From Bifidobacterium breve (lineage in GTDB: Bacteria; Actinomycetota; Acidimicrobiia; Acidimicrobiales; Acidimicrobilacustridaceae), in the NCBI GenBank assembly GCA_945878725.1, contig CAMCTY010000006.1, forward strand, positions 1 to 64,000: 64,000 nucleotides of DNA, given 5' to 3'. Positions 1 through 64,000 of the stretch are shown here, piece after piece. Every line of letters begins with the position of its first letter. Positions within the stretch are counted from its first letter, which is position 1. A program made the position numbers and the translations under genes. The notes under the pieces were generated by a model that was not told the origin of the DNA, did not search any database, and was given only the letters and a program-made list of their open reading frames with translations.

Positions 1-1125
1 CACCAAGGTGCGCACCGGCGAGTATGCCAGCGCGTCGAGAACAGTGGCGTAGCGATCAGAACCGGTCTCGGCCGTAAGTGCTGCGGCGGTGGCCTCGGTC
101 AGTCGAGCAGCCAATTCGGACGGAAGTGGTGATCCGGCCTTTGGTGGTCGAGAGCTCACTCGCAGCGCACGCACCGTGCGTCCGCCTTCGAGTGTCTCGG
201 AGATTTCGGCGAGCCATGCAACCTGCTCGGATTCGACGCGTGCGGCGAGGCCGGTACGAAGTTTCTCGGCGAGTTCACGGGTTTCTTCGTCGCGGGCACC
301 AAGATCGGAAGCGACCACAACAGAGCGAAGATCGCGTAGGTCGAGTTCCGCGATATCGGCGAGTGCAGCCTCGGCTTTGTCGCGCCAGTCAGCGGTGCGC
401 AACGCCGGCATGATCTGCTCGGCGAGAGTCAAAAGAGGAGCTGCGCTGATCTCGGGCTTGCCTTCTGCCTTGTTGGTCTCGTTCTGCTTCTCGACTGCGA
501 CACGCACGGCAGGGATTCCGCCGCGTAGAACCTGTTCGGCAACGGGCTTCTGCTCTTCGGGCAACGTCGCGAGCACGGCGTTTCGATGCGTACGACCGGC
601 GCGGAGGCGCTTCGGCTTCGGCTTGGCTTCCGGTGCTGGTCGGGCGGCGCGTGCCGGGCGGCTCGGCTGATCCGACCGTTCCTGGCGCTTACGCCGCTCG
701 TCTTGCGATCCGGCTCCTTCGGGACGCGGCTTGCGATCACTGGTCGGGCGGGGACCACGGTCTCCGTCGCGCGAGGGACGATCGCCGTCACGCGGGGGAC
801 GACGATCCCCATCACGACGTTCCTTGCGAGGACCCTTCGGGGCAAGTGTGGTGGTGACGAGTTGGTCGTCGTCCTTGCGAGGAGTACCGACGACTTCGAT
901 CCGCTCGGCTTCCTTGCGAGCCCCCTTGGGGGCGAGAACACCAATGATGACGATGCCGTCCATCATGAAATCAGCATCAGCTCGAACGACGTCGCCGACC
1001 TTCGCTCCCTCGTAAAGAAGCGATCCCTGAAGGTCGCCCTTCGGGAGCTTGGCCCCGGCAGCACGCCAGGTCCAGATGCCATCTTCTCGGGAACTGGTCA
1101 ACTCAACTTCGATGCGGCGTGACAT
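1..1125 (-). CDS. Uncharacterised protein with basic/acidic low-complexity middle (3' end cut by window edge)
   Basis: The minus-strand frame is open from the ATG at 1125 to the window edge, so at least 375 codons are present and the C-terminus is missing. Residues 1-75 look like a compact beta-rich domain (starts MSRRIEVELTSSREDGIWTW). Residues 90-170 are a low-complexity stretch of Arg/Asp/Gly/Pro with repeated RDGDR units, typical of RNA-binding or disordered linkers. The remainder is helical and charged. I do not recognise a named family. A TAGCGT hexamer at 1140-1135 lies 9 bases before the ATG, suggesting a leaderless transcript, and the gene is divergent from the phosphatase gene to the right. 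The N-terminal domain plus Arg-rich linker hints at nucleic-acid binding, but this is inference only. Confidence 0.75.
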   Translation of the reverse strand, partial: MSRRIEVELTSSREDGIWTWRAAGAKLPKGDLQGSLLYEGAKVGDVVRADADFMMDGIVIIGVLAPKGARKEAERIEVVGTPRKDDDQLVTTTLAPKGPRKERRDGDRRPPRDGDRPSRDGDRGPRPTSDRKPRPEGAGSQDERRKRQERSDQPSRPARAARPAPEAKPKPKRLRAGRTHRNAVLATLPEEQKPVAEQVLRGGIPAVRVAVEKQNETNKAEGKPEISAAPLLTLAEQIMPALRTADWRDKAEAALADIAELDLRDLRSVVVASDLGARDEETRELAEKLRTGLAARVESEQVAWLAEISETLEGGRTVRALRVSSRPPKAGSPLPSELAARLTEATAAALTAETGSDRYATVLDALAYSPVRTLV

Positions 1126-1195
1126 AGAGATGACACGCTATAGCCAGTGCGAGTCACGGGGCGAACGGACGCCCACGCCCGTAGGATCGGCTGAC

Positions 1196-1948
1196 ATGGA
1201 ATCGATCAAACCGGACCAACAGTCGCAATCCGGATCACGGGCTAACGGTCTCGGCAGCGACAATCAAGAATTCGCTCAGCGGGTATGGTCGCTGCCGCCG
1301 GGGGCCACCGAGATCATCCTCGTCCGCCATGGGCAGTCCGCAGCATTCATCGAATCGACGCCGTTCGATCTCGTTGATGGACAGGGAGATCCGCCGCTTT
1401 CGGACCTCGGTCGCCATCAAGCCCGTCAGGTCGCCGTCCGACTCGCCGAGCTCGAGATCGCCGCGATCTACGCGACCACGCTGCGACGTACCGTCGAGAC
1501 CGCATCTCCGCTGGCCGCACAACTTGGTCTGGAAATCGGGATCGAATCTGATCTGCGGGAGGTCCATCTCGGTGAGTGGGAAGGCGGGTACTTCAGAAAG
1601 ATGGCTGCTGAGGCCCACCCTGCGCTCGCCCAGATGGACGCAACACAAGATTGGGGTGCCATCCCCGGTGCGGAAACCTCCGCGTCGTTGCGCAGCCGTG
1701 TCCGATCAGCCCTGACGCGTCTTCACCTGCGCCATCCGAATGAACGGGTTGTCGCGGTCAGTCATGGGGGAGCGATCGGGGCGGCACTTGCCGAAGCGAC
1801 TGGGGCAACCTCACTCGCCTTCTCCGCGACCGACAATGCGTCGATCGCGAGGCTCGTCATTGTCGGTGATCGATGGATCGTTCGGAGTTACAACGACACC
1901 GGACATCTTGATGAGGGTCAGCGCCCTTCGGAGCAGGGTCCGACCTGA
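1196..1948 (+). CDS. Histidine phosphatase (phosphoglycerate mutase-like) family protein
   Basis: The 250-residue product belongs to the RHG histidine phosphatase superfamily. The phosphohistidine motif LVRHGQS is near residue 42, followed by PLSDLGRHQA, and the second catalytic histidine is in the SHGGAIGA segment near residue 183. Such enzymes remove phosphate from small metabolites or sugar phosphates, and the substrate cannot be read from the sequence. The start was set at ATG 1196 because a TAGGAT hexamer at 1182-1187 sits 8 bases upstream, as in other probable leaderless genes here. Upstream in-frame Met codons would overlap the divergent gene. No signal peptide is seen, so it is probably cytoplasmic. 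Confidence 0.9.
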   Translation: MESIKPDQQSQSGSRANGLGSDNQEFAQRVWSLPPGATEIILVRHGQSAAFIESTPFDLVDGQGDPPLSDLGRHQARQVAVRLAELEIAAIYATTLRRTVETASPLAAQLGLEIGIESDLREVHLGEWEGGYFRKMAAEAHPALAQMDATQDWGAIPGAETSASLRSRVRSALTRLHLRHPNERVVAVSHGGAIGAALAEATGATSLAFSATDNASIARLVIVGDRWIVRSYNDTGHLDEGQRPSEQGPT

Positions 1949-2002
1949 CGGTCCGAGAGGGGTTGGTATGGCGACCTTTTGACCTGCGATTTCCGCAATT
2001 CG

Positions 2003-2030
2003 TATGCCGATAATCCCCGTTATGTAAAGT
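2003..2030. other. dif: Candidate dif site (XerC/XerD chromosome dimer resolution)
   Basis: The 28 bases have classical dif geometry. The XerC arm is TATGCCGATAA, the central six bases are TCCCCG, and the XerD arm is TTATGTAAAGT. The XerD arm matches B. subtilis dif in 10 of 11 positions and E. coli dif in 9 of 11. The CCGATAAT...TTATGT..AAGT core matches the actinobacterial dif consensus as I remember it. The site is intergenic, between the phosphatase gene and the 3' end of the zinc-finger gene. To its right most genes read toward it, fitting a replication terminus. Confidence 0.75.
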
Positions 2031-2076
2031 GACCCTCAGAATCAACAAGGGAGTACGGAGATATCCGCACGGAAGA

Positions 2077-2502
2077 TCAGCTCCCCGGGTTTGCCACTGT
2101 GCGTGGTTCAATCCACACGCCAGCTAATGGCCGTGCGTTCTCCTGCAACCAGGACAGAGCGTCGGCTAGGTCGGACGGATCTGCCGAGACGGCGAGATCT
2201 CTGTCGACGTCCTCCAACGCCGCCTGAAGGCAATACAGCCGGCTCTGGAGTTCCTCAAGCCGATCCCTCGGGACAATGACGTCGTCGTCATCCAATCCGT
2301 GGGCCTCGGCGAACTTCCGCGCCAGATACGCCTGCTGCTTGCAGCCGTCCCTACAGAACCGGCGCGGCCTCCCGGCCCGCAGATTCTCGGCCACGGGTCG
2401 ACCGCACCAACGACACCGACGAACCTCGACCGCTCGAGCATCCCGGGCCGGTGGCTTAGCCCCAGTTTCGAGGCTGGGATCACAATCGGGTAATTTCGTC
2501 AT
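2077..2502 (-). CDS. Small zinc-finger protein (C2..C2 type), actinobacterial
   Basis: A 141-residue protein with a treble-clef-like zinc site: CRWCGRP near residues 31-37 and RFCRDGCKQQAYLARK near residues 49-64. This resembles the many small actinobacterial proteins with an R-CxxCG...RR-F-C-x3-C-K/R-Q-x-A motif, probably nucleic-acid binding. The C-terminal half has predicted coiled-coil character (LEELQSRLYCLQAALEDVD). Function is unknown. The start codon at 2502-2500 lies at the centre of a near-perfect 40-bp palindrome, which leaves no conventional Shine-Dalgarno and suggests control at the start. It lies 46 bases downstream of the secreted toroid gene on the same strand. Confidence 0.8.
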   Translation of the reverse strand: MTKLPDCDPSLETGAKPPARDARAVEVRRCRWCGRPVAENLRAGRPRRFCRDGCKQQAYLARKFAEAHGLDDDDVIVPRDRLEELQSRLYCLQAALEDVDRDLAVSADPSDLADALSWLQENARPLAGVWIEPRTVANPGS

Positions 2503-2522
2503 GTGACGAAATTACCCGATTG
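2483..2522. repeat. 40-bp inverted repeat centred on the start codon of the zinc-finger gene
   Basis: Arm 2483-2501 (CAATCGGGTAATTTCGTCA) is exactly complementary to arm 2504-2522, with two bases (TG) between. One arm encodes codons 1-7 of the zinc-finger gene and the other is its upstream flank. It may be an operator for a dimeric regulator (possibly autoregulation), an RNA hairpin hiding the start codon, or a terminator for the upstream gene. The lack of a T-run argues against the last. Confidence 0.9.
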
Positions 2523-2548
2523 GTTGATGATCCAGTCGGATACCTGCG

Positions 2549-3703
2549 TCAGCCGGTGAAGCTCGGCGTCGTTACGTCGATGACCGGATCGAGGCTCGCT
2601 GTTGTCGTGACCGGCAACGGCTCGACAAACGGGAAGACCGTTGACGTAAGTCCCCAGACCGCCTGATAGGTCGCATAGATATCTGCTTCACCGCTGCTGT
2701 ACGGCGAGGCCAATGCCCCTGCCCCGGGTCCGGACTGGATCACCCAGTGTGCGAGCGAAGTCATCGGTGACTCTTCGTTGATACGCCATGGAGACGCGTC
2801 CGGGTCTCCCCCGGCGGCGGAGATTGCCTGAACGACGAGAGCCGTGGAGTTCGGATCGCTCGAATCTCCGATGAACTGGCCGAAGCCACCCGGTGCTGTC
2901 CCCGAGAACGACTGCAATCCGCTCAACCACTCCAACGCAGCAGCGACCGAACCGGTCTCTCCGGCAGCCACAAGGGCTTGAATCGCCAGCGAGGTGCTCC
3001 CCGATTCGGCGCTCTCGAAGTCACCAACTGATGATTCGCCGCACGCAACAAGTACACCTACAACTCGGGCGCGGTAGCCCTCCCATGCTCCTGCTGCTGA
3101 GTTACCCGCCGGACATTGCTGCTCTTCCAGCCAAGTGACGGCATCAATCGGAACGGTCTCCCCTGCTGCCGTCAGAGCGATGACGGACAACGCATGGGTG
3201 GTGACGGGTGTGTACTCGTCGCCGGTCGCGCCGAATAGTCCGGATTCGGAGACCTCGTAACGTGCAAGAATCCCTGCGACCAAATCGGTTGCGGGCATCC
3301 CGAACGAACGCGGATCTCGCCCCGTGGCGTAGGCCAAGATCACGAGCCACGCGTTGCGACCGGCGACATCAGACGATCCGCCAGTGACGTAGTTGCTCAC
3401 GTTTGATTCGATGTACGACATGGCACGGCCGAGAGCGTCGGGTTGCGTGCCAACTGCAGCTAGACCGAGCGCGACGTTGAGGGCCCAGTCAACTGAGGGA
3501 TCCAGTGAATACGGATTGAGAACTGAACCGTCAGGGGCAACTTGTTCCGCCATCCATGCGGCCGCTCCATCGGCGTTCGCCGAACGGATCGGGGCAGCGG
3601 TGGATGGCAACGCTGAAGCACAAAGAATCGCAAGCGCTAGCAGGACGCCAACCGTTCCTCGACGGTTGCGTACCCGTGGGCTCACGCTGGGGAGAGAAGA
3701 CAT
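2549..3703 (-). CDS. Secreted alpha/alpha-toroid (prenyltransferase/squalene-cyclase repeat) protein, putative B12-binding, transcobalamin-like
   Basis: The 384-residue product has a signal peptide at residues 1-36 (RRGTVGVLLALAILCASALP core, cleavage near STAAP). It then has several repeats of the alpha6-alpha6 toroid type seen in terpene cyclases and in the alpha domain of transcobalamin/intrinsic factor: WMAEQVAPDGS, WLEEQQCPAGN, WLSGLQSFSGT and GGFGQFIGDSSDPNSTALVVQA. It lies behind a cobalamin riboswitch, so a role in capturing or delivering corrinoid outside the membrane is the best guess. No DUF4430 beta domain is visible. The mature protein ends in a Pro/Thr linker (PLPVTTTASLDPV) and the last residues TTPSFTG, a tail shared with the beta-helix protein at 34288. 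ATG 3703 was chosen for the GAGGT ribosome site just upstream and the signal peptide; earlier in-frame codons run into the riboswitch. Confidence 0.85.
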   Translation of the reverse strand: MSSLPSVSPRVRNRRGTVGVLLALAILCASALPSTAAPIRSANADGAAAWMAEQVAPDGSVLNPYSLDPSVDWALNVALGLAAVGTQPDALGRAMSYIESNVSNYVTGGSSDVAGRNAWLVILAYATGRDPRSFGMPATDLVAGILARYEVSESGLFGATGDEYTPVTTHALSVIALTAAGETVPIDAVTWLEEQQCPAGNSAAGAWEGYRARVVGVLVACGESSVGDFESAESGSTSLAIQALVAAGETGSVAAALEWLSGLQSFSGTAPGGFGQFIGDSSDPNSTALVVQAISAAGGDPDASPWRINEESPMTSLAHWVIQSGPGAGALASPYSSGEADIYATYQAVWGLTSTVFPFVEPLPVTTTASLDPVIDVTTPSFTG

Positions 3704-3781
3704 ATCTACCTCATTCATTGGTTTGGACCGACGGGGACCGAAACGACCAATCCCGTGTGTCCTCACCAAGAACCCGATGAC

Positions 3782-3816
3782 AAAAACCGAGAACCGAAGG
3801 AGACATCCGGGCTCGG
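3782..3816 (-). terminator. Intrinsic terminator of the cobalamin riboswitch (expression platform)
   Basis: On the minus strand CCGAG (3816-3812) pairs with CTCGG (3791-3787) around an inner CCGGA/TTCGG helix, followed directly by five T (3786-3782). The strand 3817-3809 (GCCGAGCCC) can instead pair with GGGCTTGGC at 3885-3877, an antiterminator that would exclude the terminator. This suggests transcription is stopped when B12 is bound. Confidence 0.7.
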
Positions 3817-3889
3817 CACCGCAGTCCACGACGGTGAAGGTGAGCCTCAATGTCAGGTTCGGTATTCCGACTCGCCGCCAAGCCCAGAC

Positions 3890-4015
3890 CTGAATGTGAA
3901 CAACCATTCTGGCTTGTACTTAGCGACACACGGTTGCGGGACAGCGCCGGAATCTCACCGAACTTCCCCTCACCAGACATCAACTCTTGAAGAGCCAAGA
4001 CAACCATCGAAACCA
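3890..4015 (-). ncRNA. Cobalamin (B12) riboswitch aptamer
   Basis: Read on the minus strand, the aptamer core is clear: GGGGAAG (3969-3963), then CGGTGAGATTCCGGCG, then CTGTCCCGCAACCGTGTG, and the B12-box-like AAGCCAGAATGG (3915-3904). These match the conserved GGGAA..CGGTG..ATCCGGC.CTG.CCCGC.AC.GT block of the AdoCbl/MeCbl riboswitch family. It lies about 200 bases upstream of the secreted toroid gene, on the same strand. Exact outer ends are uncertain. Confidence 0.9.
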
Positions 4016-4138
4016 GTTGTCGTCAAGGACCATCGTCGAGCGATCCCCGATTGGCAGTCGCGTGACTCAAAGCGGGACGTACACTTCGTCCATTAGGGAG
4101 CAGACTTTTCGGGGCTCTCGCCGACTCGGAGGAAGAAC

Positions 4139-4945
4139 GTGACGGCAAGTCTTGATCCGGACAACATGGGCGTCGTACGCGGCGCCTCGAAACCGATTCC
4201 GTACGACATTCCTGTGTTCGACAATTTCGAGGATGAGCGGCAGCATCGCAAGGAGCGCCTCGCTGCTGCATTCCGGCTCTTCGGCAAATTTGGCTTCGGC
4301 GAGGGCGTGGCCGGGCACATCACCGTTCGCGATCCCGAGTTCCCTGACCGTTTCTGGCTGAACCCGATCGGCGTTGATTTCCAGCTCATCAGTGTCTCGG
4401 ATCTTGTGTGCGTCGATCACACCGGTGACGTCGTGCACGGCGAGTACGCCATCAACCAGGCCGCTTTCGCCATTCATTCCCAAGTACATGCGGCGCGACC
4501 CGATGTGATTGCTGCAGCCCACACCCATTCGATTCACGGCAAGGCGTTCTCATCACTCGGTCGCCTTCTCGATCCGATCACCCAGGATGCCTGCCAGTTC
4601 TATGGCGATCACGTTCTCTTCGACGACTACACCGGCGTTGTGCTCGACACGAGTGAGGGATTGCGGATCGCCGAGGCGATGGGTGACAAGAAGGCGGCAA
4701 TCCTGCGCAACCATGGTCTCCTCACGACCGGCCAGTCCGTCGACGAGGCCGCGTGGTGGTTCATCACAATGGAACGCAGCTGTCAGGCGCAACTACTGGC
4801 TATGGCCGCCGGCGACCCGGTTCTGATCGATCCCGAGTACGCCGAACTGACGCGAGGACAGATCGGACACAGCTTCGCTGGCTGGTTTTCATTTCAGCCG
4901 CTTTATAGCGTCATCGTGCGCGAACAACCCGACCTGTTCGACTAG
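4139..4945 (+). CDS. Class II aldolase/adducin family protein
   Basis: The 268-residue protein matches class II aldolases/adducin N-domain proteins (fuculose/rhamnulose-phosphate aldolase fold). Visible metal and active-site features are GEGVAGHITVRDPEFPDRFWLNP near residue 60, the AAHTHSIHGKAFSS histidine pair near residues 125-130, and LRNHGLLTTGQSVDEA near residue 185. The substrate is unknown; members outside sugar degradation often accompany ring-cleavage or methylthioribulose pathways. GTG 4139 is preceded by GGAGG with normal spacing. It stands alone between two riboswitch-controlled units. Confidence 0.9.
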   Translation: MTASLDPDNMGVVRGASKPIPYDIPVFDNFEDERQHRKERLAAAFRLFGKFGFGEGVAGHITVRDPEFPDRFWLNPIGVDFQLISVSDLVCVDHTGDVVHGEYAINQAAFAIHSQVHAARPDVIAAAHTHSIHGKAFSSLGRLLDPITQDACQFYGDHVLFDDYTGVVLDTSEGLRIAEAMGDKKAAILRNHGLLTTGQSVDEAAWWFITMERSCQAQLLAMAAGDPVLIDPEYAELTRGQIGHSFAGWFSFQPLYSVIVREQPDLFD

Positions 4946-4975
4946 GTTCTCAACAACAACTGAAGCCATTGATCA

Positions 4976-5235
4976 CTTGCGGGAGAGTCTGATCGAGCAG
5001 CATCCGATCAGCGCCGAAGGAGCAACCCCCCGGGAAACTCTCAGGCCCATGTATCGCTTGTGTAGGCACATCTGGAGAGCAATCATCCGGGCTTACGCTC
5101 ACGATGGTTCACCGAAGGAGAAAGTCCGCGACATCGTGACCGCGACGACGTAACCGTTCCTCTGAGCGAGTACGTCCGGCAGGTCGACCGGTGCAGTGTG
5201 ATGAAACTCTCAGGTCCAACGACAGATCGGGGTCC
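4976..5235 (+). ncRNA. Tandem glycine riboswitch (gcvT element)
   Basis: The first aptamer carries the hallmark segments GGGAGAG (4981-4987), GCGCCGAAGGAGCAA (5011-5025), GGGAAACTCTCAGG (5032-5045) and CTGGAGAG (5072-5079). A second unit follows with CACCGAAGGAGAAAG (about 5110-5124) and GATGAAACTCTCAGGTCC (about 5200-5217). Two aptamers upstream of glycine cleavage genes are the usual cooperative arrangement. The second aptamer is less canonical and lacks an obvious 5' GGAGAG. Confidence 0.92.
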
Positions 5236-5242
5236 CCGTCCA

Positions 5243-5270
5243 GGCGTCAATACGCCCTATCCCGGAGGGC
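5243..5270 (+). promoter_or_regulatory. Probable translational expression platform of the glycine riboswitch
   Basis: GCCCT (5254-5258) can pair with AGGGC (5266-5270), burying the gcvP Shine-Dalgarno GGAGGG (5264-5269). GGCGT (5243-5247) can pair with ACGCC (5252-5256), which excludes that stem. This mutually exclusive pair suggests control of translation initiation. It is inferred by eye without folding. Confidence 0.5.
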
Positions 5271-5274
5271 CATC

Positions 5275-8190
5275 GTGTCTTCACTCCCCCGTCTAACACT
5301 TCAGGAACTCGCTGCTCCCGATCAGTTCATTGGCCGCCATATCGGGCCGTCTGATTCTGAGATCGCCGAGATGCTCGCCGCTATCGGTTTGGCATCACTC
5401 GACGAACTCATCGGAGCCGTCGTTCCCCCAAGCATTCGCGATGACTCTCCGTTGGCGGTTCCCGGGCCGGTCGACGAAGCCGGTGTCCTCGAATCGCTGC
5501 GGGCACTCGCTGCAGCGAACACTGTTCGAACGTCGCTGATCGGCACTGGTTGGTACAACACAATCACGCCTCCGGTCCTACGTCGCAATGTTCTCGAAAA
5601 TCCGGCGTGGTACACGGCGTACACGCCGTACCAGCCGGAGATCTCACAGGGGCGACTCGAGGTTCTGCTCGCGTACCAGACCATGGTCAGCGACCTCACC
5701 GGTATGGAAATCGCCAATGCATCGATGCTCGATGAATCGACGGCCGCGGCTGAAGCTATGACGCTGCTTCATCGCATCAACGGCAAACGCGGCGACAGAT
5801 TCATCGTTGACAGCGATACGCACCCGCAAACTCTCGCCGTATTGCACACTCGGGCCGAGCCTCTCGGACTACTCCTTGAAATCGTCGAAGTTCACGACAA
5901 CATCGGAACCCTCCCCGATGACGTCTTTGGAGTGCTGCTTTCGCACCCAGGTTCAAGCGGACGAATTCGCGATCTCGCCGATGGAATCACGTCCGCCCAT
6001 GAGCAAGGAGCGCTTGTCGCCGTTGCCACCGATCTTCTCGCGTGCTGCTTGGTCACACCGCCCGGAGAACTCGGGGCCGACGTCGTCGTTGGATCCTCAC
6101 AACGCTTTGGCGTCCCGCTCGGATTCGGTGGTCCAAGTGCCGGCTTCCTCGCCACAAAGCAGGACCATCGTCGGGTGCTACCCGGCCGTCTCGTCGGCGT
6201 GTCGATCGACACGATGGGACGACCGGCGTACCGACTCGCGCTGCAAACCCGCGAACAACACATCCGGCGCGAACGGGCCACGTCGAATATCTGTACCGCA
6301 CAGGTGCTCCTCGCAGTTATGGCCGCCCTCTATGGTGCCTGGCACGGGCCGGATGGTCTTCGTCGTATCGCCCAACGCATCAACCGTCTCACCTCCCTCT
6401 TCGTGCAGGGCATGCGCGAGCGCGGTTTCGCCTTTGCTCACGACACGTTCTTCGACACGGTCACGCTGGTCGCTCCAGGTGCAGCCCGCGCGCTACACGT
6501 GGCGTGCCGCAACGCTGGCATCGATGTTCGACTGATTGACGAAGACCGCCTCGGGTTCAGTTTCGATGAGACCTCCAACGTGCAACTGATCGAGCGTCTC
6601 TGGTCAATCTTTGGCGCCACCAACGACGGAGTGGTGGCTGTTGATCAACGCTCCCCCGCCGGCATCCCGGCAACCCAGTCGCGTACCAGCGGGTTCATGA
6701 CTCATCCGACGTTCAGCAGTTTCCACAGCGAGACCGACATGGTCCGCAATCTGCGCCGACTCTCGGATCTCGATCTCGCCCTCGACCGTACGATGATTCC
6801 ACTCGGATCGTGCACTATGAAACTCAATTCAGCTGCCGAGATGGAGCCGATCACGTGGCCGGAGTTCGCAGGAATACATCCCTATGCGCCGGCCGCTGAC
6901 ACTGTTGGGTACCGACGCATCATCAAGGACCTCGAGATGTGGCTCGCCGACATCACTGGATACGACGCAGTGTCGCTTCAACCAAATGCCGGATCGCAGG
7001 GTGAGTTCGCCGGGCTACTCGCAATCCGTGCGTGGCATCACAGCCGCGGGAACCTCGACCGAACCGTCTGCCTTATTCCTGAGTCAGCCCACGGCACCAA
7101 TGCCGCCAGTGCAGCGATGGCAGGCATGCGTGTCGTAGTTGTTGCCTGTGACGAAAACGGAAATGTCGACGTCGCGGACTTGCGTTCATTGATCGCGACG
7201 CATGCAGACGAACTCGCCGCGCTGATGATTACCTACCCGTCGACTCACGGTGTTTTCGAGGAGGCTGTCGGCGAGATCTGCGCGGCAGTCCACGATGCTG
7301 GCGGGCAGGTGTACCTCGATGGCGCCAACTTGAACGCTCTCGTCGGCGTCGCCCGTCCCGGTCGCTTCGGAGCTGATGTGAGTCATCTCAATCTCCACAA
7401 GACCTTCTGCATCCCCCACGGCGGCGGTGGCCCCGGTGTCGGGCCTGTTGCAGTTCGATCTCATCTCGCTCCGTTCTTGCCTACCCATCCCGTTGTGACC
7501 GACGCCGGTCCGCTTCGCTCCCCCGGTGATGGCCTCGGGCCCGTTGTCGGTGCGGTCTCGGGAGCGCCGTTTGGATCGGCTGGTATTCTTCCGATTCCGT
7601 GGGCCTACATCTCAATGATGGGCCCGGCTGGGTTGCGTCGTGCCACCATCGTTGCAATTCTCAACGCCAATTACATCGCGAAGCGTCTCGCCGGTGCCTA
7701 CCCGATTCTGTACACCGGGCGGGACGGACACGTTGCGCACGAATGCATCCTCGACATTCGGCCCATCACTGCAGGCACCGGTGTCACTGTTGACGATGTC
7801 GCCAAGCGCCTCATCGATTACGGATTCCACGCACCCACCATGTCGTTCCCCGTCGCCGGAACACTCATGGTTGAAAGCACCGAGAGCGAGAGCCGCGCAG
7901 AGCTTGATCGGTTCTGCGACGCGATGCTGGCTATTCGCGCCGAGATCGACCAGGTACAGGCTGGCGTTTGGCCCGCCGAGGACAACCCGCTCCACAACGC
8001 TCCTCACACTGCCGCCGATATCTCGTGCACTACTTGGGAGCATCCGTACCCGCGAGAAGTTGCCGCGTGGCCAGCAGGGAACACAAAGAGCAAGTACTGG
8101 CCACCCGTGACGCGGATCGACGGCGCCTGGGGTGATCGCAACGTTGTCTGCTCGTGTCCACCAATCGCGGAGTTCGCAGAGAACCGCTAA
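5275..8190 (+). CDS. gcvP: Glycine dehydrogenase (decarboxylating), P-protein
   Basis: The 971-residue PLP enzyme decarboxylates glycine and passes the aminomethyl group to lipoyl-GcvH. It is a full-length single-chain P-protein: an N-terminal half ([17 protein letters not shown]), the MTLLHRING and [13 protein letters not shown] segments, and the catalytic C-terminal half with [16 protein letters not shown], where Lys709 should bind PLP. GTG 5275 was chosen because GGAGGG lies 5 bases upstream and the protein then begins just before the conserved N-terminus. It lies directly behind the tandem glycine riboswitch. It ends only 4 bases from the end of the convergent gcvT gene. Confidence 0.96.
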
Positions 8191-8194
8191 CGAA

Positions 8195-9286
8195 TCAGCT
8201 TGTTTGAGTTACGAACGGAGTTGACGTAACCACGGCAACTAGGTCTGTGCCGCGCACGTCGATGATAACTGCGTCGCCCAAGGCGATATCTGCCGGCAGG
8301 AAAGCCAGCGCGATGCCATGGCCGAGTTCAGGCGAGTAATTGCCACTTGTGACAACGCCGATCTCAACACCGTCGCGCGTGACCGGCGCACCTTCGCGAG
8401 GAGGACGGCGTCCCTCCGTAGCGAGCCCCCGGAGGATCCGGGCCACTCCTGCGTCCTTTTCCGCCTCGAGCGGGCTTCGGCCGCGGAACTCGCCTTTCGT
8501 CCACGACACTGCCCAGCCAAGCCTCGCCTGAAGAGACGTAATGCCGTCGCCAAGTTCGTGCCCGTGAAGCGGCAAACCGGCCTCGAGCCGAAGCGTGTCC
8601 CGAGCACCTAGACCGGCAGGCTGCACCCCCGCCGCAATAATCGCAGCCCAAAGCTCAGAAGCTGAACCAACCGGTACTGAAATCTCGACGCCGTCTTCAC
8701 CGGTGTACCCGGTGCCAGCGACAACCAGTTCAACACCGTTCCATTCGACCGGAGCGACACAGAACCGTTCAACAGCAGCGATAGCGGGACTGATCGTCCT
8801 AAGTCGCTCACGTGCTCGGGGACCTTGCACTGCGAGGATCGCACGTGTGTCGGTCACGTCGACGGCATGTATGTCGCTAGCCCCCGCGGCAAGAGATTCC
8901 TCGGTTAGCGCGTCGGTCACGCGCTGTGTGTTTGAAGCGTTTGGCATCACATCAAACCGCTCCTCGTCGACCCACCAAATGATGATGTCGTCAATGACCG
9001 AGGCGTCAGAACGGTCGAGTAGGTGCGTGTACTGCGCTCGTCCCGACTCAACACGGCCCAAATCGTTGGTGAATGCTCGTTGGAGCACTTCGTACGCATC
9101 CGATCCGGATACGCGGACCGTTCCAAGATGAGACACGTCGAACACGACCGCATCATGACGACAGGCGTGGTGCTCGGCCAGCGTTCCTTCGGGATACGAA
9201 AGCGGCATCTCCCAGCCACCGAACGGAACAACCTTGGCTCCGAGGGAGCGATGAACCGCATCAAGCGGTGAGAGACGATCAGTCAC
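8195..9286 (-). CDS. gcvT: Aminomethyltransferase (glycine cleavage T-protein)
   Basis: The 363-residue protein transfers the methylene group from aminomethyl-lipoyl-GcvH to tetrahydrofolate. Recognisable segments are VPFGGWEMPLSYPEG, VFDVSHLGTVRVSG, GYTGEDGVEI and LGARDTLRLEAGLPLHGHEL. GTG 9286 is preceded by TAGTGT at 9298-9293, only 6 bases upstream, suggesting a leaderless transcript separate from gcvP. It is tail to tail with gcvP, so it is not under the glycine riboswitch. Confidence 0.95.
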   Translation of the reverse strand: MTDRLSPLDAVHRSLGAKVVPFGGWEMPLSYPEGTLAEHHACRHDAVVFDVSHLGTVRVSGSDAYEVLQRAFTNDLGRVESGRAQYTHLLDRSDASVIDDIIIWWVDEERFDVMPNASNTQRVTDALTEESLAAGASDIHAVDVTDTRAILAVQGPRARERLRTISPAIAAVERFCVAPVEWNGVELVVAGTGYTGEDGVEISVPVGSASELWAAIIAAGVQPAGLGARDTLRLEAGLPLHGHELGDGITSLQARLGWAVSWTKGEFRGRSPLEAEKDAGVARILRGLATEGRRPPREGAPVTRDGVEIGVVTSGNYSPELGHGIALAFLPADIALGDAVIIDVRGTDLVAVVTSTPFVTQTS

Positions 9287-9306
9287 GTGCCGACACTACC
9301 GGTCGG

Positions 9307-9792
9307 CTACTGCCCGCTGGCCAGCTTCCGGATCGGTGCCGCCTCGACGGCCGGATGAAGTTCGCGGATGCGTGCGTCCATGTCCTTACGAACACCATCA
9401 AGAGGAAGAATGTTGAGAACTCCCTGACCACGCTTCACAAGGTCGATCAGTTCCCCATCGGTCTGAATAAGAACCGATTTCGAGCCCTGGATAACCAGAT
9501 TGGCTGAGGAGATGTCCTCGCCAAGATTGTCGTGAAGATAGGCGAAGACCTCGCGGACACTTTCGAGCTTGAGCCCCGAATCAAGAAGGCTCTTAATAAC
9601 CCGAAGCTCAAGAAGATCGGTGTAGCTGTAACGACGGCGGCTACCGCTGCCCTTTGCGTCCTCAACGGACGGACGGACCAGATCGGTGCGCGCCCAGTAA
9701 TCGAGCTGGCGGTAACTGATCCCAACGATCTCGGCGGTACGTGCGCCGCTGTACCCGCCCTCATCCACCAGAGACTCGATCGCCATGGCCAC
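9307..9792 (-). CDS. MerR-family transcriptional regulator (Rv1830-like)
   Basis: The 161-residue protein has an N-terminal MerR winged helix (GYSGARTAEIVGISYRQLDY, then RRRYSYTDLLELRVIKSLLDSG, residues 13-75) followed by a short helical dimerisation segment and a variable tail. Its place in the gcvH-FHA-MerR-nuclease-MerR block matches Mycobacterium Rv1830. GTG 9792 gives a protein starting MAMAIES. Two 18-bp tandem repeats lie 21-56 bases upstream and could be regulator sites. The ligand is unknown. Confidence 0.88.
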   Translation of the reverse strand: MAMAIESLVDEGGYSGARTAEIVGISYRQLDYWARTDLVRPSVEDAKGSGSRRRYSYTDLLELRVIKSLLDSGLKLESVREVFAYLHDNLGEDISSANLVIQGSKSVLIQTDGELIDLVKRGQGVLNILPLDGVRKDMDARIRELHPAVEAAPIRKLASGQ

Positions 9793-9812
9793 GAAGACCC
9801 CATTCCTTCAGT

Positions 9813-9848
9813 ATTCGCTGGCCCGGAGAAATTCGCTAGCCCGGAGAA
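9813..9848. repeat. Two tandem 18-bp direct repeats upstream of the MerR gene
   Basis: ATTCGCTGGCCCGGAGAA (9813-9830) is followed at once by the same sequence with one change (G to A at position 8; 9831-9848). They lie between the MerR gene start (9792) and the end of the nuclease gene (9923). They could be a regulator-binding array or a slippage product. Confidence 0.85.
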
Positions 9849-9922
9849 CCGGCCCGGTGGAATGCGAAACTTACCGGCCCGCTCCCCCGCCGTCAATCAT
9901 CTGGCGTCGACGTCCGCTTTTT

Positions 9923-10426
9923 TCAGGCCCCAAAATCCTCTGGGTTCACCGTGTCAATGAAGTCCTTGAACTGTTCGACCACGTCGCCCCCTTGACCGGG
10001 AGACTCATCCAATTCATCGTCATCGTCGGCGAGAATGCCGGCCTCATCCACCAACGTGGGCGAGACAAATATCGGTGCGTCCAGCCGGAGGGCTAGAGCC
10101 ATCGCATCCGACGGTCGACTCGACACACGCCGCTCCTCAGAAGCGAACTGCAGCACAAGGTCGGCGTAGTACGTACCCGCCTCAACTGTGGTTATCTCAA
10201 CCGACGTCAACTTGGCCCCGAGATCCTCGAGTACATCGCACAGCAGATCGTGGGTCATCGGTCGAGGTGTCACGACCCCGTCAAGAGCGAACGCTATGGC
10301 GGTGGCCTCCGGCTGCCCGATGAAAATGGGCAGCAATCTCTCAGGATCGACGATCTCACGGAGAATCACCACCGGACTGTTCCCCGGGAGTTCGATCCGC
10401 ACGGCAACTACTTCCATCTCGATCAT
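9923..10426 (-). CDS. Bifunctional nuclease family protein (BFN domain, DUF151)
   Basis: The 167-residue protein shows the BFN/DUF151 core over residues 1-130: LPIFIGQPEATAIAFALDG, RPMTHDLLCDVLEDLGAKL and RRVSSRPSDAMALALRLDAPIFV. The C-terminal 35 residues are acidic and probably disordered. It corresponds to Rv1829 in the conserved block. Plant BFN proteins have reported RNase/DNase activity, but the bacterial role is unclear. It is transcribed in the same direction as, and 43 bases after, the FtsR-like gene. Confidence 0.9.
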   Translation of the reverse strand: MIEMEVVAVRIELPGNSPVVILREIVDPERLLPIFIGQPEATAIAFALDGVVTPRPMTHDLLCDVLEDLGAKLTSVEITTVEAGTYYADLVLQFASEERRVSSRPSDAMALALRLDAPIFVSPTLVDEAGILADDDDELDESPGQGGDVVEQFKDFIDTVNPEDFGA

Positions 10427-10469
10427 CTTCGGACGATACCGGCGCCAGAGCCAGTTCGGCCAAGTGCGA

Positions 10470-11441
10470 TCAGGTGGCCCCGAGAAAATCCTTCAAGGCC
10501 GCCCGCACCATGGCCGCTCGAAGATCGTCGGCCAACTCGGCCAGATCCTCGAGCATCTCGACTGCTTGCTCTCGAGCGCCGGCCCGCCGCTGCTTCAGGA
10601 GAGGTGCGATGAGCTGCTCGAACAAAGCAGATTCCCGGTCAGCAGCAACCTTGTACATGCGCAGGTGGCGGGGCTCGATGCCATAGCGCCGGAAACCGGC
10701 CGACAACTGGGCCACATCGACCGCGTCCTGGTCGTAGGAGGTGGACTTACCGTCGGATTGAGAGCTGATCAGGCCGAACTTCTCCAGGTCGGCGACCTCC
10801 GTCAAAGTCAGGCCGGTGCGAGCTGCGAGTTCTTTGGCCGAAAGAGTCAATGACGCTGTCGGTTCGTCGGGGCCGCCGCGGGCAGGAGTCGGATCCCCCT
10901 CGCTGTGACCGGTGGGATGCCGACGGCGCACAGGCGGTGAATTGGGCTCAGAGCGAGTTGCTGCAGCGGCACTCTTCGGGTTCGACTCTTCCGGCCCCTC
11001 GACGAGTTGAGCAACCGCACGAGCACGGGAATGATCAGCAGCTGCGGTGGCAGCAGGTGCAGGTGCAGGGGCAGGAGAAACTGCGGTGGGGGTCTCATCC
11101 GGAACCGCAAACGCACGCGAAGTCGAAGGTGACTTGGGCTCCGAAGCGGCAGCCGGCTCCAACGCAAGCACCCCGTCTCCCGAGCCTGATGTCAGATCAC
11201 CGGATGCGAGACGAGTCTTGATGACCTTCAATGGCAAGAAGTGATCTCGCTGTTCGGTGAGAATCCAGCGCAACCGCTCGATGTCCTCTTCATGAAACTT
11301 CCGATAACCAGACGGCGTCCGTTCGGGATCAAGGAGACCCTGACTCTCGAGGAATCGAATCTTGGAAATCGTTATGTCCGGAAACTCAAGCTGGAGAAGC
11401 GACAGCACTTCTCCGATAGACGAATGGCGACGCTCAGCCAT
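10470..11441 (-). CDS. MerR-family regulator, FtsR-like (Rv1828 homologue)
   Basis: The 323-residue protein begins with a MerR DNA-binding domain (SIGEVLSLLQLEFPDITISK, FLESQGLLDPERTPSGYRKF, residues 8-60). A long Ala/Pro/Ser-rich linker follows (about residues 100-195), then a second, MerR-like helical domain (LSAKELAARTGLTLTEVADL, residues 200-230) and a C-terminal dimerisation helix. Rv1828/FtsR-type proteins of Actinobacteria share this two-part layout, and FtsR of Corynebacterium activates ftsZ. Its ATG overlaps the stop of the FHA gene by one base, implying coupled translation. The linker is longer than I expect for the family. Confidence 0.88.
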   Translation of the reverse strand: MAERRHSSIGEVLSLLQLEFPDITISKIRFLESQGLLDPERTPSGYRKFHEEDIERLRWILTEQRDHFLPLKVIKTRLASGDLTSGSGDGVLALEPAAASEPKSPSTSRAFAVPDETPTAVSPAPAPAPAATAAADHSRARAVAQLVEGPEESNPKSAAAATRSEPNSPPVRRRHPTGHSEGDPTPARGGPDEPTASLTLSAKELAARTGLTLTEVADLEKFGLISSQSDGKSTSYDQDAVDVAQLSAGFRRYGIEPRHLRMYKVAADRESALFEQLIAPLLKQRRAGAREQAVEMLEDLAELADDLRAAMVRAALKDFLGAT

Positions 11442-11944
11442 CAGGCGCCTGCTTGTGCGTCGCCAAGCAGAAACACCAACTTGAATTTGCCGATCTGCAG
11501 CTCGTCGCCCGATTGCAGAACCGCGTGCTCGATGCGCACTCGATTCAGATAGGTCCCATTGAGAGAACCGGTATCGGACACCTCATACGTACCGTCGGCT
11601 GTCCGGCGCAGTTCAGCATGGCGACGCGACACGGTGATGTCGTCGAGAAAAAGATCGGAATCAGGATGCCGGCCTGCCGTAGTCAGCTCATTGTCGAGAA
11701 CGATTCGGCTACCAGCCTTAGCTCCCTGATGAGCGACAAGAACGCCGTACTCGCCGTCGAAAACTTCCGGTGTCGCTACGAACACGTCATCGATCGGATC
11801 GCTCGGAGAGATCGGATGAAACGTGATCGTTGAGTTCTGGCTCGAGGTGGGCTCAAGGATCGCGCCACATGACGAGCAAAACCCCGCGCCGATCGAGTTG
11901 CGATGACCGCAGTTGTTGCAAAAAGCCTCGGATGCCTCCATCAC
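11441..11944 (-). CDS. garA: FHA-domain protein, GarA-type, with N-terminal zinc ribbon
   Basis: The 167-residue protein has a zinc ribbon at residues 9-29 (CNNCGHRN and CSSCGAIL), then STITFHPIS, then an FHA domain at residues 75-155 with GRHPDSD, SRRHAEL and GSLNGTYLN. GarA/OdhI binds and regulates 2-oxoglutarate enzymes and is switched by kinase phosphorylation of an N-terminal Thr. Here the STITF segment could carry that Thr, while the zinc ribbon replaces the usual acidic N-terminus. It overlaps gcvH by 4 bases (ATGA), consistent with one operon. The gene symbol rests on synteny and is tentative. Confidence 0.82.
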   Translation of the reverse strand: MMEASEAFCNNCGHRNSIGAGFCSSCGAILEPTSSQNSTITFHPISPSDPIDDVFVATPEVFDGEYGVLVAHQGAKAGSRIVLDNELTTAGRHPDSDLFLDDITVSRRHAELRRTADGTYEVSDTGSLNGTYLNRVRIEHAVLQSGDELQIGKFKLVFLLGDAQAGA

Positions 11945-12324
11945 GAGCCTTCGATCAACCGCCGATAGCCCTCAACATCGAGAAGCGCATCAACATCGCC
12001 GGCGTCGGAAGGTTCGATGATGCAGATCCAACCCTCACCGTAAGGGTCATCGTTGAGGCGCTCCGGCGAAGCTTCAAGTTCCAAATTCACTTCGACAACC
12101 CGACCAGAGACAGGTGCGTAGATGTCGGAGACCGATTTCGTCGACTCCACCTCGCTCACCTTTGCCGCTGCCGCAAATTCCGCGCCGACCTCGGGGATCT
12201 CTACGTAAACCACATCTCCGAGCGCGTCTTGCGCATAATCGGTGATCCCGAGACGGAGCCGACCGTCCTCGAGACGGACCCATTCGTGATCGGTGGAATA
12301 GCGCAGATCGTCAGGCAGCATCAT
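11941..12324 (-). CDS. gcvH: Glycine cleavage system H protein
   Basis: The 127-residue lipoyl carrier shuttles the aminomethyl group from GcvP to GcvT. RYSTDHEWVRLEDG is near the N-terminus, GLITDYA-type strand GITDYAQDALGDVVYVEIP follows, and the lipoylation site VSEVESTKSVSD places Lys63. ATG 12324 follows TAGCGT (12337-12332) by 7 bases, so this is probably the leaderless head of the gcvH-garA-ftsR-nuclease-MerR operon. It is about 3.7 kb from gcvP and separately controlled. Confidence 0.95.
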   Translation of the reverse strand: MMLPDDLRYSTDHEWVRLEDGRLRLGITDYAQDALGDVVYVEIPEVGAEFAAAAKVSEVESTKSVSDIYAPVSGRVVEVNLELEASPERLNDDPYGEGWICIIEPSDAGDVDALLDVEGYRRLIEGS

Positions 12325-12406
12325 GATTCTCACGCTACCCGATCGGCCTCAAGCTCGGCAGAAGCGTCAAGGCCTCATTGAGGTCGAGGGGCCGGGGAGG
12401 CCCTAA

Positions 12407-13039
12407 TCAGCTCTCACTTTGCCCGGATCGCCCCTCACGCAAAGCTCGGAGCCCCAATGGGACGTAGAGAACCGTGGCCCAATACGAGAGGGCCAGACCC
12501 GGGATGGCGCAGATCCACGCTGATGCGAGCCAAACCCATTCCCAGGAACTTCCGCTCGCCGCCAGCAAGAAGAGCGGAAAGGCGAACATCAGCCCGAAGG
12601 TTCCCGCCTTACCGGACCAGGTCACATCGATGCGGCGCGCACCGAGAGCGGCAAGTACCAGCGTTGCGATACTGACGAGGATTTCCCTGACAAATACCGC
12701 TATGCAGAACCAGAGGGGCGCTCCCCCATCAATGATGATCGCCACGATCGACACAAAGAACAGCATGCGATCAGCAACCGGGTCGAGCACCTTTCCAAAG
12801 TTCGATACTTGATCGAATCGACGGGCAAACCAACCATCAACCCAATCGGTCGCACCAATCGTGCCGAGCAAGATTGCCGCTGCGGCCCGATTGTTTTGCG
12901 ACAACAACAGCCAGACGAACACCGGCAATAGGGCGAGACGCACCACGGTGATCAGGTTGGGAATCGTGAGGATCCGATCCTGCGGATCCTTCCCGCCCTC
13001 GATGATTGCCCCTTCCGAAGAAATCTCCTGCGTCCCCAT
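12407..13039 (-). CDS. pgsA: CDP-diacylglycerol--glycerol-3-phosphate 3-phosphatidyltransferase family protein
   Basis: The 210-residue membrane protein carries the CDP-alcohol phosphotransferase signature, split here as DWVDGWFARR and then GKVLDPVADR near residues 66-95. About six hydrophobic helices follow. It makes phosphatidylglycerophosphate or a related phospholipid from CDP-diacylglycerol at the membrane. ATG 13039 was chosen because TAGAGT (13052-13047) lies 7 bases upstream. That hexamer overlaps the TACGAT hexamer of the divergent HIT gene. The exact alcohol acceptor is not certain. Confidence 0.88.
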   Translation of the reverse strand: MGTQEISSEGAIIEGGKDPQDRILTIPNLITVVRLALLPVFVWLLLSQNNRAAAAILLGTIGATDWVDGWFARRFDQVSNFGKVLDPVADRMLFFVSIVAIIIDGGAPLWFCIAVFVREILVSIATLVLAALGARRIDVTWSGKAGTFGLMFAFPLFLLAASGSSWEWVWLASAWICAIPGLALSYWATVLYVPLGLRALREGRSGQSES

Positions 13040-13046
13040 GAAGACC

Positions 13047-13056
13047 ACTCTACGAT
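13047..13056. promoter_or_regulatory. Overlapping divergent -10 elements of pgsA and the HIT gene
   Basis: The ten bases ACTCTACGAT contain TACGAT (plus strand, 9 bases before ATG 13066) and, on the minus strand, TAGAGT (7 bases before ATG 13039). The two hexamers share the central TA, so two polymerases could not bind both at once. This is inferred from sequence only. Confidence 0.6.
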
Positions 13057-13065
13057 CCTTGGCCT

Positions 13066-13470
13066 ATGACATCGATCTTCAGCAAAATCATCAGCGGAGA
13101 CCTGCCCGGACGATTTGTCCACCAAGACGACCTCTGTGTCGCCTTCCTCACGATCGCCCCGATCTGCCCCGGCCATACCCTTGTGGTGCCACGCGCAGAG
13201 ATCGATCACTGGACCGACCTTGATGACGCCACTCTCACGAGACTCACCGTGGTGGCCAAGAGGATCGGCCTCGCTCAAAAACGAGCCTTTGGAGTCGATC
13301 GAGTGGCACTAATCATCGCGGGCCTCGAGGTTCCCCACACCCACTTACACGTTCTTCCGATCCGCTCAGAATCAGACATTGACTTCAGTAAAGCCGATAT
13401 CAATGCGAGCGCCGAGGTTCTGGACGACGCTGCCGACAGACTCCGAGATGCTCTCGCACTCGAGTCCTGA
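13066..13470 (+). CDS. HIT family protein (histidine triad hydrolase)
   Basis: The 134-residue protein has the histidine triad PHTHLHVLPI with His91, His93 and His95, plus FSKIISGDLPGRFV and PGHTLVVPRAE, typical of HINT-like nucleotide phosphoramidases. It probably hydrolyses AMP-lysine or AMP-amino acid conjugates in the cytoplasm. The start ATG 13066 follows TACGAT (13051-13056) by 9 bases, so it is probably leaderless. It is divergent from pgsA and convergent with the SRAP gene 7 bases away. Confidence 0.93.
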   Translation: MTSIFSKIISGDLPGRFVHQDDLCVAFLTIAPICPGHTLVVPRAEIDHWTDLDDATLTRLTVVAKRIGLAQKRAFGVDRVALIIAGLEVPHTHLHVLPIRSESDIDFSKADINASAEVLDDAADRLRDALALES

Positions 13471-13477
13471 TCTTGAG

Positions 13478-14206
13478 CTAGAGCAGACGCATCTGTCCGT
13501 CTTGATTGTCGATATCGATATCAATTTCGTCAATGAGTTGAGCGTGGTTTATGCCTACCCGATTGACGTCGGTGCTCACCGGATAGACCGTGAGCACATC
13601 GTCAGGAGCTGCCCGCAACAACTCAATCGCAGAAGCGACGGGGGCGTGTTCAGCATCAAGCCATGCAGACCAGTCGGGCCTCTCAAGAATGACCGGCATA
13701 CGGTCATGAACCGGTGCAATCTTTTCGTTCGCCGCACAGGTCACGATCGTGCACGAGTGCAGCTCTTGGTCGGCCCGCTTTGGGTCGCCGTCCGGACGCC
13801 AGATCTCCCAAAGCCCAGCGAAGGCCAATGGGGCTCCATCTTCCCGCTTGATATACATCGGCTGCTTACGCTTCTGTCCGGGAACTGCCTGCCATTCATA
13901 GAAACCATTGGCAACCACCAGACAACGGCGACGGGCCAGCGCTCGTCTGAATGAAGGCTTCTCGGCGAGCGTTTCCGAGCGAGCGTTGATCATGCGGCTA
14001 CCGATCGAAATGTCTTTCGCCCACGACGGCACGAGACCCCAGTGCATCAACTCAAGAGCCATCTCATTGCCGTCTCCGACAATCGTGACAACATCGGTTG
14101 TCGGGGCCACGTTGTAGTTAGGCGCTAGGTCTAGACCCTGCTGAGCCGCACCGAAGAAATCAGCAATCTCTACTGGAGTTGACGTCAGAGTGAATCGGCC
14201 GCACAT
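13478..14206 (-). CDS. SRAP domain protein (YedK/HMCES family) abasic-site DNA crosslinker
   Basis: The 242-residue protein begins MCGRFTL, which fixes the start at ATG 14206 because Cys2 must become the N-terminal catalytic residue. Other family residues are PNYNVAPTTDV, HWGLVPSWAKD, INARSETLAEKPSFR, FYEWQ (catalytic Glu region) and VHDRMPVIL. SRAP proteins form a thiazolidine crosslink with abasic sites in single-stranded DNA and so shield them. It is 7 bases after the stop of the MprF-like gene on the same strand, so it may be co-transcribed with lysS and that gene. Confidence 0.93.
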   Translation of the reverse strand: MCGRFTLTSTPVEIADFFGAAQQGLDLAPNYNVAPTTDVVTIVGDGNEMALELMHWGLVPSWAKDISIGSRMINARSETLAEKPSFRRALARRRCLVVANGFYEWQAVPGQKRKQPMYIKREDGAPLAFAGLWEIWRPDGDPKRADQELHSCTIVTCAANEKIAPVHDRMPVILERPDWSAWLDAEHAPVASAIELLRAAPDDVLTVYPVSTDVNRVGINHAQLIDEIDIDIDNQDGQMRLL

Positions 14207-14213
14207 CTCCCGC

Positions 14214-16010
14214 TCATGTTCCTTCCGGGGAATCTGGAGACTGCCGAGCAATGGCGGCGGTATCCCCCACTACAGGATCGAGGGAGACGACTGGGGAACC
14301 GTCCGCATACGGGATGGGGTGCCCAGGATGGATCACAGTTTTGGGGAGGAAGTACTTTCCGACGAACGGCAGCGTGAGTAATCCCTCGGCGCTCGAATAC
14401 AGCAGGGCGACTCTCGGCAACGCCCGAAGATCCTCGTAAACAATGCACCGAGGAACCCACTCTGGATGGAACCGCTGATTGAATTCCTTCAGCGACTTGA
14501 TTTGGTAAAACGGACTCAGCGCGTTGAGCGTGAGCTTTCCGATCCTTTGCAGCGCCGAGTATTCGATGTCGTCCTCAAAGAACCTGCCCCATGCCGCAAA
14601 GTTCATCGAGAAGCGATCAAGACCAAGTTCGTCGAGTTTCATGATCGTCCGGGTAAGTAGGAACTCAGTCATCCCGTTCGGGGTGTCCGGGTCCCGACGC
14701 ATGACGTCAAGGGTGTATCCGGGTTCGTTACCGAATATCGGAACGATCCGCAGGAAACCTCCGGGAACGCCGTTCTCATCGAGAGCAACACACAGCCGAA
14801 ACTCCGGGTTCGTTCCCTCAATGTCCTGGTTCAACGTCATCGTGAACCCGCGCTCTGGCGTCTTGCCCAACCATCGCGTCGAGATTGCGTTCAGTTCCCT
14901 AATGAGCTCCGGAGACGCATCAGTCTCCGCCATCCAAACGAAACGATAGGTGCGCTCGACTCGACCCGACGACTGACGGATGCTCTTCCACTTCTTTCCG
15001 TTCAGCGAGAAATTACGACAACGGACAATCGCCTCATCCCCGAGATAAATCGTGTGCAGTCCCCGATCGAGGTACATCTGTCGATCATGTTCACGTACAG
15101 CAAGAAAGGCGACGCCCCACGCACGGCTTCTACACATCTCGAGAAACTCATCCACGACGAGAAGGGCCGAAGCCGGAGAGCCGATTGGGTCCCCGGAGAC
15201 AAGCGCATGTCGCCCTACATAGGTGTAAGCGATGAAAGCCCCGCCGTCTGACGAGAAGAAGAACATCTTGTCGTCGCGGAGGGCAAAGTAGTCCAGCGAA
15301 TCGGAACTGTGGAGATGGACGATCGCAACGGCTTGGTCCCACGAGCGTTGATCTCCAACCGGTTTGGCAATGATCGGGCGAAAGAGAAGCACGAGTGACC
15401 AACCGAGGCCCCCGAGGCCGAGTACGAGTAGCGACGAAGGAAACGCCCAACCAAAGAAGCTCCTCTCGAATTCGTACGGGCCGTCGATGCCCACCAACCC
15501 CCATGCGATCGTCTGAAGGTTTCCGACAAATGTTGGGATGGGTGTGATGCTCTTTCGCTCAAGGTAGAGAGCAAGTAGTCCGTAGCCGAACACCGTGACG
15601 AAATAACGCGGGACGAATCGCAGGAACTCGAACAGCGTGGGTGGATCTCCCGGTGCCTTGAACTGCCCGCGGCTCAGAGAAAGGAGCAGCACCATACCGA
15701 TCGAGTAGACCGCGGCAACGTTGTGATGAACCCGGGCGAGATTCACAACTGCGCTTGTAGCGAACAGCACAAGAGCGACTGCCCATGCGAGATGGCGTTT
15801 ACGGGCCAACTGTCCCGCGAGATACAGCAACGCAAGCCCTACGGCGAGAGCAATCACTTGGCTCGTCACTCGCACTCCAAATGGAGTTAAAACATCAGCA
15901 ACAGAGACCACCCGTGTGGACACCAACGGAAGCGTTGAGACGACGAGCAGCAGACCGCCGACAGCGGTCAGAATCCCAATGAGCCTCGACCTCTTGCCGC
16001 CCGACCGCAT
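14214..16010 (-). CDS. MprF-like phosphatidylglycerol lysyltransferase domain membrane protein
   Basis: The 598-residue protein has about six or seven hydrophobic segments in residues 10-230, then a soluble GNAT-like DUF2156 domain (DYFALRDDKMFFFSSDGG, GDPIGSP, REHDRQMYLDRGLHTIYLGD, LDEFGLDRFSMNFAAWGRFF-type segment near residue 485). This is the layout of MprF/LysX flippase-synthases that transfer lysine from Lys-tRNA to phosphatidylglycerol. It lies just downstream of lysS on the same strand, 54 bases away, as if the two halves of mycobacterial LysX were encoded separately and in the opposite order. The amino acid used is inferred from this context. Confidence 0.85.
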   Translation of the reverse strand: MRSGGKRSRLIGILTAVGGLLLVVSTLPLVSTRVVSVADVLTPFGVRVTSQVIALAVGLALLYLAGQLARKRHLAWAVALVLFATSAVVNLARVHHNVAAVYSIGMVLLLSLSRGQFKAPGDPPTLFEFLRFVPRYFVTVFGYGLLALYLERKSITPIPTFVGNLQTIAWGLVGIDGPYEFERSFFGWAFPSSLLVLGLGGLGWSLVLLFRPIIAKPVGDQRSWDQAVAIVHLHSSDSLDYFALRDDKMFFFSSDGGAFIAYTYVGRHALVSGDPIGSPASALLVVDEFLEMCRSRAWGVAFLAVREHDRQMYLDRGLHTIYLGDEAIVRCRNFSLNGKKWKSIRQSSGRVERTYRFVWMAETDASPELIRELNAISTRWLGKTPERGFTMTLNQDIEGTNPEFRLCVALDENGVPGGFLRIVPIFGNEPGYTLDVMRRDPDTPNGMTEFLLTRTIMKLDELGLDRFSMNFAAWGRFFEDDIEYSALQRIGKLTLNALSPFYQIKSLKEFNQRFHPEWVPRCIVYEDLRALPRVALLYSSAEGLLTLPFVGKYFLPKTVIHPGHPIPYADGSPVVSLDPVVGDTAAIARQSPDSPEGT

Positions 16011-16064
16011 AGTCAGATTCTTTCAGAGCGGGGGGCTGTGCCGTGTTCTGCGCAGTGCAAACGC

Positions 16065-17651
16065 TCAGGCAGGACGGAAGTCGTCCTCGGAGAGACCGGA
16101 CTCCGGGCGCAGTGTTGGGAAGAGGATCACTTCGCGGATGCTTTCCACGCCGGCCAAAAGCATGATCAATCGATCGATGCCGATTCCGAGTCCACCTGCT
16201 GGCGGCATGCCGTACTCAAGCGCTCGGATGTAGTCGAGGTCAACATCGCCAGCTTCAAGATCGCCCGCCGCCTTCTGCGCAGCGCCTTCCTGGAACCGCA
16301 ACAGTTGCTCGACCGGATCATTGAGTTCGCTGTAGGCATTCGCCAATTCTCGGCCGTCGACAATGACTTCAAATCGTTCGACGAGATGCGGATTATCACG
16401 ATGGGGTTTGGCCAGAGGCGATGTCTCGCGGGGATGATCGAGCACAACCGTCGGCTGAATCACTTTCGATTCCACCAGCTCGTCGTAGACCTCATGAGTG
16501 CAGCGCCCGGATCCCCACGAGTCCTTCCATGACAGTCCCAAGCCATCGAGAACAGCTCTGGCTTCGGCGAGATCCATCCCCGGATGAATGTCGACACCGA
16601 TCACTTCCTTGATTAGGTCGACCATCGTCACTCTTCGCCACGGTGCCGCAAGTTCAATCACGTGACCGTGTACCTCAATTGATGTCGCACCGGTGGCGGA
16701 CAACGCCGCACCCGAAACCAACGACTCAACGAGTTCGATCATCTCGTTGTAATCACCGAAGGCCTCGTATGCCTCAAGCATCGTGAACTCGGGATTATGT
16801 CGAGTATCGATTCCTTCGTTTCGGAACACCCGTCCGATTTCGAAGACCCTCTCGAACCCACCCACGAGCAGCCGTTTGAGCGGAAGTTCGAGTGCGATCC
16901 GCAGATACGTCGTCAGATCAAGTGCGTTGTAATGGGTAGTGAAAGGCCGAGCGGTTGCGCCGCCCTGCTGCAGATGCAGGAACGGGGTCTCAACCTCGAG
17001 ATAACCGCGCTCGCGAAGTTCAGCTCGAATCGAGTCGACGGCAGCAAACCTGATCTCAAACACGCGCCGGGCATCATCGTTGACCGTGAGGTCGACATAA
17101 CGCTGTCGATATCGAGCATCGACGTCGGCCAAGCCCTTCCACTTGTCGGGCAGCGGTCGTAGAGCCTTACTCAGAAGTTCATACGAAGTGACCTTGACCG
17201 AAAGCTCGCCCTTCTTCGTCACCATCACGAGTCCCTCGACCCCGACCCAGTCGCCCCGGTCCAGAGTGTTGAACTCGGCGAAAGCCTCCTTGCCAAGAAC
17301 ACCGGCGGACACAAACAACTGCACCTCGCCTGTGCGATCACGCAGTTGTCCGAACGTCAACCGACCCTGCTCACGCTTGAGCATCAGTCGACCAGCGATG
17401 CGGACGCTCACCTCTGTCTCGGAACCAGCCTCGAGCACATCGAATTCAGCTCGGAGTTCTCCGACCGTGCGGTCTCGATCAAATCGATACGGATAGGGAT
17501 CTGTTCCTGCCGCCCGCATTGCTTCGAGCTTCGCCAACCGCTGAGAACGAATCGATGCCCTTTCCTCGGGGCTCACCTCGAGTTCCTCGGGTGCTTCCTC
17601 CCCTACTCCCGGTTCACTGGGCACCGATGATGCGGTTTCGTCAATGCTCAT
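16065..17651 (-). CDS. lysS: Lysine--tRNA ligase (class II)
   Basis: The 528-residue class II synthetase charges tRNA-Lys. Visible features are an acidic N-terminal extension (residues 1-35), the OB-fold anticodon-binding domain (VSVRIAGRLMLKREQGRLTF), motif 2 (EIGRVFRNEGIDTRHNPEFT) and motif 3 (GGLGIGIDRLIMLLAG). ATG 17651 has GGAGAG upstream. The N-terminal extension is longer than in the E. coli enzyme. No other domain is fused, unlike LysX. It is the first gene of a likely lysS-mprF-like-SRAP unit. Confidence 0.95.
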   Translation of the reverse strand: MSIDETASSVPSEPGVGEEAPEELEVSPEERASIRSQRLAKLEAMRAAGTDPYPYRFDRDRTVGELRAEFDVLEAGSETEVSVRIAGRLMLKREQGRLTFGQLRDRTGEVQLFVSAGVLGKEAFAEFNTLDRGDWVGVEGLVMVTKKGELSVKVTSYELLSKALRPLPDKWKGLADVDARYRQRYVDLTVNDDARRVFEIRFAAVDSIRAELRERGYLEVETPFLHLQQGGATARPFTTHYNALDLTTYLRIALELPLKRLLVGGFERVFEIGRVFRNEGIDTRHNPEFTMLEAYEAFGDYNEMIELVESLVSGAALSATGATSIEVHGHVIELAAPWRRVTMVDLIKEVIGVDIHPGMDLAEARAVLDGLGLSWKDSWGSGRCTHEVYDELVESKVIQPTVVLDHPRETSPLAKPHRDNPHLVERFEVIVDGRELANAYSELNDPVEQLLRFQEGAAQKAAGDLEAGDVDLDYIRALEYGMPPAGGLGIGIDRLIMLLAGVESIREVILFPTLRPESGLSEDDFRPA

Positions 17652-17734
17652 GGCGGCTCTCCGGAAGGTGGGAAATAGTTCAGCTACGACTCAGGGCGAA
17701 CCCGCCCGGTCCACATCGTCTCATCCGACGCGCG

Positions 17735-17761
17735 TGCGGGGTGCCATTCTGGCACCCCGCA
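17735..17761. terminator. GC-rich 12-bp hairpin between tRNA-Pro and lysS (possible terminator)
   Basis: TGCGGGGTGCCA (17735-17746) is exactly complementary to 17750-17761 with a 3-base loop. It lies 7 bases past the tRNA-Pro CCA end on the minus strand. No T-run follows on either strand, so it may be a processing or Rho-assisted stop rather than a classical intrinsic terminator. Confidence 0.5.
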
Positions 17762-17767
17762 TCACGA

Positions 17768-17845
17768 TGGTCGGGCTGGCGGGATTCGAACCCACGACCT
17801 TCGGTCCCCCAGACCGACGCGCTAACCAAGCTGCGCCACAGCCCG
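17768..17845 (-). tRNA. tRNA-Pro (anticodon GGG)
   Basis: On the minus strand the acceptor arm CGGGCTG pairs with CAGCCCG. The anticodon stem TCGGT/ACCGA encloses the loop CTGGGGG (anticodon GGG), and the T-loop GGTTCGAATCC is intact. The 3' CCA is encoded (17770-17768). A TAAGGT hexamer about 15 bases upstream of the 5' end could be its -10 element. Confidence 0.96.
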
Positions 17846-17858
17846 TGACGGGTCCACC

Positions 17859-19385
17859 TTAGCGACCGGCCGGGGTACCGCCGAATCGACCAAAGTCCTT
17901 CCGATAGTCCGACCGAGGGAACGATCTTGTCCGCCACCAGTACTCGATCGTCGTTCCTGGCCACATTGTGTCGACTCGTCCGTCATCGGAGCGATACCAA
18001 CTTCCACATCCCGACGTCCAGACGGTCTTCGAGAGACGACGCTGCATTTCGTCGTAGGTCGTCGTCTCCAGGGCGTCATCGAGTTCCAACGAAACAGCGC
18101 CTGATCGCCGGAGCTCGTTGAGCGCGCCGCGCACGTAACGCAGTTGGGCCTCGATCATGAACACGATCGAATTATGGCCAAGACCGGTGCTGGGTCCGGC
18201 GAGAAGGTACAGATTAGGGAACCCGGAGACGGTCATACCCATGTGGGTCCTCGCCCCATTGCGCCAGTGCTCGGTGATTTCTTCGCCGTTACGTCCAAAG
18301 ATCCGCAGCGGCGCCAAAAACTCAGTGGCTGCGAATCCGGTCGCGGCGATCAGGACGTCGAACTCGTGGACTTCCCCACCAGCCACAACACCAACGGGCG
18401 AGATCGCTTCGATGGAATCAGTAACCACGTCGACGTTCTCGCGAGCGAGGGCCGGATACCAGTCATTGGTAATGAGAAGCCGTTTACAACCCGGCTCGAA
18501 CTCGGGGACAAACTTCTGTTGCTCAACCGGGTCCGAGATCGACGCGTCGATCAGTTCACGCCCTGCGACTTTGATTCGTTCTGCGAGGCGCTGAGCGATA
18601 CGACCTCTCCCGATAAATGCGAGCGAAAGCATCTCCTGACGGAAATAGATCCGCCACCGATGAAGGCGCTGCAGCACGGGGAGCTTTCGGTACAGAGAAC
18701 GACGCCACTGCGGACTCGGCCGATCGTCGCGCGGAAGGACCCAAGGGGGTGTGCGCTGAAAGATCGTGACGCTCCTCGCTGCGCCAGCAATCTCCGGCAC
18801 AAACTGGACAGCAGATGCACCGGTACCAATGACGCCGACCTTCTTCCCTGCGAGGTCAATGTCGTGACGCCACCGGGCCGAGTGGAAAACTTCACCCTTG
18901 AAGGAGTCGATCCCGGGGATCGCAGGCATCGCCGGGCGCCGAAGCGGACCGGTGGCTCCGATTACAGAACCAGCTTTCACGACGACTCCGTCAGAGAAGG
19001 TCACACCCCAACAATCGTCGTCATTGATCCAGCGCAACTCGGAAACCTCGCGACCGAATTGCAGATGCGGACGCAGATCGAACTCAATAGCGGTCTTTTC
19101 GAGATACGTCTCGATCTCGGGCTGCGCTGGGTAACTACGTGTCCACTCGGGGTTCAGCGAGAACGAGAGCGAATAAAGATGGCTCGGGATGTCACATGCG
19201 CATCCCGGGTACGTGTTGTCGCGCCAGGTTCCGCCAACAGAGTCTGCTTGTTCGTAAATAGCGAACGAGGAAACACCCGAACGCAGCAGCGATTCGCCGG
19301 CTCCGAGTCCGCCGAAACCGGCGCCAATAATGATCACATCGAAGTCAAGGTCCAGTCGAAGACGCGGCAGCGTTTTGGATTTCAC
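17859..19385 (-). CDS. Flavin-containing monooxygenase, Baeyer-Villiger type
   Basis: The 508-residue protein has two Rossmann motifs, IIIGAGFGGLGAG near residue 20 (FAD) and VGVIGTGASAVQ near residue 190 (NADPH). Between them is the Baeyer-Villiger fingerprint FKGEVFHSARW. These class B flavoproteins insert oxygen next to a ketone or oxidise S/N atoms; the substrate is unknown. GTG 19385 was chosen because it overlaps the stop of the small zinc-ribbon gene by 4 bases and gives a normal-length N-terminus. A long antisense frame covers it but has no coding features. Confidence 0.9.
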   Translation of the reverse strand: MKSKTLPRLRLDLDFDVIIIGAGFGGLGAGESLLRSGVSSFAIYEQADSVGGTWRDNTYPGCACDIPSHLYSLSFSLNPEWTRSYPAQPEIETYLEKTAIEFDLRPHLQFGREVSELRWINDDDCWGVTFSDGVVVKAGSVIGATGPLRRPAMPAIPGIDSFKGEVFHSARWRHDIDLAGKKVGVIGTGASAVQFVPEIAGAARSVTIFQRTPPWVLPRDDRPSPQWRRSLYRKLPVLQRLHRWRIYFRQEMLSLAFIGRGRIAQRLAERIKVAGRELIDASISDPVEQQKFVPEFEPGCKRLLITNDWYPALARENVDVVTDSIEAISPVGVVAGGEVHEFDVLIAATGFAATEFLAPLRIFGRNGEEITEHWRNGARTHMGMTVSGFPNLYLLAGPSTGLGHNSIVFMIEAQLRYVRGALNELRRSGAVSLELDDALETTTYDEMQRRLSKTVWTSGCGSWYRSDDGRVDTMWPGTTIEYWWRTRSFPRSDYRKDFGRFGGTPAGR

Positions 19386-19588
19386 GTGACGAGCCACAAA
19401 ACCCCCTGAATCGCGCGCCAGCCGAGATAAGCACCGGCGCCAGCCACGAGTATCCAGAAATGCCATGGCACTCCGGTGTCCTTGGGCGGATCGCCAATCA
19501 TTCGCCCGCATGACGGGCACGTCCCGTCCGGAGGAAGCGTGTTGGGATTCCAGAACTTGGAGCAGTCCTCACACCACGGCATGCCCAA
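19382..19588 (-). CDS. Small zinc-ribbon membrane protein
   Basis: The 68-residue protein has two CxxC knuckles (WCEDCSKFWNP at residues 5-15 and GTCPSCGRM at residues 23-31) followed by one transmembrane helix (WHFWILVAGAGAYLGWRAIQ, residues 43-62). The layout, ribbon outside the membrane and short tail, recurs in actinobacterial hypothetical proteins, but no function is known to me. It is 9 bases downstream of der and overlaps the monooxygenase start. Confidence 0.75.
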   Translation of the reverse strand: MGMPWCEDCSKFWNPNTLPPDGTCPSCGRMIGDPPKDTGVPWHFWILVAGAGAYLGWRAIQGVLWLVT

Positions 19589-19597
19589 TCTCCCCGA

Positions 19598-20920
19598 CTA
19601 GTCGCGCTTACGAACGCGGATCTTGATGGGAGTTGAGCCGAAATCGCACGCTTCACGCAATGAACGCTCGAGATAGCGCAGATAAGCCGGCGCAAGTTCC
19701 TTGTTCGCAAACAGCGTGAAGGTCGGAGGATCGACCGCACCTTGCGTCGCGTAAAGCACCCTGCCCCCATGAGGAGCAGGTTGTGCTGCTTGCGCAGCGC
19801 GGATGACCTGATTGACCTTACGGGTCGGAATGCGCTTGTGATAGTCGTCGATTGTGCCGGCGAGTGCAGGCAGCAGACGATGGACGCCCTTGCCCGTGAG
19901 TGCACTGAGCTTCAGTACCGGTGAGTCCCCGATGAAGTGGAGTCGCTGCGAGATCTGGTAGCCGACCTCGTCACGCGCATCGGCGTCAAGCAGTTCCCAT
20001 TTGTTCATCACCACGACAACCGGACAACCGGCCGCATCGACACGCTCAGCGAGACGCTGATCCTGCGCAGTGACTCCGACAGTTGAATCAATGACGAGAA
20101 GAGCCACGTCTGATCGATCGATAGCCTGAAGCGCACGGACAAGCGAGTAGTACTCGGTGCCTCCGTCGATCTTGCTTCGACGACGCATACCGGCAGTGTC
20201 GACGAAGCGGACCGGACCATCCTCTGTCTCGACGACGGTATCGACGGCGTCACGGGTAGTACCAGGCATGTCGTGAACGACGGAGCGATCGTCGCCAATC
20301 AGACGATTGAAGAGGGTCGACTTTCCGACGTTCGGCCGGCCGACGATCGACACCGAGAAGATTTTGTCGGCAGGCGCTGCATCAACATCTACCTCGACCT
20401 CTGGGACTGCAGGCAGAATCTTGACGAGATCTTCGAGCAGATCCCCTGTGCCGCGCCCGTGCAGGGCACTAACCGGATAGGGATCGCCGACGCCAAGCCG
20501 CACAAACTCCCAAATCGAGTTTTCACGATTGGTGTCGTCGACCTTGTTCACAACAACCAAAACCGGGCGGCCATTGCGCCGAAGAATGTTCGCGATTCGG
20601 CTGTCCTCTTCGGTAATGCCAATCACCGTGTCCACAACGAAAAGTACACAATCGGCTTCCTCGATCGCCTTTTCGCTCTGAGCAGAAACCTTCGCATCGA
20701 GGGAGTCTCCGTCGGGCATCCAGCCGCCGGTGTCGACAAGTCGGAACTCGCGACCCTGCCATTCAGCTACTACTTCCTTGCGATCGCGGGTAACACCGGG
20801 CTTCTCCTCGACGATCGCCTCTCGGCGGCCGACGATGCGGTTGAAGAGTGTCGACTTGCCGACGTTCGGTCGTCCTACGACGGCAACGCTCGGTAGTTCT
20901 TGGCTCGGCTCGGTACTCAT
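19598..20920 (-). CDS. der: Ribosome biogenesis GTPase Der (EngA)
   Basis: The 440-residue protein contains two tandem GTPase domains, each with GRPNVGKSTLFNR (near residues 15 and 188). Each has DTGG/DTAG switch and NKVD/NKWE specificity motifs, followed by a C-terminal KH-like domain (LFANKELAPAYLRYLERSLR). Der acts in 50S subunit assembly. Its ATG overlaps the stop of the DUF512 gene by 4 bases. Confidence 0.97.
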   Translation of the reverse strand: MSTEPSQELPSVAVVGRPNVGKSTLFNRIVGRREAIVEEKPGVTRDRKEVVAEWQGREFRLVDTGGWMPDGDSLDAKVSAQSEKAIEEADCVLFVVDTVIGITEEDSRIANILRRNGRPVLVVVNKVDDTNRENSIWEFVRLGVGDPYPVSALHGRGTGDLLEDLVKILPAVPEVEVDVDAAPADKIFSVSIVGRPNVGKSTLFNRLIGDDRSVVHDMPGTTRDAVDTVVETEDGPVRFVDTAGMRRRSKIDGGTEYYSLVRALQAIDRSDVALLVIDSTVGVTAQDQRLAERVDAAGCPVVVVMNKWELLDADARDEVGYQISQRLHFIGDSPVLKLSALTGKGVHRLLPALAGTIDDYHKRIPTRKVNQVIRAAQAAQPAPHGGRVLYATQGAVDPPTFTLFANKELAPAYLRYLERSLREACDFGSTPIKIRVRKRD

Positions 20921-22296
20921 CGTGACTCCAAAGCAGCGCGCAGCGCTATGCCATCGGTAGCGATGACTTCGACTGAGCGAGGTAGATCATGGAGCGCGGT
21001 TCCATCGAGGAACACGCCTTGGGAAAGACAGACATCAGGAAGCAGATAGCGATGCCCTTCGGGCTCACCCGAAAGAACTCGGGTGAGATCGCTGCCTGTC
21101 ATCAGGCCTGCGACCGCAGTGTTGCCACCGAAGAACTCGTTCTCTACCGGGATGATGCGGACATCGTCGCGACCCAGAGAATCAATGAGCGGCCGGAGCA
21201 CCTCTACGCCATAGGCACCGGTAAGAATTCCGATCGGAGCGTTGGCTCGGGGCCGCAACTGAACGCGTCCGCCGCCGGCCGCTGGTGAGGCTTGGGTGCG
21301 AGGAGCTCGATAGCCCTCGGGAGGTGCACCGTCGACCCATGCGAAAAAGCCAGTAGCTACGCCTGTGGGCGAATCAGTGACACCCATAAATTCGCGCTCG
21401 AAAGTTCGGGCCATACCAACCCCGTCTTCGTGCATCGGGAAACCCTCGTACGCATCCGGTTCAGGAAATGGCTCTCCGGCAGTGAGGTAATACTCATCAG
21501 CCGCGAACACCAGGCGATGCCCGAGCGTGGTCAGGAAAATGTCCTGCCAATCGTGCACGGTGCGAACGACTTCCGCGGCTTCCTCACGAGTGTGAGGCCG
21601 CATGGCCGCCTCCGGGTTGTACTTACTCACCCCAAGCGGGACGACACAGATACTTGCCAACTCGGGGAAACGGTCCAGAACGCCAGCGAGCGTGTCGTCG
21701 AGAATCGCTCCGTTGTTGCGATCCGGACACACGACGATCTGACCGTGCACTTCGATGTCGTGATCAAGAAGCGCTCGAAGCCACCGAAGACTCGTCGCTC
21801 CCCGCCGGTTCCGGAGAAGATCGGCACGGACCTCCGGATCAGTCGCATGGATCGAAACATGGAGGGGTGAAATCCGCTCCGTGATCACACGCTCGAGATC
21901 GGACTCGGTGAACCGGGTGAGCGTCGTGAAGTTTCCGTAGAGGAACGACAGGCGATAATCGTCGTCCTTGAGATACAAGCTCTTCCGTAGACCTGGCGGG
22001 AGCTGGTAAATGAAGCAGAACTCGCAATGGTTGTCGCAGGTACGCACCTGGTCGAAAAGGGCTGAGTGGATCTCGGCGCCCAACGGCTCCCCCGGCGATT
22101 TCTCAATTCCAAGGCTGAGTCCGAGGCCCCCGCGGGTCACTTCGAGCTCGATTTCGGCCTCGTCGGCAAGGAGCCGGTAGGCAATGACGTCGCGCGGCAC
22201 TTCCCCATTGAGGGAAAGAATCTCGTCTCCCACCTGCAATCCGGCCCTTTCGGCTGGCGACGCAGGTGCGACGCTGACAACACGGGGCACGGACAT
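20917..22296 (-). CDS. DUF512 / radical-SAM-like protein with N-terminal PDZ domain
   Basis: The 459-residue protein begins with a PDZ domain (SVAPASPAERAGLQVGDEIL, residues 8-27), followed by a radical-SAM-like barrel with CDNHCEFCFIYQLP (CxxxCxFC near residue 88) and the C-terminal DUF512 region. This architecture is widely conserved next to der, but the reaction is unknown; iron-sulfur RNA or protein modification is only a guess. ATG 22296 is 8 bases after TAGCCT (22310-22305), so it is probably leaderless and divergent from ispH. Confidence 0.88.
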   Translation of the reverse strand: MSVPRVVSVAPASPAERAGLQVGDEILSLNGEVPRDVIAYRLLADEAEIELEVTRGGLGLSLGIEKSPGEPLGAEIHSALFDQVRTCDNHCEFCFIYQLPPGLRKSLYLKDDDYRLSFLYGNFTTLTRFTESDLERVITERISPLHVSIHATDPEVRADLLRNRRGATSLRWLRALLDHDIEVHGQIVVCPDRNNGAILDDTLAGVLDRFPELASICVVPLGVSKYNPEAAMRPHTREEAAEVVRTVHDWQDIFLTTLGHRLVFAADEYYLTAGEPFPEPDAYEGFPMHEDGVGMARTFEREFMGVTDSPTGVATGFFAWVDGAPPEGYRAPRTQASPAAGGGRVQLRPRANAPIGILTGAYGVEVLRPLIDSLGRDDVRIIPVENEFFGGNTAVAGLMTGSDLTRVLSGEPEGHRYLLPDVCLSQGVFLDGTALHDLPRSVEVIATDGIALRAALESR

Positions 22297-22304
22297 AGGT
22301 CATG

Positions 22305-22323
22305 AGGCTAGTGCCGGTAACCT
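22305..22323. promoter_or_regulatory. Closely spaced divergent -10 elements (DUF512 gene and ispH)
   Basis: TAGCCT on the minus strand (22310-22305) lies 8 bases before ATG 22296. TAACCT on the plus strand (22318-22323) lies 8 bases before ATG 22332. No -35 consensus stands out for either. Confidence 0.55.
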
Positions 22324-22331
22324 TCAATCCA

Positions 22332-23405
22332 ATGATCGGTGATTCTGAGCCCACAACATCTGCCCAAATGACCGGCCCCGCTGACAAGGTCCTTCTGGCC
22401 GCCCCTCGGGGTTTCTGCGCCGGCGTCGAGATGGCAATAAAGGCTCTCGCCTGGATGGTTCGGGCCTTCGAACCGCCGGTGTACTGCTATCACGAGATCG
22501 TCCACAATCAACGGGTAGTAGAGCGTTTCGAGGACCTTGGCGTGATTTTCGTCGACGAAATCGGCGAGGTGCCAAAGGGTCGCCCTGTCATGCTCTCGGC
22601 CCACGGATCAGCCCCCGAGGTGGTGGCTGCCGCCCAGGCCAATGGTGGCTACGTCGTCGACGCGGTCTGCCCACTGGTGACCAAAGTTCACCACGAGGTC
22701 AAGGTCAGAGCCGGTAAGGGTTATCAAATCGTCTATGTGGGGCACGAAGGCCACGAAGAGGCCGTCGGAACCATGGCGGTCGCTCCCGATGCCATCCACC
22801 GGGTCGAGTCAGTCGCCGAGGTTGCGGCGTTGCCCGCATTCACTGAACCGGTCGCGCTTCTGGCGCAGACCACCCTCAGTCACCGTGATTGGGCTGAAGT
22901 GCTCGACGCAACCCGTGAGCGCTTCCCGGAAATGTGGGTCCCGGGTAAATCCGATCTCTGCTTTGCCACCACCAATCGCCAGTCGGCCCTCATGGAGATC
23001 GCGCCCCGGTGCGACGCCATGGTCATCATCGGATCGGCGAACTCCTCCAACACGAGGGCGCTCGAAAGTTTGGCCCGGCAGGCCGGATGCCCGAGGGTTT
23101 ACAGGGTGAACGGACCTGAGGAACTCCCCGATGATCTCGCCGGCGTTGTCGGTGTCACCGCTGGCGCTTCAGCGCCTGAGGAACTCGTCGCATCGGTGAT
23201 CCACAAGATCAATCCCCGTAACGGAGTCGAAGAGGTCAGAGTGACCGAGGAAGACGAGTATTTCCCGCCGCCGCGCAATCTTCGCGATCTCATTACATCG
23301 GTCGATGCCGCGGCCACTCTCCTTCTCGGAGGCCCGGTTGACGATCGTCCCCCCATGAATGACCGCTCTCTTCACGCGAGTGACGTGCTCGCGTCGCTGA
23401 CCTGA
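22332..23405 (+). CDS. ispH: 4-hydroxy-3-methylbut-2-enyl diphosphate reductase
   Basis: The 357-residue [4Fe-4S] enzyme makes IPP and DMAPP in the last step of the MEP pathway. The three cluster cysteines are seen in PRGFCAGVEMA, DAVCPLVTKVHHEV and DLCFATTNRQ. The final substrate-binding TAGASAPEELV is present. ATG 22332 was chosen because TAACCT lies 8 bases upstream; an earlier in-frame ATG at 22302 would start upstream of that hexamer. The N-terminus carries a short non-conserved lead. Confidence 0.95.
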   Translation: MIGDSEPTTSAQMTGPADKVLLAAPRGFCAGVEMAIKALAWMVRAFEPPVYCYHEIVHNQRVVERFEDLGVIFVDEIGEVPKGRPVMLSAHGSAPEVVAAAQANGGYVVDAVCPLVTKVHHEVKVRAGKGYQIVYVGHEGHEEAVGTMAVAPDAIHRVESVAEVAALPAFTEPVALLAQTTLSHRDWAEVLDATRERFPEMWVPGKSDLCFATTNRQSALMEIAPRCDAMVIIGSANSSNTRALESLARQAGCPRVYRVNGPEELPDDLAGVVGVTAGASAPEELVASVIHKINPRNGVEEVRVTEEDEYFPPPRNLRDLITSVDAAATLLLGGPVDDRPPMNDRSLHASDVLASLT

Positions 23406-23439
23406 CACACTTTTCGTTACCGACCCGGAGGTAAGCCTG

Positions 23440-23994
23440 ATGACCGCATCGTTCACCCGCATGGATGAGTCCACCGCCGACCAATGGATGGAGATCGGAG
23501 CTCAGACCTCGGCGAATCAGGGCCGCGTTGCCGACAGCATTCTTGGTCTCCTTCGCTCACTGGCACTGATCACCGACGGATTCGGTACCGACCAACTCAC
23601 ACACTGCTTGCAGACGGCAACGATGGCTGAACGCTCTGGAGCCGACGACGAGATCGTCTTCGCCGCCCTGCTCCACGACGTCGGCAAGGCAATCAGCGTT
23701 CCGAACCATCCCGCGATCGCGGCGGAGATAATTCGGCCCTACGTGAGTCCAGATGTGTACGAGATGATCCGGGTGCATCAAGATTTTCAAGGACGCCATT
23801 ACTACGCACACTTCGGTGGAAACCCCGACGCCCGAGAAAACCATCGCGAGGCCCTCACGCCCGACCAGTGGGCTCTGGCCGAAACCTTCGCCGACGAATG
23901 GGACCAAAAAGCATTCGATCCGGGCTATGACACTCTCCCCCTCGAGCACTTCGAACCGCTCGTGCGAAGGGTTACCGCCAAGTCAATGATCTAG
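23440..23994 (+). CDS. HD-domain protein, PhnZ-like (possible mixed-valent diiron oxygenase)
   Basis: The 184-residue protein contains an HD metal-binding pattern: HCLQTATMAERSGAD, AALLHDVGK, NHPAIAAE and the downstream VHQDFQGRHYY. The order of histidines and the C-terminal EWDQKAFDP segment resemble PhnZ/TmpB-type HD oxygenases, which use two irons to break C-P or similar bonds, more than simple HD phosphohydrolases. This assignment is by motif memory and remains tentative. GGAGG lies 8 bases before ATG 23440. It follows ispH on the same strand but has no phosphonate genes nearby. Confidence 0.8.
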   Translation: MTASFTRMDESTADQWMEIGAQTSANQGRVADSILGLLRSLALITDGFGTDQLTHCLQTATMAERSGADDEIVFAALLHDVGKAISVPNHPAIAAEIIRPYVSPDVYEMIRVHQDFQGRHYYAHFGGNPDARENHREALTPDQWALAETFADEWDQKAFDPGYDTLPLEHFEPLVRRVTAKSMI

Positions 23995-24036
23995 ATGTCA
24001 ATGATCTAGCTGAAGTTCCGGCCCTCGGGCCGAGGG

Positions 24037-25209
24037 TTACAACCCGCGGTGATCGTCAACGAGTCCGAGAAGCACCTGAGCTGATTCAAGGTACGTCTTC
24101 TCGCTAATGAACGCGTGCTGTGTGCCGGTGTAGAGATCTCGGAACGCTCGCTCCAACCGGCTGCCCTGACGGATTGCCGTGGTGCCAGCGGCGAGGTGCG
24201 CCCACTGTGCAACCTCACGCGAAGCCTCAGTTGCATAGGTTGCGGCGATTCGCATATCGGCTCGCATCTGCGGCGAGAGTTCCTCACCGGCTGCAACTCT
24301 TGACTCCACCCCGACAAACGTGTCGGCGACGAGGAGGCGGGCGGCTCGCCACATTCCGAGATGGTGGGCGTAGTTGCGCTGAAACGACGGACGATTAGCA
24401 AGCGGGTCCATGTCGCCCATCCGGACCTTCGTGAGTGCAAGGTCGCGAACGTCATCAAGCATGCTCTCGGCGACACCAAGGGCCCACGCCGCGTGACCCG
24501 CTGCGGTGATCGACATGAGGCCCATTTTGAAGACAGGTGAGCTCCCCCGCTGCGGCTTGCGGTCGAAGAGACCAATGGTGCGGTGTTCAGGAACGAACAG
24601 GTCGGTGACGTTGTAATCAAACGAGCCAGTTCCACGCAGACCCTGGACATGCCAGCCGTCGGTGAAGTTGATGTCGTCGCGATGGATGACTGCGGCGCGA
24701 AGTGCGATCTGCCCGTCCTCGTCGACGCCGAAGTTGCCATCGTCGATCGTGAGGAATCCGGCGCACACGAATTCCGAATGCCCCGTGCCTGAACCGAAGT
24801 TCCACGAACCGGAAACTCGGTAACCACCGTCAACCTTGATCCCCTGACCATTGGGAGCAAACTGGCCGCCCATCGTCACGCGCTCGGCCGAACCAAAAGT
24901 CTCGTCGAATCCCTGCTGCGGGAGGTACGCCGCTACGGCGGCGGCGGACGGGAGGTTGGCAATTCCGATCCAGCCGAACGAACCATCGAGCCAGGCCATG
25001 CGCTGCCAGATATCTAGCATCTCAGCGAAGCCGGGCTCGCTTCCGCCGGCCTCCGCAGGATTCAAGTACGACATGAGACCGGAATCCCAAAGCGCATCAA
25101 CCACGGGTTGCGTCATCGTGCGATTGGCTTCGCAAGCATCGGCCTCGGCAGTGATGAGCTCAGCCAACGAGTCGACGAGATCGGTTCCGTGTTCCCCCAG
25201 AAGTGTCAT
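24037..25209 (-). CDS. Acyl-CoA dehydrogenase-fold flavoprotein (group D monooxygenase/HsaA-like)
   Basis: The roughly 390-residue protein has the acyl-CoA dehydrogenase fold: an N-terminal helical domain, a beta domain with GYRVSGSWNFGSGTGHSEFV near residue 130, and a C-terminal helical domain. It lacks the typical catalytic Glu motif of true dehydrogenases that I would expect, and resembles the two-component flavin monooxygenases (HsaA/HpaB type). The substrate is unknown. The start is uncertain: ATG 25209 (MTLLGEHGTD) is preferred because earlier in-frame codons lack family-like sequence. It follows plsC with a 72-base gap. Confidence 0.8.
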   Translation of the reverse strand: MTLLGEHGTDLVDSLAELITAEADACEANRTMTQPVVDALWDSGLMSYLNPAEAGGSEPGFAEMLDIWQRMAWLDGSFGWIGIANLPSAAAVAAYLPQQGFDETFGSAERVTMGGQFAPNGQGIKVDGGYRVSGSWNFGSGTGHSEFVCAGFLTIDDGNFGVDEDGQIALRAAVIHRDDINFTDGWHVQGLRGTGSFDYNVTDLFVPEHRTIGLFDRKPQRGSSPVFKMGLMSITAAGHAAWALGVAESMLDDVRDLALTKVRMGDMDPLANRPSFQRNYAHHLGMWRAARLLVADTFVGVESRVAAGEELSPQMRADMRIAATYATEASREVAQWAHLAAGTTAIRQGSRLERAFRDLYTGTQHAFISEKTYLESAQVLLGLVDDHRGL

Positions 25210-25281
25210 GGTCAGATCATTGCCCAAAATCAGCCGCTCCTGCGACATCTGGAGCCGCAAATCTCCGGTTGCGGCGAGGCA

Positions 25282-25992
25282 TCAGCGATTGGGGCGACCG
25301 GCCATTGCCTGCGACTCGTCGAAGAGTTCCTGCAGCACCTCGCCCAGACAAGCACTCAGCTCCCGGACGGCTCTGCGTGGCACCCGACCACCGTCGGTCG
25401 GTGCATCCGGAACCAGCGGCTTACCGATAACAATGACCACCTTGACCGGTCGGATGAACTTCGATCCCTTCGGCATCGCCCACTCGGTGCCACCGAGTCC
25501 GATGGGGATGATCGGTGCGCCGGTACGACAGGCCACGTAGGCGGGTCCGTCGAAGAATTCAGTAATGACCGGGCCACTCTGGCGAGTGCCTTCTGGGAAC
25601 ATCACGAGTGGTTCGCCTCGTTCAACAACCGTTAGCCCCGCCTTCAATGCCTCGCGATCAGCGGAACCACGCTGGACTGGAAATCCACCCATCGCCGACA
25701 GGAACCAACCGAACAGTCGCGAGGTCCACAGCGATTCTTTCCCCATGTAGCGCATCCGCCGGCGCGTGATGGCGCAGATCACTGCGGCGTCGAGATTGGA
25801 CCGATGCACCGGAGAGACGATGTAGGCACCTTCCTTAGGAAGGTTCTCCCGCCCCTGAACCTCAATACGAAACCACACAACCATCGCGGAGTGAATGGCG
25901 CCACGAACGACGCTGTAGAGCAGGTTCTGCCCCCAGCTCATTTGCTCGCCCTTTTCGTGCCACGTCGGGACGTGAAGTTCCTCGGGCGTCAT
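25282..25992 (-). CDS. plsC: 1-acyl-sn-glycerol-3-phosphate acyltransferase (PlsC family)
   Basis: The 236-residue protein shows acyltransferase block I (SPVHRSNLDAAVI, the HX4D motif), block II (GGFPVQRGSADREA) and block III (VMFPEGTRQSG). It probably adds an acyl chain to lysophosphatidic acid at the membrane. An N-terminal hydrophobic stretch anchors it. Its start overlaps the cmk stop by one base (TGATG), the last clear member of the shikimate-cmk operon. Confidence 0.9.
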   Translation of the reverse strand: MTPEELHVPTWHEKGEQMSWGQNLLYSVVRGAIHSAMVVWFRIEVQGRENLPKEGAYIVSPVHRSNLDAAVICAITRRRMRYMGKESLWTSRLFGWFLSAMGGFPVQRGSADREALKAGLTVVERGEPLVMFPEGTRQSGPVITEFFDGPAYVACRTGAPIIPIGLGGTEWAMPKGSKFIRPVKVVIVIGKPLVPDAPTDGGRVPRRAVRELSACLGEVLQELFDESQAMAGRPNR

Positions 25993-26636
25993 CAGAGGCG
26001 GCCGAGAATGGCGTCGACGATCTCGGCGACGGTGAGGTCACTCGTGTCGATGATGACTGCTTCAGATGCAACTCGGAGCGGATCATGGGTCCGGCCTTGA
26101 TCAAGTGCATCACGCCGCGCAAGATCAGATGCCACCGTCTCGTAGGAGAGGTCGGAGACTTCTTGCGACCGACGAGCAGCACGAACTTCCGGGTTGGCGT
26201 CGAGGTACACCTTGAGCGTCGCATCGGGGAAGACCACCGTGCCGATATCACGACCCTCCATCACGCCGCCGTTGCGTTTGGCGACCCATTCACGCTGACG
26301 GCGACGCATCTCGTCGCGCACTCCAGGGTTGGCGGCCACGATGCTGACAGCGCGGGTGACTTCTGGTCCACGGATTTCGATACTCGCATCCACTCCGTCA
26401 ACGTTCACGATTCCGTTAGGACCGACAGTCAGTGCGAGACCCCGCGAAAGGTTCGCGACAACTTCGGTGTCTTCGGGATCGACACCCTCACGCATGGCCG
26501 CGAAAGCCACTGAGCGGTACATCGCACCCGTGTCGAGATACTCGAGCCCCAGTCGTTCGGCCACGGCCTTCGCTACTGTGGATTTGCCGGATCCCGCAGG
26601 ACCATCAATGGCGATGACTATTCGTTCTTCGGTCAT
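25992..26636 (-). CDS. cmk: Cytidylate kinase
   Basis: The 214-residue kinase phosphorylates CMP and dCMP. The P-loop AIDGPAGSGKSTVAKAVAERL is at residues 9-29 (motif GPAGSGKST), the CMP-binding YLDTGAMYRSVAF follows, and GRDIGTVVFPDA lies near residue 130. Its ATG overlaps the aroA stop by 4 bases. The link aroA-cmk is common in bacteria. Confidence 0.96.
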   Translation of the reverse strand: MTEERIVIAIDGPAGSGKSTVAKAVAERLGLEYLDTGAMYRSVAFAAMREGVDPEDTEVVANLSRGLALTVGPNGIVNVDGVDASIEIRGPEVTRAVSIVAANPGVRDEMRRRQREWVAKRNGGVMEGRDIGTVVFPDATLKVYLDANPEVRAARRSQEVSDLSYETVASDLARRDALDQGRTHDPLRVASEAVIIDTSDLTVAEIVDAILGRL

Positions 26637-27946
26637 GTAATGCTCCCAGGGCGGATGAGCTCCAACCGCTCAAAATAGTCGGGGAAAGTTTTGGCCACGC
26701 AGGCCGGATCCTGAATCGTGATTCCTGGCACTCGCAAACCGACCAAAGCAAAGCTCATGGCCATCCGATGATCCTCATAGGTACGGATTTCGGCTGACGA
26801 GGGCGACGAAGGCACCACGGTAAAACCATCTAGATCGTCACTCGCTTCCAAGCCCAAACGCCGAAGCTCGGTGACAACCGCCGCAATGCGGTCTGTCTCC
26901 TTGCGACGTATGAATCCGATACCGGAAATCCGCGTGGGTGAATCCACAAAGACTGCGACGGCCGCAAGCGTTTGTGCGGTGTCGGAAATATCGGAAAAAT
27001 CAACATCGATTCCGTGGACCGCGGGACCAGTGACCCTGATTGATGAAGGTGACTTCTCGACATCACAACCCATGGCCGCAAGCGCATCGACGAAAACAAC
27101 ATCGCCCTGAATCGAATCGGTACCGAGACCCTCGACGGTTATGGACCCGCCACAGATCGCAGCCGCGGCGTAGAAGTAGGACGCGGCTGATGCGTCCGGT
27201 TCGACAGCGAAGTCAGTTCCTGTGTACCCGCCCGGGGACACGACGAAACTGGATTGTTTGTCATCAACGATCGCACCGAACGACCTCATCACCGACAGGG
27301 TCATGTCGACATACGGGCGAGAGACAAGCGGCGTCGTTATGTCGATTCGCAATCCGTTCGGAAGACACGGACCGACGAGCAGAAGTCCCGACAGGAATTG
27401 GCTGGAAACATCACCGGAGACGCTGATTGTCGGCAGTGCCGAATCTATTTTCGGCGAGTGCGCCTTCACGATTACGGGGAGACATCCGTCATCACCCTCG
27501 AAGGACAACTCGCAGCCGAGTTCGACGAGTGCATCAAGGGTGGGGCCGAGGGGCCTCACCTGAAGCGGAAGCCCGCCCGTGAGGCGATACGGACCGGAGC
27601 CGAGCACAAGTGACGCCGCCACGAAACGTGACGTGGTTCCCGATAAACGCGCGTCGAGATCGATGGGTCCGTCAAGCGGCCGTCCGGCGAACCCGCGGAT
27701 CTCAACCGAACAGTTCTCCCTTGTCATTTGCACTTCCGCGCCAAGCGCCGAAACACAAGACAACATTGCCTCCGTGTCGTCGGCCAAAAGAATGCCCTCG
27801 ATACGTGAAGTTCCTGACGCCAGCGCGGCGCACATGAGCGCCCGATTCGTGATGCTCTTCGATCCTGGGACCTTGACCGATGCCTGCACTGGCCCCATAA
27901 ACGGTTCCATTGGAAGCGGATCCGCCCGTCTGGCACCCCCGCTCAT
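26633..27946 (-). CDS. aroA: 3-phosphoshikimate 1-carboxyvinyltransferase (EPSP synthase)
   Basis: The 437-residue enzyme joins PEP to shikimate 3-phosphate. Signature segments are VPGSKSITNRALMCAALASG near residue 25, LSGTTSRFVAASLVLG near residue 85 and the C-terminal RRKETDRIAAVVTELRRLG and EIRTYEDHRMAMSFAL. It overlaps tyrA by 4 bases and cmk by 4 bases, so translation along aroH-tyrA-aroA-cmk-plsC is probably coupled. Confidence 0.97.
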   Translation of the reverse strand: MSGGARRADPLPMEPFMGPVQASVKVPGSKSITNRALMCAALASGTSRIEGILLADDTEAMLSCVSALGAEVQMTRENCSVEIRGFAGRPLDGPIDLDARLSGTTSRFVAASLVLGSGPYRLTGGLPLQVRPLGPTLDALVELGCELSFEGDDGCLPVIVKAHSPKIDSALPTISVSGDVSSQFLSGLLLVGPCLPNGLRIDITTPLVSRPYVDMTLSVMRSFGAIVDDKQSSFVVSPGGYTGTDFAVEPDASAASYFYAAAAICGGSITVEGLGTDSIQGDVVFVDALAAMGCDVEKSPSSIRVTGPAVHGIDVDFSDISDTAQTLAAVAVFVDSPTRISGIGFIRRKETDRIAAVVTELRRLGLEASDDLDGFTVVPSSPSSAEIRTYEDHRMAMSFALVGLRVPGITIQDPACVAKTFPDYFERLELIRPGSIT

Positions 27947-29064
27947 TGGTCGTAGTCGCCGTCGAGCGGCCGGAGAACAGGTCGGTATCCGTGCGAGGCG
28001 AGTCCGTCGCGCAGGCGCGCTCCCTGCGTCGATTCGACCAGCAGAATCACAACACCCTCATCGCCTTCGACAGAGTGTGCGATTTCGATGTCGGCGATGC
28101 TGACATCAAGTTCCGCAGCGAGCATGGTGATGCCGGCAAGAGCACCCTTCTGATCGGGAACGGGGATCCGAATCTCCGAGAGTTCTTCGGCCCGCGTGAA
28201 CCGAGAAGGAAGGGCGAGACGAGCAGACCGGGCTTTTGACAGCAGTTCAACTAGTCCGTCGCGGTCATCGTTGACGATCAACGAACGAACGACACCGAGA
28301 CCATCGACGAGCCGATCCAATTCAACGATGATTGCTTCCTGATTCTCACTACAGATGTCGGGCCAGATACCCGGTTGCCCAGCGGCAATACGTGTCATGT
28401 CGCGGAAGCCACCGGCAGCGAGTCGAAGGAGTCCTCTGTGCTCATCAGAACGCGCATCGGCGAGACCCATGAGGCTCGCTGCCGTCAGGTGCGGCACATG
28501 CGATACAACCGCAACCATCGTGTCGTGTCGCTCCGGCGGAAGGGACACAACTTCAGCGCCAAACTCCACAATGATTCCGCGGAGTCGCGCAAAAGCTTCG
28601 TCATTGGTCTCTCCGGTTGGAGTGAGCACCCACGTGCGGCCTTCGAAGAGATCCGCTCTAGCTCCAGCGACTCCATCGAGTTCGCTACCTGCCATCGGGT
28701 GACCACCGATGTAACGAGGATTCGTCATGAGCGGAGCAAGCTGCGACTTCACACTTCCGGCGTCGGTCACGAGACCTTCTGTTTCACGAAGAGCGCGCTC
28801 CACTTCCGCTCCGATCGAACCGACTGGTGTGGCTACAAACGTCACGTCGGCGCTCACGAGCCCCTCGGCTGCAATCGAGTCGATGACGCCGAGTTCGAGT
28901 GCAGTATCGAGATTCGCTTTGACGAGATCCCTGCCAAGGACACGCCAGCCACGCGCTCGCAGTGCCAGCCCAATCGAACCCCCGATGAGCCCTACGCCGA
29001 CTACAAGTGCGGTTCCCGGCGATGAGGATTCAAGATTCGTGCCCGAGTTGCTCGACGCGGTCAT
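27943..29064 (-). CDS. tyrA: Prephenate dehydrogenase with C-terminal ACT domain
   Basis: The 373-residue enzyme converts prephenate to 4-hydroxyphenylpyruvate. The NAD-binding motif VVGVGLIGGSIGLALRARG is at residues 24-42. GGHPMAGSELDGVAGARADLF lies near residue 120, and the final 75 residues form an ACT domain (IRIPVPDQKGALAGITMLAA), the usual site of tyrosine feedback. ATG 29064 was chosen because it overlaps the aroH stop as ATGA; upstream in-frame codons lie inside aroH. Confidence 0.95.
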   Translation of the reverse strand: MTASSNSGTNLESSSPGTALVVGVGLIGGSIGLALRARGWRVLGRDLVKANLDTALELGVIDSIAAEGLVSADVTFVATPVGSIGAEVERALRETEGLVTDAGSVKSQLAPLMTNPRYIGGHPMAGSELDGVAGARADLFEGRTWVLTPTGETNDEAFARLRGIIVEFGAEVVSLPPERHDTMVAVVSHVPHLTAASLMGLADARSDEHRGLLRLAAGGFRDMTRIAAGQPGIWPDICSENQEAIIVELDRLVDGLGVVRSLIVNDDRDGLVELLSKARSARLALPSRFTRAEELSEIRIPVPDQKGALAGITMLAAELDVSIADIEIAHSVEGDEGVVILLVESTQGARLRDGLASHGYRPVLRPLDGDYDQ

Positions 29065-29429
29065 TCGGGCAGATCGTCGCGGAGGCCGCTTGCGCCCTCC
29101 AGGTAGACGTGTCGAAGTTCCGAACGTGAAAGCGACGTATTCAGATGCATCAGGACACGGATGCAAAGCGGTGTGGAGCCGACAATGTCGAGTTCCCGAG
29201 CGCAGATAAGAGGGATATCGCCAAAGCCGATATCGCGTGCTGCCGCGGCGGGAAAGATCGAATGGATGTCATCGGTGGCAGTGAAGAGGACACTGATGAT
29301 GTCGTCGTGGTCGAGGCCGTTGCGCTCGACCAATTCCTGAAGAAGAGCGATCGTCCGAGCCCGAACCTGGTCGGCCTCATCCGAATCAACGGTGGTTGCA
29401 CCACGGAGAGCACGTACGGCGGTAGTCAC
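29061..29429 (-). CDS. aroH: Chorismate mutase (AroH class)
   Basis: The 122-residue protein matches the trimeric AroH fold: VRALRGATTVDSDEADQV at the N-terminus (catalytic Arg7 region), DIISVLFTATDDIHSIFPAAA, and the PLCIRVLMHLNT segment that carries the second catalytic Arg. It makes prephenate for the adjacent tyrA. GTG 29429 lies 12 bases after the rluB stop, so the gene reads on from scpA-scpB-rluB. Confidence 0.94.
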   Translation of the reverse strand: MTTAVRALRGATTVDSDEADQVRARTIALLQELVERNGLDHDDIISVLFTATDDIHSIFPAAAARDIGFGDIPLICARELDIVGSTPLCIRVLMHLNTSLSRSELRHVYLEGASGLRDDLPE

Positions 29430-29440
29430 GAATGCCGATA

Positions 29441-30208
29441 CTAGAGGCGGGGCCGCTGGCCCTTTGGTGTTGTTTTCTCTGATTCCGGCGTCGCCGCCCG
29501 CTCGAGAGCCCGTAGTTCCTTACCGGTGAGTGCCCGCCACTCCCCCGGCTTGAGCTTTCGGTCTGCGATAGGGCCGATCCGAGTACGCACCAGTCGACGC
29601 ACTGGATGGCCGATCGCTTCACACATACGACGGATCTGACGGTTGCGCCCTTCATGGATCGTGAGCTTGATGATCGATGGAGCCACAAGGGCCGCCTGTG
29701 CCGGAGCGGTCAGCCCATCTTCCAGCATCACCCCATCGCGGAGCGTTCGAATCTCACCACGGGTCGGTTCGCCGTCCACGTGGACGATGTACTCCTTGTC
29801 GACGCCGAATGACGGGTGAGTGAGGCGATGAGTCAACGCCCCATCATTGGTGAGAAGCAACAAACCCTCGGTGTCCATGTCGAGACGCCCAACAGGGAAC
29901 ACCCGGGGTTCTTCGGGAACCAACGACAGCACAGTCGGGCGACCCTGCGGATCGTCGGCGGTGGTGATGATCCCGACCGGTTTATTGAGGATGTAATGGA
30001 CAAGGCCCGGCTTCACGGCCAGCGGTGTGCCGTCGAGCGCAATCACATCGTCGTCGGGATTCACCCGTCGACCGAGCACAGCAACATCGCCGTTCACGGT
30101 GATTCGACCGTCAAAGATCAAGTCTTCGCAGATTCGACGGCTACCGATACCGACTCGAGCAAGAACCTTCTGGAGTCGTTCGCCGTCGCTTAATTCGACG
30201 CCGGTCAA
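29441..30208 (-). CDS. rluB: Pseudouridine synthase, RluB/RsuA family
   Basis: The 255-residue enzyme has an N-terminal S4 RNA-binding domain (RLQKVLARVGIGSRRICEDL, residues 11-30) and the catalytic domain with GRLDMDTEGLLLLTNDG, where the first Asp is the nucleophile. HEGRNRQIRRMCEAIGHPV follows. It likely modifies 23S rRNA. It overlaps scpB by 4 bases; scpA-scpB-rluB is a common actinobacterial and Firmicute order. Confidence 0.94.
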   Translation of the reverse strand: MTGVELSDGERLQKVLARVGIGSRRICEDLIFDGRITVNGDVAVLGRRVNPDDDVIALDGTPLAVKPGLVHYILNKPVGIITTADDPQGRPTVLSLVPEEPRVFPVGRLDMDTEGLLLLTNDGALTHRLTHPSFGVDKEYIVHVDGEPTRGEIRTLRDGVMLEDGLTAPAQAALVAPSIIKLTIHEGRNRQIRRMCEAIGHPVRRLVRTRIGPIADRKLKPGEWRALTGKELRALERAATPESEKTTPKGQRPRL

Positions 30209-30855
30209 GCGGACTGGTCCCCGTCAAGGAGATCGCCGAGCGATGGACGATCGTCAGGTGACGATTCACTCGCGGCAAGTGTGGGATCGATCACAACTTC
30301 CACCCGCAAACCGTGCTCAAGAGCTTCCACAACATCAGCACCAGGGACGAAGTCAGCGATTGCCGGGAGATCCGACAGCGAGTCGATACCCATGCGTTCG
30401 AGGAACGCCGGAGTGGTACCAAAAAGAACTGCTTGCCCGGGGCCGGGGTCACGCGCTACTTCGCCGATGTAGCCGCGCTGCTCGATCGTGCGCACAACAC
30501 CATCCACACTCACGCCGCGGATCGCGGCGATCTGGGCTCGGCTGATCGGTTGCTTGTACGCAACGATCGCAAGTGTCTCGAGGGCAGCCGCTGAGAGCTT
30601 CGCCGACTGACCGTCGAGAACAAATCGTTCCACGTATGGCGACTGATTAGGATGGCTCTGGTAACGCCATCCACCGGCAACACGCACGAGTTGGAATCCG
30701 CGCACCTGAGCTGCGTACTCAGCAGCGAGTTCGGTGAGGAGGGCGTCGACCTCGTCGACGTTTAGTTCGGTGATCTCGGCGAGCATCTCGGATTCAAGCG
30801 GTGAATCCGCCACCATCACAATCGCTTCGAGCGCGCGCTTCATTTCTACAGACAT
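30205..30855 (-). CDS. scpB: Segregation and condensation protein B
   Basis: The 216-residue protein has two winged-helix domains (MKRALEAIVMVADSPLESEM and LAIVAYKQPISRAQIAAIRG). It joins ScpA and SMC to form the condensin that compacts and separates chromosomes. ATG 30855 has GAGGAAG 6 bases upstream, and the stop of scpA lies 11 bases before it. Confidence 0.94.
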   Translation of the reverse strand: MSVEMKRALEAIVMVADSPLESEMLAEITELNVDEVDALLTELAAEYAAQVRGFQLVRVAGGWRYQSHPNQSPYVERFVLDGQSAKLSAAALETLAIVAYKQPISRAQIAAIRGVSVDGVVRTIEQRGYIGEVARDPGPGQAVLFGTTPAFLERMGIDSLSDLPAIADFVPGADVVEALEHGLRVEVVIDPTLAASESSPDDRPSLGDLLDGDQSA

Positions 30856-30865
30856 GGTTGCTTCC

Positions 30866-31645
30866 TCAGCCCTCGTAGGAGTCGACGCCAGCCAGATCGG
30901 CGGGATCGAAGGTCGGAGAGCCGACCCAAATGATTTCGATATCCCCGAACGCACGAGGTTGGTCGAGTTCGAGGTAACCCTGCTTGAACAGTTCGAGTAC
31001 CGCCAGGAATCGAATCACGATCTCGAGTCGTTCGACGAGCGACTCGGTCAGACGTCGGAATGTCACCTTCCCCATACGGGGAAGTTCGTCAATCAGTTCC
31101 TCGCAGGCTTCAGTAACGCTGACCCGGACATTGTGGATGTGGTCGATGCTCACAACCGGCTTGGGTCGGGGCGTCATTGCTCTCAGATACGCCGACTTGA
31201 TGTCTTGAAGGTCGATACCGACAAGCAGATCTGGAGCCATCTCCATGAACCGCTCGTCAAGCCCGGCACGACGTGGCGCGGAGAGCACTGCGGTGTCGAA
31301 CAGGGAGCCGAGGACCTGAGCTGCGTCCTTGAAGGTCTTGCAGTCCAGGAGGCGCGCGATGAGGAGATCTCGCTCTTCCCAGAGTGCGAACTCATCGTCA
31401 AGGTCGATGTCGGCGTCCTCGGGCAGGAGACGCTTGCACTTCAGCTCGACGAGCGTCGCCGCAATAAGAAGGAACTCAGTGGTGATATCAAGATCGAGTT
31501 CGTCCATCTTTTCGATCTCGACGAGATAGGCATCGACAATCCTCGCAAGCGAGATCTCGTAGAGATCCACCTGTTCGCGCAGAATCAGATGGAGCAGGAG
31601 GTCGAAGGGTCCCTCGTAAATCGGCGTCTGAACCTCGTAAGCCAC
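30866..31645 (-). CDS. scpA: Segregation and condensation protein A
   Basis: The 259-residue kleisin bridges SMC heads. It begins VQTPIYEGPFDLLLHLILRE, the conserved N-terminal helix. LLIAATLVELKCKRLLPE follows, and the C-terminal winged helix is FLAVLELFKQGYLELDQP. GTG 31645 is 6 bases after TATCGT (31657-31652), suggesting a leaderless head for the operon scpA-scpB-rluB-aroH-tyrA-aroA-cmk-plsC. Confidence 0.95.
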   Translation of the reverse strand: MAYEVQTPIYEGPFDLLLHLILREQVDLYEISLARIVDAYLVEIEKMDELDLDITTEFLLIAATLVELKCKRLLPEDADIDLDDEFALWEERDLLIARLLDCKTFKDAAQVLGSLFDTAVLSAPRRAGLDERFMEMAPDLLVGIDLQDIKSAYLRAMTPRPKPVVSIDHIHNVRVSVTEACEELIDELPRMGKVTFRRLTESLVERLEIVIRFLAVLELFKQGYLELDQPRAFGDIEIIWVGSPTFDPADLAGVDSYEG

Positions 31646-31755
31646 CCCCTCACGATAGGGCCGATGGCGACCCGGCCGCGCAACGCTCCCGCGGAGCCTG
31701 CCGGGCCGCCCGAGCATCACGCCGTGGGTTCGGATGGCATCTACGATCGGACCCT

Positions 31756-32739
31756 ATGACGAGAGTGTTTTCGGGGATCAAACCCACCGGACCGGTCCAG
31801 TTGGGAAACCTTCTCGGCGCACTGCGGTACTGGGTCACTGATCAGGCCGAAGCCGACACGATCTTCTGCGTGGTCGATCTTCACGCTCTGACGGTCCCTC
31901 AGGATCCTGCCGAGCTCAGAAACCGCACACTCGAGCTCGCCCAACTGCTGCTCGCCATCGGGATCGACCCAGCCCAGTCCACCTTGTTCGTGCAGAGCCA
32001 TGTTCCCGAGCACGCTGAACTCTCATGGATCCTCGAGTGCACGGCCGCATTCGGTGAATTGCGCCGCATGACGCAATTCAAGGACAAGAGCGATAACGCT
32101 GATTTCGTCTCGGCTGGACTCTTCACCTATCCGGCCCTCATGGCGGCCGACATTTTGTTATACGACACGGATCGCGTTCCAGTTGGGGACGATCAGCGCC
32201 AACACTTAGAGCTGTCTCGAGATCTTGCCGTCCGCTTTAATCACCGCTACGGAGACACCTTCGTCGTGCCCGAGGCGTCGATCCCGAAGATCGGCGCACG
32301 CGTGATGGACCTCCAGGAACCCACGCGAAAGATGTCGAAATCAGAAGACTCGCCCCAGGGAACCATCCTCGTGCTCGAGGATCTCGACGCTGTGGCCAAG
32401 AAGATCAAGCGAGCAGTCACTGATACCGAGACCGATGTTCGGTTCGACCCGGAGGCCAAGCCTGGGGTCTCGAATCTGCTTTCCATACTGTGCGCGTGCA
32501 CCGGCGATGACCCGCACACGATTGCCGAGCGTTTCGAACGCTATGGCGATCTCAAATCAGCGTGTGCGGAAGCTGTCGTCGAGACGTTGCGTCCGATCCA
32601 ACAGCGGTTCGCCGAGCTCTCCGCCGATCCTGCCGGCACCGCCGCCATTTTGGCCAGCGGCGCCGAGAAGGCCCGATCGATCGCCGGACCTGTTCTCGAA
32701 CGGGCACGGGCCAACCTCGGGCTACTTCCCCCGGGCTGA
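31756..32739 (+). CDS. trpS: Tryptophan--tRNA ligase (class I)
   Basis: The 327-residue enzyme charges tRNA-Trp. The HIGH-type motif is GIKPTGPVQLGNLLGAL near residue 6, and the KMSKS loop is RKMSKSEDSPQG near residue 195. GDDQRQHLELSRDLAVRFN is also typical. ATG 31756 is 8 bases after TACGAT (31742-31747), so it is probably leaderless. It is divergent from scpA. Confidence 0.97.
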   Translation: MTRVFSGIKPTGPVQLGNLLGALRYWVTDQAEADTIFCVVDLHALTVPQDPAELRNRTLELAQLLLAIGIDPAQSTLFVQSHVPEHAELSWILECTAAFGELRRMTQFKDKSDNADFVSAGLFTYPALMAADILLYDTDRVPVGDDQRQHLELSRDLAVRFNHRYGDTFVVPEASIPKIGARVMDLQEPTRKMSKSEDSPQGTILVLEDLDAVAKKIKRAVTDTETDVRFDPEAKPGVSNLLSILCACTGDDPHTIAERFERYGDLKSACAEAVVETLRPIQQRFAELSADPAGTAAILASGAEKARSIAGPVLERARANLGLLPPG

Positions 32740-32784
32740 CCCACACCGTTCGTTTCTGCCTGTTCGGACTGCTTCAGCCCAACG

Positions 32785-33906
32785 TCAGGGAGCCATCGTC
32801 CCGCCATCGGGGAATCCCGAAGGCGTGTGACGTCCTGCGCATGCGTGCTCGAAGAGACCGAAGCCCTCTTGGCCGTTCACGCGAGCACGACCCACGTGGT
32901 CAAGCATTCCGTACTGGGTGGCGATGAGATTGGCCGGATCGTTGAGATCGTAAACAGCACCTTCAATCCAGTCACGGCCGCGCCACACGCCATGGGTCCA
33001 TTGCGGATCCGGCCCGTAGCCGCAGCCGGCAGACAGCGCGACATGTCCGAGACAGTCGATCTCGACAACGAGCGGCGTGCCGTCGGGTTCATAGGCCGTA
33101 ATCGTTGCGCTCTCGGGAATGCGTGTTCCGCTCCGATAATTGATGTCGTATTTCGGGTAACCGAGTGTCTCGACACCGCGTCCCGACTCGGCGGGCCAGA
33201 CTCGAAGCGCGTCGTTCAAGGTGCGATGGCCATCGGCACTTTCCTGAGCGATGAACACCAGCGAGAAGTCTTCGAAGCGAAGCGGCACGTAGCACCACCA
33301 GAAGCCACCGTTTGCCGCCGGTTCGGCCGCCGCGCGTCCTGCCGGTTCAGGTTCACCCACGGGGCGAATGCCCCAGGAACGATCACGGGTGCCGACCCAC
33401 TTGTCTGGCGTGACATCGAAGGTCTCGCCATCAACACGAATCGAACCTTCCCAGGTACCTACCTGAGCGAAACGTTGGGCGTCGAGCATGACCTTCGCAC
33501 CGGCGCGCATGAGATGCGGTGACTCGTCAACAGCGGGAAATGATCCACGCCAATGAAGATCAAGACCCACTCCGTGCTCGTCAGAGTCACAGGTGATCCG
33601 AAGTTCCTTCAGTGGGTCAAGGATCTCGAGTTTGTACGGGCCGACCTTTTGATCCATTCGGTCTTCGCCGAGGGCGTCAGACATCCGAACCGTGAACTGC
33701 TTGTCACCGCGACGAACACATGCGAAGGCATCGGTGACGCCAATGTTTGGGTACTGACCAAGTCCGGTGATCAGGAACACCTCACCCGTTCGATCGTGCG
33801 CATTCAGATAGCACCGGTCGTAAAAGTTGCGATCGCTGCTCGCGGCATACGCCAATGAATAGGGCGCCTGATGGAGTGGGTATTCGTCTGCGGGAATCGG
33901 TGGCAC
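32785..33906 (-). CDS. Conserved protein of unknown function (possibly lipocalin-like)
   Basis: The 373-residue protein is rich in Trp and beta-strand-like stretches (GSIRVDGETFDVTPDKWVGT, then RDRSWGIRPVGEPEP, GGFWWCYVPLRFEDFSLVFI, GVWRGRDWIEGAVYDLNDP). Similar proteins occur in mycobacteria and other actinobacteria as hypothetical proteins. The DRSWG...WCYVPLRF pattern recalls AttH/CrtC-type double-lipocalin folds, but this is tentative. GTG 33906 has GGAGG upstream. No signal peptide is present. It is convergent with trpS. Confidence 0.8.
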   Translation of the reverse strand: MPPIPADEYPLHQAPYSLAYAASSDRNFYDRCYLNAHDRTGEVFLITGLGQYPNIGVTDAFACVRRGDKQFTVRMSDALGEDRMDQKVGPYKLEILDPLKELRITCDSDEHGVGLDLHWRGSFPAVDESPHLMRAGAKVMLDAQRFAQVGTWEGSIRVDGETFDVTPDKWVGTRDRSWGIRPVGEPEPAGRAAAEPAANGGFWWCYVPLRFEDFSLVFIAQESADGHRTLNDALRVWPAESGRGVETLGYPKYDINYRSGTRIPESATITAYEPDGTPLVVEIDCLGHVALSAGCGYGPDPQWTHGVWRGRDWIEGAVYDLNDPANLIATQYGMLDHVGRARVNGQEGFGLFEHACAGRHTPSGFPDGGTMAP

Positions 33907-34050
33907 TGGTCAATCCTCCAAGGATGATCATTGTGGCGGGCGAAGAAGAGAATCTTAGAAGATCAACGCGCTCACCCCTGACGACACCTACATCGGCGCA
34001 GGCATTCGGTTAGGGCCGTCTCTGGGGGTGGAGTAACATTGCCAAGCTTC

Positions 34051-34124
34051 GGGCGATTAGCTCAGTTGGCTAGAGCACTGCCTTCACACGGCAGGGGTCG
34101 CTGGTTCGAGTCCAGTATCGCCCA
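34051..34124 (+). tRNA. tRNA-Val (anticodon CAC)
   Basis: Acceptor GGGCGAT pairs with ATCGCCC. The anticodon stem CTGCC/GGCAG encloses the loop TTCACAC, giving anticodon CAC, and the T-arm GGTTCGAGTCC is intact. CCA is not encoded. TAACAT at 34034-34039 is a plausible -10 element, and a strong terminator follows. Confidence 0.97.
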
Positions 34125-34138
34125 CCCTAAAACACCAA

Positions 34139-34176
34139 CGAGGGACTGGCATCGTGCCAGTCCCTCGCTACTTTTT
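34139..34176 (+). terminator. Intrinsic terminator of tRNA-Val
   Basis: CGAGGGACTGGCA (34139-34151) is exactly complementary to 34155-34167 with a 3-base loop, followed by five T at 34172-34176. It lies 14 bases after the tRNA. Confidence 0.92.
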
Positions 34177-34226
34177 CCGACTGGTTCATCAAGAAACGGC
34201 TAATCCAAAGCGTTGAGATCCTGCGG

Positions 34227-34266
34227 AATTGAAAGGGCCCGGCCAATAGGCCGGGCCGTTTCAATT
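34227..34266. terminator. Probable bidirectional terminator between tRNA-Val and the beta-helix gene
   Basis: AATTGAAAGG then GCCCGGCC (34227-34244) pairs with 34249-34266 across a 4-base loop with one mismatch. The GC core is flanked by A-rich and T-rich arms on both sides, as in bidirectional terminators. On the minus strand it lies 21 bases after the beta-helix stop codon. Confidence 0.75.
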
Positions 34267-34287
34267 ATGTCTCAGCCAACCAATCGA

Positions 34288-36054
34288 TCAGCCGGTGAAC
34301 GCAGGCACAACCGGATCGGTGGCGGCACCCGGGGCAACGGTGGTCGTGGTTGGCTCCGGATCAGGCTGGGCTTCGAATGCGCCGATATCAGCCGAAGTTC
34401 CGTAGATGCGAACAAACGGCAGACCACGCTGATCGAATTCGTTGCCGATGAAGGTAACAACAGGGTCAGGGCCGGCGTCAATGGCCGGTGAACCATCAAG
34501 CAGTGCCATTGTCATCGTCGCTCCCCCGTTGTCGGCAAGTGCGCCGACCATCGGGTCAGTAGCCGAGATGTTGTTCGAGCCACTCACGGTGATACGGGAA
34601 TCGACATCGCCAATAAGCGAGTTGTCAGCGGTCACATCCGCGTCAAGGACCGTACCGTAAAGCGCGAGCGGTTCAAGGACCGTACCGTAAAGCGCGAGAT
34701 CGTCGCCGCTGACCACTGAGGAATTGCCCGAAATAATGGTTCCCGAAAGCGTGAGTTGGGCGTTGTCGTAGAGCAACACGCCGCCGCCTCCGTTCGAGGT
34801 ACCAGTAGCGGTATTGCCGACAATGGTCGACTGATTAATCACGGTCGATCCGTAATAGAGAGACAGGCCCCCGCCGTAGAGAGCGCTATTGCCAGTAATT
34901 GTGGAGTTATTGATGGTGAGGCTGTCGCCGCTCATCTTGATTCCACCGGCCCCTTCCGCAGCGGAGTTGCCCGAGATCACTGTGTTGGTGATCGTCGCAT
35001 CGCCGCCGGAGTTGAGGTACAGCGCTCCAGCACCTCCTTCGGTCGAGTTATCAGAAATCGTTGAGTTGGCAATCGTCAACTCACCGGAATTTTCGATGTA
35101 CGCACCGCCGGCCCCGCTGGCGGCTGAATTACCTGAAATGGTGCTGCCGTCGATTGAGACATCCACAATCGAATCCATGATGTAGAAAGCGCCGGCCCAA
35201 GAGTCCGCCGAGTTTTCAAAGAATGTCGAGTCATTGATGACAAGGTTGGACGTTCCGTTGCTGTACAACATCGCAACACCACCATCGCTGATGGCGTAGT
35301 TGCCAGAAAAGTCCGAGGCGCTAATGGTGATGGTCCCGGTTACCTCTGTTGTCGTGAAGAGTGCGCCGCCTTTATCAGCAACGTTGTTCGTGAACGACGA
35401 CCCGCTGATCGTTACGGAGCCACTGTTGTAGGCGTAGACCGCTCCGCCGTTACTTGACGCGTAATTTTCATCGAAGCTCGAGTTGACAATTTCGAGATCG
35501 CCATCATTACCGGCATAGAGCGCAGCTCCGTAGTCTGCTCCGGAACCCGAAATCACGACATCTTCAAGCTTGCCATTGCCGACTTGTTGGAACATGATTC
35601 GGTTTTTCGACAGCGACAGACCGCTAATCACTGCGTCTCCGGTGCCGCCGACATAAAAAAGATCGTAGGAGTCGGGCGCAGCAGTGGTTGTGATTGCCAG
35701 ATTCGCCGAACCACTGCCGGTCAGGCTGATGGCGTTCAAGTTGACAGTGCCCTCGGTGAGGGTGATGGACGTTACGGCAGCATCGAACGTGATGATGTCG
35801 CCGTCAACGGCTGCGAGAGCTGCATCACGCAGTGTGCAGTTGCCCGCAACAACGTCGGAACAACGCGCCGCATCAGCAACGCCGTCTCCAGAAGAGTCAA
35901 CGGTGATCGTGGCTGCCGCACCTGCGGAACCAGCGAATGCGGCAAGGAGCGCACCGGCGCCACCAACCGCCAGGACACCAGAGGCGCCCAGCGCCCGGGC
36001 TCGTGCACGTCTTGCTGACCGGTTCAACGTGGAAACCTCATTGGAAATCTTCAT
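34288..36054 (-). CDS. Secreted right-handed parallel beta-helix protein (polymorphic repeat, choice-of-anchor Q-like)
   Basis: The 588-residue protein has a signal peptide (basic RSARRARARALG, then GVLAVGGAGALLAAFAGSAGA, cleavage near residue 47) and a TLRDA segment near residue 75. Many short repeats of the form (I/V)x(N/G)S(T/S)(I/F)SxN(S/Y)A..GGA(L/V)Y follow, typical of Pmp/beta-helix surface proteins, and then SPAIDAGPDP. The last 30 residues are a Pro/Thr linker (PDPEPTTTTVAPG) and the terminal PVVPAFTG. It is probably exported and attached outside or in the envelope. A 30-bp tandem duplication adds ten residues near residue 455. A remnant of a second copy lies just upstream. Glycine-, Ser- and Asn-rich composition differs from its neighbours. 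Confidence 0.88.
   Translation of the reverse strand: MKISNEVSTLNRSARRARARALGASGVLAVGGAGALLAAFAGSAGAAATITVDSSGDGVADAARCSDVVAGNCTLRDAALAAVDGDIITFDAAVTSITLTEGTVNLNAISLTGSGSANLAITTTAAPDSYDLFYVGGTGDAVISGLSLSKNRIMFQQVGNGKLEDVVISGSGADYGAALYAGNDGDLEIVNSSFDENYASSNGGAVYAYNSGSVTISGSSFTNNVADKGGALFTTTEVTGTITISASDFSGNYAISDGGVAMLYSNGTSNLVINDSTFFENSADSWAGAFYIMDSIVDVSIDGSTISGNSAASGAGGAYIENSGELTIANSTISDNSTEGGAGALYLNSGGDATITNTVISGNSAAEGAGGIKMSGDSLTINNSTITGNSALYGGGLSLYYGSTVINQSTIVGNTATGTSNGGGGVLLYDNAQLTLSGTIISGNSSVVSGDDLALYGTVLEPLALYGTVLDADVTADNSLIGDVDSRITVSGSNNISATDPMVGALADNGGATMTMALLDGSPAIDAGPDPVVTFIGNEFDQRGLPFVRIYGTSADIGAFEAQPDPEPTTTTVAPGAATDPVVPAFTG
34643..34698. repeat. 30-bp tandem duplication inside the beta-helix gene
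   Basis: The 26 bases at 34643-34668 recur exactly at 34673-34698, a 30-base period that encodes LALYGTVLEP twice (second copy ending in LD). It is in frame, so it lengthens the helix by one short unit. Confidence 0.9.
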
Positions 36055-36165
36055 TGACTATCCGATCTCAAGATAAGTAGAAGGATTTAGAGAGATTACA
36101 CTAAACCTGACCATACCGGGTACAAATGGCGACAACAAAGGTCACCCTTGTCCCCGAATAATCGA

Positions 36166-36265
36166 TCAGCCGGTGAACGCAGGCACAACCGGATCGGTGG
36201 CGACACCCGAAGCAACAGTTGTGGTCGTCGTCGGCGGAACCGGTTCGGGCTGCACTTCGAGAAGC
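36166..36265 (-). pseudogene. Remnant of a second secreted-protein gene: only the C-terminal tail is left
   Basis: Read on the minus strand, the frame EVQPEPVPPTTTTVASG then VATDPVVPAFTG and a TGA stop matches the C-terminus of the beta-helix protein (EAQPDPEPTTTTVAPG, AATDPVVPAFTG) almost residue for residue. No start codon or upstream coding sequence of that family remains; the preceding gene ends 13 bases upstream in another frame. It probably records a tandem duplication followed by loss, or a tail cassette that has moved. Confidence 0.85.
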
Positions 36266-36277
36266 CCTCAAACGGAG

Positions 36278-36958
36278 TCAATCGCTGAGCCGACGGCGCA
36301 ATTCGACGTAAACCTCGCTGCCCAGAATCTCCGTGAGTTCCTCAGCAAGTGAGTCGATCACGGCCGAGTCTCCGACGTACGCCCGATCGCCTTCGGTGCA
36401 GCACCAAGCCATTGTCTCGCCTTCATCGCCCCAATCGGCCCGAGACCAACGTCTCAACGTGGCCACTTCTGTTGTCGCTGATGTCTCGACCCAGTCAACC
36501 TTCACGGGTAACTGCCAGCAGACCGACGGCTTCCACTCCTGCGGGGATTCATCGGCAGCGACTGCGGCTAGGTGCAGCGCACACCCGGCGCCTCCTGCAA
36601 AACCTGGACGGTTCAGGAAGATGCACGCACCTTCGACGACGCGTGTGTTGTCCCGCTTTTCATCGCTGAACACTCCCCCGGCGGCAGCCTCGTCGTGGAA
36701 CTCGAACAGTTCGGGATCGATCATCGCTGCGAATGCACTGACCATTCGCGCTTCATCTTCTCCGTCCATGTGCGCCCCGACTGAGCAGCATCCTTGCTGC
36801 AATTCTTCCGTCGGTTCGTTATGGATTCCGAGGCATCCACGACCCCAGATACAGGACCAATTCGATTTCAGAAACGCGCTGTCGAACTTCCATGTGACAT
36901 CACCGGCCACGATCGTGAGGTTCTCCGGGCTTTCGACATCGAAGAGTTCCGGTTCCAT
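36278..36958 (-). CDS. Cysteine-rich protein (YkgJ/DUF3109-like, probable metal or Fe-S site)
   Basis: The 226-residue protein has clustered cysteines: SCIWGRGCLGI, QQGCCSVGAHM, EGACIFL, GAGCALHLAA, SVCWQLPV and AWCCTEG. The CC..GA and GCALH..A motifs with a following CW..P resemble DUF3109/YkgJ-type zinc or iron-sulfur proteins. The role is unknown. ATG 36958 is 6 bases after TACGAT (36970-36965), suggesting a leaderless transcript. Confidence 0.8.
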   Translation of the reverse strand: MEPELFDVESPENLTIVAGDVTWKFDSAFLKSNWSCIWGRGCLGIHNEPTEELQQGCCSVGAHMDGEDEARMVSAFAAMIDPELFEFHDEAAAGGVFSDEKRDNTRVVEGACIFLNRPGFAGGAGCALHLAAVAADESPQEWKPSVCWQLPVKVDWVETSATTEVATLRRWSRADWGDEGETMAWCCTEGDRAYVGDSAVIDSLAEELTEILGSEVYVELRRRLSD

Positions 36959-37033
36959 CAAGCGATCGTAACCGTCGGCCGCAGCGTGATTTCGTTGCCT
37001 GTCACGTCGTGGGCTGCGACCGGAGGCGAGCTA

Positions 37034-37873
37034 TCACTCGTCCGATGAGGTCCGATAATCACCAAAACCGGAGTCGCGCTTGGTGAGTGCAGCAGTCAGA
37101 CCGCCAGGCTTGTCTTTTTCATCCATGAAGGCCTGGAAGGTCTCGGTACCCATCGTTAGGGCGCACAACTCGGTGCCTTGCCGGATCGCTGTTGGGAATC
37201 CCATGACAGCCATTCCGCGATGGACAGTGCGCTTGTTGATCTGAAGGATGTCAGCGGGGATGAGAGCGATCCGCTTCGCCACATCAAGTACGCGCTCTTC
37301 GAGTTCATCGGCGGGATATGAGCGAGTGGCAAAACCCGCGCGCGCCGCTTCCTCTCCGCTGATCGAGTCACCTGTCAGCATGAGCTCCATTCCGAGTCGC
37401 GGGCCGAGCAGCCACGCATGCCACTGCATGTCGGGCGTCCCGAATCGAACAGCCGGGTAACCGATCTTTGCGTCGTCGGCGACATAAACAAGATCGCAAC
37501 CCGTCGCAAGCTCGGTCGCGCCGGCAAGACAGTAACTATGGATCTGGGCGATGACGGGCTTGGCTAGGTCCCAGATACTCATCCACGTCTCCGTCACCTC
37601 GCGCGGGTAGCTGCCAAGGCCATCAGCCGATTGGTACGCCGGCGGCTCGTCGTCAACTGCGCCTCCGGTGAGGTCATAACCGGCGGAGAAGCACTTACCC
37701 GCCCCACGGATGATCGTGACCCTCGCAGTGTCATCGGCATCATGAGCGCGAAGGGCGGTGATGATCTCGCGGCGCATTGTTGCGCCAAGGGGGTTTCGCT
37801 TGTCCGGGTTGTTCAGCGTGATCCGGCGGATACCCGGCGCTGGTTCGTCAACGAGAATCTGCTTGTACTCCAT
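37034..37873 (-). CDS. Enoyl-CoA hydratase/isomerase family protein
   Basis: The 279-residue crotonase-fold protein has the oxyanion-hole segments KCFSAGYDLTGG near residue 65 and HSYCLAGATELATGCDLVYV near residue 115, followed by KIGYPAVRFGTPDMQ. The usual hydratase Glu pair is not obvious, so it may be an isomerase or hydrolase of the family. ATG 37873 is preceded by a GGGGGGAC ribosome site; an earlier in-frame ATG lacks one. It is divergent from the pseudokinase gene. Confidence 0.9.
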   Translation of the reverse strand: MEYKQILVDEPAPGIRRITLNNPDKRNPLGATMRREIITALRAHDADDTARVTIIRGAGKCFSAGYDLTGGAVDDEPPAYQSADGLGSYPREVTETWMSIWDLAKPVIAQIHSYCLAGATELATGCDLVYVADDAKIGYPAVRFGTPDMQWHAWLLGPRLGMELMLTGDSISGEEAARAGFATRSYPADELEERVLDVAKRIALIPADILQINKRTVHRGMAVMGFPTAIRQGTELCALTMGTETFQAFMDEKDKPGGLTAALTKRDSGFGDYRTSSDE

Positions 37874-37990
37874 ATGTCCCCCCGGACGTTCGAGCCGGAA
37901 ACTTCCAGCGGCGTGATGATGACACGAAACCGATTCGATCGCATCGTTCGACCCATTGCCCACGCCAGTTGAGTGCACGATCCTTCGCCG

Positions 37991-39082
37991 ATGAGCGGAA
38001 CCGTGCGAGTCGAACCCGACGCAAGTGGAGCGTTGCGGGTGATCAAGACGGGCGTCGGCTCTGCCGCAAACGCTGTACGCGAGGAAGCTTCGGTCCTCAA
38101 CCGAGCGCGTGGCCCAGGGGTTGTTGCCATCGTCGCGAGTTCCGAAATCCCGGAGGGCTTTGAACTTTCTACGGCGTGGGTTAGTTATCGATCACTGTCG
38201 GACATCAGGCGACCGACATCGGTGAACCGGGCAGCCGGGCTCTGTCTCGCCATCGGGGCGACCTTGCAGCGCATTCATGCCGCTGGAGTCGCTCACAACC
38301 GCCTTGACCCGGCACGGGTACTTCTCGACGAGTCGGGCCGACCAACAATCTGCGGTTTTCGAGGTGCCTCGATCGACAAACGCACCTTTGGAAGAGACAT
38401 CGCCGCTTTGGTTGGTCTCACGCTTTGGCTGCTCGACACACCTCGCTCATCTGAGCCCGTTCACAGTGGGTCCCGTTCGGGTCACTGGTTGCAGCGTCGA
38501 CGACTACTCACCTATTTACGTTCATTGGTTGATCGCTCGGATGAACAGTTGCCACCGCTTGAGGAAATCCTCGAGATGATCAGACGCCTCGCACCCGGCG
38601 CGAGTCTGGGGCTCGGCTTAGAGACCGACACCAAAACCGCTCGCACGTCACCGTGGCGTCGGCGCACATCGATTGCGGTTCTCGTCATCACGATTGCTGC
38701 CGGAGTGATCGCCTTGAGCAACCAGCGGACTCCCGAACCGACGGCAGTTGTCGCCGCCCAAGCAACCGCTCCACTTGAGACGCCGGTTGTCACGATTGGA
38801 GCGTCCAGGTACCGCGTTGGGAAACCCGGAGACACCGCTATCGCTCTCGCTCCCGACTGCAGGAACCAGATGTTGATCTACCTGTTCCGGCCAGAAACGG
38901 AAACGCTCTACGTGTTCGAATCATTTGCCACACCCGGAGTCGACACCTATCCAACGCAAAGCCCTGTAACTGGCGTCGTAGAAATGGAAGCCGACATCGA
39001 TCCGTTCACCGGCTGCGACGCGCTCGCTGTCACCTTCACTGATGGCCATCGAGAACACGTCACACGACCGGAGACACCATGA
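37991..39082 (+). CDS. Membrane-anchored pseudokinase (Ser/Thr kinase fold without catalytic residues)
   Basis: The 363-residue protein keeps the kinase fold: the ATP-lysine in ALRVIKTG (Lys19), an alpha-C Glu near 31, and AAGVAHNRLDPARVLLDESG. In the catalytic loop the HRD Asp and the following Asn are both Arg (HNRLDPAR), and DFG is replaced by GFRG (residues 122-125), so it should not transfer phosphate. One transmembrane helix follows (IAVLVITIAAGVIALS, residues 230-245) with an outer domain of about 115 residues containing two Cys. Actinobacterial pseudokinases of this type (such as that of MviN) act as scaffolds in cell-wall control. The gene overlaps the LysM gene by 4 bases. Confidence 0.82.
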   Translation: MSGTVRVEPDASGALRVIKTGVGSAANAVREEASVLNRARGPGVVAIVASSEIPEGFELSTAWVSYRSLSDIRRPTSVNRAAGLCLAIGATLQRIHAAGVAHNRLDPARVLLDESGRPTICGFRGASIDKRTFGRDIAALVGLTLWLLDTPRSSEPVHSGSRSGHWLQRRRLLTYLRSLVDRSDEQLPPLEEILEMIRRLAPGASLGLGLETDTKTARTSPWRRRTSIAVLVITIAAGVIALSNQRTPEPTAVVAAQATAPLETPVVTIGASRYRVGKPGDTAIALAPDCRNQMLIYLFRPETETLYVFESFATPGVDTYPTQSPVTGVVEMEADIDPFTGCDALAVTFTDGHREHVTRPETP

Positions 39083-39807
39083 GCAGCCTGCAGATCATTT
39101 CAGCCGTGCGCGGCCTTGAACGAATTACCGAGATGCTCGATGTTCGCTCGACAACGCCGGAGTTCGCAGCGTTTGTTGTAGCTGTCGTCATGCTTCTTCT
39201 TCTGACGACGTCACGAGCGCTTCTCTCCCTCCGGGGAGCTTTCGTACGACTCCCACGTGCGTCCTTCCTGCTGAGGATGCGTGAATCAAAAGCCGAAATC
39301 CTTAGGACACCCACTCTTCGAGCGTTCGTCGCCTTACTCGGGGGATTTGTCGTACTCACTCCCCCTGCGCCCACTGCCGCTCAGACGGCGTCGGCGATAT
39401 CGGATGAGGAGGTTCCCTCCATGCATCTCGTCGAAAGCACGGATGATGCTGAACCCACTCCGCCGTCAACTACCGCGCCCCAATCACTGCCGATCCCCAC
39501 GACGCTGCCGCTATCTGAGGGCGAGTCGCAGGTGCGGCCCCCTACGCACAGCAACCTGTTGCCCGAGTTTGGGATCGCCGCTCCCGTCCCGTTGGTCGCT
39601 GACGACTATTGGACGGTCGAGACCGGTGATTGCCTCTGGAATATCGCCGCCGCAGTTCGGACGCAACAGCTCTCACGACCGGCGAGCAACTCAGAGACGC
39701 TTGACTACATGCACCAGATCATTGATGCGAACAGAAATGTCCTCGTTGATCCTGACCGTCCCGATCTGATCTATCCGGGTCAGGCGGTTCGCTTGCCCAA
39801 AGCTTGA
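39079..39807 (+). CDS. Membrane protein with C-terminal LysM domain
   Basis: The 242-residue protein has two hydrophobic helices (residues 27-44 and 82-97), a Pro/Thr/Ser-rich linker (residues 125-165) and a C-terminal LysM domain (YWTVETGDCLWNIAAAV near residue 182, ending YPGQAVRLPKA). LysM binds peptidoglycan. It is translationally coupled to the pseudokinase (ATGA overlap), so the pair may sense or organise the cell wall. This is inference from gene order. The LysM spacer is longer than usual. Confidence 0.85.
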   Translation: MSSLQIISAVRGLERITEMLDVRSTTPEFAAFVVAVVMLLLLTTSRALLSLRGAFVRLPRASFLLRMRESKAEILRTPTLRAFVALLGGFVVLTPPAPTAAQTASAISDEEVPSMHLVESTDDAEPTPPSTTAPQSLPIPTTLPLSEGESQVRPPTHSNLLPEFGIAAPVPLVADDYWTVETGDCLWNIAAAVRTQQLSRPASNSETLDYMHQIIDANRNVLVDPDRPDLIYPGQAVRLPKA

Positions 39808-39821
39808 ACGAGTCCGGTAGC

Positions 39822-40910
39822 TCAGCGCAGACGAACTGCGACCTCGTTGGCGAGGAGGCGCCCATCAACCGTCAGACGCAGGCGTCCTCCAGCTTCCTCA
39901 AGCAGAGGATCAAGCAGTTCCCGATCCTCGTCGGAGAGAGCCTCCGATGGAACACCAACATTTGTCCGGAGTGCGAGACGCAACCCCTCGACATGTCGAT
40001 CTTTTGGGTCAAGCAACTCAAACGATGCTTCCGTGGACTCTCCTGCCGCCACTGTTTCGATGTATCGGTCCGGGGTCCGGACGTTCCACCATCGGCGACC
40101 CTGCCGGTGTGAGTGTGCAGCGCAACCGAAACCGAGATAATCGCCCTGCGCCCAATACAACTCGTTGTGCCGACACTCGTCGCCGGGAACCGCCCAGTTC
40201 GAGATCTCGTAGTTGAGCAATCCTGCATTCCTCAGACGCTCCTCGGCGGCGAGATATTTGTCGGCCTGATCATCATCATCGGGATGTCGGGCCGGGTCAG
40301 ATGCCAATGGTGTGCCCGGTTCGATTGTGAGCGCATACGCACTCACGTGGGTTGGTTCGAGAGCAATCACCGCGTCGAGTGTTTCGCACCAGTCATCGAG
40401 CGACTCTCCGGCCCCGCCATAGATCAGATCGAGATTCAGTTTCACGAAACCGGCCTTGCGGGCGAATCCGACCGCTTGCGCGACTGACGCGGGGTTGTGG
40501 GTCCTCCCGAGCGCTTCGAGTACGTGAGGGACCATCGACTGAACCCCGAACGAAACCCGATTGACCCCACCGGCGAAATAGATCTCGGCCAGTTCAGCTG
40601 TGACCGTGTCGGGATTGCACTCGACCGTCACCTCCGCTTCCGGTGCGAGGGGAATCCGGTCAAGTATTCGCATGAGCAGTTCACCGGGGATCAACGAAGG
40701 CGTGCCCCCTCCGAAGAACACCGACGTCGCCGCCGCCAAATCCCCAGCGGCGACGGACCGATCAATCTCGAGACATACCGCGTTCACGTACTCCTCGATC
40801 AGGTGGTCCCGATCGGTCCAGGTAGCGAAGGCGCAGTAATCGCAACGACGAGAACAAAAAGGAATGTGAACGTAAACACCAAAATCCGCTGAGCTAACGC
40901 CGAGACTCAT
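39822..40910 (-). CDS. hemW: Radical SAM heme chaperone HemW (coproporphyrinogen oxidase-like)
   Basis: The 362-residue protein has VYVHIPFCSRRCDYCAFATW (CxxxCxxC at residues 19-26), the SAM-binding FFGGGTPSLIPGELL, and a C-terminal HemW domain (NELYWAQGDYLGFGCAAHSH). The phenylalanine-type third cluster residue of HemW (CxxxCxxC followed by AF) is present. HemW inserts heme rather than oxidising coproporphyrinogen. It overlaps rsmE by 4 bases, the head of the hemW-rsmE-dnaJ-hrcA cluster's distal end. Confidence 0.92.
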   Translation of the reverse strand: MSLGVSSADFGVYVHIPFCSRRCDYCAFATWTDRDHLIEEYVNAVCLEIDRSVAAGDLAAATSVFFGGGTPSLIPGELLMRILDRIPLAPEAEVTVECNPDTVTAELAEIYFAGGVNRVSFGVQSMVPHVLEALGRTHNPASVAQAVGFARKAGFVKLNLDLIYGGAGESLDDWCETLDAVIALEPTHVSAYALTIEPGTPLASDPARHPDDDDQADKYLAAEERLRNAGLLNYEISNWAVPGDECRHNELYWAQGDYLGFGCAAHSHRQGRRWWNVRTPDRYIETVAAGESTEASFELLDPKDRHVEGLRLALRTNVGVPSEALSDEDRELLDPLLEEAGGRLRLTVDGRLLANEVAVRLR

Positions 40911-41626
40911 GACTGAGACACTCCGCGTTCAACGATCCCCGCACGCAGTGCGGCCATCAAGGCGGCGCCGGCGATCGCCGCAGTTTCCGCCCGAAGCACC
41001 GTCGGTCCCAGACCCACCGATGCAGGAAGTGCCAGGATCTCCCGCTCAGACCAACCGCCTTCGGGACCGATCGCAAGAGACGTGAGTGCGCTCGAACGTG
41101 ACGCTCCGCCGGCAGCACCTCCGCGATCAGCACGAATGAATCCCCGCCCGGTGAGCGAATCGAACTCGCAGACTGCTTCCACCACCGGCAAACGAACTCG
41201 GCGTGATTGCATACTCGCTTCTCGCGCCACCTTCGCCAGCCGCTCATGATTGCGTGACGCTTTCGAGTCGTCCCACCGAACAACGGAGCGGTCGGCAATG
41301 AACGGAACAATTACGTCAATACCGAGTTCGGTGAGTTTCTGCACGACTAGTTCCGGACGTTCACCCTTCACTAGCGCGAACGCAACCGCGAGTGACGGAT
41401 CGGGAGCTGCGTCGAACTTCGTGTCGGTAGCGATTTCAAGTTCGTCGCCGAATCGGCACCATCGCCATGAGCCGGCACCGTCGGTCACGGAGACGAGGTC
41501 GCCCGAGCGCACACGGCGAACTTTGGCCAAATGATGTCGGTCTTCCAACGCCAGAGCTGGCGCCTCGATGTCAGCAACAAAAACATGCGGCGCCGAACCG
41601 CCCGGCGCCAATGGAAAATCCTGCAT
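40907..41626 (-). CDS. rsmE: 16S rRNA (uracil1498-N3)-methyltransferase
   Basis: The 239-residue SPOUT enzyme has an N-terminal PUA-like domain (HHLAKVRRVRSGDLVSVTDG) and the C-terminal SPOUT knot (LTSLAIGPEGGWSEREILAL, LGPTVLRAETAAIAGAALM). It methylates U1498 near the decoding centre. It lies 2 bases after dnaJ. The order hrcA-dnaJ-rsmE is common in Gram-positive bacteria. Confidence 0.95.
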   Translation of the reverse strand: MQDFPLAPGGSAPHVFVADIEAPALALEDRHHLAKVRRVRSGDLVSVTDGAGSWRWCRFGDELEIATDTKFDAAPDPSLAVAFALVKGERPELVVQKLTELGIDVIVPFIADRSVVRWDDSKASRNHERLAKVAREASMQSRRVRLPVVEAVCEFDSLTGRGFIRADRGGAAGGASRSSALTSLAIGPEGGWSEREILALPASVGLGPTVLRAETAAIAGAALMAALRAGIVERGVSQS

Positions 41627-41628
41627 CG

Positions 41629-43754
<2,126 letters not shown>

Positions 43755-43829
43755 AAGAACCTGCGAATCGATCCTGGACTGTCGGAAACCCTTGCGGGAC
43801 TGGGGCCATGTTACCCGTGAAGGTCCTGA

Positions 43830-43856
43830 TTGGCAGACTGCGGGGGCGAGTGCCAG
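43830..43856 (-). promoter_or_regulatory. Degenerate CIRCE-like inverted repeat upstream of hrcA
   Basis: On the minus strand CTGGCACTC, nine bases, then GTCTGCCAA has exactly the TTAGCACTC-N9-GAGTGCTAA layout and matches it in 13 of 18 positions. It lies between lepA and hrcA, where HrcA autoregulation would act. The mismatches in the right arm make it uncertain, and it could also be part of the lepA 3' hairpin. Confidence 0.4.
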
Positions 43857-43868
43857 ACGGCTTCAAAA

Positions 43869-45653
43869 TCAATCGTCGAGGCGCAGCGCCGAGACAAAGG
43901 CCTCCTGCGGCACTTCGACCCGACCGATGTTCTTCATCCGCTTCTTGCCGGCCTTCTGCTTCTCGAGCAGCTTGTTCTTTCGGCTGATGTCGCCGCCGTA
44001 GCACTTGGCCAGAACGTCCTTGCGCTTCGCCTTCACGGTCTCGCGAGCGATGATCCGACCACCAATGGCCGCCTGAATAGGCACATCGAAGAGCTGCCGG
44101 GGAATCAGTTCCTTCAGCTTCTCGGTCATACGCAACCCGTAGCTGTAGGCCTTGTCCTTATGCACGATCATGCTGAACGCATCGACCGGAACAGCATTGA
44201 GGAGAATATCGACCTTGACGAGCGCCGAGCTTCGGTACCCCGCCGGCTCGTAGTCAAGGCTGGCGTATCCCTGCGTTCGGCTCTTCATTTGATCGAAGAA
44301 GTCGGTGACGACCTCAGCAAGCGGCAACTCGTAGACAAGTTCCATTCGCTCGGGCGAGAGGTATTCGATCTTGATCATTTCGCCACGACGAGCCTGACAA
44401 AGTTCCATGAGCGTGCCGGTGTATGCCGTCGGCGTCAGAATCGTGGCCCGCAGGAACGGTTCTTCCACGAGCGAAACTTCCGTGGAGGTCGGCAGTTCGC
44501 TGGGATTGTCGATCGTGATGATGTCGCCGTTTTCTTTGTGCACGATGTACTGAACTGAAGGCGCGGTGGCGATGAGCGACAGATTGAATTCGCGTTCGAG
44601 GCGCTCGCGCACGATCTCCATATGGAGAAGGCCGAGGAAACCGCACCGGAATCCGAAGCCAAGTGCGCCCGAACTCTCCGGCTGGAAGGTGTAACTCGAA
44701 TCGTTGAGTCGCAGTTTGTCGAGTGCTTCACGGAGCGAGGTGAACTCATCCCCGTCGATTGGATAGAGACCGCAGAACACCATCGGCTTCGGCTCGAGAT
44801 AGCCCTCTAGTGCAGGGGCGGGATGAGCCGGTGTCGTGATCGTCTCGCCTGATCGGGCCTCGCCGACATCCTTGATGCCGGCAATCAGATAACCCACTTC
44901 GCCGGCGCCAAGTGACGCTATGGGCGTGGGATCGGGCCGACGGACGCCGACCTCTTCCGCTCCGTACACGGAACCGGCTTGGACGAACTTGATTCGCTCT
45001 CCTGTGCGCAGCGTGCCGTTCATGATCCGAACCGACGACACGACGCCGCGGTACTGGTCGAAATGGGAATCGAAGATGAGCCCTTGAAGCGTGGCGTCGG
45101 GATCGCCCTCCGGAGCCGGAATTCGTTCGACCACTGCGTCAAGCAATTCAGCGACACCTTCGCCCGTTTTGGCGCTCACGCGCAGGATCTCATTGGCCGG
45201 AATACCGAGCACCTTTTCGATCTCGGCGGCGTAACGATCTGGCTCCGCGGCGGGAAGATCGATCTTGTTTAGAGCGGCAACGATCTCGAGGTTGTTCTCG
45301 AGGGCCAGGTAACAGTTGGCGAGGGTCTGGGCCTCAATCCCCTGTGCGGCGTCCACTAAGAGGATCGCGCCTTCGCAGGCCGCAAGAGACCGGCTGACCT
45401 CGTACCCGAAATCGACGTGGCCGGGCGTGTCGATCAGATGGAGGATGTGATCTCGGTAATCGAGGCGGACGCTCTGCAATTTGATGGTGATGCCACGTTC
45501 CCGCTCAATATCCATGGAATCGAGGTACTGGGCCCGCATGTCCCGGGGATCGACCGCGCCGCACAGCTCGAGCATGCGGTCCGCCAAGGTGGACTTGCCA
45601 TGATCGATATGAGCAATAATGCACAGGTTGCGAAAGCGATCGAGCGAAGCCAC
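43869..45653 (-). CDS. lepA: Elongation factor 4 (LepA)
   Basis: The 594-residue translational GTPase has [20 protein letters not shown] (P-loop, residues 13-32), the switch region [17 protein letters not shown] and [13 protein letters not shown]. The LepA-specific C-terminal domain is [21 protein letters not shown]. It acts on stalled or paused ribosomes. GTG 45653 is the only in-frame start before the conserved N-terminus. TAGGAT at 45695-45690 could be its -10 element, giving a short leader. Confidence 0.96.
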
Positions 45654-45835
45654 GACAGGGCAGAATTCCTTGGGTTCGGGGGTCTGAAGATCCTAGTTGC
45701 CCCTCTGCCCGAACCCACACCTGTACCTGCTGCCACTCAGGGGCTATGCTCATCGATCCGTGTGTGATGGCTTTTTGGCCAATCTGCTCACCCCCCGTTT
45801 CATCCACATTCGTTTCACGTCAAAAAGGTGCACCA

Positions 45836-46111
45836 GTGGCCAACATCAAGAGCCAAATCAAGCGCAATCGCCAGAACGAGCGTCTTCGTCTCGCCAACAA
45901 GGCCGTGCGTTCCGAGATGAAGACCCGCACCAAGCGCGCCCTCGGATCCGCTGAAGAAGGCGGCGAGAACACCGCTGAACTCACCCGCCTTGCCATCAAG
46001 CGCATCGACCGTGCCGCAAGCGCCGGAATCATTCACAAGAACCAGGCCGCTCGCCGCAAGAGCCGCCTGATGAAGCGTGTCGCTGCCGCATCGGCCGCCG
46101 CTGCCAACTGA
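45836..46111 (+). CDS. rpsT: 30S ribosomal protein S20
   Basis: The 91-residue basic protein begins ANIKSQIKRNRQNERLRLAN after GTG 45836 and ends KNQAARRKSRLMKRVAAASA, the typical S20 helical sequence that binds 16S rRNA. AAGGTG lies 5 bases before the GTG. TATGCT at 45745-45750 may be the -10 element. The stop is followed 45 bases later by a strong terminator. The divergent lepA neighbour is the usual arrangement. Confidence 0.96.
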   Translation: MANIKSQIKRNRQNERLRLANKAVRSEMKTRTKRALGSAEEGGENTAELTRLAIKRIDRAASAGIIHKNQAARRKSRLMKRVAAASAAAAN

Positions 46112-46156
46112 TCCTTGGCGCATGTGCGCCTAGTGAGTACGTCCACAATCTGACAA

Positions 46157-46184
46157 GAGCCGGAGCGAAAGCTCCGGTTCTTTT
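46157..46184 (+). terminator. Intrinsic terminator of rpsT
   Basis: GAGCCGGAGC (46157-46166), loop GAAA, then GCTCCGGTTC (46171-46180) form a 10-bp stem with one G-U pair, followed by TTTT at 46181-46184. Confidence 0.92.
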
Positions 46185-46201
46185 CGTTTCCGGGGAAGGC
46201 G

Positions 46202-47260
46202 TCAGCGCCGGCCCGTACGAGCAGCGCGATTGCGCCCGGCAAGTCGGGCGACGAGGACCTCAACCACTAACTCCGCGGGCCAGGCTTTCGTTCCGTGGAG
46301 GTCGAGATCGGCTTCGGCAAGTAACGAGGCGAACTCGGCCAAACGCTCGGAGCCGAGACGCTGCGCTCCCGCGAGCGCCTTCTTGGCCGGAAACGTGCTG
46401 CCCTTAATGCCTAAGGCTTCAGCCGCCGCCTTCTCGCCGCGGATATCGGGATCGTCGAGACGCACCATTCTCAGATAGTGGTTGGTCAGCACAGCCATGA
46501 CTTGAAGCGGATGACGAGCGCCTCCGCCGAGCATGCGTGACAACAGGTCGAGCGATCGGGTCACATCGCCTTCATCGATGGCGTCGGTGAGGTCCCATGG
46601 GGCCACATCGCCAGCCTCACCCAGATAGGGCTCAATGTCGGCCGATGAGACTTTGGTGCCGGGACCGAACGTGCCTTCGAGTGTCGCGAGTAGCCCTGGC
46701 AGCCTCCCAACATCGCTGCCGATCCGATCGGCGAGCATCCGACGAGACCCGACATCGAATGACAGCGAACTATTGGCGAGGTGCTCGTCGATCCACGCGG
46801 TCTGAGCCTTTCCCGACCCGGGCGACGTGTCGTGAACAATGCCACCCGATCCCGCGATTGCATCGAGAAGGCTCTTGGGGACGGCGGCTCCACGCGTGCC
46901 CCGGTTCGGCCGGGGATCCTTCTCCCACACGAGCACTAGTGACGTCGACGGCAATGGGTTCTCGAGATAGGCCACCAGCGCGGCAACCGAGTCTTTCGTT
47001 GAGAACACGCCGCAATGACGAGCGACGACCACGCGTCGCTCGGTGAGGAACGGGGACGTCTGTGACGCGTCAACAACTGAAGCGATGGAGGGGTCAGCGT
47101 TTTCGATTCCGACGTAGGTATCGATCGTGAGTTCTTCGACCATGAGCGAGCGATCACCAGTGCCAACGAGTTCACGAACAAGAGCTATGACACCGTCGTT
47201 GAGGAGGACCTCGTCGCCTCCCTTCACCAAGATGACCGGAGCAGCGAGGTCGATGCTCAT
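46202..47260 (-). CDS. holA: DNA polymerase III subunit delta
   Basis: The 352-residue clamp-loader subunit opens the beta clamp. It has the AAA+-like N-terminal part without a P-loop (VILVKGGDEVLLNDGVIALV, residues 9-28), ARHCGVFSTKDSVAALVAYL and the C-terminal collar domain (HPLQVMAVLTNHYLRMVRLD). Its ATG overlaps the folP stop by 4 bases. rpsT lies convergent, a very common holA-rpsT pairing. Confidence 0.93.
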   Translation of the reverse strand: MSIDLAAPVILVKGGDEVLLNDGVIALVRELVGTGDRSLMVEELTIDTYVGIENADPSIASVVDASQTSPFLTERRVVVARHCGVFSTKDSVAALVAYLENPLPSTSLVLVWEKDPRPNRGTRGAAVPKSLLDAIAGSGGIVHDTSPGSGKAQTAWIDEHLANSSLSFDVGSRRMLADRIGSDVGRLPGLLATLEGTFGPGTKVSSADIEPYLGEAGDVAPWDLTDAIDEGDVTRSLDLLSRMLGGGARHPLQVMAVLTNHYLRMVRLDDPDIRGEKAAAEALGIKGSTFPAKKALAGAQRLGSERLAEFASLLAEADLDLHGTKAWPAELVVEVLVARLAGRNRAARTGRR

Positions 47261-48087
47261 GTTTCCGCCAATATCGAAGCCATCATGTCGGCGACCCGTC
47301 GCCCGTTGCGGACGTCATGGGAGCGAAGGATCCGACAGCCGAGAGCAATACCGAGAGAGTGGGCCGCCATGGTGCCGTCACCGGCCGACCCACGCTCGAC
47401 GTCGAGCAAGGTCCACAGGAATCGCTTGTTCGATGCCGAGAGGAAAACTGGGAAACCGAGTTTCGTGAGTGCGTCGGAAGATCGAAGCAGGATCAGCGAT
47501 TGCGGTTCGGACTTTCCGAGGTCCAAGCCAGCGTCCACCATGATCCGCTCGCGCGGGATGCCAGCAGCAATTGCCCGCCCGGCGCGCTCGGTTAGGTACT
47601 CGCAGACCGAGAGAACAACATCGTCATATTGCGGATCGGGATCGGGAACGCGCGGCGCCAACCGAATGTGGGTGGCGACCACCGACGCGCCGGCCGCAGC
47701 GCAGACATCGAGGTAATCGGGATCAGCGAACCCGCTGATGTCATTGCCGACAACTGCGCCCGCCTCGAAACAGGCCTTAGCCACAGAAGCCCGCCAGGTA
47801 TCGACCGACAAAGGGAGATCGAATCGGGCCCGCAGCGCTTCGACGGCAGGAACAACACGGTCGAGTTCCTCTGCTTCGGTGACCTCATCGCCGGGCCCCG
47901 CCTTTACGCCACCGACGTCGAGGAAGTCGGCGCCATCGGCGACTAGTTGCTCGGCTTTCCGAAGGAAATCGTCGAACTCGTAATAGGCGCCTTGGTCGTA
48001 GAACGAGTCAGGTGTGCGATTGAGAATTCCCATGACCACAGCGCGGTGTGTGATGTCGAAACGCGTCGCACCAAGATCAAGATTCAC
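47257..48087 (-). CDS. Dihydropteroate synthase family protein (FolP2-like)
   Basis: The 276-residue TIM barrel has VMGILNRTPDSFYDQGAYYE (residues 18-37), DFLDVGGVKAGPG, DTWRASVAKACFEAGA, NDISGFADP and the C-terminal HDVRNGRRVADM. In catalytic DHPS the fourth motif reads GGESTRPG; here it is GGVKAGPG, as in mycobacterial FolP2, which is reported not to make dihydropteroate. So the activity is uncertain. GTG 48087 is 7 bases after TAGGGT (48100-48095), suggesting a leaderless holA-folP unit separate from comEC 29 bases upstream. Confidence 0.85.
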   Translation of the reverse strand: MNLDLGATRFDITHRAVVMGILNRTPDSFYDQGAYYEFDDFLRKAEQLVADGADFLDVGGVKAGPGDEVTEAEELDRVVPAVEALRARFDLPLSVDTWRASVAKACFEAGAVVGNDISGFADPDYLDVCAAAGASVVATHIRLAPRVPDPDPQYDDVVLSVCEYLTERAGRAIAAGIPRERIMVDAGLDLGKSEPQSLILLRSSDALTKLGFPVFLSASNKRFLWTLLDVERGSAGDGTMAAHSLGIALGCRILRSHDVRNGRRVADMMASILAET

Positions 48088-48115
48088 GAGTCCGACCCTA
48101 TCGTTTGCGGGTCGC

Positions 48116-49969
48116 CTACCCCGGAGTGGGCATCAGTTCGATCGACGGTTCGAGGGATGAATTCGATCGAGTCAGGGTGATCCGCAGCGAGCCTCCGACA
48201 ACAGGACCTTCGGGCAGTGGCGACAGAGATTCCAATCGGCTGGACGTCGGCGCCCACACGCTCTCTATCTCAACTCTGGAGCGGATCTCTCTGACCACGC
48301 GATCGGCGGCCGGAGCCACAGAGCGCACAATGACGAGATCAACATGGTCGATCCCCATGGAGCGGAGTTTCGTCAGAAGTGGACCAGTCTGAGACGATCC
48401 CGAGACAACGAGCACGTTGGCGGGATTCGATCCGGAGCCGCGCCACAACGTGGCCCCACCAATCTGATGTTCACCGGGGACCACCGTCGCTGGCCGGGAG
48501 ATCGACAGCAGGACAAACGCTGCAACTGAAATCGTGAGTGCGGCCATCATCCAACGCGTGACAACAATGCGGCGGGCCACTGCGATCACGATGACACCCA
48601 CTCCGATTAGTGCACCACCCACAAAACCCACCGACGCCGCAGGGACACTCGCGCCAATCCTGCTGACGGTCATCACCCACCAGAGTCCGAGACGCGTCGG
48701 AAAGTGCACGACCGAAGCGATCTCCGGCCCGACCAGCCCTGCAATGACGCCACCAGTGCAGCCCCACATCATCACGAGGGCAGCGGCTGGTTCCGCCAGG
48801 ACATTCGCCGGGAGAGACACCAACGGCATCGGGCCGAACATGGGGATGAGCAACGGAGCGACGGCCACCTGTGCCGAGATCGTGACAGCAAGGGACATCG
48901 CGAGGTATCTCGGCAACGGAAGCCACGCGGCGATCTTCCGGGAAAGAAGCACGATTCCCGCAGTGGCGGCAACCGAAAGACGAAAACCCACGGAGTGAAC
49001 GAGAAGCGGATCAATGACAAGAAGTCCGATCACAGCAATGCCGAGAACACGAAGTCCGGATGTTGGCCTGCCGACCGTGGCGAAGACAACCGCAACGCAC
49101 ACCATTGCTGACGCCCGAAGAATCGATGGTTCGAAACGTGTCATCGCTGCGAACAGGACAACGGCACTCGTCGTAACAAGGAAGCGCATACGAAGGCCCA
49201 ACCGCGACAGCAGTGGGCTCAGGACGATCATGACGAACGCCAGATTTTGCCCGCTGACAACTAAAAGATGCGACAAGCCTGAAGCCTTGAAATCATCCTT
49301 CACCACCTCCGATGCACCGCGGTCATCCCCGAGAACGAATCCGCCGAAGAGGGCCCGTTGATCTCCTGGGAACGAGTCGGCTCCCCGCAGAACAGTCGAC
49401 CGGACAGCATTCACAAAACGAGCGACCACTCCCCCGTCGTTCCATGAGCTGATCTGATCGGCAATCAGTCGTCCTCGAACATGTTTCGAAGGGTCACGAA
49501 ATTTCGAGGTGACATCGTCGAATCGGCCGCTCATCGTGATCCGCTGTCCGGCTTGTCGTTGCCGAAGCATCGCTCCGGTCCGGCCCGATGCGTGTAGTTC
49601 GAAATATCCCTCCGATGTGCGCACTCTGGCTCGCCATGATCCGAACGACGACGTCGGGTCCGACATCAGCGTTGCATTTCCCTCGAACGAGACGTGGTCG
49701 ACTGGGACTAGTCCGGCCCAACCGGATGCTGCGCCCATCGATGTCACCAGGGTGATGAGAACCGCTGCGCTCAGGATTGTTCGACGCAACATCACAATGA
49801 GCGCGGCAGCGACGACGACCATTAATGGAACAGGGAACGCAAGAACCGAACCAAGAACTGCAGCAGCTACAGCGAAAAGTGTGCGCCACTCCGATCCAGA
49901 GACAATCCGCGACATCAGACTCGCCGGCAGGGGCGAGCCACTAGTGGACAATGTTTCGCCGAACGTCAT
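48116..49969 (-). CDS. comEC: ComEC/Rec2 family competence protein (metallo-beta-lactamase domain degenerate)
   Basis: The 617-residue protein has hydrophobic N-terminal helices, an OB-fold region (YFELHASGRTGAMLRQRQAG), and the Competence domain with GLSHLLVVSGQNLAFVMIVL and RFEPSILRASAMVCVAVVFA. About eight more helices follow. The C-terminal 110 residues sit where a metallo-beta-lactamase domain normally lies but lack the HxHxDH ligands. It would form the DNA-uptake channel. It overlaps comEA by 4 bases. Confidence 0.92.
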   Translation of the reverse strand: MTFGETLSTSGSPLPASLMSRIVSGSEWRTLFAVAAAVLGSVLAFPVPLMVVVAAALIVMLRRTILSAAVLITLVTSMGAASGWAGLVPVDHVSFEGNATLMSDPTSSFGSWRARVRTSEGYFELHASGRTGAMLRQRQAGQRITMSGRFDDVTSKFRDPSKHVRGRLIADQISSWNDGGVVARFVNAVRSTVLRGADSFPGDQRALFGGFVLGDDRGASEVVKDDFKASGLSHLLVVSGQNLAFVMIVLSPLLSRLGLRMRFLVTTSAVVLFAAMTRFEPSILRASAMVCVAVVFATVGRPTSGLRVLGIAVIGLLVIDPLLVHSVGFRLSVAATAGIVLLSRKIAAWLPLPRYLAMSLAVTISAQVAVAPLLIPMFGPMPLVSLPANVLAEPAAALVMMWGCTGGVIAGLVGPEIASVVHFPTRLGLWWVMTVSRIGASVPAASVGFVGGALIGVGVIVIAVARRIVVTRWMMAALTISVAAFVLLSISRPATVVPGEHQIGGATLWRGSGSNPANVLVVSGSSQTGPLLTKLRSMGIDHVDLVIVRSVAPAADRVVREIRSRVEIESVWAPTSSRLESLSPLPEGPVVGGSLRITLTRSNSSLEPSIELMPTPG

Positions 49970-50718
49970 CCGACCGTGACGAGATCGCGCAAGCCCTCGA
50001 GTTTCGCGGTGCCGATTCCACGCACGTCCAGTAGGTCGTCGACCGAGGCAAAGAGGCCGACCTTCTCGCGGTGACTCACAATTGCTGCTGCCGTTGTCGG
50101 TCCGACGCCAGGAAGCCCATCAAGTTCGTCCTCGGTTGCCGTATTGAGGTTGACGGGGCCGCCCTTGTCGATCAGCCCACCAACTCCCGGTTGCACACCC
50201 GTCCCTCCGGTCAACTGACCGGGTACCGGCGCTCCGATGAATGGGATGAAAACGCGTTCCGAGTCTGCGACCAACGCCGCAAGGTTCACCCGATTGAGAT
50301 CGGCGCCATCGGCCACTCCCCCGGCCGTCTCCAGCACGTCGGCTACCCGCGCGCCTTTGGCCAAGCGATAGAGCCCCGGGGCACGTACCGCACCTGCGGC
50401 GTGAACAACGATTGATTCGACCGTGGTTTGCGGCGATGCCGCAGCATCAGACGTTGGTGGCGAAGTGAACAACGGAGCCGAGGCAGGATCAGGCTCTGAA
50501 GCGCATGAGCGCAGCCCAACGGCTGCACCTACCAAGACGAGTACGACGATTCCTACACTGATCGAAATGGTCCGAAGCCGTTCGGCCGAAACACCGTTGA
50601 TCGCAATTCGATTGGCGAGCCCGGCCGCGAAATCGGCCGTTGTACGTGAAGACAACTCGCCTAACCGCTCACGGAATCGGATCGGGTCGGCCCGACTGAC
50701 ATTGCGTTCCTGATCCAC
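49966..50718 (-). CDS. comEA: ComEA family DNA-binding membrane protein
   Basis: The 250-residue protein has an N-terminal basic segment, one transmembrane helix (ISVGIVVLVLVGAAVGL, residues 53-69), a Ser/Pro/Thr linker, an SLBB domain (VVHAAGAVRAPGLYRLAKGA) and a C-terminal helix-hairpin-helix pair (VNLNTATEDELDGLPGVGPT, then LLDVRGIGTAKLEGL). It binds incoming DNA and hands it to ComEC. GTG 50718 has GAGGAG upstream. comEA-comEC suggests the organism may be, or once was, naturally transformable. Confidence 0.93.
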   Translation of the reverse strand: MDQERNVSRADPIRFRERLGELSSRTTADFAAGLANRIAINGVSAERLRTISISVGIVVLVLVGAAVGLRSCASEPDPASAPLFTSPPTSDAAASPQTTVESIVVHAAGAVRAPGLYRLAKGARVADVLETAGGVADGADLNRVNLAALVADSERVFIPFIGAPVPGQLTGGTGVQPGVGGLIDKGGPVNLNTATEDELDGLPGVGPTTAAAIVSHREKVGLFASVDDLLDVRGIGTAKLEGLRDLVTVG

Positions 50719-50780
50719 CGATCTGCTCCTCGGACGCGACCCGAAGGTCGATTGCGTTGGGGAGAAGATGGCCAGACACG

Positions 50781-50817
50781 TCGGGCCCTGACGAAACTAG
50801 GTCGTGTTCAGGCCCGA
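50781..50817. terminator. Hairpin between the thioredoxin-TPR gene and comEA (possible terminator)
   Basis: TCGGGCCCTGA (50781-50791) pairs with TCAGGCCCGA (50808-50817) with one bulged base. On the minus strand it lies 20 bases after the thioredoxin gene stop. No T-run follows, so termination is uncertain. Confidence 0.4.
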
Positions 50818-50836
50818 TGGATGGGCCGGATGAACC

Positions 50837-51547
50837 TCAGAACAAACGCGTGGTGAGTTTCCGGCGGAAGACCGAGGTTCGAGGATCATCCGGGCCCAGC
50901 AATTCGAGCAGGTCGATGAACTGCTGCCGGGCCGCGTCGTCGTCCTTCACGATCTCAAGTAGTTCGGTCAGTTTTGCTTCGACCTCTTCGTCACTCGTGA
51001 ACAGTCCGCCGCTCCGAACCAGAGCCGCGACCCGGCGCGTATCCGGGGTTTCGGGAATCCGGGTAAGAAGCTCAAGCGCTTCGGTTCCCCGCTCCTCACC
51101 GGCAAGAAGCTCAGCAAGATCGATGATCGCGCCTTCGTTGTCAGGTTCGAGTTCGAGGGCCGCTCGCAACGATGCCTCGTCGCCGAGTTCGCGGAGTCGT
51201 TCGATCTCCGTCGGTTCTGTTGAACCGCGCAGCGCAGTGACGAACTCGCGCACCTGTGCCTCGGGCTGCGCCCCAACAAACGTGGATACAACCTTCCCCT
51301 GATCGAGAGCGAAGACTGCAGGGATGCTCTGTACTTTGAACGCACTCGCGATCGCGGGGTTCTCATCGATATTGACTTTGACGAGCACGACCTCGCCAGC
51401 CGTTTCATCAATCACCGACTCGAGAATCGGACCAAGAGAAGTGCACGGGCCGCACCACGGTGCCCAGAGATCAACGACGACAGGGGTCGTCATCGACCTC
51501 TCGAGAACGTCGGCTTCGAATGTTTCGTCTGTTACGTCGATACTCAC
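50837..51547 (-). CDS. Thioredoxin-domain protein with TPR-like C-terminus (YbbN/CnoX type)
   Basis: The 236-residue protein has an N-terminal thioredoxin fold with WAPWCGPC (residues 28-35) and IPAVFALDQGKVV. About 130 residues of helical hairpins follow (RLRELGDEASLRAALELEPD, ELLTRIPETPDTRRVAALVR). This is the layout of CnoX/YbbN chaperedoxins that guard clients against oxidation. GTG 51547 follows TATCCT (51560-51555) by 7 bases and gives a normal N-terminus; longer readings run through non-coding sequence. It is divergent from the phosphotransferase gene. Confidence 0.9.
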   Translation of the reverse strand: MSIDVTDETFEADVLERSMTTPVVVDLWAPWCGPCTSLGPILESVIDETAGEVVLVKVNIDENPAIASAFKVQSIPAVFALDQGKVVSTFVGAQPEAQVREFVTALRGSTEPTEIERLRELGDEASLRAALELEPDNEGAIIDLAELLAGEERGTEALELLTRIPETPDTRRVAALVRSGGLFTSDEEVEAKLTELLEIVKDDDAARQQFIDLLELLGPDDPRTSVFRRKLTTRLF

Positions 51548-51634
51548 GAGGGCAAGGATACGGGGCATTGCCGACCGATGCGCCCACGCGGCGACACAGG
51601 TAACGTCATGGCGGTCGCTGGGCAAGGAGAAGCC

Positions 51635-52702
51635 GTGGGAGACAGTGAAGCCGTTTCCGGCGTTGACGTCGGGAATGTGACCGATTGGATGCGAGAACGG
51701 GTGCCATCTCTGGTCGCGCCGCTGCGCTTCGATCTCATCACTGGCGGGCTCTCGAACATCAGCTACCGGGTAACGGACGGAGACGGAACCCGATGGGTGC
51801 TTCGTCGCCCGCCTTTGGGACACGTACTCGCCACCGCACACGACATGAGCCGTGAGTTCAGGATCATTGACGCGCTCGCCCCGACCAATGTCCCGGTCCC
51901 CCCACTCGTCGGACTCTGCACCGACGAGTCAGTCAACGGAGCGCCCTTCTACGTCATGGACTTCGTCGACGGTGTGATTGCTCGGGATACAACTTCCGCT
52001 GAGTCACTTTCAATCGAGGCACGACGTCGCTCCGGGGAGTCCCTTGTCGAAGTACTCGCCGCCATTCATGCTGTCGACATCGACGCGTGCGGACTCGGCG
52101 ACCTCGGCCTCAAAGAGGCATACGTCGAACGCCAGATCTCGCGATGGACTCGCCAATGGGAAGCAACTCGCGACGGCGACGTGCCCGTCATGGAGGAGCT
52201 GTCTGCCCGATTGGCCGCGGCTATCCCCGAACAGGGTCCGGCCACCATCGTTCATGGCGACTATCGCCTCGACAACTGCATCCTGGACTCCGACGGATCG
52301 GTCGTATCCGTCCTCGACTGGGAACTCTGCACACTCGGAAACCCCCTTGCCGACGTCGGACTAATGCTCGTCTACTGGGTCGAATCTGGCGACTCGATTC
52401 GGTCCGGTCTGCCCGACGGGACAACAGCCGAGGGTTTCGCCACCCGGGCAGAACTTCTCGCCCGATACAGCGAGATCACAGGCCGAGATGTGAGCACTAT
52501 CGGCTACTTCGTCGCCCTCGGATACTGGAAACTTGCCTGCATCCTCCAAGGAGTCATGGTGCGGTTCAGGGCTGGCGCCATGGGATCCGAGTCAGCGGGC
52601 TCCGACACGTCTCTTGATGACATGTTCGCTACTCAGGTAGTCGCTCTCGGCCAGGCCGGTCTCGCCGCCCTCGACGGCGAATTAGGTTCGTCACATGGCT
52701 GA
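51635..52702 (+). CDS. Phosphotransferase family protein (aminoglycoside phosphotransferase/choline kinase fold)
   Basis: The 355-residue protein has GGLSNISYRVTDGDGTRWVL (residues 35-54), the Brenner motif IVHGDYRLDNCILD, and VLDWELCTLGNPLADVG near residue 235. This subgroup is often linked to acyl-CoA dehydrogenases; its substrate is unknown, and antibiotic resistance should not be inferred. GTG 51635 is preceded by AAGGAG at 51624-51629; ATG 51608 is an alternative but lies only one base after a TAACGT hexamer. It overlaps the PAC2 gene by 8 bases. Confidence 0.88.
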   Translation: MGDSEAVSGVDVGNVTDWMRERVPSLVAPLRFDLITGGLSNISYRVTDGDGTRWVLRRPPLGHVLATAHDMSREFRIIDALAPTNVPVPPLVGLCTDESVNGAPFYVMDFVDGVIARDTTSAESLSIEARRRSGESLVEVLAAIHAVDIDACGLGDLGLKEAYVERQISRWTRQWEATRDGDVPVMEELSARLAAAIPEQGPATIVHGDYRLDNCILDSDGSVVSVLDWELCTLGNPLADVGLMLVYWVESGDSIRSGLPDGTTAEGFATRAELLARYSEITGRDVSTIGYFVALGYWKLACILQGVMVRFRAGAMGSESAGSDTSLDDMFATQVVALGQAGLAALDGELGSSHG

Positions 52703-53552
52703 GATGTACGACCTCATTGAGAGTCCCGAACTCGAATCCCCCACGTTGATCCTCGGACTCGACGGGTGGATCGACGCGGGCTTCGCTGCCGCCAATGCTC
52801 TCGGCACGATTCTTGAGGACCTCGACACGATGACCGTCGCTGTTTTCGACACCGATGCTCTTCTCGATCATCGCTCCCGGCGGCCAGTCATGCATCTACT
52901 TGACGGCATAAACACTGGGCTTACGTGGCCATCGATCGAACTCCGAGCGGGTGCCGATGCGGATGGCCGTGACGTTCTCTTTCTTGTCGGCGCCGAACCC
53001 GATCACCGTTGGCGTTCGTTCTCCGAAGCCGTCGTGAATCTCGCTCACCATTTCGGGGCCGACACGGTTCTCGGGCTTGGCGCGTATCCCGCACCAAGCC
53101 CGCACACACGACCAACACGAATTGTCGCCACGGCCACCGATCCGGATATGGCTCATCGCATCGGAAGTGTCGGCGGACGGGTCGACGTCCCCGCCGGTGT
53201 TCATGCTGCGATCGAGCGGCACAGCGCCGATGAAGGTATTCCCGCCACCGGACTGTGGGCCCAGGTTCCCCATTACGCCGCAGGTATGCCCTATCCCGAC
53301 GGAGCCCTCGCCCTTATCGAGGGTCTGCGCACCTACAGAGGCTTGCAGTTCCCGCTCGGATCATTGGTCGAAGATTCCCGCTCTACCCGGGCCCGTCTCG
53401 ACGAACTCGTGTCCAACAGCGAAGAGCACATCGCAATGGTCCGCCAACTTGAGCAACAGTCCGATGCGATGGGCAATGCCAACAACGAACCGCTACCGAC
53501 TGGCGACGACCTCGCCGCCGAACTTGAACAGTTCCTGCGAGATCAGGAGTGA
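52695..53552 (+). CDS. PAC2 family protein
   Basis: The 285-residue protein matches the PAC2 (proteasome assembly chaperone 2-like) fold: PTLILGLDGWIDAGFAAANA (residues 15-34), LVGAEPDHRW, GLGAYPAPSPHTRP and PHYAAGMPYPDGALALIEGL. Actinobacteria usually carry one or two PAC2 proteins of unknown function; those with proteasomes may use them in assembly. The final 45 residues are acidic and helical. It overlaps the phosphotransferase gene, so it is co-translated. Confidence 0.9.
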   Translation: MAEMYDLIESPELESPTLILGLDGWIDAGFAAANALGTILEDLDTMTVAVFDTDALLDHRSRRPVMHLLDGINTGLTWPSIELRAGADADGRDVLFLVGAEPDHRWRSFSEAVVNLAHHFGADTVLGLGAYPAPSPHTRPTRIVATATDPDMAHRIGSVGGRVDVPAGVHAAIERHSADEGIPATGLWAQVPHYAAGMPYPDGALALIEGLRTYRGLQFPLGSLVEDSRSTRARLDELVSNSEEHIAMVRQLEQQSDAMGNANNEPLPTGDDLAAELEQFLRDQE

Positions 53553-53564
53553 ATCAGGTCGGCG

Positions 53565-56036
53565 TCAGCCGGCGACGATGTTCACGAGTGCAGGAGGCCG
53601 AACGATGATCTTCCGTGGCGGCACGCCACCCAGATGGGCCTGAACCTTTTCGCTGGCCAATGCGAGCGCTTCGGCTGTCGCCTCGTCGATTGACGCATCA
53701 ACATCAATCCGGTCTCGAACTTTCCCGTTCACTTGAACGATCATCGTGACCGAATCGAATGCGACCAACGACATGTCGGCGACGGGCCACGACTGTTCGT
53801 GAACATGCGTGCCGTGTCGGGACTCCCACATCTCGGCGGTGATGTGCGGAGCCATCGGGGCCAGCAACAGCATCAGTGAGTCGAGCGCAAAGTCGAGCGT
53901 CTGCTTACGTGTGCCCTCTGGCGCTTGTGCATACCGATAGAGATCGTTCGTGAATTCCATGAACGCCGCAACCGCAGTGTTGTAGGACCAACGTTCGTAA
54001 TCGTCAGAGACCTTCGCGATGAGTCGATGCGTCGAGCGCTCGATGTCGACATCGGCGACAACGGGATCCCGATCGATAGGAGCTTGGCCGATCTCGCCAT
54101 TCGAGAGGCGCCAGACACGGTTCAAGAATCGCGAGCAGCCGTCGATGCCGACTCCCTCCCAGTCGATGTCGTCCTGCGGCGGCCCGACAAAAAGGTGGGC
54201 AAGGCGCAGAGCGTCGGCACCATCGGTGTCGAGGATTTCCTCGGGCGCAACGAGATTGCCCTTCGACTTCGACATCTTGTCGCCGTCGAGCCGGATCATT
54301 CCCTGGGTGAAGAGTCTCGTAAACGGTTCGCGAAGTTCCTTCGGCGCAACGCCGAGATCAGAAAGCGCCTTCGTGAAGAACCGCGCGTACATCAGATGGA
54401 GAATCGCGTGTTCGACACCGCCGATGTACTGATCGACCGGCATCCACGCGTTGACTGCCTCCGTCGAGAACGGAGCATCGTTGTTCCACGGCTCGCAGAA
54501 TCGCAGGTAGTACCACGAAGAATCGACGAAGGTGTCCATCGTGTCGGTCTCTCGGATGGCGGGGCCGCTACACGTCGGACATGTGGTGTGCTGAAAATCC
54601 GGGTGTGACTGCAACGGCGATTCGCCCGTCGGAAGGAACTCGACATCGTCGGGAGCCAGCACCGGAAGATCCTCGGTAGGTACAGGAACCATCCCGCAAA
54701 CATCACAGTTGATTACCGGAATCGGACAGCCCCAGAAACGCTGGCGACTTACGAGCCAATCGCGCAGTCGGAAGTTGACCTTCCCTTCGCCCACGTCTTC
54801 GCGCTCAAGAAACTCGATCGCAGCGGCGATTCCGTCGACCTTGCCCATGCCGTCGAGCCACTCACTATTTATATGCAGTCCGTCGCCGGTGAATGCCTCG
54901 CCGTCGAATCCTTCCGGCGGAGCGATTGTGCGGACAATCGGGAGGTTATGGGCGATCGCGAAATCCCAGTCGCGTTGATCTTCGGCCGGGACGGCCATGA
55001 TTGCGCCGGTTCCGTATCCCATCAGTACGTAATCAGCGAGATACACCGGAACTGGCTTCTGCGTGAACGGATTCCGGACGTAGGCACCAGTGAAAATGCC
55101 GCGCTTGTCGAGAGAACCATCTGACGACACGCGTTCGACGTCGCTCGACTTGCGCGCTGTGGCCACGAACGCCTCAACGTCGCCGCGCTGCGTGTCGGAG
55201 ACAATCTTCGAGACCATCGGATGTTCAGGAGCCATAACCGAATACGTCATGCCGAAACTCGTATCGGGACGAGTCGTGAACACCCTGATCGAGAGCCCAT
55301 CAGCATGCGGATTGCCATCAGCATCGGTGACGGCCATGTCGAACTCGGCACCCTCGGAGCGACCGATCCAGTTCCGCTGCATCGTCTTGACCCGTTCGGG
55401 CCAGTCCAGTCCATCGAGATCGTCTAACAGTTGCTGCGCGTAGTCGGTGATCTTGAAGAACCACTGCTCGAGATCGCGCTTCTCAACGAGATCGCCTGAA
55501 CGGTCACAAGAACCGTCGGCATTGACCTGCTCGTTCGCCAGAACGGTCTGACACCCTGGGCACCAGTTGACCGGTGCGTTGCGGCGATACGCCAAGCCGG
55601 CTTCAAGGAACTTTAGAAAGATCCATTGCGTCCACCGCTGGTACTCGGGACTGTGACTCGTCACCTGACGTCGCCAGTCGTAGACCGCTCCGATCCGCAG
55701 AATCGAACTGCGGAGTTGTTCGATCCGCTCGTCGGTGAATTCGCGCGGATGACGACCGGTCTTGATTGCCGCGTTCTCCGCCGGCAAACCGAAACTGTCG
55801 AAACCCATCGGGCTTAGAACCGCATAGCCATTCATCGTTCGGTACCGAACGATGAGATCACCGAATGTGTAATTACGAACATGGCCCATATGTGCCGCGC
55901 CGCTTGGGTATGGATACATGCACAACGTGTACCAATGAGGGCGAGGATCGTCATTGTCGACCTCGTAGGTGCCGCGGTCAGCCCACAGTTTCTGCCACTT
56001 TGCTTCGATTACCTGCGGATCGTAGCCATCAGCCAT
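53565..56036 (-). CDS. leuS: Leucine--tRNA ligase
   Basis: The 823-residue class I synthetase has the HIGH motif [19 protein letters not shown] near residue 45 and the editing domain ([20 protein letters not shown]). The KMSKS loop is [19 protein letters not shown], and the C-terminal anticodon and [14 protein letters not shown] segments follow. ATG 56036 was chosen because TACGAT (56049-56044) lies 7 bases upstream and the family begins at this point ([14 protein letters not shown]). It is convergent with PAC2. Confidence 0.97.
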
Positions 56037-56108
56037 AGCGAGAATCGTAGGCGACGCACTCCGAGGCTCCTGCGTGATCGCTTGCCGTGCCGAGGCTCGA
56101 GCAGGATT

Positions 56109-56136
56109 TTGACCACTCATTGCGGGACGGTACAGT
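56109..56136 (+). promoter_or_regulatory. Promoter of tRNA-Ala
   Basis: TTGACC (56109-56114) and TACAGT (56131-56136) are separated by 16 bases, close to the sigma-70 family consensus, and lie 14 bases before the tRNA. This is one of the few places in the window where both elements are clear. Confidence 0.75.
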
Positions 56137-56149
56137 CACAAGTTCTTAC

Positions 56150-56222
56150 GGGGCTTTAGCTCAGTTGGTAGAGCGCTTCCATGGCATGGAAGAGGCCAGG
56201 AGTTCGATTCTCCTAAGCTCCA
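56150..56222 (+). tRNA. tRNA-Ala (anticodon GGC)
   Basis: Acceptor GGGGCTT pairs with AAGCTCC. The anticodon stem CTTCC/GGAAG encloses ATGGCAT, giving GGC, and the T-arm AGTTCGATTCT is intact. CCA is not encoded. Confidence 0.97.
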
Positions 56223-56290
56223 CGTAAGCGTTCTCCGGGTAGAAACTCCGACAGCGCAACTTAGAAGTTCGGCGGCGCAGGAACAGACCG

Positions 56291-56350
56291 CGCAGAATCA
56301 GACAGCGCAGGATCAGACAGCGCAGAATCAGACAGCGCAGAATCAGATCT
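56291..56350. repeat. Four tandem 15-bp repeats between tRNA-Ala and rsfS
   Basis: The unit CGCAGAATCAGACAG occurs at 56291, 56306 (one change), 56321 and 56336 (last three bases diverged, running into the rsfS stop codon). On the minus strand the copies start right after the rsfS stop. The short perfect period suggests replication slippage. Confidence 0.9.
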
Positions 56351-56723
56351 CGGATTCTTTCCAGTCGATGACCGGTACGTCGCGCCACAGCCGCTCAATG
56401 TCGTAGAAGTCCCGGGTCTCTTTGAGCAGCACGTGGACGATGAAATCTCCGTAATCGAGCAGCACCCACTGCATCGAGTCAAGGCCCTCGATCCGAATGG
56501 GCTTGGGCCCGCCGGCAGCCGCGACTTCCTCTTCGATAAACGACGCAAGCGCCCTCACCTGGCGCGTATTCGAACCACCAGTAATCACGAACCAGCCGGT
56601 GATTGACAGGACGTCGCCGACGTCGAGAACCACAGTCTCTTCGTCGGTCTTCGAATCAGCCGCGCGTGCGGCCTGAATGACCCACTGCAGAGAATCGGTT
56701 GTCGGGACTTTCACATCAGCCAC
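56343..56723 (-). CDS. rsfS: Ribosomal silencing factor RsfS
   Basis: The 126-residue protein binds L14 and blocks joining of the ribosomal subunits. Visible segments are VVLDVGDVLSITGWFVITGG (residues 31-50), TRQVRALASFIEEEV, WVLLDYGDFIVHVL and FYDIERLWRD. GTG 56723 overlaps the stop of the LytR-like gene; ATG 56735 is an alternative start. nadD-LytR-like-rsfS is a known order. Confidence 0.93.
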   Translation of the reverse strand: MADVKVPTTDSLQWVIQAARAADSKTDEETVVLDVGDVLSITGWFVITGGSNTRQVRALASFIEEEVAAAGGPKPIRIEGLDSMQWVLLDYGDFIVHVLLKETRDFYDIERLWRDVPVIDWKESEI

Positions 56724-58113
56724 TCTGGCCACCATTCGTTGTCGAGGTTGCGGTGCCAGCCGATGATGGGCCAACCATGTTCAAATAATCGTCACCGAGG
56801 ATCACTGTCAGATCAGTGGCGGAGTTCGTTTGCGTACTTTCCACGATCTCGCCGACACCAAGAGCATCGCGCATCTTCAACGCTGCGTCCTTCGACACCG
56901 CTTCGTAGTAGATGAACTCGGTGGTTTCCGCGCCAAACGAACGCGCATTGCCGATGACGTCGATCTGGCCTCCGGCAGCAGCCAAAACAGTTGCCGCCCC
57001 GATCCCATCACCAAGTTGGCCTGTCCCATCAAGCACCCTCAAACGAGGACGGCTTCCGGGGGCACCTTCGGGGAACGGGACAATTGCTGCGACCGAATCA
57101 GCGACCGCGTCAGGTATCGGCGCATATCGGACACCGCCGGTGGCCCCGGCCGGGAGAGTCGTAACCGGGAGAGTCTGGAACGTGACTCGCCCAGCGCCGA
57201 GTGCGACGACGATCCGCCCGAGACCTTCTTCAGACGAGATCGGCACGACTCCAGCGCCACCGCCAGCACCTATCTCTGCGAGCCAGCCCTTCCAGAACGC
57301 CTGTTGCCGCACAAGCCTGCTCAGGTCTGACTCGTTGCGACCCTTCGCCGACAAATACGGCCACACCTGCGATGCGTCGAGTTCAAGAGTGCCCCGAGCA
57401 AAGACGACAGAGCCGGACGCGTCAGACACTGGGTCGGGATTGTTCACCGTCACCGGTGCCACGGGACCGACCAGCGTGGCCCACTGTGTGCTCGAAACGA
57501 TTTCGACTTCGGTGAACGAAAGATTGAGAATCCGACCGGTGGCCTGACTCAGCGCATCAAGTCCGGAGGAATCGAACACCGTGCGAAGCGTTGACGGCGC
57601 GACCGGATCTGCGACAACCGTGTCGGCCGGAACCGAAAGCACGCCACCGATCCCGTCAGAGGTCAGCGCCAAAAGAGCCAATGAGTCGAGCTTTCCGCTC
57701 GGATCAACTGACACGATCAGAGCGGTGGGCGTCTTCACAACTGCCGCTTCGTAACCGGGTGCACTTGGGTCGCTCACTCGACGGATGAGCTCGCCATCGC
57801 TGCTTGTGAGGATCACCTGTAGCCCTGTCCAGACGAGCAACGGAACGAGCAACGTGAGAGCAGCGAGTGACGCTGGGTATCCGATTCGCCACCAACGCGA
57901 ACGAGTCCCGGCGCCTGAGCCAGTATCAATGCCTTGGGCCACACCGGCGCCGGCTGCCGAATCGACGTTGACATGCGCCGCGACATTCTGAACCGGTTCG
58001 GAACCGTTGACTGGATCTGGGCCTGATGAAGAACCGGAAAGAAGCGCCGCAACGTCGAAATCGGCAGCGTCGATACCTTTCTTAGGCGGGAGCGGAGGTG
58101 TGGGCGTCGTCAT
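56716..58113 (-). CDS. LytR-family membrane protein (divergent LCP region plus LytR_C domain)
   Basis: The 465-residue protein has a cytoplasmic Pro/Ala-rich N-terminus, one transmembrane helix (YPASLAALTLLVPLLVWTGL, residues 79-98), a region resembling the LytR-CpsA-Psr fold (ALIVSVDPSGKLDSLALLAL, SVPADTVVADPVAPSTLRTV), and a C-terminal LytR_C domain (RLRVLDGTGQLGDGIGAATV onward). The usual LCP Arg/Asp active-site pattern is not clear, so enzyme activity is doubtful. LCP proteins attach glycopolymers to peptidoglycan. It is coupled to nadD (4-base overlap) and rsfS. Confidence 0.82.
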   Translation of the reverse strand: MTTPTPPLPPKKGIDAADFDVAALLSGSSSGPDPVNGSEPVQNVAAHVNVDSAAGAGVAQGIDTGSGAGTRSRWWRIGYPASLAALTLLVPLLVWTGLQVILTSSDGELIRRVSDPSAPGYEAAVVKTPTALIVSVDPSGKLDSLALLALTSDGIGGVLSVPADTVVADPVAPSTLRTVFDSSGLDALSQATGRILNLSFTEVEIVSSTQWATLVGPVAPVTVNNPDPVSDASGSVVFARGTLELDASQVWPYLSAKGRNESDLSRLVRQQAFWKGWLAEIGAGGGAGVVPISSEEGLGRIVVALGAGRVTFQTLPVTTLPAGATGGVRYAPIPDAVADSVAAIVPFPEGAPGSRPRLRVLDGTGQLGDGIGAATVLAAAGGQIDVIGNARSFGAETTEFIYYEAVSKDAALKMRDALGVGEIVESTQTNSATDLTVILGDDYLNMVGPSSAGTATSTTNGGQSG

Positions 58114-58712
58114 GAGTCGGCCAAACCGTACAACCGACGCTCAGCGATACAGGTCGCGACGGCGGGCGGGATGAGGAAGTCCAAAGGACGACCTTCGACA
58201 ACTCTCGAACGCAGATCGGTCGAGGAAACCTCGACCCTGGGGATCTCGACCCGTTCCAACGGCCATCGCTCGGGTGGATCACCGGCTTGCACCCCCGGTC
58301 GATCTACAAGCACCAGCGTGGCGAGGTCCGCCAGCTCTTCCCATCGCTCCCATGTGTGCAATGCGCCGGCAGCGTCGGCGCCGACGATGAGAAACAAATC
58401 TGCATCAGGTTGACCAGACCGAAGCGCCTCGAGTGTCTCGACGGAGAATGAGGGTCCACCGCGCACGATCTCCAGATCGGAAGCTTCGATGCCGGGGAGG
58501 TCAGCAACAGCCGCCTGAACCATCGCCAGTCTGTCCTCGGCCGGGCTGATCTCCCGGGTCCCGAGCTTCTGCCATGGCTCGTTGGTCACCACAAGAAGCA
58601 CACGATCGAGATTCAAGGCCGAACGGACGTTGACCGCGGCAAGAAGATGACCGATATGAGGCGGATCGAAGGTTCCCCCCAATACGCCGATTCGTTCCCG
58701 GGTCCCTGACAT
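58110..58712 (-). CDS. nadD: Nicotinate-nucleotide adenylyltransferase
   Basis: The 200-residue enzyme joins ATP and nicotinate mononucleotide. GVLGGTFDPPHIGHLLAAVN (residues 9-28) holds the HxGH motif, and the C-terminal ISSTxxR-type signature reads PRVEVSSTDLRSRV. ATG 58712 was chosen because TAGACT (58726-58721) lies 8 bases upstream. It heads the nadD-LytR-like-rsfS operon. Confidence 0.95.
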   Translation of the reverse strand: MSGTRERIGVLGGTFDPPHIGHLLAAVNVRSALNLDRVLLVVTNEPWQKLGTREISPAEDRLAMVQAAVADLPGIEASDLEIVRGGPSFSVETLEALRSGQPDADLFLIVGADAAGALHTWERWEELADLATLVLVDRPGVQAGDPPERWPLERVEIPRVEVSSTDLRSRVVEGRPLDFLIPPAVATCIAERRLYGLADS

Positions 58713-58800
58713 CGAACGAGAGTCTACGGTCGCTTTAGTTTGCTGATCGGATGGCACACGGACAGAGAACTCTGCCCGAACACTCGGAATTGCACCGGCT

Positions 58801-58816
58801 GGTGACCCATGTCACC
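58801..58816. promoter_or_regulatory. GGTGAC palindrome upstream of the sigma-factor gene
   Basis: GGTGACCCATGTCACC is an exact 6-bp inverted repeat with a 4-base centre. A related GGTGGTGACACC lies at 58879-58890. Both are in the 236-base leader between nadD and the sigma gene, where I see no other feature and no clear -35/-10 pair. They may bind a regulator; the function is not known. Confidence 0.35.
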
Positions 58817-58993
58817 GTGGTGAAAGGGAACAATTCGTCCCCTTCGTGCGGTTCTACCAGTGTCGCAAGTAAATGCCCGGTGGTGACACCAATGACCCTC
58901 GACTCATGTTGGAGGTCATCGGAACCCTCCATACCGGGCTAATCCGCCCGAGGGTGTGCGACAAACCCCCCAGCAGACAACGAGTAAACGATC

Positions 58994-59824
58994 ATGAGTG
59001 ATTCAGTCGGTCAGTACCTGAACGAAATCGGACTTGTTCCGCTTCTCACAGCCCTTGAAGAGCGAGAACTCTCGCAGATCATCGAAAAGGGCCGTGAAGC
59101 CTCACTCCGCATTGAGAACGGCGAGCGCACCGTCATGCTCAAGAGCGATGTGCGTGCGGCTGCGGCAGCGAAGGACCGGTTTATCCGCTCCAATCTGCGG
59201 CTCGTCGTCAGTGTTGCCCGCCGCTATCCCCTTCCGGCCGGCATGGAACTTCTGGATCTCATTCAAGAGGGCAACATCGGCCTCGAGCATGCCGTCGACA
59301 AGTTCGACTGGCGTAAGGGCTTCAAGTTCTCGACCTACGCAACCTTCTGGATTCGTCAGGCCATCGGTCGAGCGCTCGACCAAAAGGGCAGCCTCGTTCG
59401 CCTTCCCGGCGATCGGTCGGCCAGCCTGCGTGCCGCCTTGCGCCAGGCCGGAACCGGCGGCGAGGAACTCGACGCCGAACATGCCCACTTGCACCGGCTG
59501 ACGACACCGACATCTCTGGACCGGACAATCGGCGAGGACGATTCGAACGAGCTCATCGACCTCCTGCCCGATTCACTTCCTGGACCGGAAGAAATCGTCA
59601 TGGATCGGATCGATTCGGCGATGATCATCGACCTCCTCTCGATCCTCGACGGGCGTGCCCGTCGGGCGGTTGAACAGCGGTTCGGGCTCGTTGACGGACG
59701 GCGTCGGTCCTATCGAGAGGTCGGCGACGAACTTGGCGTGACCGCCGAAGCGGCCCGCCGTCTCGTAAAGCGGGCCGTCGCGTCGGTGCGGGAGAACGCC
59801 GGCGATCGGGTCGACGTCGCCTGA
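58994..59824 (+). CDS. RNA polymerase sigma factor, group 2 (sigma-70 family)
   Basis: The 276-residue protein has region 1.2 (SVGQYLNEIGLVPLLTALEE, residues 4-23) and region 2 (RFIRSNLRLVVSVARRYPLP, DLIQEGNIGLEHAVDKFDWR, FSTYATFWIRQAIGRALDQK). A shortened region 3 and region 4 (RRAVEQRFGLVDGRRRSYRE, VTAEAARRLVKRAVASVREN) follow. The -10-binding WIRQAI motif suggests sigma-70-like promoters, as for SigB/HrdB paralogues in stationary phase or stress. It lies upstream of DAHP synthase by 63 bases on the same strand. Confidence 0.92.
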   Translation: MSDSVGQYLNEIGLVPLLTALEERELSQIIEKGREASLRIENGERTVMLKSDVRAAAAAKDRFIRSNLRLVVSVARRYPLPAGMELLDLIQEGNIGLEHAVDKFDWRKGFKFSTYATFWIRQAIGRALDQKGSLVRLPGDRSASLRAALRQAGTGGEELDAEHAHLHRLTTPTSLDRTIGEDDSNELIDLLPDSLPGPEEIVMDRIDSAMIIDLLSILDGRARRAVEQRFGLVDGRRRSYREVGDELGVTAEAARRLVKRAVASVRENAGDRVDVA

Positions 59825-59887
59825 TTTCAGCCCGATCGGCGAAATGGCTTTGCGTTCGGACCAGCAGGTCCGGCAACGTGGTGCCTT

Positions 59888-61231
59888 GTGACTACCGATT
59901 GGTACCCAACTTCATGGCATGACTTCCCGGCTGCGCAGCAGCCGCAATGGGCCGATCGGGTCGCCTTCGACGCGACTATCGACGTGCTCGGGTCACTCCC
60001 GCCCCTCGTCTTTGCGGGCGAGGCCCGTCGCCTCACCGCCGATCTTGGCAAGGTCGCGCTCGGCGAGGCCTTTCTTCTCCAAGCGGGAGATTGCGCCGAA
60101 TCGTTCGACGCCTTCTCCGCCGATGCCATTCGGGACAAGCTCAAGGTCATTCTTCAGATGGCCGTAGTCCTCATGTACTCATCGGGAGTCCCTGTCGTAA
60201 AGGTCGGCCGAATTGCCGGCCAGTTCGCGAAACCCAGATCAGCCGCCGACGAAACAATCGGCGACATCACCTTGCCATCGTTCCGTGGCCACATGGTCAA
60301 CGACATCGCCTTTACTGACGAAGCGCGCGTGGCCGATCCGCAGCGACTCATCACCGCGTACCACCAGTCCGCATCCACTCTCAATCTGGTCCGCGCGTTC
60401 ACGAAGGGCGGATTCGGAGATCTGTCCCGCGTGCACGCCTGGAATCAGGAGTTCGTCGCGTCAAGCGCCGAAGGTCAGCGTTACGAAGAAGTCGCCGCTG
60501 GTATCGAACGAGCCCTCCAGTTCATGTCCGCATGCGGCGTCACCACCGAATCAACGCCGCAGTTGCACACCGTCGACGTCTCAACCAGCCACGAAGCGCT
60601 CATTCTCGGATACGAGGAAGCCCTTACGCGTCGCGACTCACTGACCGGCGACTGGTACGACTGCTCGGCGCACATGCTTTGGATTGGCGAGCGCACACGG
60701 CAACTCGACGGCGCGCATGTGCACTTCCTTTCCGGCGTGCGTAACCCGATCGGCTGCAAGATCGGGCCAAGTGTCAGCGCCGATGAGGTTCTCGCCCTCT
60801 GTGAAGCGCTCAATCCCGAACGCATACCTGGTCGCCTCACGCTGATCACTCGGATGGGCGCCGACAAGGTGGGCGACGCACTTCCGCCGCTGCTCCGAGC
60901 CGTCCGCGACGCGGGGCACCCCGTCGCCTGGGCCTGCGACCCAATGCACGGAAATACGTTCACCGCACCTAGCGGTCGCAAGACGCGTCACTTCGATGAC
61001 GTCCTGCGCGAGATCGCCGGATTCTTTGAAGCTCATCGCTCCTGCGGAACATGGCCGGGTGGAGTGCACATCGAACTCACCGGCGACGACGTAACCGAAT
61101 GTCTCGGTGGCGCCGAGGAGATCCTCGATGCCGATCTCGGCACCCGCTACGAGACGATGTGCGATCCTCGACTGAACGCCAGGCAGTCGCTCGACCTCGC
61201 CTTCCGCGTGGCTGAACTCCTCCGTCCCTGA
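59888..61231 (+). CDS. 3-deoxy-7-phosphoheptulonate (DAHP) synthase, class II
   Basis: The 447-residue enzyme starts aromatic synthesis from PEP and erythrose 4-phosphate. Class II signatures are LLQAGDCAESFDAFSADAIR near residue 60, STSHEALILGYEEALTR near residue 235, GVRNPIGCKIGPSV near residue 285 and ACDPMHGNTFT near residue 355. GTG 59888 gives WYPTSWHDFPAAQQPQWAD, the family's N-terminus. The N-terminal extension used for feedback in Mycobacterium DAHP synthase appears shorter. Confidence 0.95.
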   Translation: MTTDWYPTSWHDFPAAQQPQWADRVAFDATIDVLGSLPPLVFAGEARRLTADLGKVALGEAFLLQAGDCAESFDAFSADAIRDKLKVILQMAVVLMYSSGVPVVKVGRIAGQFAKPRSAADETIGDITLPSFRGHMVNDIAFTDEARVADPQRLITAYHQSASTLNLVRAFTKGGFGDLSRVHAWNQEFVASSAEGQRYEEVAAGIERALQFMSACGVTTESTPQLHTVDVSTSHEALILGYEEALTRRDSLTGDWYDCSAHMLWIGERTRQLDGAHVHFLSGVRNPIGCKIGPSVSADEVLALCEALNPERIPGRLTLITRMGADKVGDALPPLLRAVRDAGHPVAWACDPMHGNTFTAPSGRKTRHFDDVLREIAGFFEAHRSCGTWPGGVHIELTGDDVTECLGGAEEILDADLGTRYETMCDPRLNARQSLDLAFRVAELLRP

Positions 61232-61269
61232 ACGCCCGAGGAATTTTCGGCAATTACCGACCTGTTGGG

Positions 61270-61298
61270 TCGACATTCAAGATCTGCGGGGCTAGATT
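61270..61298 (+). promoter_or_regulatory. Promoter of the sulfite reductase-cysH operon
   Basis: TCGACA (61270-61275), a 17-base spacer and TAGATT (61293-61298) form a good sigma-70-type promoter 54 bases before the sulfite reductase ATG. Confidence 0.65.
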
Positions 61299-61351
61299 GT
61301 TGACCAATCAGCTCAGGTATTCCCTCTCCCCCGGAAGCGCAGCCCACTTTC

Positions 61352-63121
61352 ATGGCCGATCTTATTCTCGACGCAGAGATGTCCGCAGACATCGCCAAAT
61401 TTGAACAGCAGTTGAAGCGCTATCTCGACGGCGATCTCGACGATGACGTTTTTCGCGTCTTCCGACTGAACAACGGGATCTACGGCCAGCGCCAGGGCGG
61501 CCACAACCAGATGATCCGGATCAAGGCGCCCTACGGAACAATCACGAGTGCGCAGCTCGATCGCATGGCATCCATCGCCGATGAGTTCTCTCGGGGCTGG
61601 GGTCACATCACCACTCGTCAGGCGATCCAGTTCCACTTCGTTCAACTTGAGCGCATCCCCGATCTGCTTCGCGAGATTGCCCTCGTTGGCATGACCAGCC
61701 GCGAGGCCTGTGGCGACACTGTTCGCAATGTGCAGGGCTGCCATCTTGCCGGTGCCTGCCCCAGCGAGATTCTCGATGTCACGCCGTGGGCCGAGGCCGC
61801 CTTCCGTCACTTCCTGCGCAATCCAATCGGTCAGCGCCTCCCCCGCAAGTTCAAGATCAACTTTTCCGGCTGCGCCACCGACTGTGGCCAAGCGATGTTC
61901 AACGACGTTGGCATCATCGCCACGACGCGAACACTCGATGACGGAACGATCGAAGCCGGTTTTCGGGTGTACATCGCCGGCGGGCTCGGAGCGAACCCGC
62001 ACGCCGCGCTTGCGCTCGAACCGTTCACGCCTCGCGAAGATCTTCTGCCCACTATCGAAGCCGTACTGCGCGTGTTCGAACAGAACGGCAACCGCGACAA
62101 CAAATTGCGAGCCCGCATGAAGTGGGTTGTCGACAACCTCGGTTTCGAAGAGGTCCAGCGTCGGGTTCTCGCTAGTCGCAAGTTCCTCCTCGGTTCGTCG
62201 ACATGGCCCGGAGGCATCCCCGAGGCCGTCCTCACCGCTGGCGATGCTCCTGCTGGGCTTTCGACCACAGTCGCAGCAACTCCCATGGGCCAGGGAACTC
62301 CCGTCCTGCTGCGTCGGCCCGGCGCATTCGCTCGGTGGGAAGATTCCAACGTCATTCGTGGTGTTGCCAAGGGAACCGTTTCCGCTATTGCCTACGCCAA
62401 GCTCGGCGATGTCACCTCAGCCCAGTTCCGAGGTCTTGCCTCGATCGTGCGTGAGTTCGGGGTCGACATCCGCGTCACCAACCGACAGAACTTCGCGATC
62501 CGCAATCTGACCAACGAACAACTTCCGATGCTCTTTGATCGCCTCACGGCCATCGATATGGCATCGCCATCGGCCGAACTTGTGAGCGATGTTGTCGCCT
62601 GTCCGGGCGCCGACACCTGCAACCTTGCGGTAACTCAGAGCCGCGGGCTCGCCGACGCCATTGACGTTGCCCTTCAGGCCGAGGGTCTCGCCGAAGTTGG
62701 CGGCCTTCGCATCAACATCTCCGGCTGCACCAACTCGTGTGGCCAGCACCATGTCGCCGACATCGGGTTCCATGGCGCGGAGCGTCGTGCCCACGGCAAG
62801 TCAGCGCCGGGCTACCAAATGCTCCTCGGCGGTTACGTCGGTGAAGAGCAGATCCACTTCGCTGAGAAGTCCACCCGTCTTCCGGCCAAGTCCGCCCCTG
62901 AAGCCGTCGTGCGCATCGTCCGCCAATTCAACGACGAACGCACCGCCGGCGAATCCTTCCGCGGATGGCTTGACCGATCCGGCGGCGCCAAGGGCATCGG
63001 TACCGCACTTAAGGAACTCGACCAGTTCCCTAAGCCGGACGAAAACCCCGACTTTTATGTCGACTTTGATGAGACCTCCCCTTACGAGGCGGAGATCGGC
63101 GAATCCGAGTGCGCAACATGA
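61352..63121 (+). CDS. Nitrite/sulfite reductase (siroheme [4Fe-4S]), probably assimilatory sulfite reductase
   Basis: The 589-residue ferredoxin-type reductase has two ferredoxin-like/siroheme halves. In the C-terminal half the cluster cysteines are Cys417, Cys423 (VACPGADTCNLAV) and Cys459, Cys463 (SGCTNSCGQHH), as in all siroheme reductases. The N-terminal half has a matching set, Cys130, Cys136 (QGCHLAGACPSE) and Cys174, Cys178 (SGCATDCGQ). Because cysH follows with a 4-base overlap, the substrate is most likely sulfite. The start ATG 61352 has only weak ribosome-site sequence; ATG 61379 is an alternative. Confidence 0.93.
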   Translation: MADLILDAEMSADIAKFEQQLKRYLDGDLDDDVFRVFRLNNGIYGQRQGGHNQMIRIKAPYGTITSAQLDRMASIADEFSRGWGHITTRQAIQFHFVQLERIPDLLREIALVGMTSREACGDTVRNVQGCHLAGACPSEILDVTPWAEAAFRHFLRNPIGQRLPRKFKINFSGCATDCGQAMFNDVGIIATTRTLDDGTIEAGFRVYIAGGLGANPHAALALEPFTPREDLLPTIEAVLRVFEQNGNRDNKLRARMKWVVDNLGFEEVQRRVLASRKFLLGSSTWPGGIPEAVLTAGDAPAGLSTTVAATPMGQGTPVLLRRPGAFARWEDSNVIRGVAKGTVSAIAYAKLGDVTSAQFRGLASIVREFGVDIRVTNRQNFAIRNLTNEQLPMLFDRLTAIDMASPSAELVSDVVACPGADTCNLAVTQSRGLADAIDVALQAEGLAEVGGLRINISGCTNSCGQHHVADIGFHGAERRAHGKSAPGYQMLLGGYVGEEQIHFAEKSTRLPAKSAPEAVVRIVRQFNDERTAGESFRGWLDRSGGAKGIGTALKELDQFPKPDENPDFYVDFDETSPYEAEIGESECAT

Positions 63122-63801
63122 GCCTCACCAATCTCTCGGCGCCCGAGTTCACCGACGCCCAACTTGCCGCTCTCAGCGTTCAGTTCGAGACGTGGTCGGC
63201 CGAAGCAATCATCGAATGGGCGGTCGAAAACTTCGCTCCCCATCTCGCCCTCACCGCATCGATGACTGATGCTGTCCTCATTGATCTCGCGGTCAAGGTT
63301 GACCCTGCCACTGAAGTCGTATTCATCGACACCGGTTACCACTTCGCCGAGACCCTCGAAACCGTCGAGCAGGTTCGCCGTCGTTACGGTCTCAACCTTC
63401 GCATCATGACCGTCCAACGACAGGACGAACCCCTGTGGCAAGCCGATCCCGAGAACTGCTGCACCGCAGTCAAGGTCGGCCAGCTCGATCGTGCCCTCAC
63501 CGGCAAAGCCGCATGGATGAGCGGATTGCGACGGGCCGAGGCCGACTCACGGGTCACCGCTCCCCTCGTCGCCCGTGATTTGCGAGGGCTCATCAAGATC
63601 AATCCGATCGCCATGTGGTCCGACGAGGACGTCCAGTCGTACATCGAAACCAACGACGTCATCCTCAACCCGCTCATCGAACAGGGATTCACCTCGATCG
63701 GTTGTCAGCCCTGCACCCAGCGTCCGACCGATTCAGACGATGCACGTTCTGGTCGCTGGGCCGGAACCGCCAAGACCGAGTGCGGGCTACACCTTCTCTG
63801 A
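63118..63801 (+). CDS. cysH: Adenylyl-sulfate (APS) reductase, thioredoxin-dependent, [4Fe-4S] type
   Basis: The 227-residue enzyme reduces APS to sulfite. The PP-loop-like LTASMTDAVLIDLAVK, IDTGYHFAETLETVEQVRRR, the cluster cysteine pairs NCCTAVK and GCQPCTQRP, and the catalytic Cys in TECGLHLL at the C-terminus are all present. The CC plus CxxC pattern marks the APS-type rather than the PAPS-type enzyme. ATG 63118 overlaps the sulfite reductase stop (ATGA). Confidence 0.95.
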   Translation: MSLTNLSAPEFTDAQLAALSVQFETWSAEAIIEWAVENFAPHLALTASMTDAVLIDLAVKVDPATEVVFIDTGYHFAETLETVEQVRRRYGLNLRIMTVQRQDEPLWQADPENCCTAVKVGQLDRALTGKAAWMSGLRRAEADSRVTAPLVARDLRGLIKINPIAMWSDEDVQSYIETNDVILNPLIEQGFTSIGCQPCTQRPTDSDDARSGRWAGTAKTECGLHLL

Positions 63802-63837
63802 CACGCTGACATCCGAGTGCTGGTGTTGGCGATTGAA

Positions 63838-64000
63838 TCACTCCAGGATGTCGACGAACTTCTCGAGTTGACGAAGGTTGCGGCATTCGTAAATGCCGTC
63901 ACAGTGAGCTCCGTACTCACCGACGATTGAATCACCGGTATCCCAGTACGCACGCGGCTCGGGATTCAACCAGTACAGATGGCGCGACTTCTTGTTGATT
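63838..64000 (-). CDS. VWA-domain CoxE-like protein (C-terminus only; cut by window edge)
   Basis: The last 53 codons of a minus-strand gene run from the window edge to a stop at 63838. The sequence KKSRHLYWLNPEPRAYWDTG, then DSIVGEYGAHCDGIYECRNL, is typical of the end of CoxE-like von Willebrand factor A proteins, which often pair with MoxR-type AAA ATPases in metalloenzyme maturation. The rest of the gene lies outside the window. It is convergent with cysH. Confidence 0.75.
   Translation of the reverse strand, partial: INKKSRHLYWLNPEPRAYWDTGDSIVGEYGAHCDGIYECRNLRQLEKFVDILE

Follow-up and report, generated by a model that had tools for sequence, protein, structure and literature searches.

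The window (the whole 64,000-nucleotide stretch of DNA analysed here) carries on its minus strand a gene for an exported alpha/alpha toroid protein of 384 amino acids (P0001, 2549..3703), which we call alpha. On the same strand the sequence shows a ribosome-binding site, GAGG, at 3709..3712, which lies 5 nt ahead of the start codon (ATG, 3703). Further upstream, also on the minus strand, lie a putative intrinsic terminator (3781..3817) and a cobalamin riboswitch aptamer (3839..3992). A 452-residue open reading frame beginning at 3907 was rejected as the gene because its start falls inside the aptamer. Just downstream of alpha, at 2483-2522, two perfectly inverted 19-bp repeats are separated by 2 nt; they may form an operator or a terminator, and they overlap the start of a 141-residue open reading frame (2502-2077, minus strand) containing a cysteine-rich, zinc-ribbon-like motif. 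At 4970-5227 a tandem glycine riboswitch is found upstream of a gene that by eye encodes a gcvP-like glycine dehydrogenase.

The alpha protein and its leader

Approximately the first 37 residues of alpha (3593..3703, minus strand) form a signal peptide region. By eye this is a Sec-type signal with a basic n-region, the hydrophobic core VGVLLALAILCASAL and a small-residue c-region, in agreement with an earlier sequence-only reading of this DNA. The remainder of the protein consists of a toroid domain, assigned with AlphaFold2 to residues 38-355 or thereabouts (2639..3592, minus strand), and a C-terminal tail that ends in P-S-F-T-G (2552..2566, minus strand). Two cysteines, C197 and C221, are invariant in all 39 rows of the alpha alignment.

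A Pfam search with alpha gave no match to the transcobalamin family, and phmmer with the single alpha sequence found no relative of solved structure. Among proteins of known structure, the squalene-hopene cyclases are the closest to alpha in sequence (E 1.6e-23). The DxDD motif of the cyclases occurs in none of 39 alpha-family sequences; the family has D-T-N-S at this place and the window protein has E-S-G-S. Alpha also matches the SCO2321 family (NF053823) in part, with 88.1 bits and E 5.4e-25, under the 300-bit cut-off of that model. From this sequence comparison we regard alpha as a SCO2321 homolog in unpermuted order.

The AlphaFold2 model of residues 38-384, made with 38 homologs, is an alpha/alpha toroid (pLDDT 89.5, pTM 0.87). 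When the model was compared with the PDB using VIA-align the top structural matches were terpene cyclases (Z 24.9). It superposes on the alpha domain of human intrinsic factor (2pmv) with a Z of 20.8, over 242 residues with an rmsd of 3.1. The toroid proposed from the sequence is therefore borne out by the prediction and by this superposition. Many toroid proteins that are not B12 proteins outscore intrinsic factor against the same model, and the predicted fold alone is no proof of B12 binding.

The aptamer was identified with the Rfam cobalamin model (RF00174) in a search of 801 bases. The match runs along the minus strand from 3992 to 3839 and covers the full model, positions 1-189, with 31.3 bits and E 4.6e-6. 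The gathering score of RF00174 is 31.5 bits; the window aptamer falls 0.2 bits under this and so is unlisted in a default scan. The covariance check thus upholds the cobalamin aptamer of the sequence-only reading in its length, and leaves it narrowly short in score. Its place is conserved in relatives. In 32 genomes 33 alpha-gene matches were found, and 27 of them have a cobalamin riboswitch match upstream on the same strand, nearly always at a distance of 95-270 nt; several of these riboswitch matches score above the gathering cut-off. Of the six alpha genes that lack an upstream riboswitch, most sit at the end of a contig or close to it; one (in genome G046) is within an operon that is itself headed by a riboswitch. 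We therefore accept the window aptamer as a cobalamin riboswitch on grounds of orthology. A 5.8S rRNA match over the same region (16.3 bits) was set aside as chance. In another genome, which has two alpha genes, a second cobalamin riboswitch lies directly 3' of alpha at a contig end (G033:C243, L042).

The putative terminator consists of a hairpin (3817-3787) followed by UUUUUG, with a folding energy of -12.8 kcal/mol. This hairpin appears in both the MFE and the centroid folds of the leader. It is not among the terminators listed by a consensus terminator scanner. The terminator that the scanner does propose, at 3791-3773, is a separate hairpin that does no better than shuffles and was rejected. 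The putative antiterminator is the segment GGGCUUGGC within the aptamer (3877..3885, minus strand). Read from 3885 to 3877, it is complementary at 9/9 bases, including one G-U pair, to the 5' arm of the terminator, GCCGAGCCC (3817-3809). The duplex has an energy of -17.4 kcal/mol; when the aptamer was shuffled by mononucleotides, only 0.2% of the shuffles gave a duplex at least this good. Taken by itself, the folding of the entire leader downstream is nothing unusual (z -0.83). Both the terminator and the possible antiterminator had been proposed beforehand, and the two are recovered here. Together they plausibly form a transcription-terminating platform that would switch by competition of the segment with the hairpin.

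The beta protein and its ECF operon

The genome of the window is a draft of 2.26 Mb that is 93% complete. It contains one other clear cobalamin riboswitch match, at 11277-11470 of contig C1. This riboswitch heads an operon that encodes a second protein, which we call beta, followed by EcfT, a fused EcfA-EcfA ATPase and, in the S position, a membrane protein. The C1 beta protein is secreted, has one C-terminal membrane helix and is related to SCO2322 (E 2e-17). The sequence-only reading had remarked that no beta domain was visible and that no B12 transporter was adjacent. Both remarks are true of the 384-residue protein and its surroundings, but a beta gene and an ECF transporter operon do exist in the genome, on C1 behind the second riboswitch.

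The DUF4430 model of Pfam did not find a beta gene in this genome. A Pfam search of 23 beta members gave no transcobalamin-family match and nothing else of use, so the relationship of beta to transcobalamin rests on its predicted fold. The structure was predicted for an ortholog (L118) in place of the window genome's own beta protein, and the model has a pLDDT of 90.1. Its top 14 matches in the PDB are all beta domains of transcobalamin, haptocorrin or intrinsic factor, with Z between 12.0 and 12.6. The fifteenth is a Ruminococcus protein (Z 11.3), and the next scores 6.5.

The T component encoded on C1 matches the CbiQ family (PF02361) with E 1e-9, above its cut-off. The ATPase matches ECF ATPase models in two stretches of one chain with E 1e-88, somewhat under the equivalog cut-offs, and it matches the cbiO subfamily model above the cut-off of that model. 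The membrane protein in the S position has no match in Pfam or NCBIfam, CbiM included. Its predicted substrate therefore rests on the riboswitch and on the beta fold. On the same contig, in the neighbourhood of biotin-type genes and of the beta/ECF operon, is the gene for a helix-turn-helix protein that has both B12-binding domains (G000:C1:17693-18007; L004:12625-13698, minus strand). This protein is possibly a B12- or light-responsive regulator.

Going by its named relatives, the window's family is probably one of the Acidimicrobiales. Riboswitches were counted in 61 genomes, that of the window plus relatives. Besides the 27 of 33 alpha genes given above, 36 of the 39 beta places have a riboswitch upstream on the same strand, and 55 of the family's 63 riboswitch matches are explained as lying upstream of alpha or beta. 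Alpha and beta are unlinked in this family, each with its own cobalamin riboswitch, and they co-occur in most of the members sampled. Among 296 genomes from the phylum, beta is present in 38, and 37 of these carry alpha as well (Fisher p 1e-21). At 32 of the 40 beta places in these genomes alpha is found within 3 kb on the same strand, and the gene order alpha-beta-T-A-S recurs in most of the complete loci examined across the phylum. In one genome the two are fused. The resulting protein (L111:6454-9279, 942 residues) joins an alpha toroid to two beta domains, and it also has a signal peptide and cell-wall-binding repeats. The natural fusion argues that the two halves work together.

The profiles of the window's family match homologs from Streptomyces, Nanopelagicales, Micrococcales and Frankiales as two pieces in reversed order, and this is true of both alpha and beta. 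Judged by their sequences, the two proteins are circularly permuted together in the class Actinomycetes and unpermuted in Acidimicrobiia. The loci compared are L112, L113 and L116-L195. Among 60 loci with both genes, both halves are permuted at 38, neither at 22 and none is mixed. The Fisher value for this split (7e-17) overstates its independence because the sequences are related by descent, although the clean split is still striking. Two loci that had seemed to be mixed, L152 and L169, proved from their hit order to be artefacts of the classification cut-off.

A predicted two-chain corrinoid receptor

Methionine synthase (MetH) and two methylmalonyl-CoA mutase chains are present in the genome of the window. 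CobS was not found in this 93% complete draft, an absence that is provisional given the draft state. The presence of B12-dependent enzymes together with the missing CobS fits a cobamide importer. There is also a weak match to a FecCD-type permease in the genome, which may be another importer of corrinoids or metals.

The sequence-only reading had suggested that the toroid protein is a transcobalamin-like corrinoid catcher. This is the best-supported reading, with the correction that the window gene supplies the alpha half only, the beta half and the transporter being encoded on C1. We consider that alpha is probably one half, the toroid, of a transcobalamin-like receptor for corrinoids that is made of two chains and feeds an ECF-type B12 importer; alpha alone as the whole catcher ranks below this. 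Human TC-alpha and TC-beta, when made separately, assemble only with cobalamin (PMC5599065), which makes a two-chain clamp the most likely mechanism. When B12 is scarce both riboswitches would permit expression. The window would supply the exported alpha protein, and C1 would supply the beta protein, anchored by its one C-terminal helix, together with the ECF importer (EcfT, EcfA-EcfA and the S component). Outside the membrane alpha and beta would close around one corrinoid, like the separated human transcobalamin domains. With beta anchored in the membrane near the transporter, the clamp would hand the corrinoid to the S component. The imported B12 would serve methionine synthase and methylmalonyl-CoA mutase, and it would also shut off both transcripts, presumably by transcription termination.

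A different division of labour could hold in the window's family, in which alpha works alone at the surface and sequesters corrinoids as a store or a decoy, and B12 is taken up by beta and the ECF transporter unaided. The two genes are not adjacent in this family, alpha has its own surface-type C-terminal tail, and isolated human TC-beta is able to bind cobalamin by itself (PMC5599065). We think a store or decoy very unlikely: both genes keep their cobalamin riboswitches and co-occur in most of the family members sampled, and a split gene location is no bar to assembly outside the cell.

The five components might also import cobalt or another B12 precursor; outside the cell the toroid and beta proteins would then help with that ligand. 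In many bacteria cobalt transporters are under the control of cobalamin riboswitches, and CbiQ, the family matched by the T component, is one of cobalt transport. Against this, with CobS not found there is no sign of a complete B12 synthesis to supply with cobalt, the S component has no CbiM match in Pfam or NCBIfam, and the beta fold is specifically that of the animal cobalamin carriers, all of which makes import of such a ligand very unlikely. Still more improbable is an enzymatic role, in which alpha would be an exported member of the prenyltransferase/terpene cyclase superfamily, would modify a lipid or a corrinoid and would be B12-regulated by happenstance. For all the similarity of alpha to squalene-hopene cyclases in sequence and to terpene cyclases in structure, its family lacks DxDD in all 39 sequences, and alpha is exported and, in most of the phylum, encoded beside beta and an ECF transporter.

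The proposed two-chain receptor shares with animal transcobalamin, intrinsic factor and haptocorrin an alpha/alpha toroid with a beta-grasp partner, secretion and a B12 context. Unlike the animal carriers, its halves are two polypeptides, with no beta domain in the alpha chain. It also differs from them in that it has no family match at the level of sequence, is controlled by riboswitches and has an ECF transporter in place of an endocytosis receptor.

Proteins with toroid and SLBB domains encoded near CbiO and CbiQ genes were predicted to be B12 scavengers by Burroughs et al. in 2007 (PMC1796856). In that study the transcobalamin-like SLBB clade occurs in low-GC Gram-positives, planctomycetes and some archaea, and the common architecture is a fusion of toroid and SLBB (PMC1796856). 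Shared with the window system are the toroid and SLBB-type domains outside the cell and the CbiO/CbiQ-like genes nearby (PMC1796856). The window system differs from these proteins in having separate genes, in belonging to Actinomycetota, in its two riboswitches and in the circular permutation seen in one class.

Homologous alpha and beta genes are described by the NCBIfam families SCO2321 (NF053823) and SCO2322 (NF040672). These genes are adjacent in Streptomyces and are followed by the same ECF genes. Relative to the window-type proteins both Streptomyces families are circularly permuted, and neither has an assigned function. A literature search, with most subscription papers outside its reach, found no such system described in split, permuted or actinobacterial form, nor any function reported for SCO2321 or SCO2322.

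In the vitamin B12 transporter ECF-CbrT the S component itself is described as the substrate-binding protein (PMC5997447). The window system resembles ECF-CbrT in being an ECF-type ABC importer of a Gram-positive bacterium, with B12 here as the predicted substrate (PMC5997447). It is unlike ECF-CbrT in that the proposed extracellular two-chain receptor is added, and its S component is without a Pfam or NCBIfam match.

SCO2321 and SCO2322 are widespread actinobacterial families of unknown role, and the two-chain receptor reading offers a function for both. It also offers a route of B12 uptake for free-living actinobacteria that are apparently unable to complete B12 synthesis, and it would extend the architecture of animal transcobalamin to a split bacterial system coordinated by riboswitches. 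The same two domains occur separated, fused and permuted in nature, which makes it possible to test directly how the two parts of a B12 clamp come together.

The P-x-F-T-G tail

The C-terminal tail of alpha is a recurrent signature of exported proteins in the window's family. In the genome of the window a search of the DNA for P-x-F-T-G followed by a stop gave 20 matches, compared with 1 for the reversed control. Three are in the window, at 2552-2566 (alpha), 34288-34305 and 36166-36183, and 17 more are elsewhere in the genome. The matches that were inspected are mostly the ends of exported-type open reading frames with Thr/Pro-rich linkers. Genomes of the window's family have between 3 and 36 such tails each, against 0-4 for the controls. 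In other families of the order the motif is at about the control level, with one exception (G041, 17 tails). No residue follows the glycine of P-x-F-T-G, unlike LPXTG signals. P-x-F-T-G is possibly a new envelope-sorting tail.

A broader proposal joins this tail to the receptor. Actinomycetota would have a natural two-chain transcobalamin that feeds an ECF importer, its halves encoded apart, closing on B12 outside the membrane and co-permuted in Actinomycetes, with alpha in the window's family placed on the envelope through a previously undescribed P-x-F-T-G tail. We give this joint reading an even chance. Some alpha proteins carry other apparent surface anchors, seen by eye, instead of the P-x-F-T-G tail. 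One has three SLH-like repeats (L028:877-2592), and another has IPETG with a membrane helix (L030:1450-2790).
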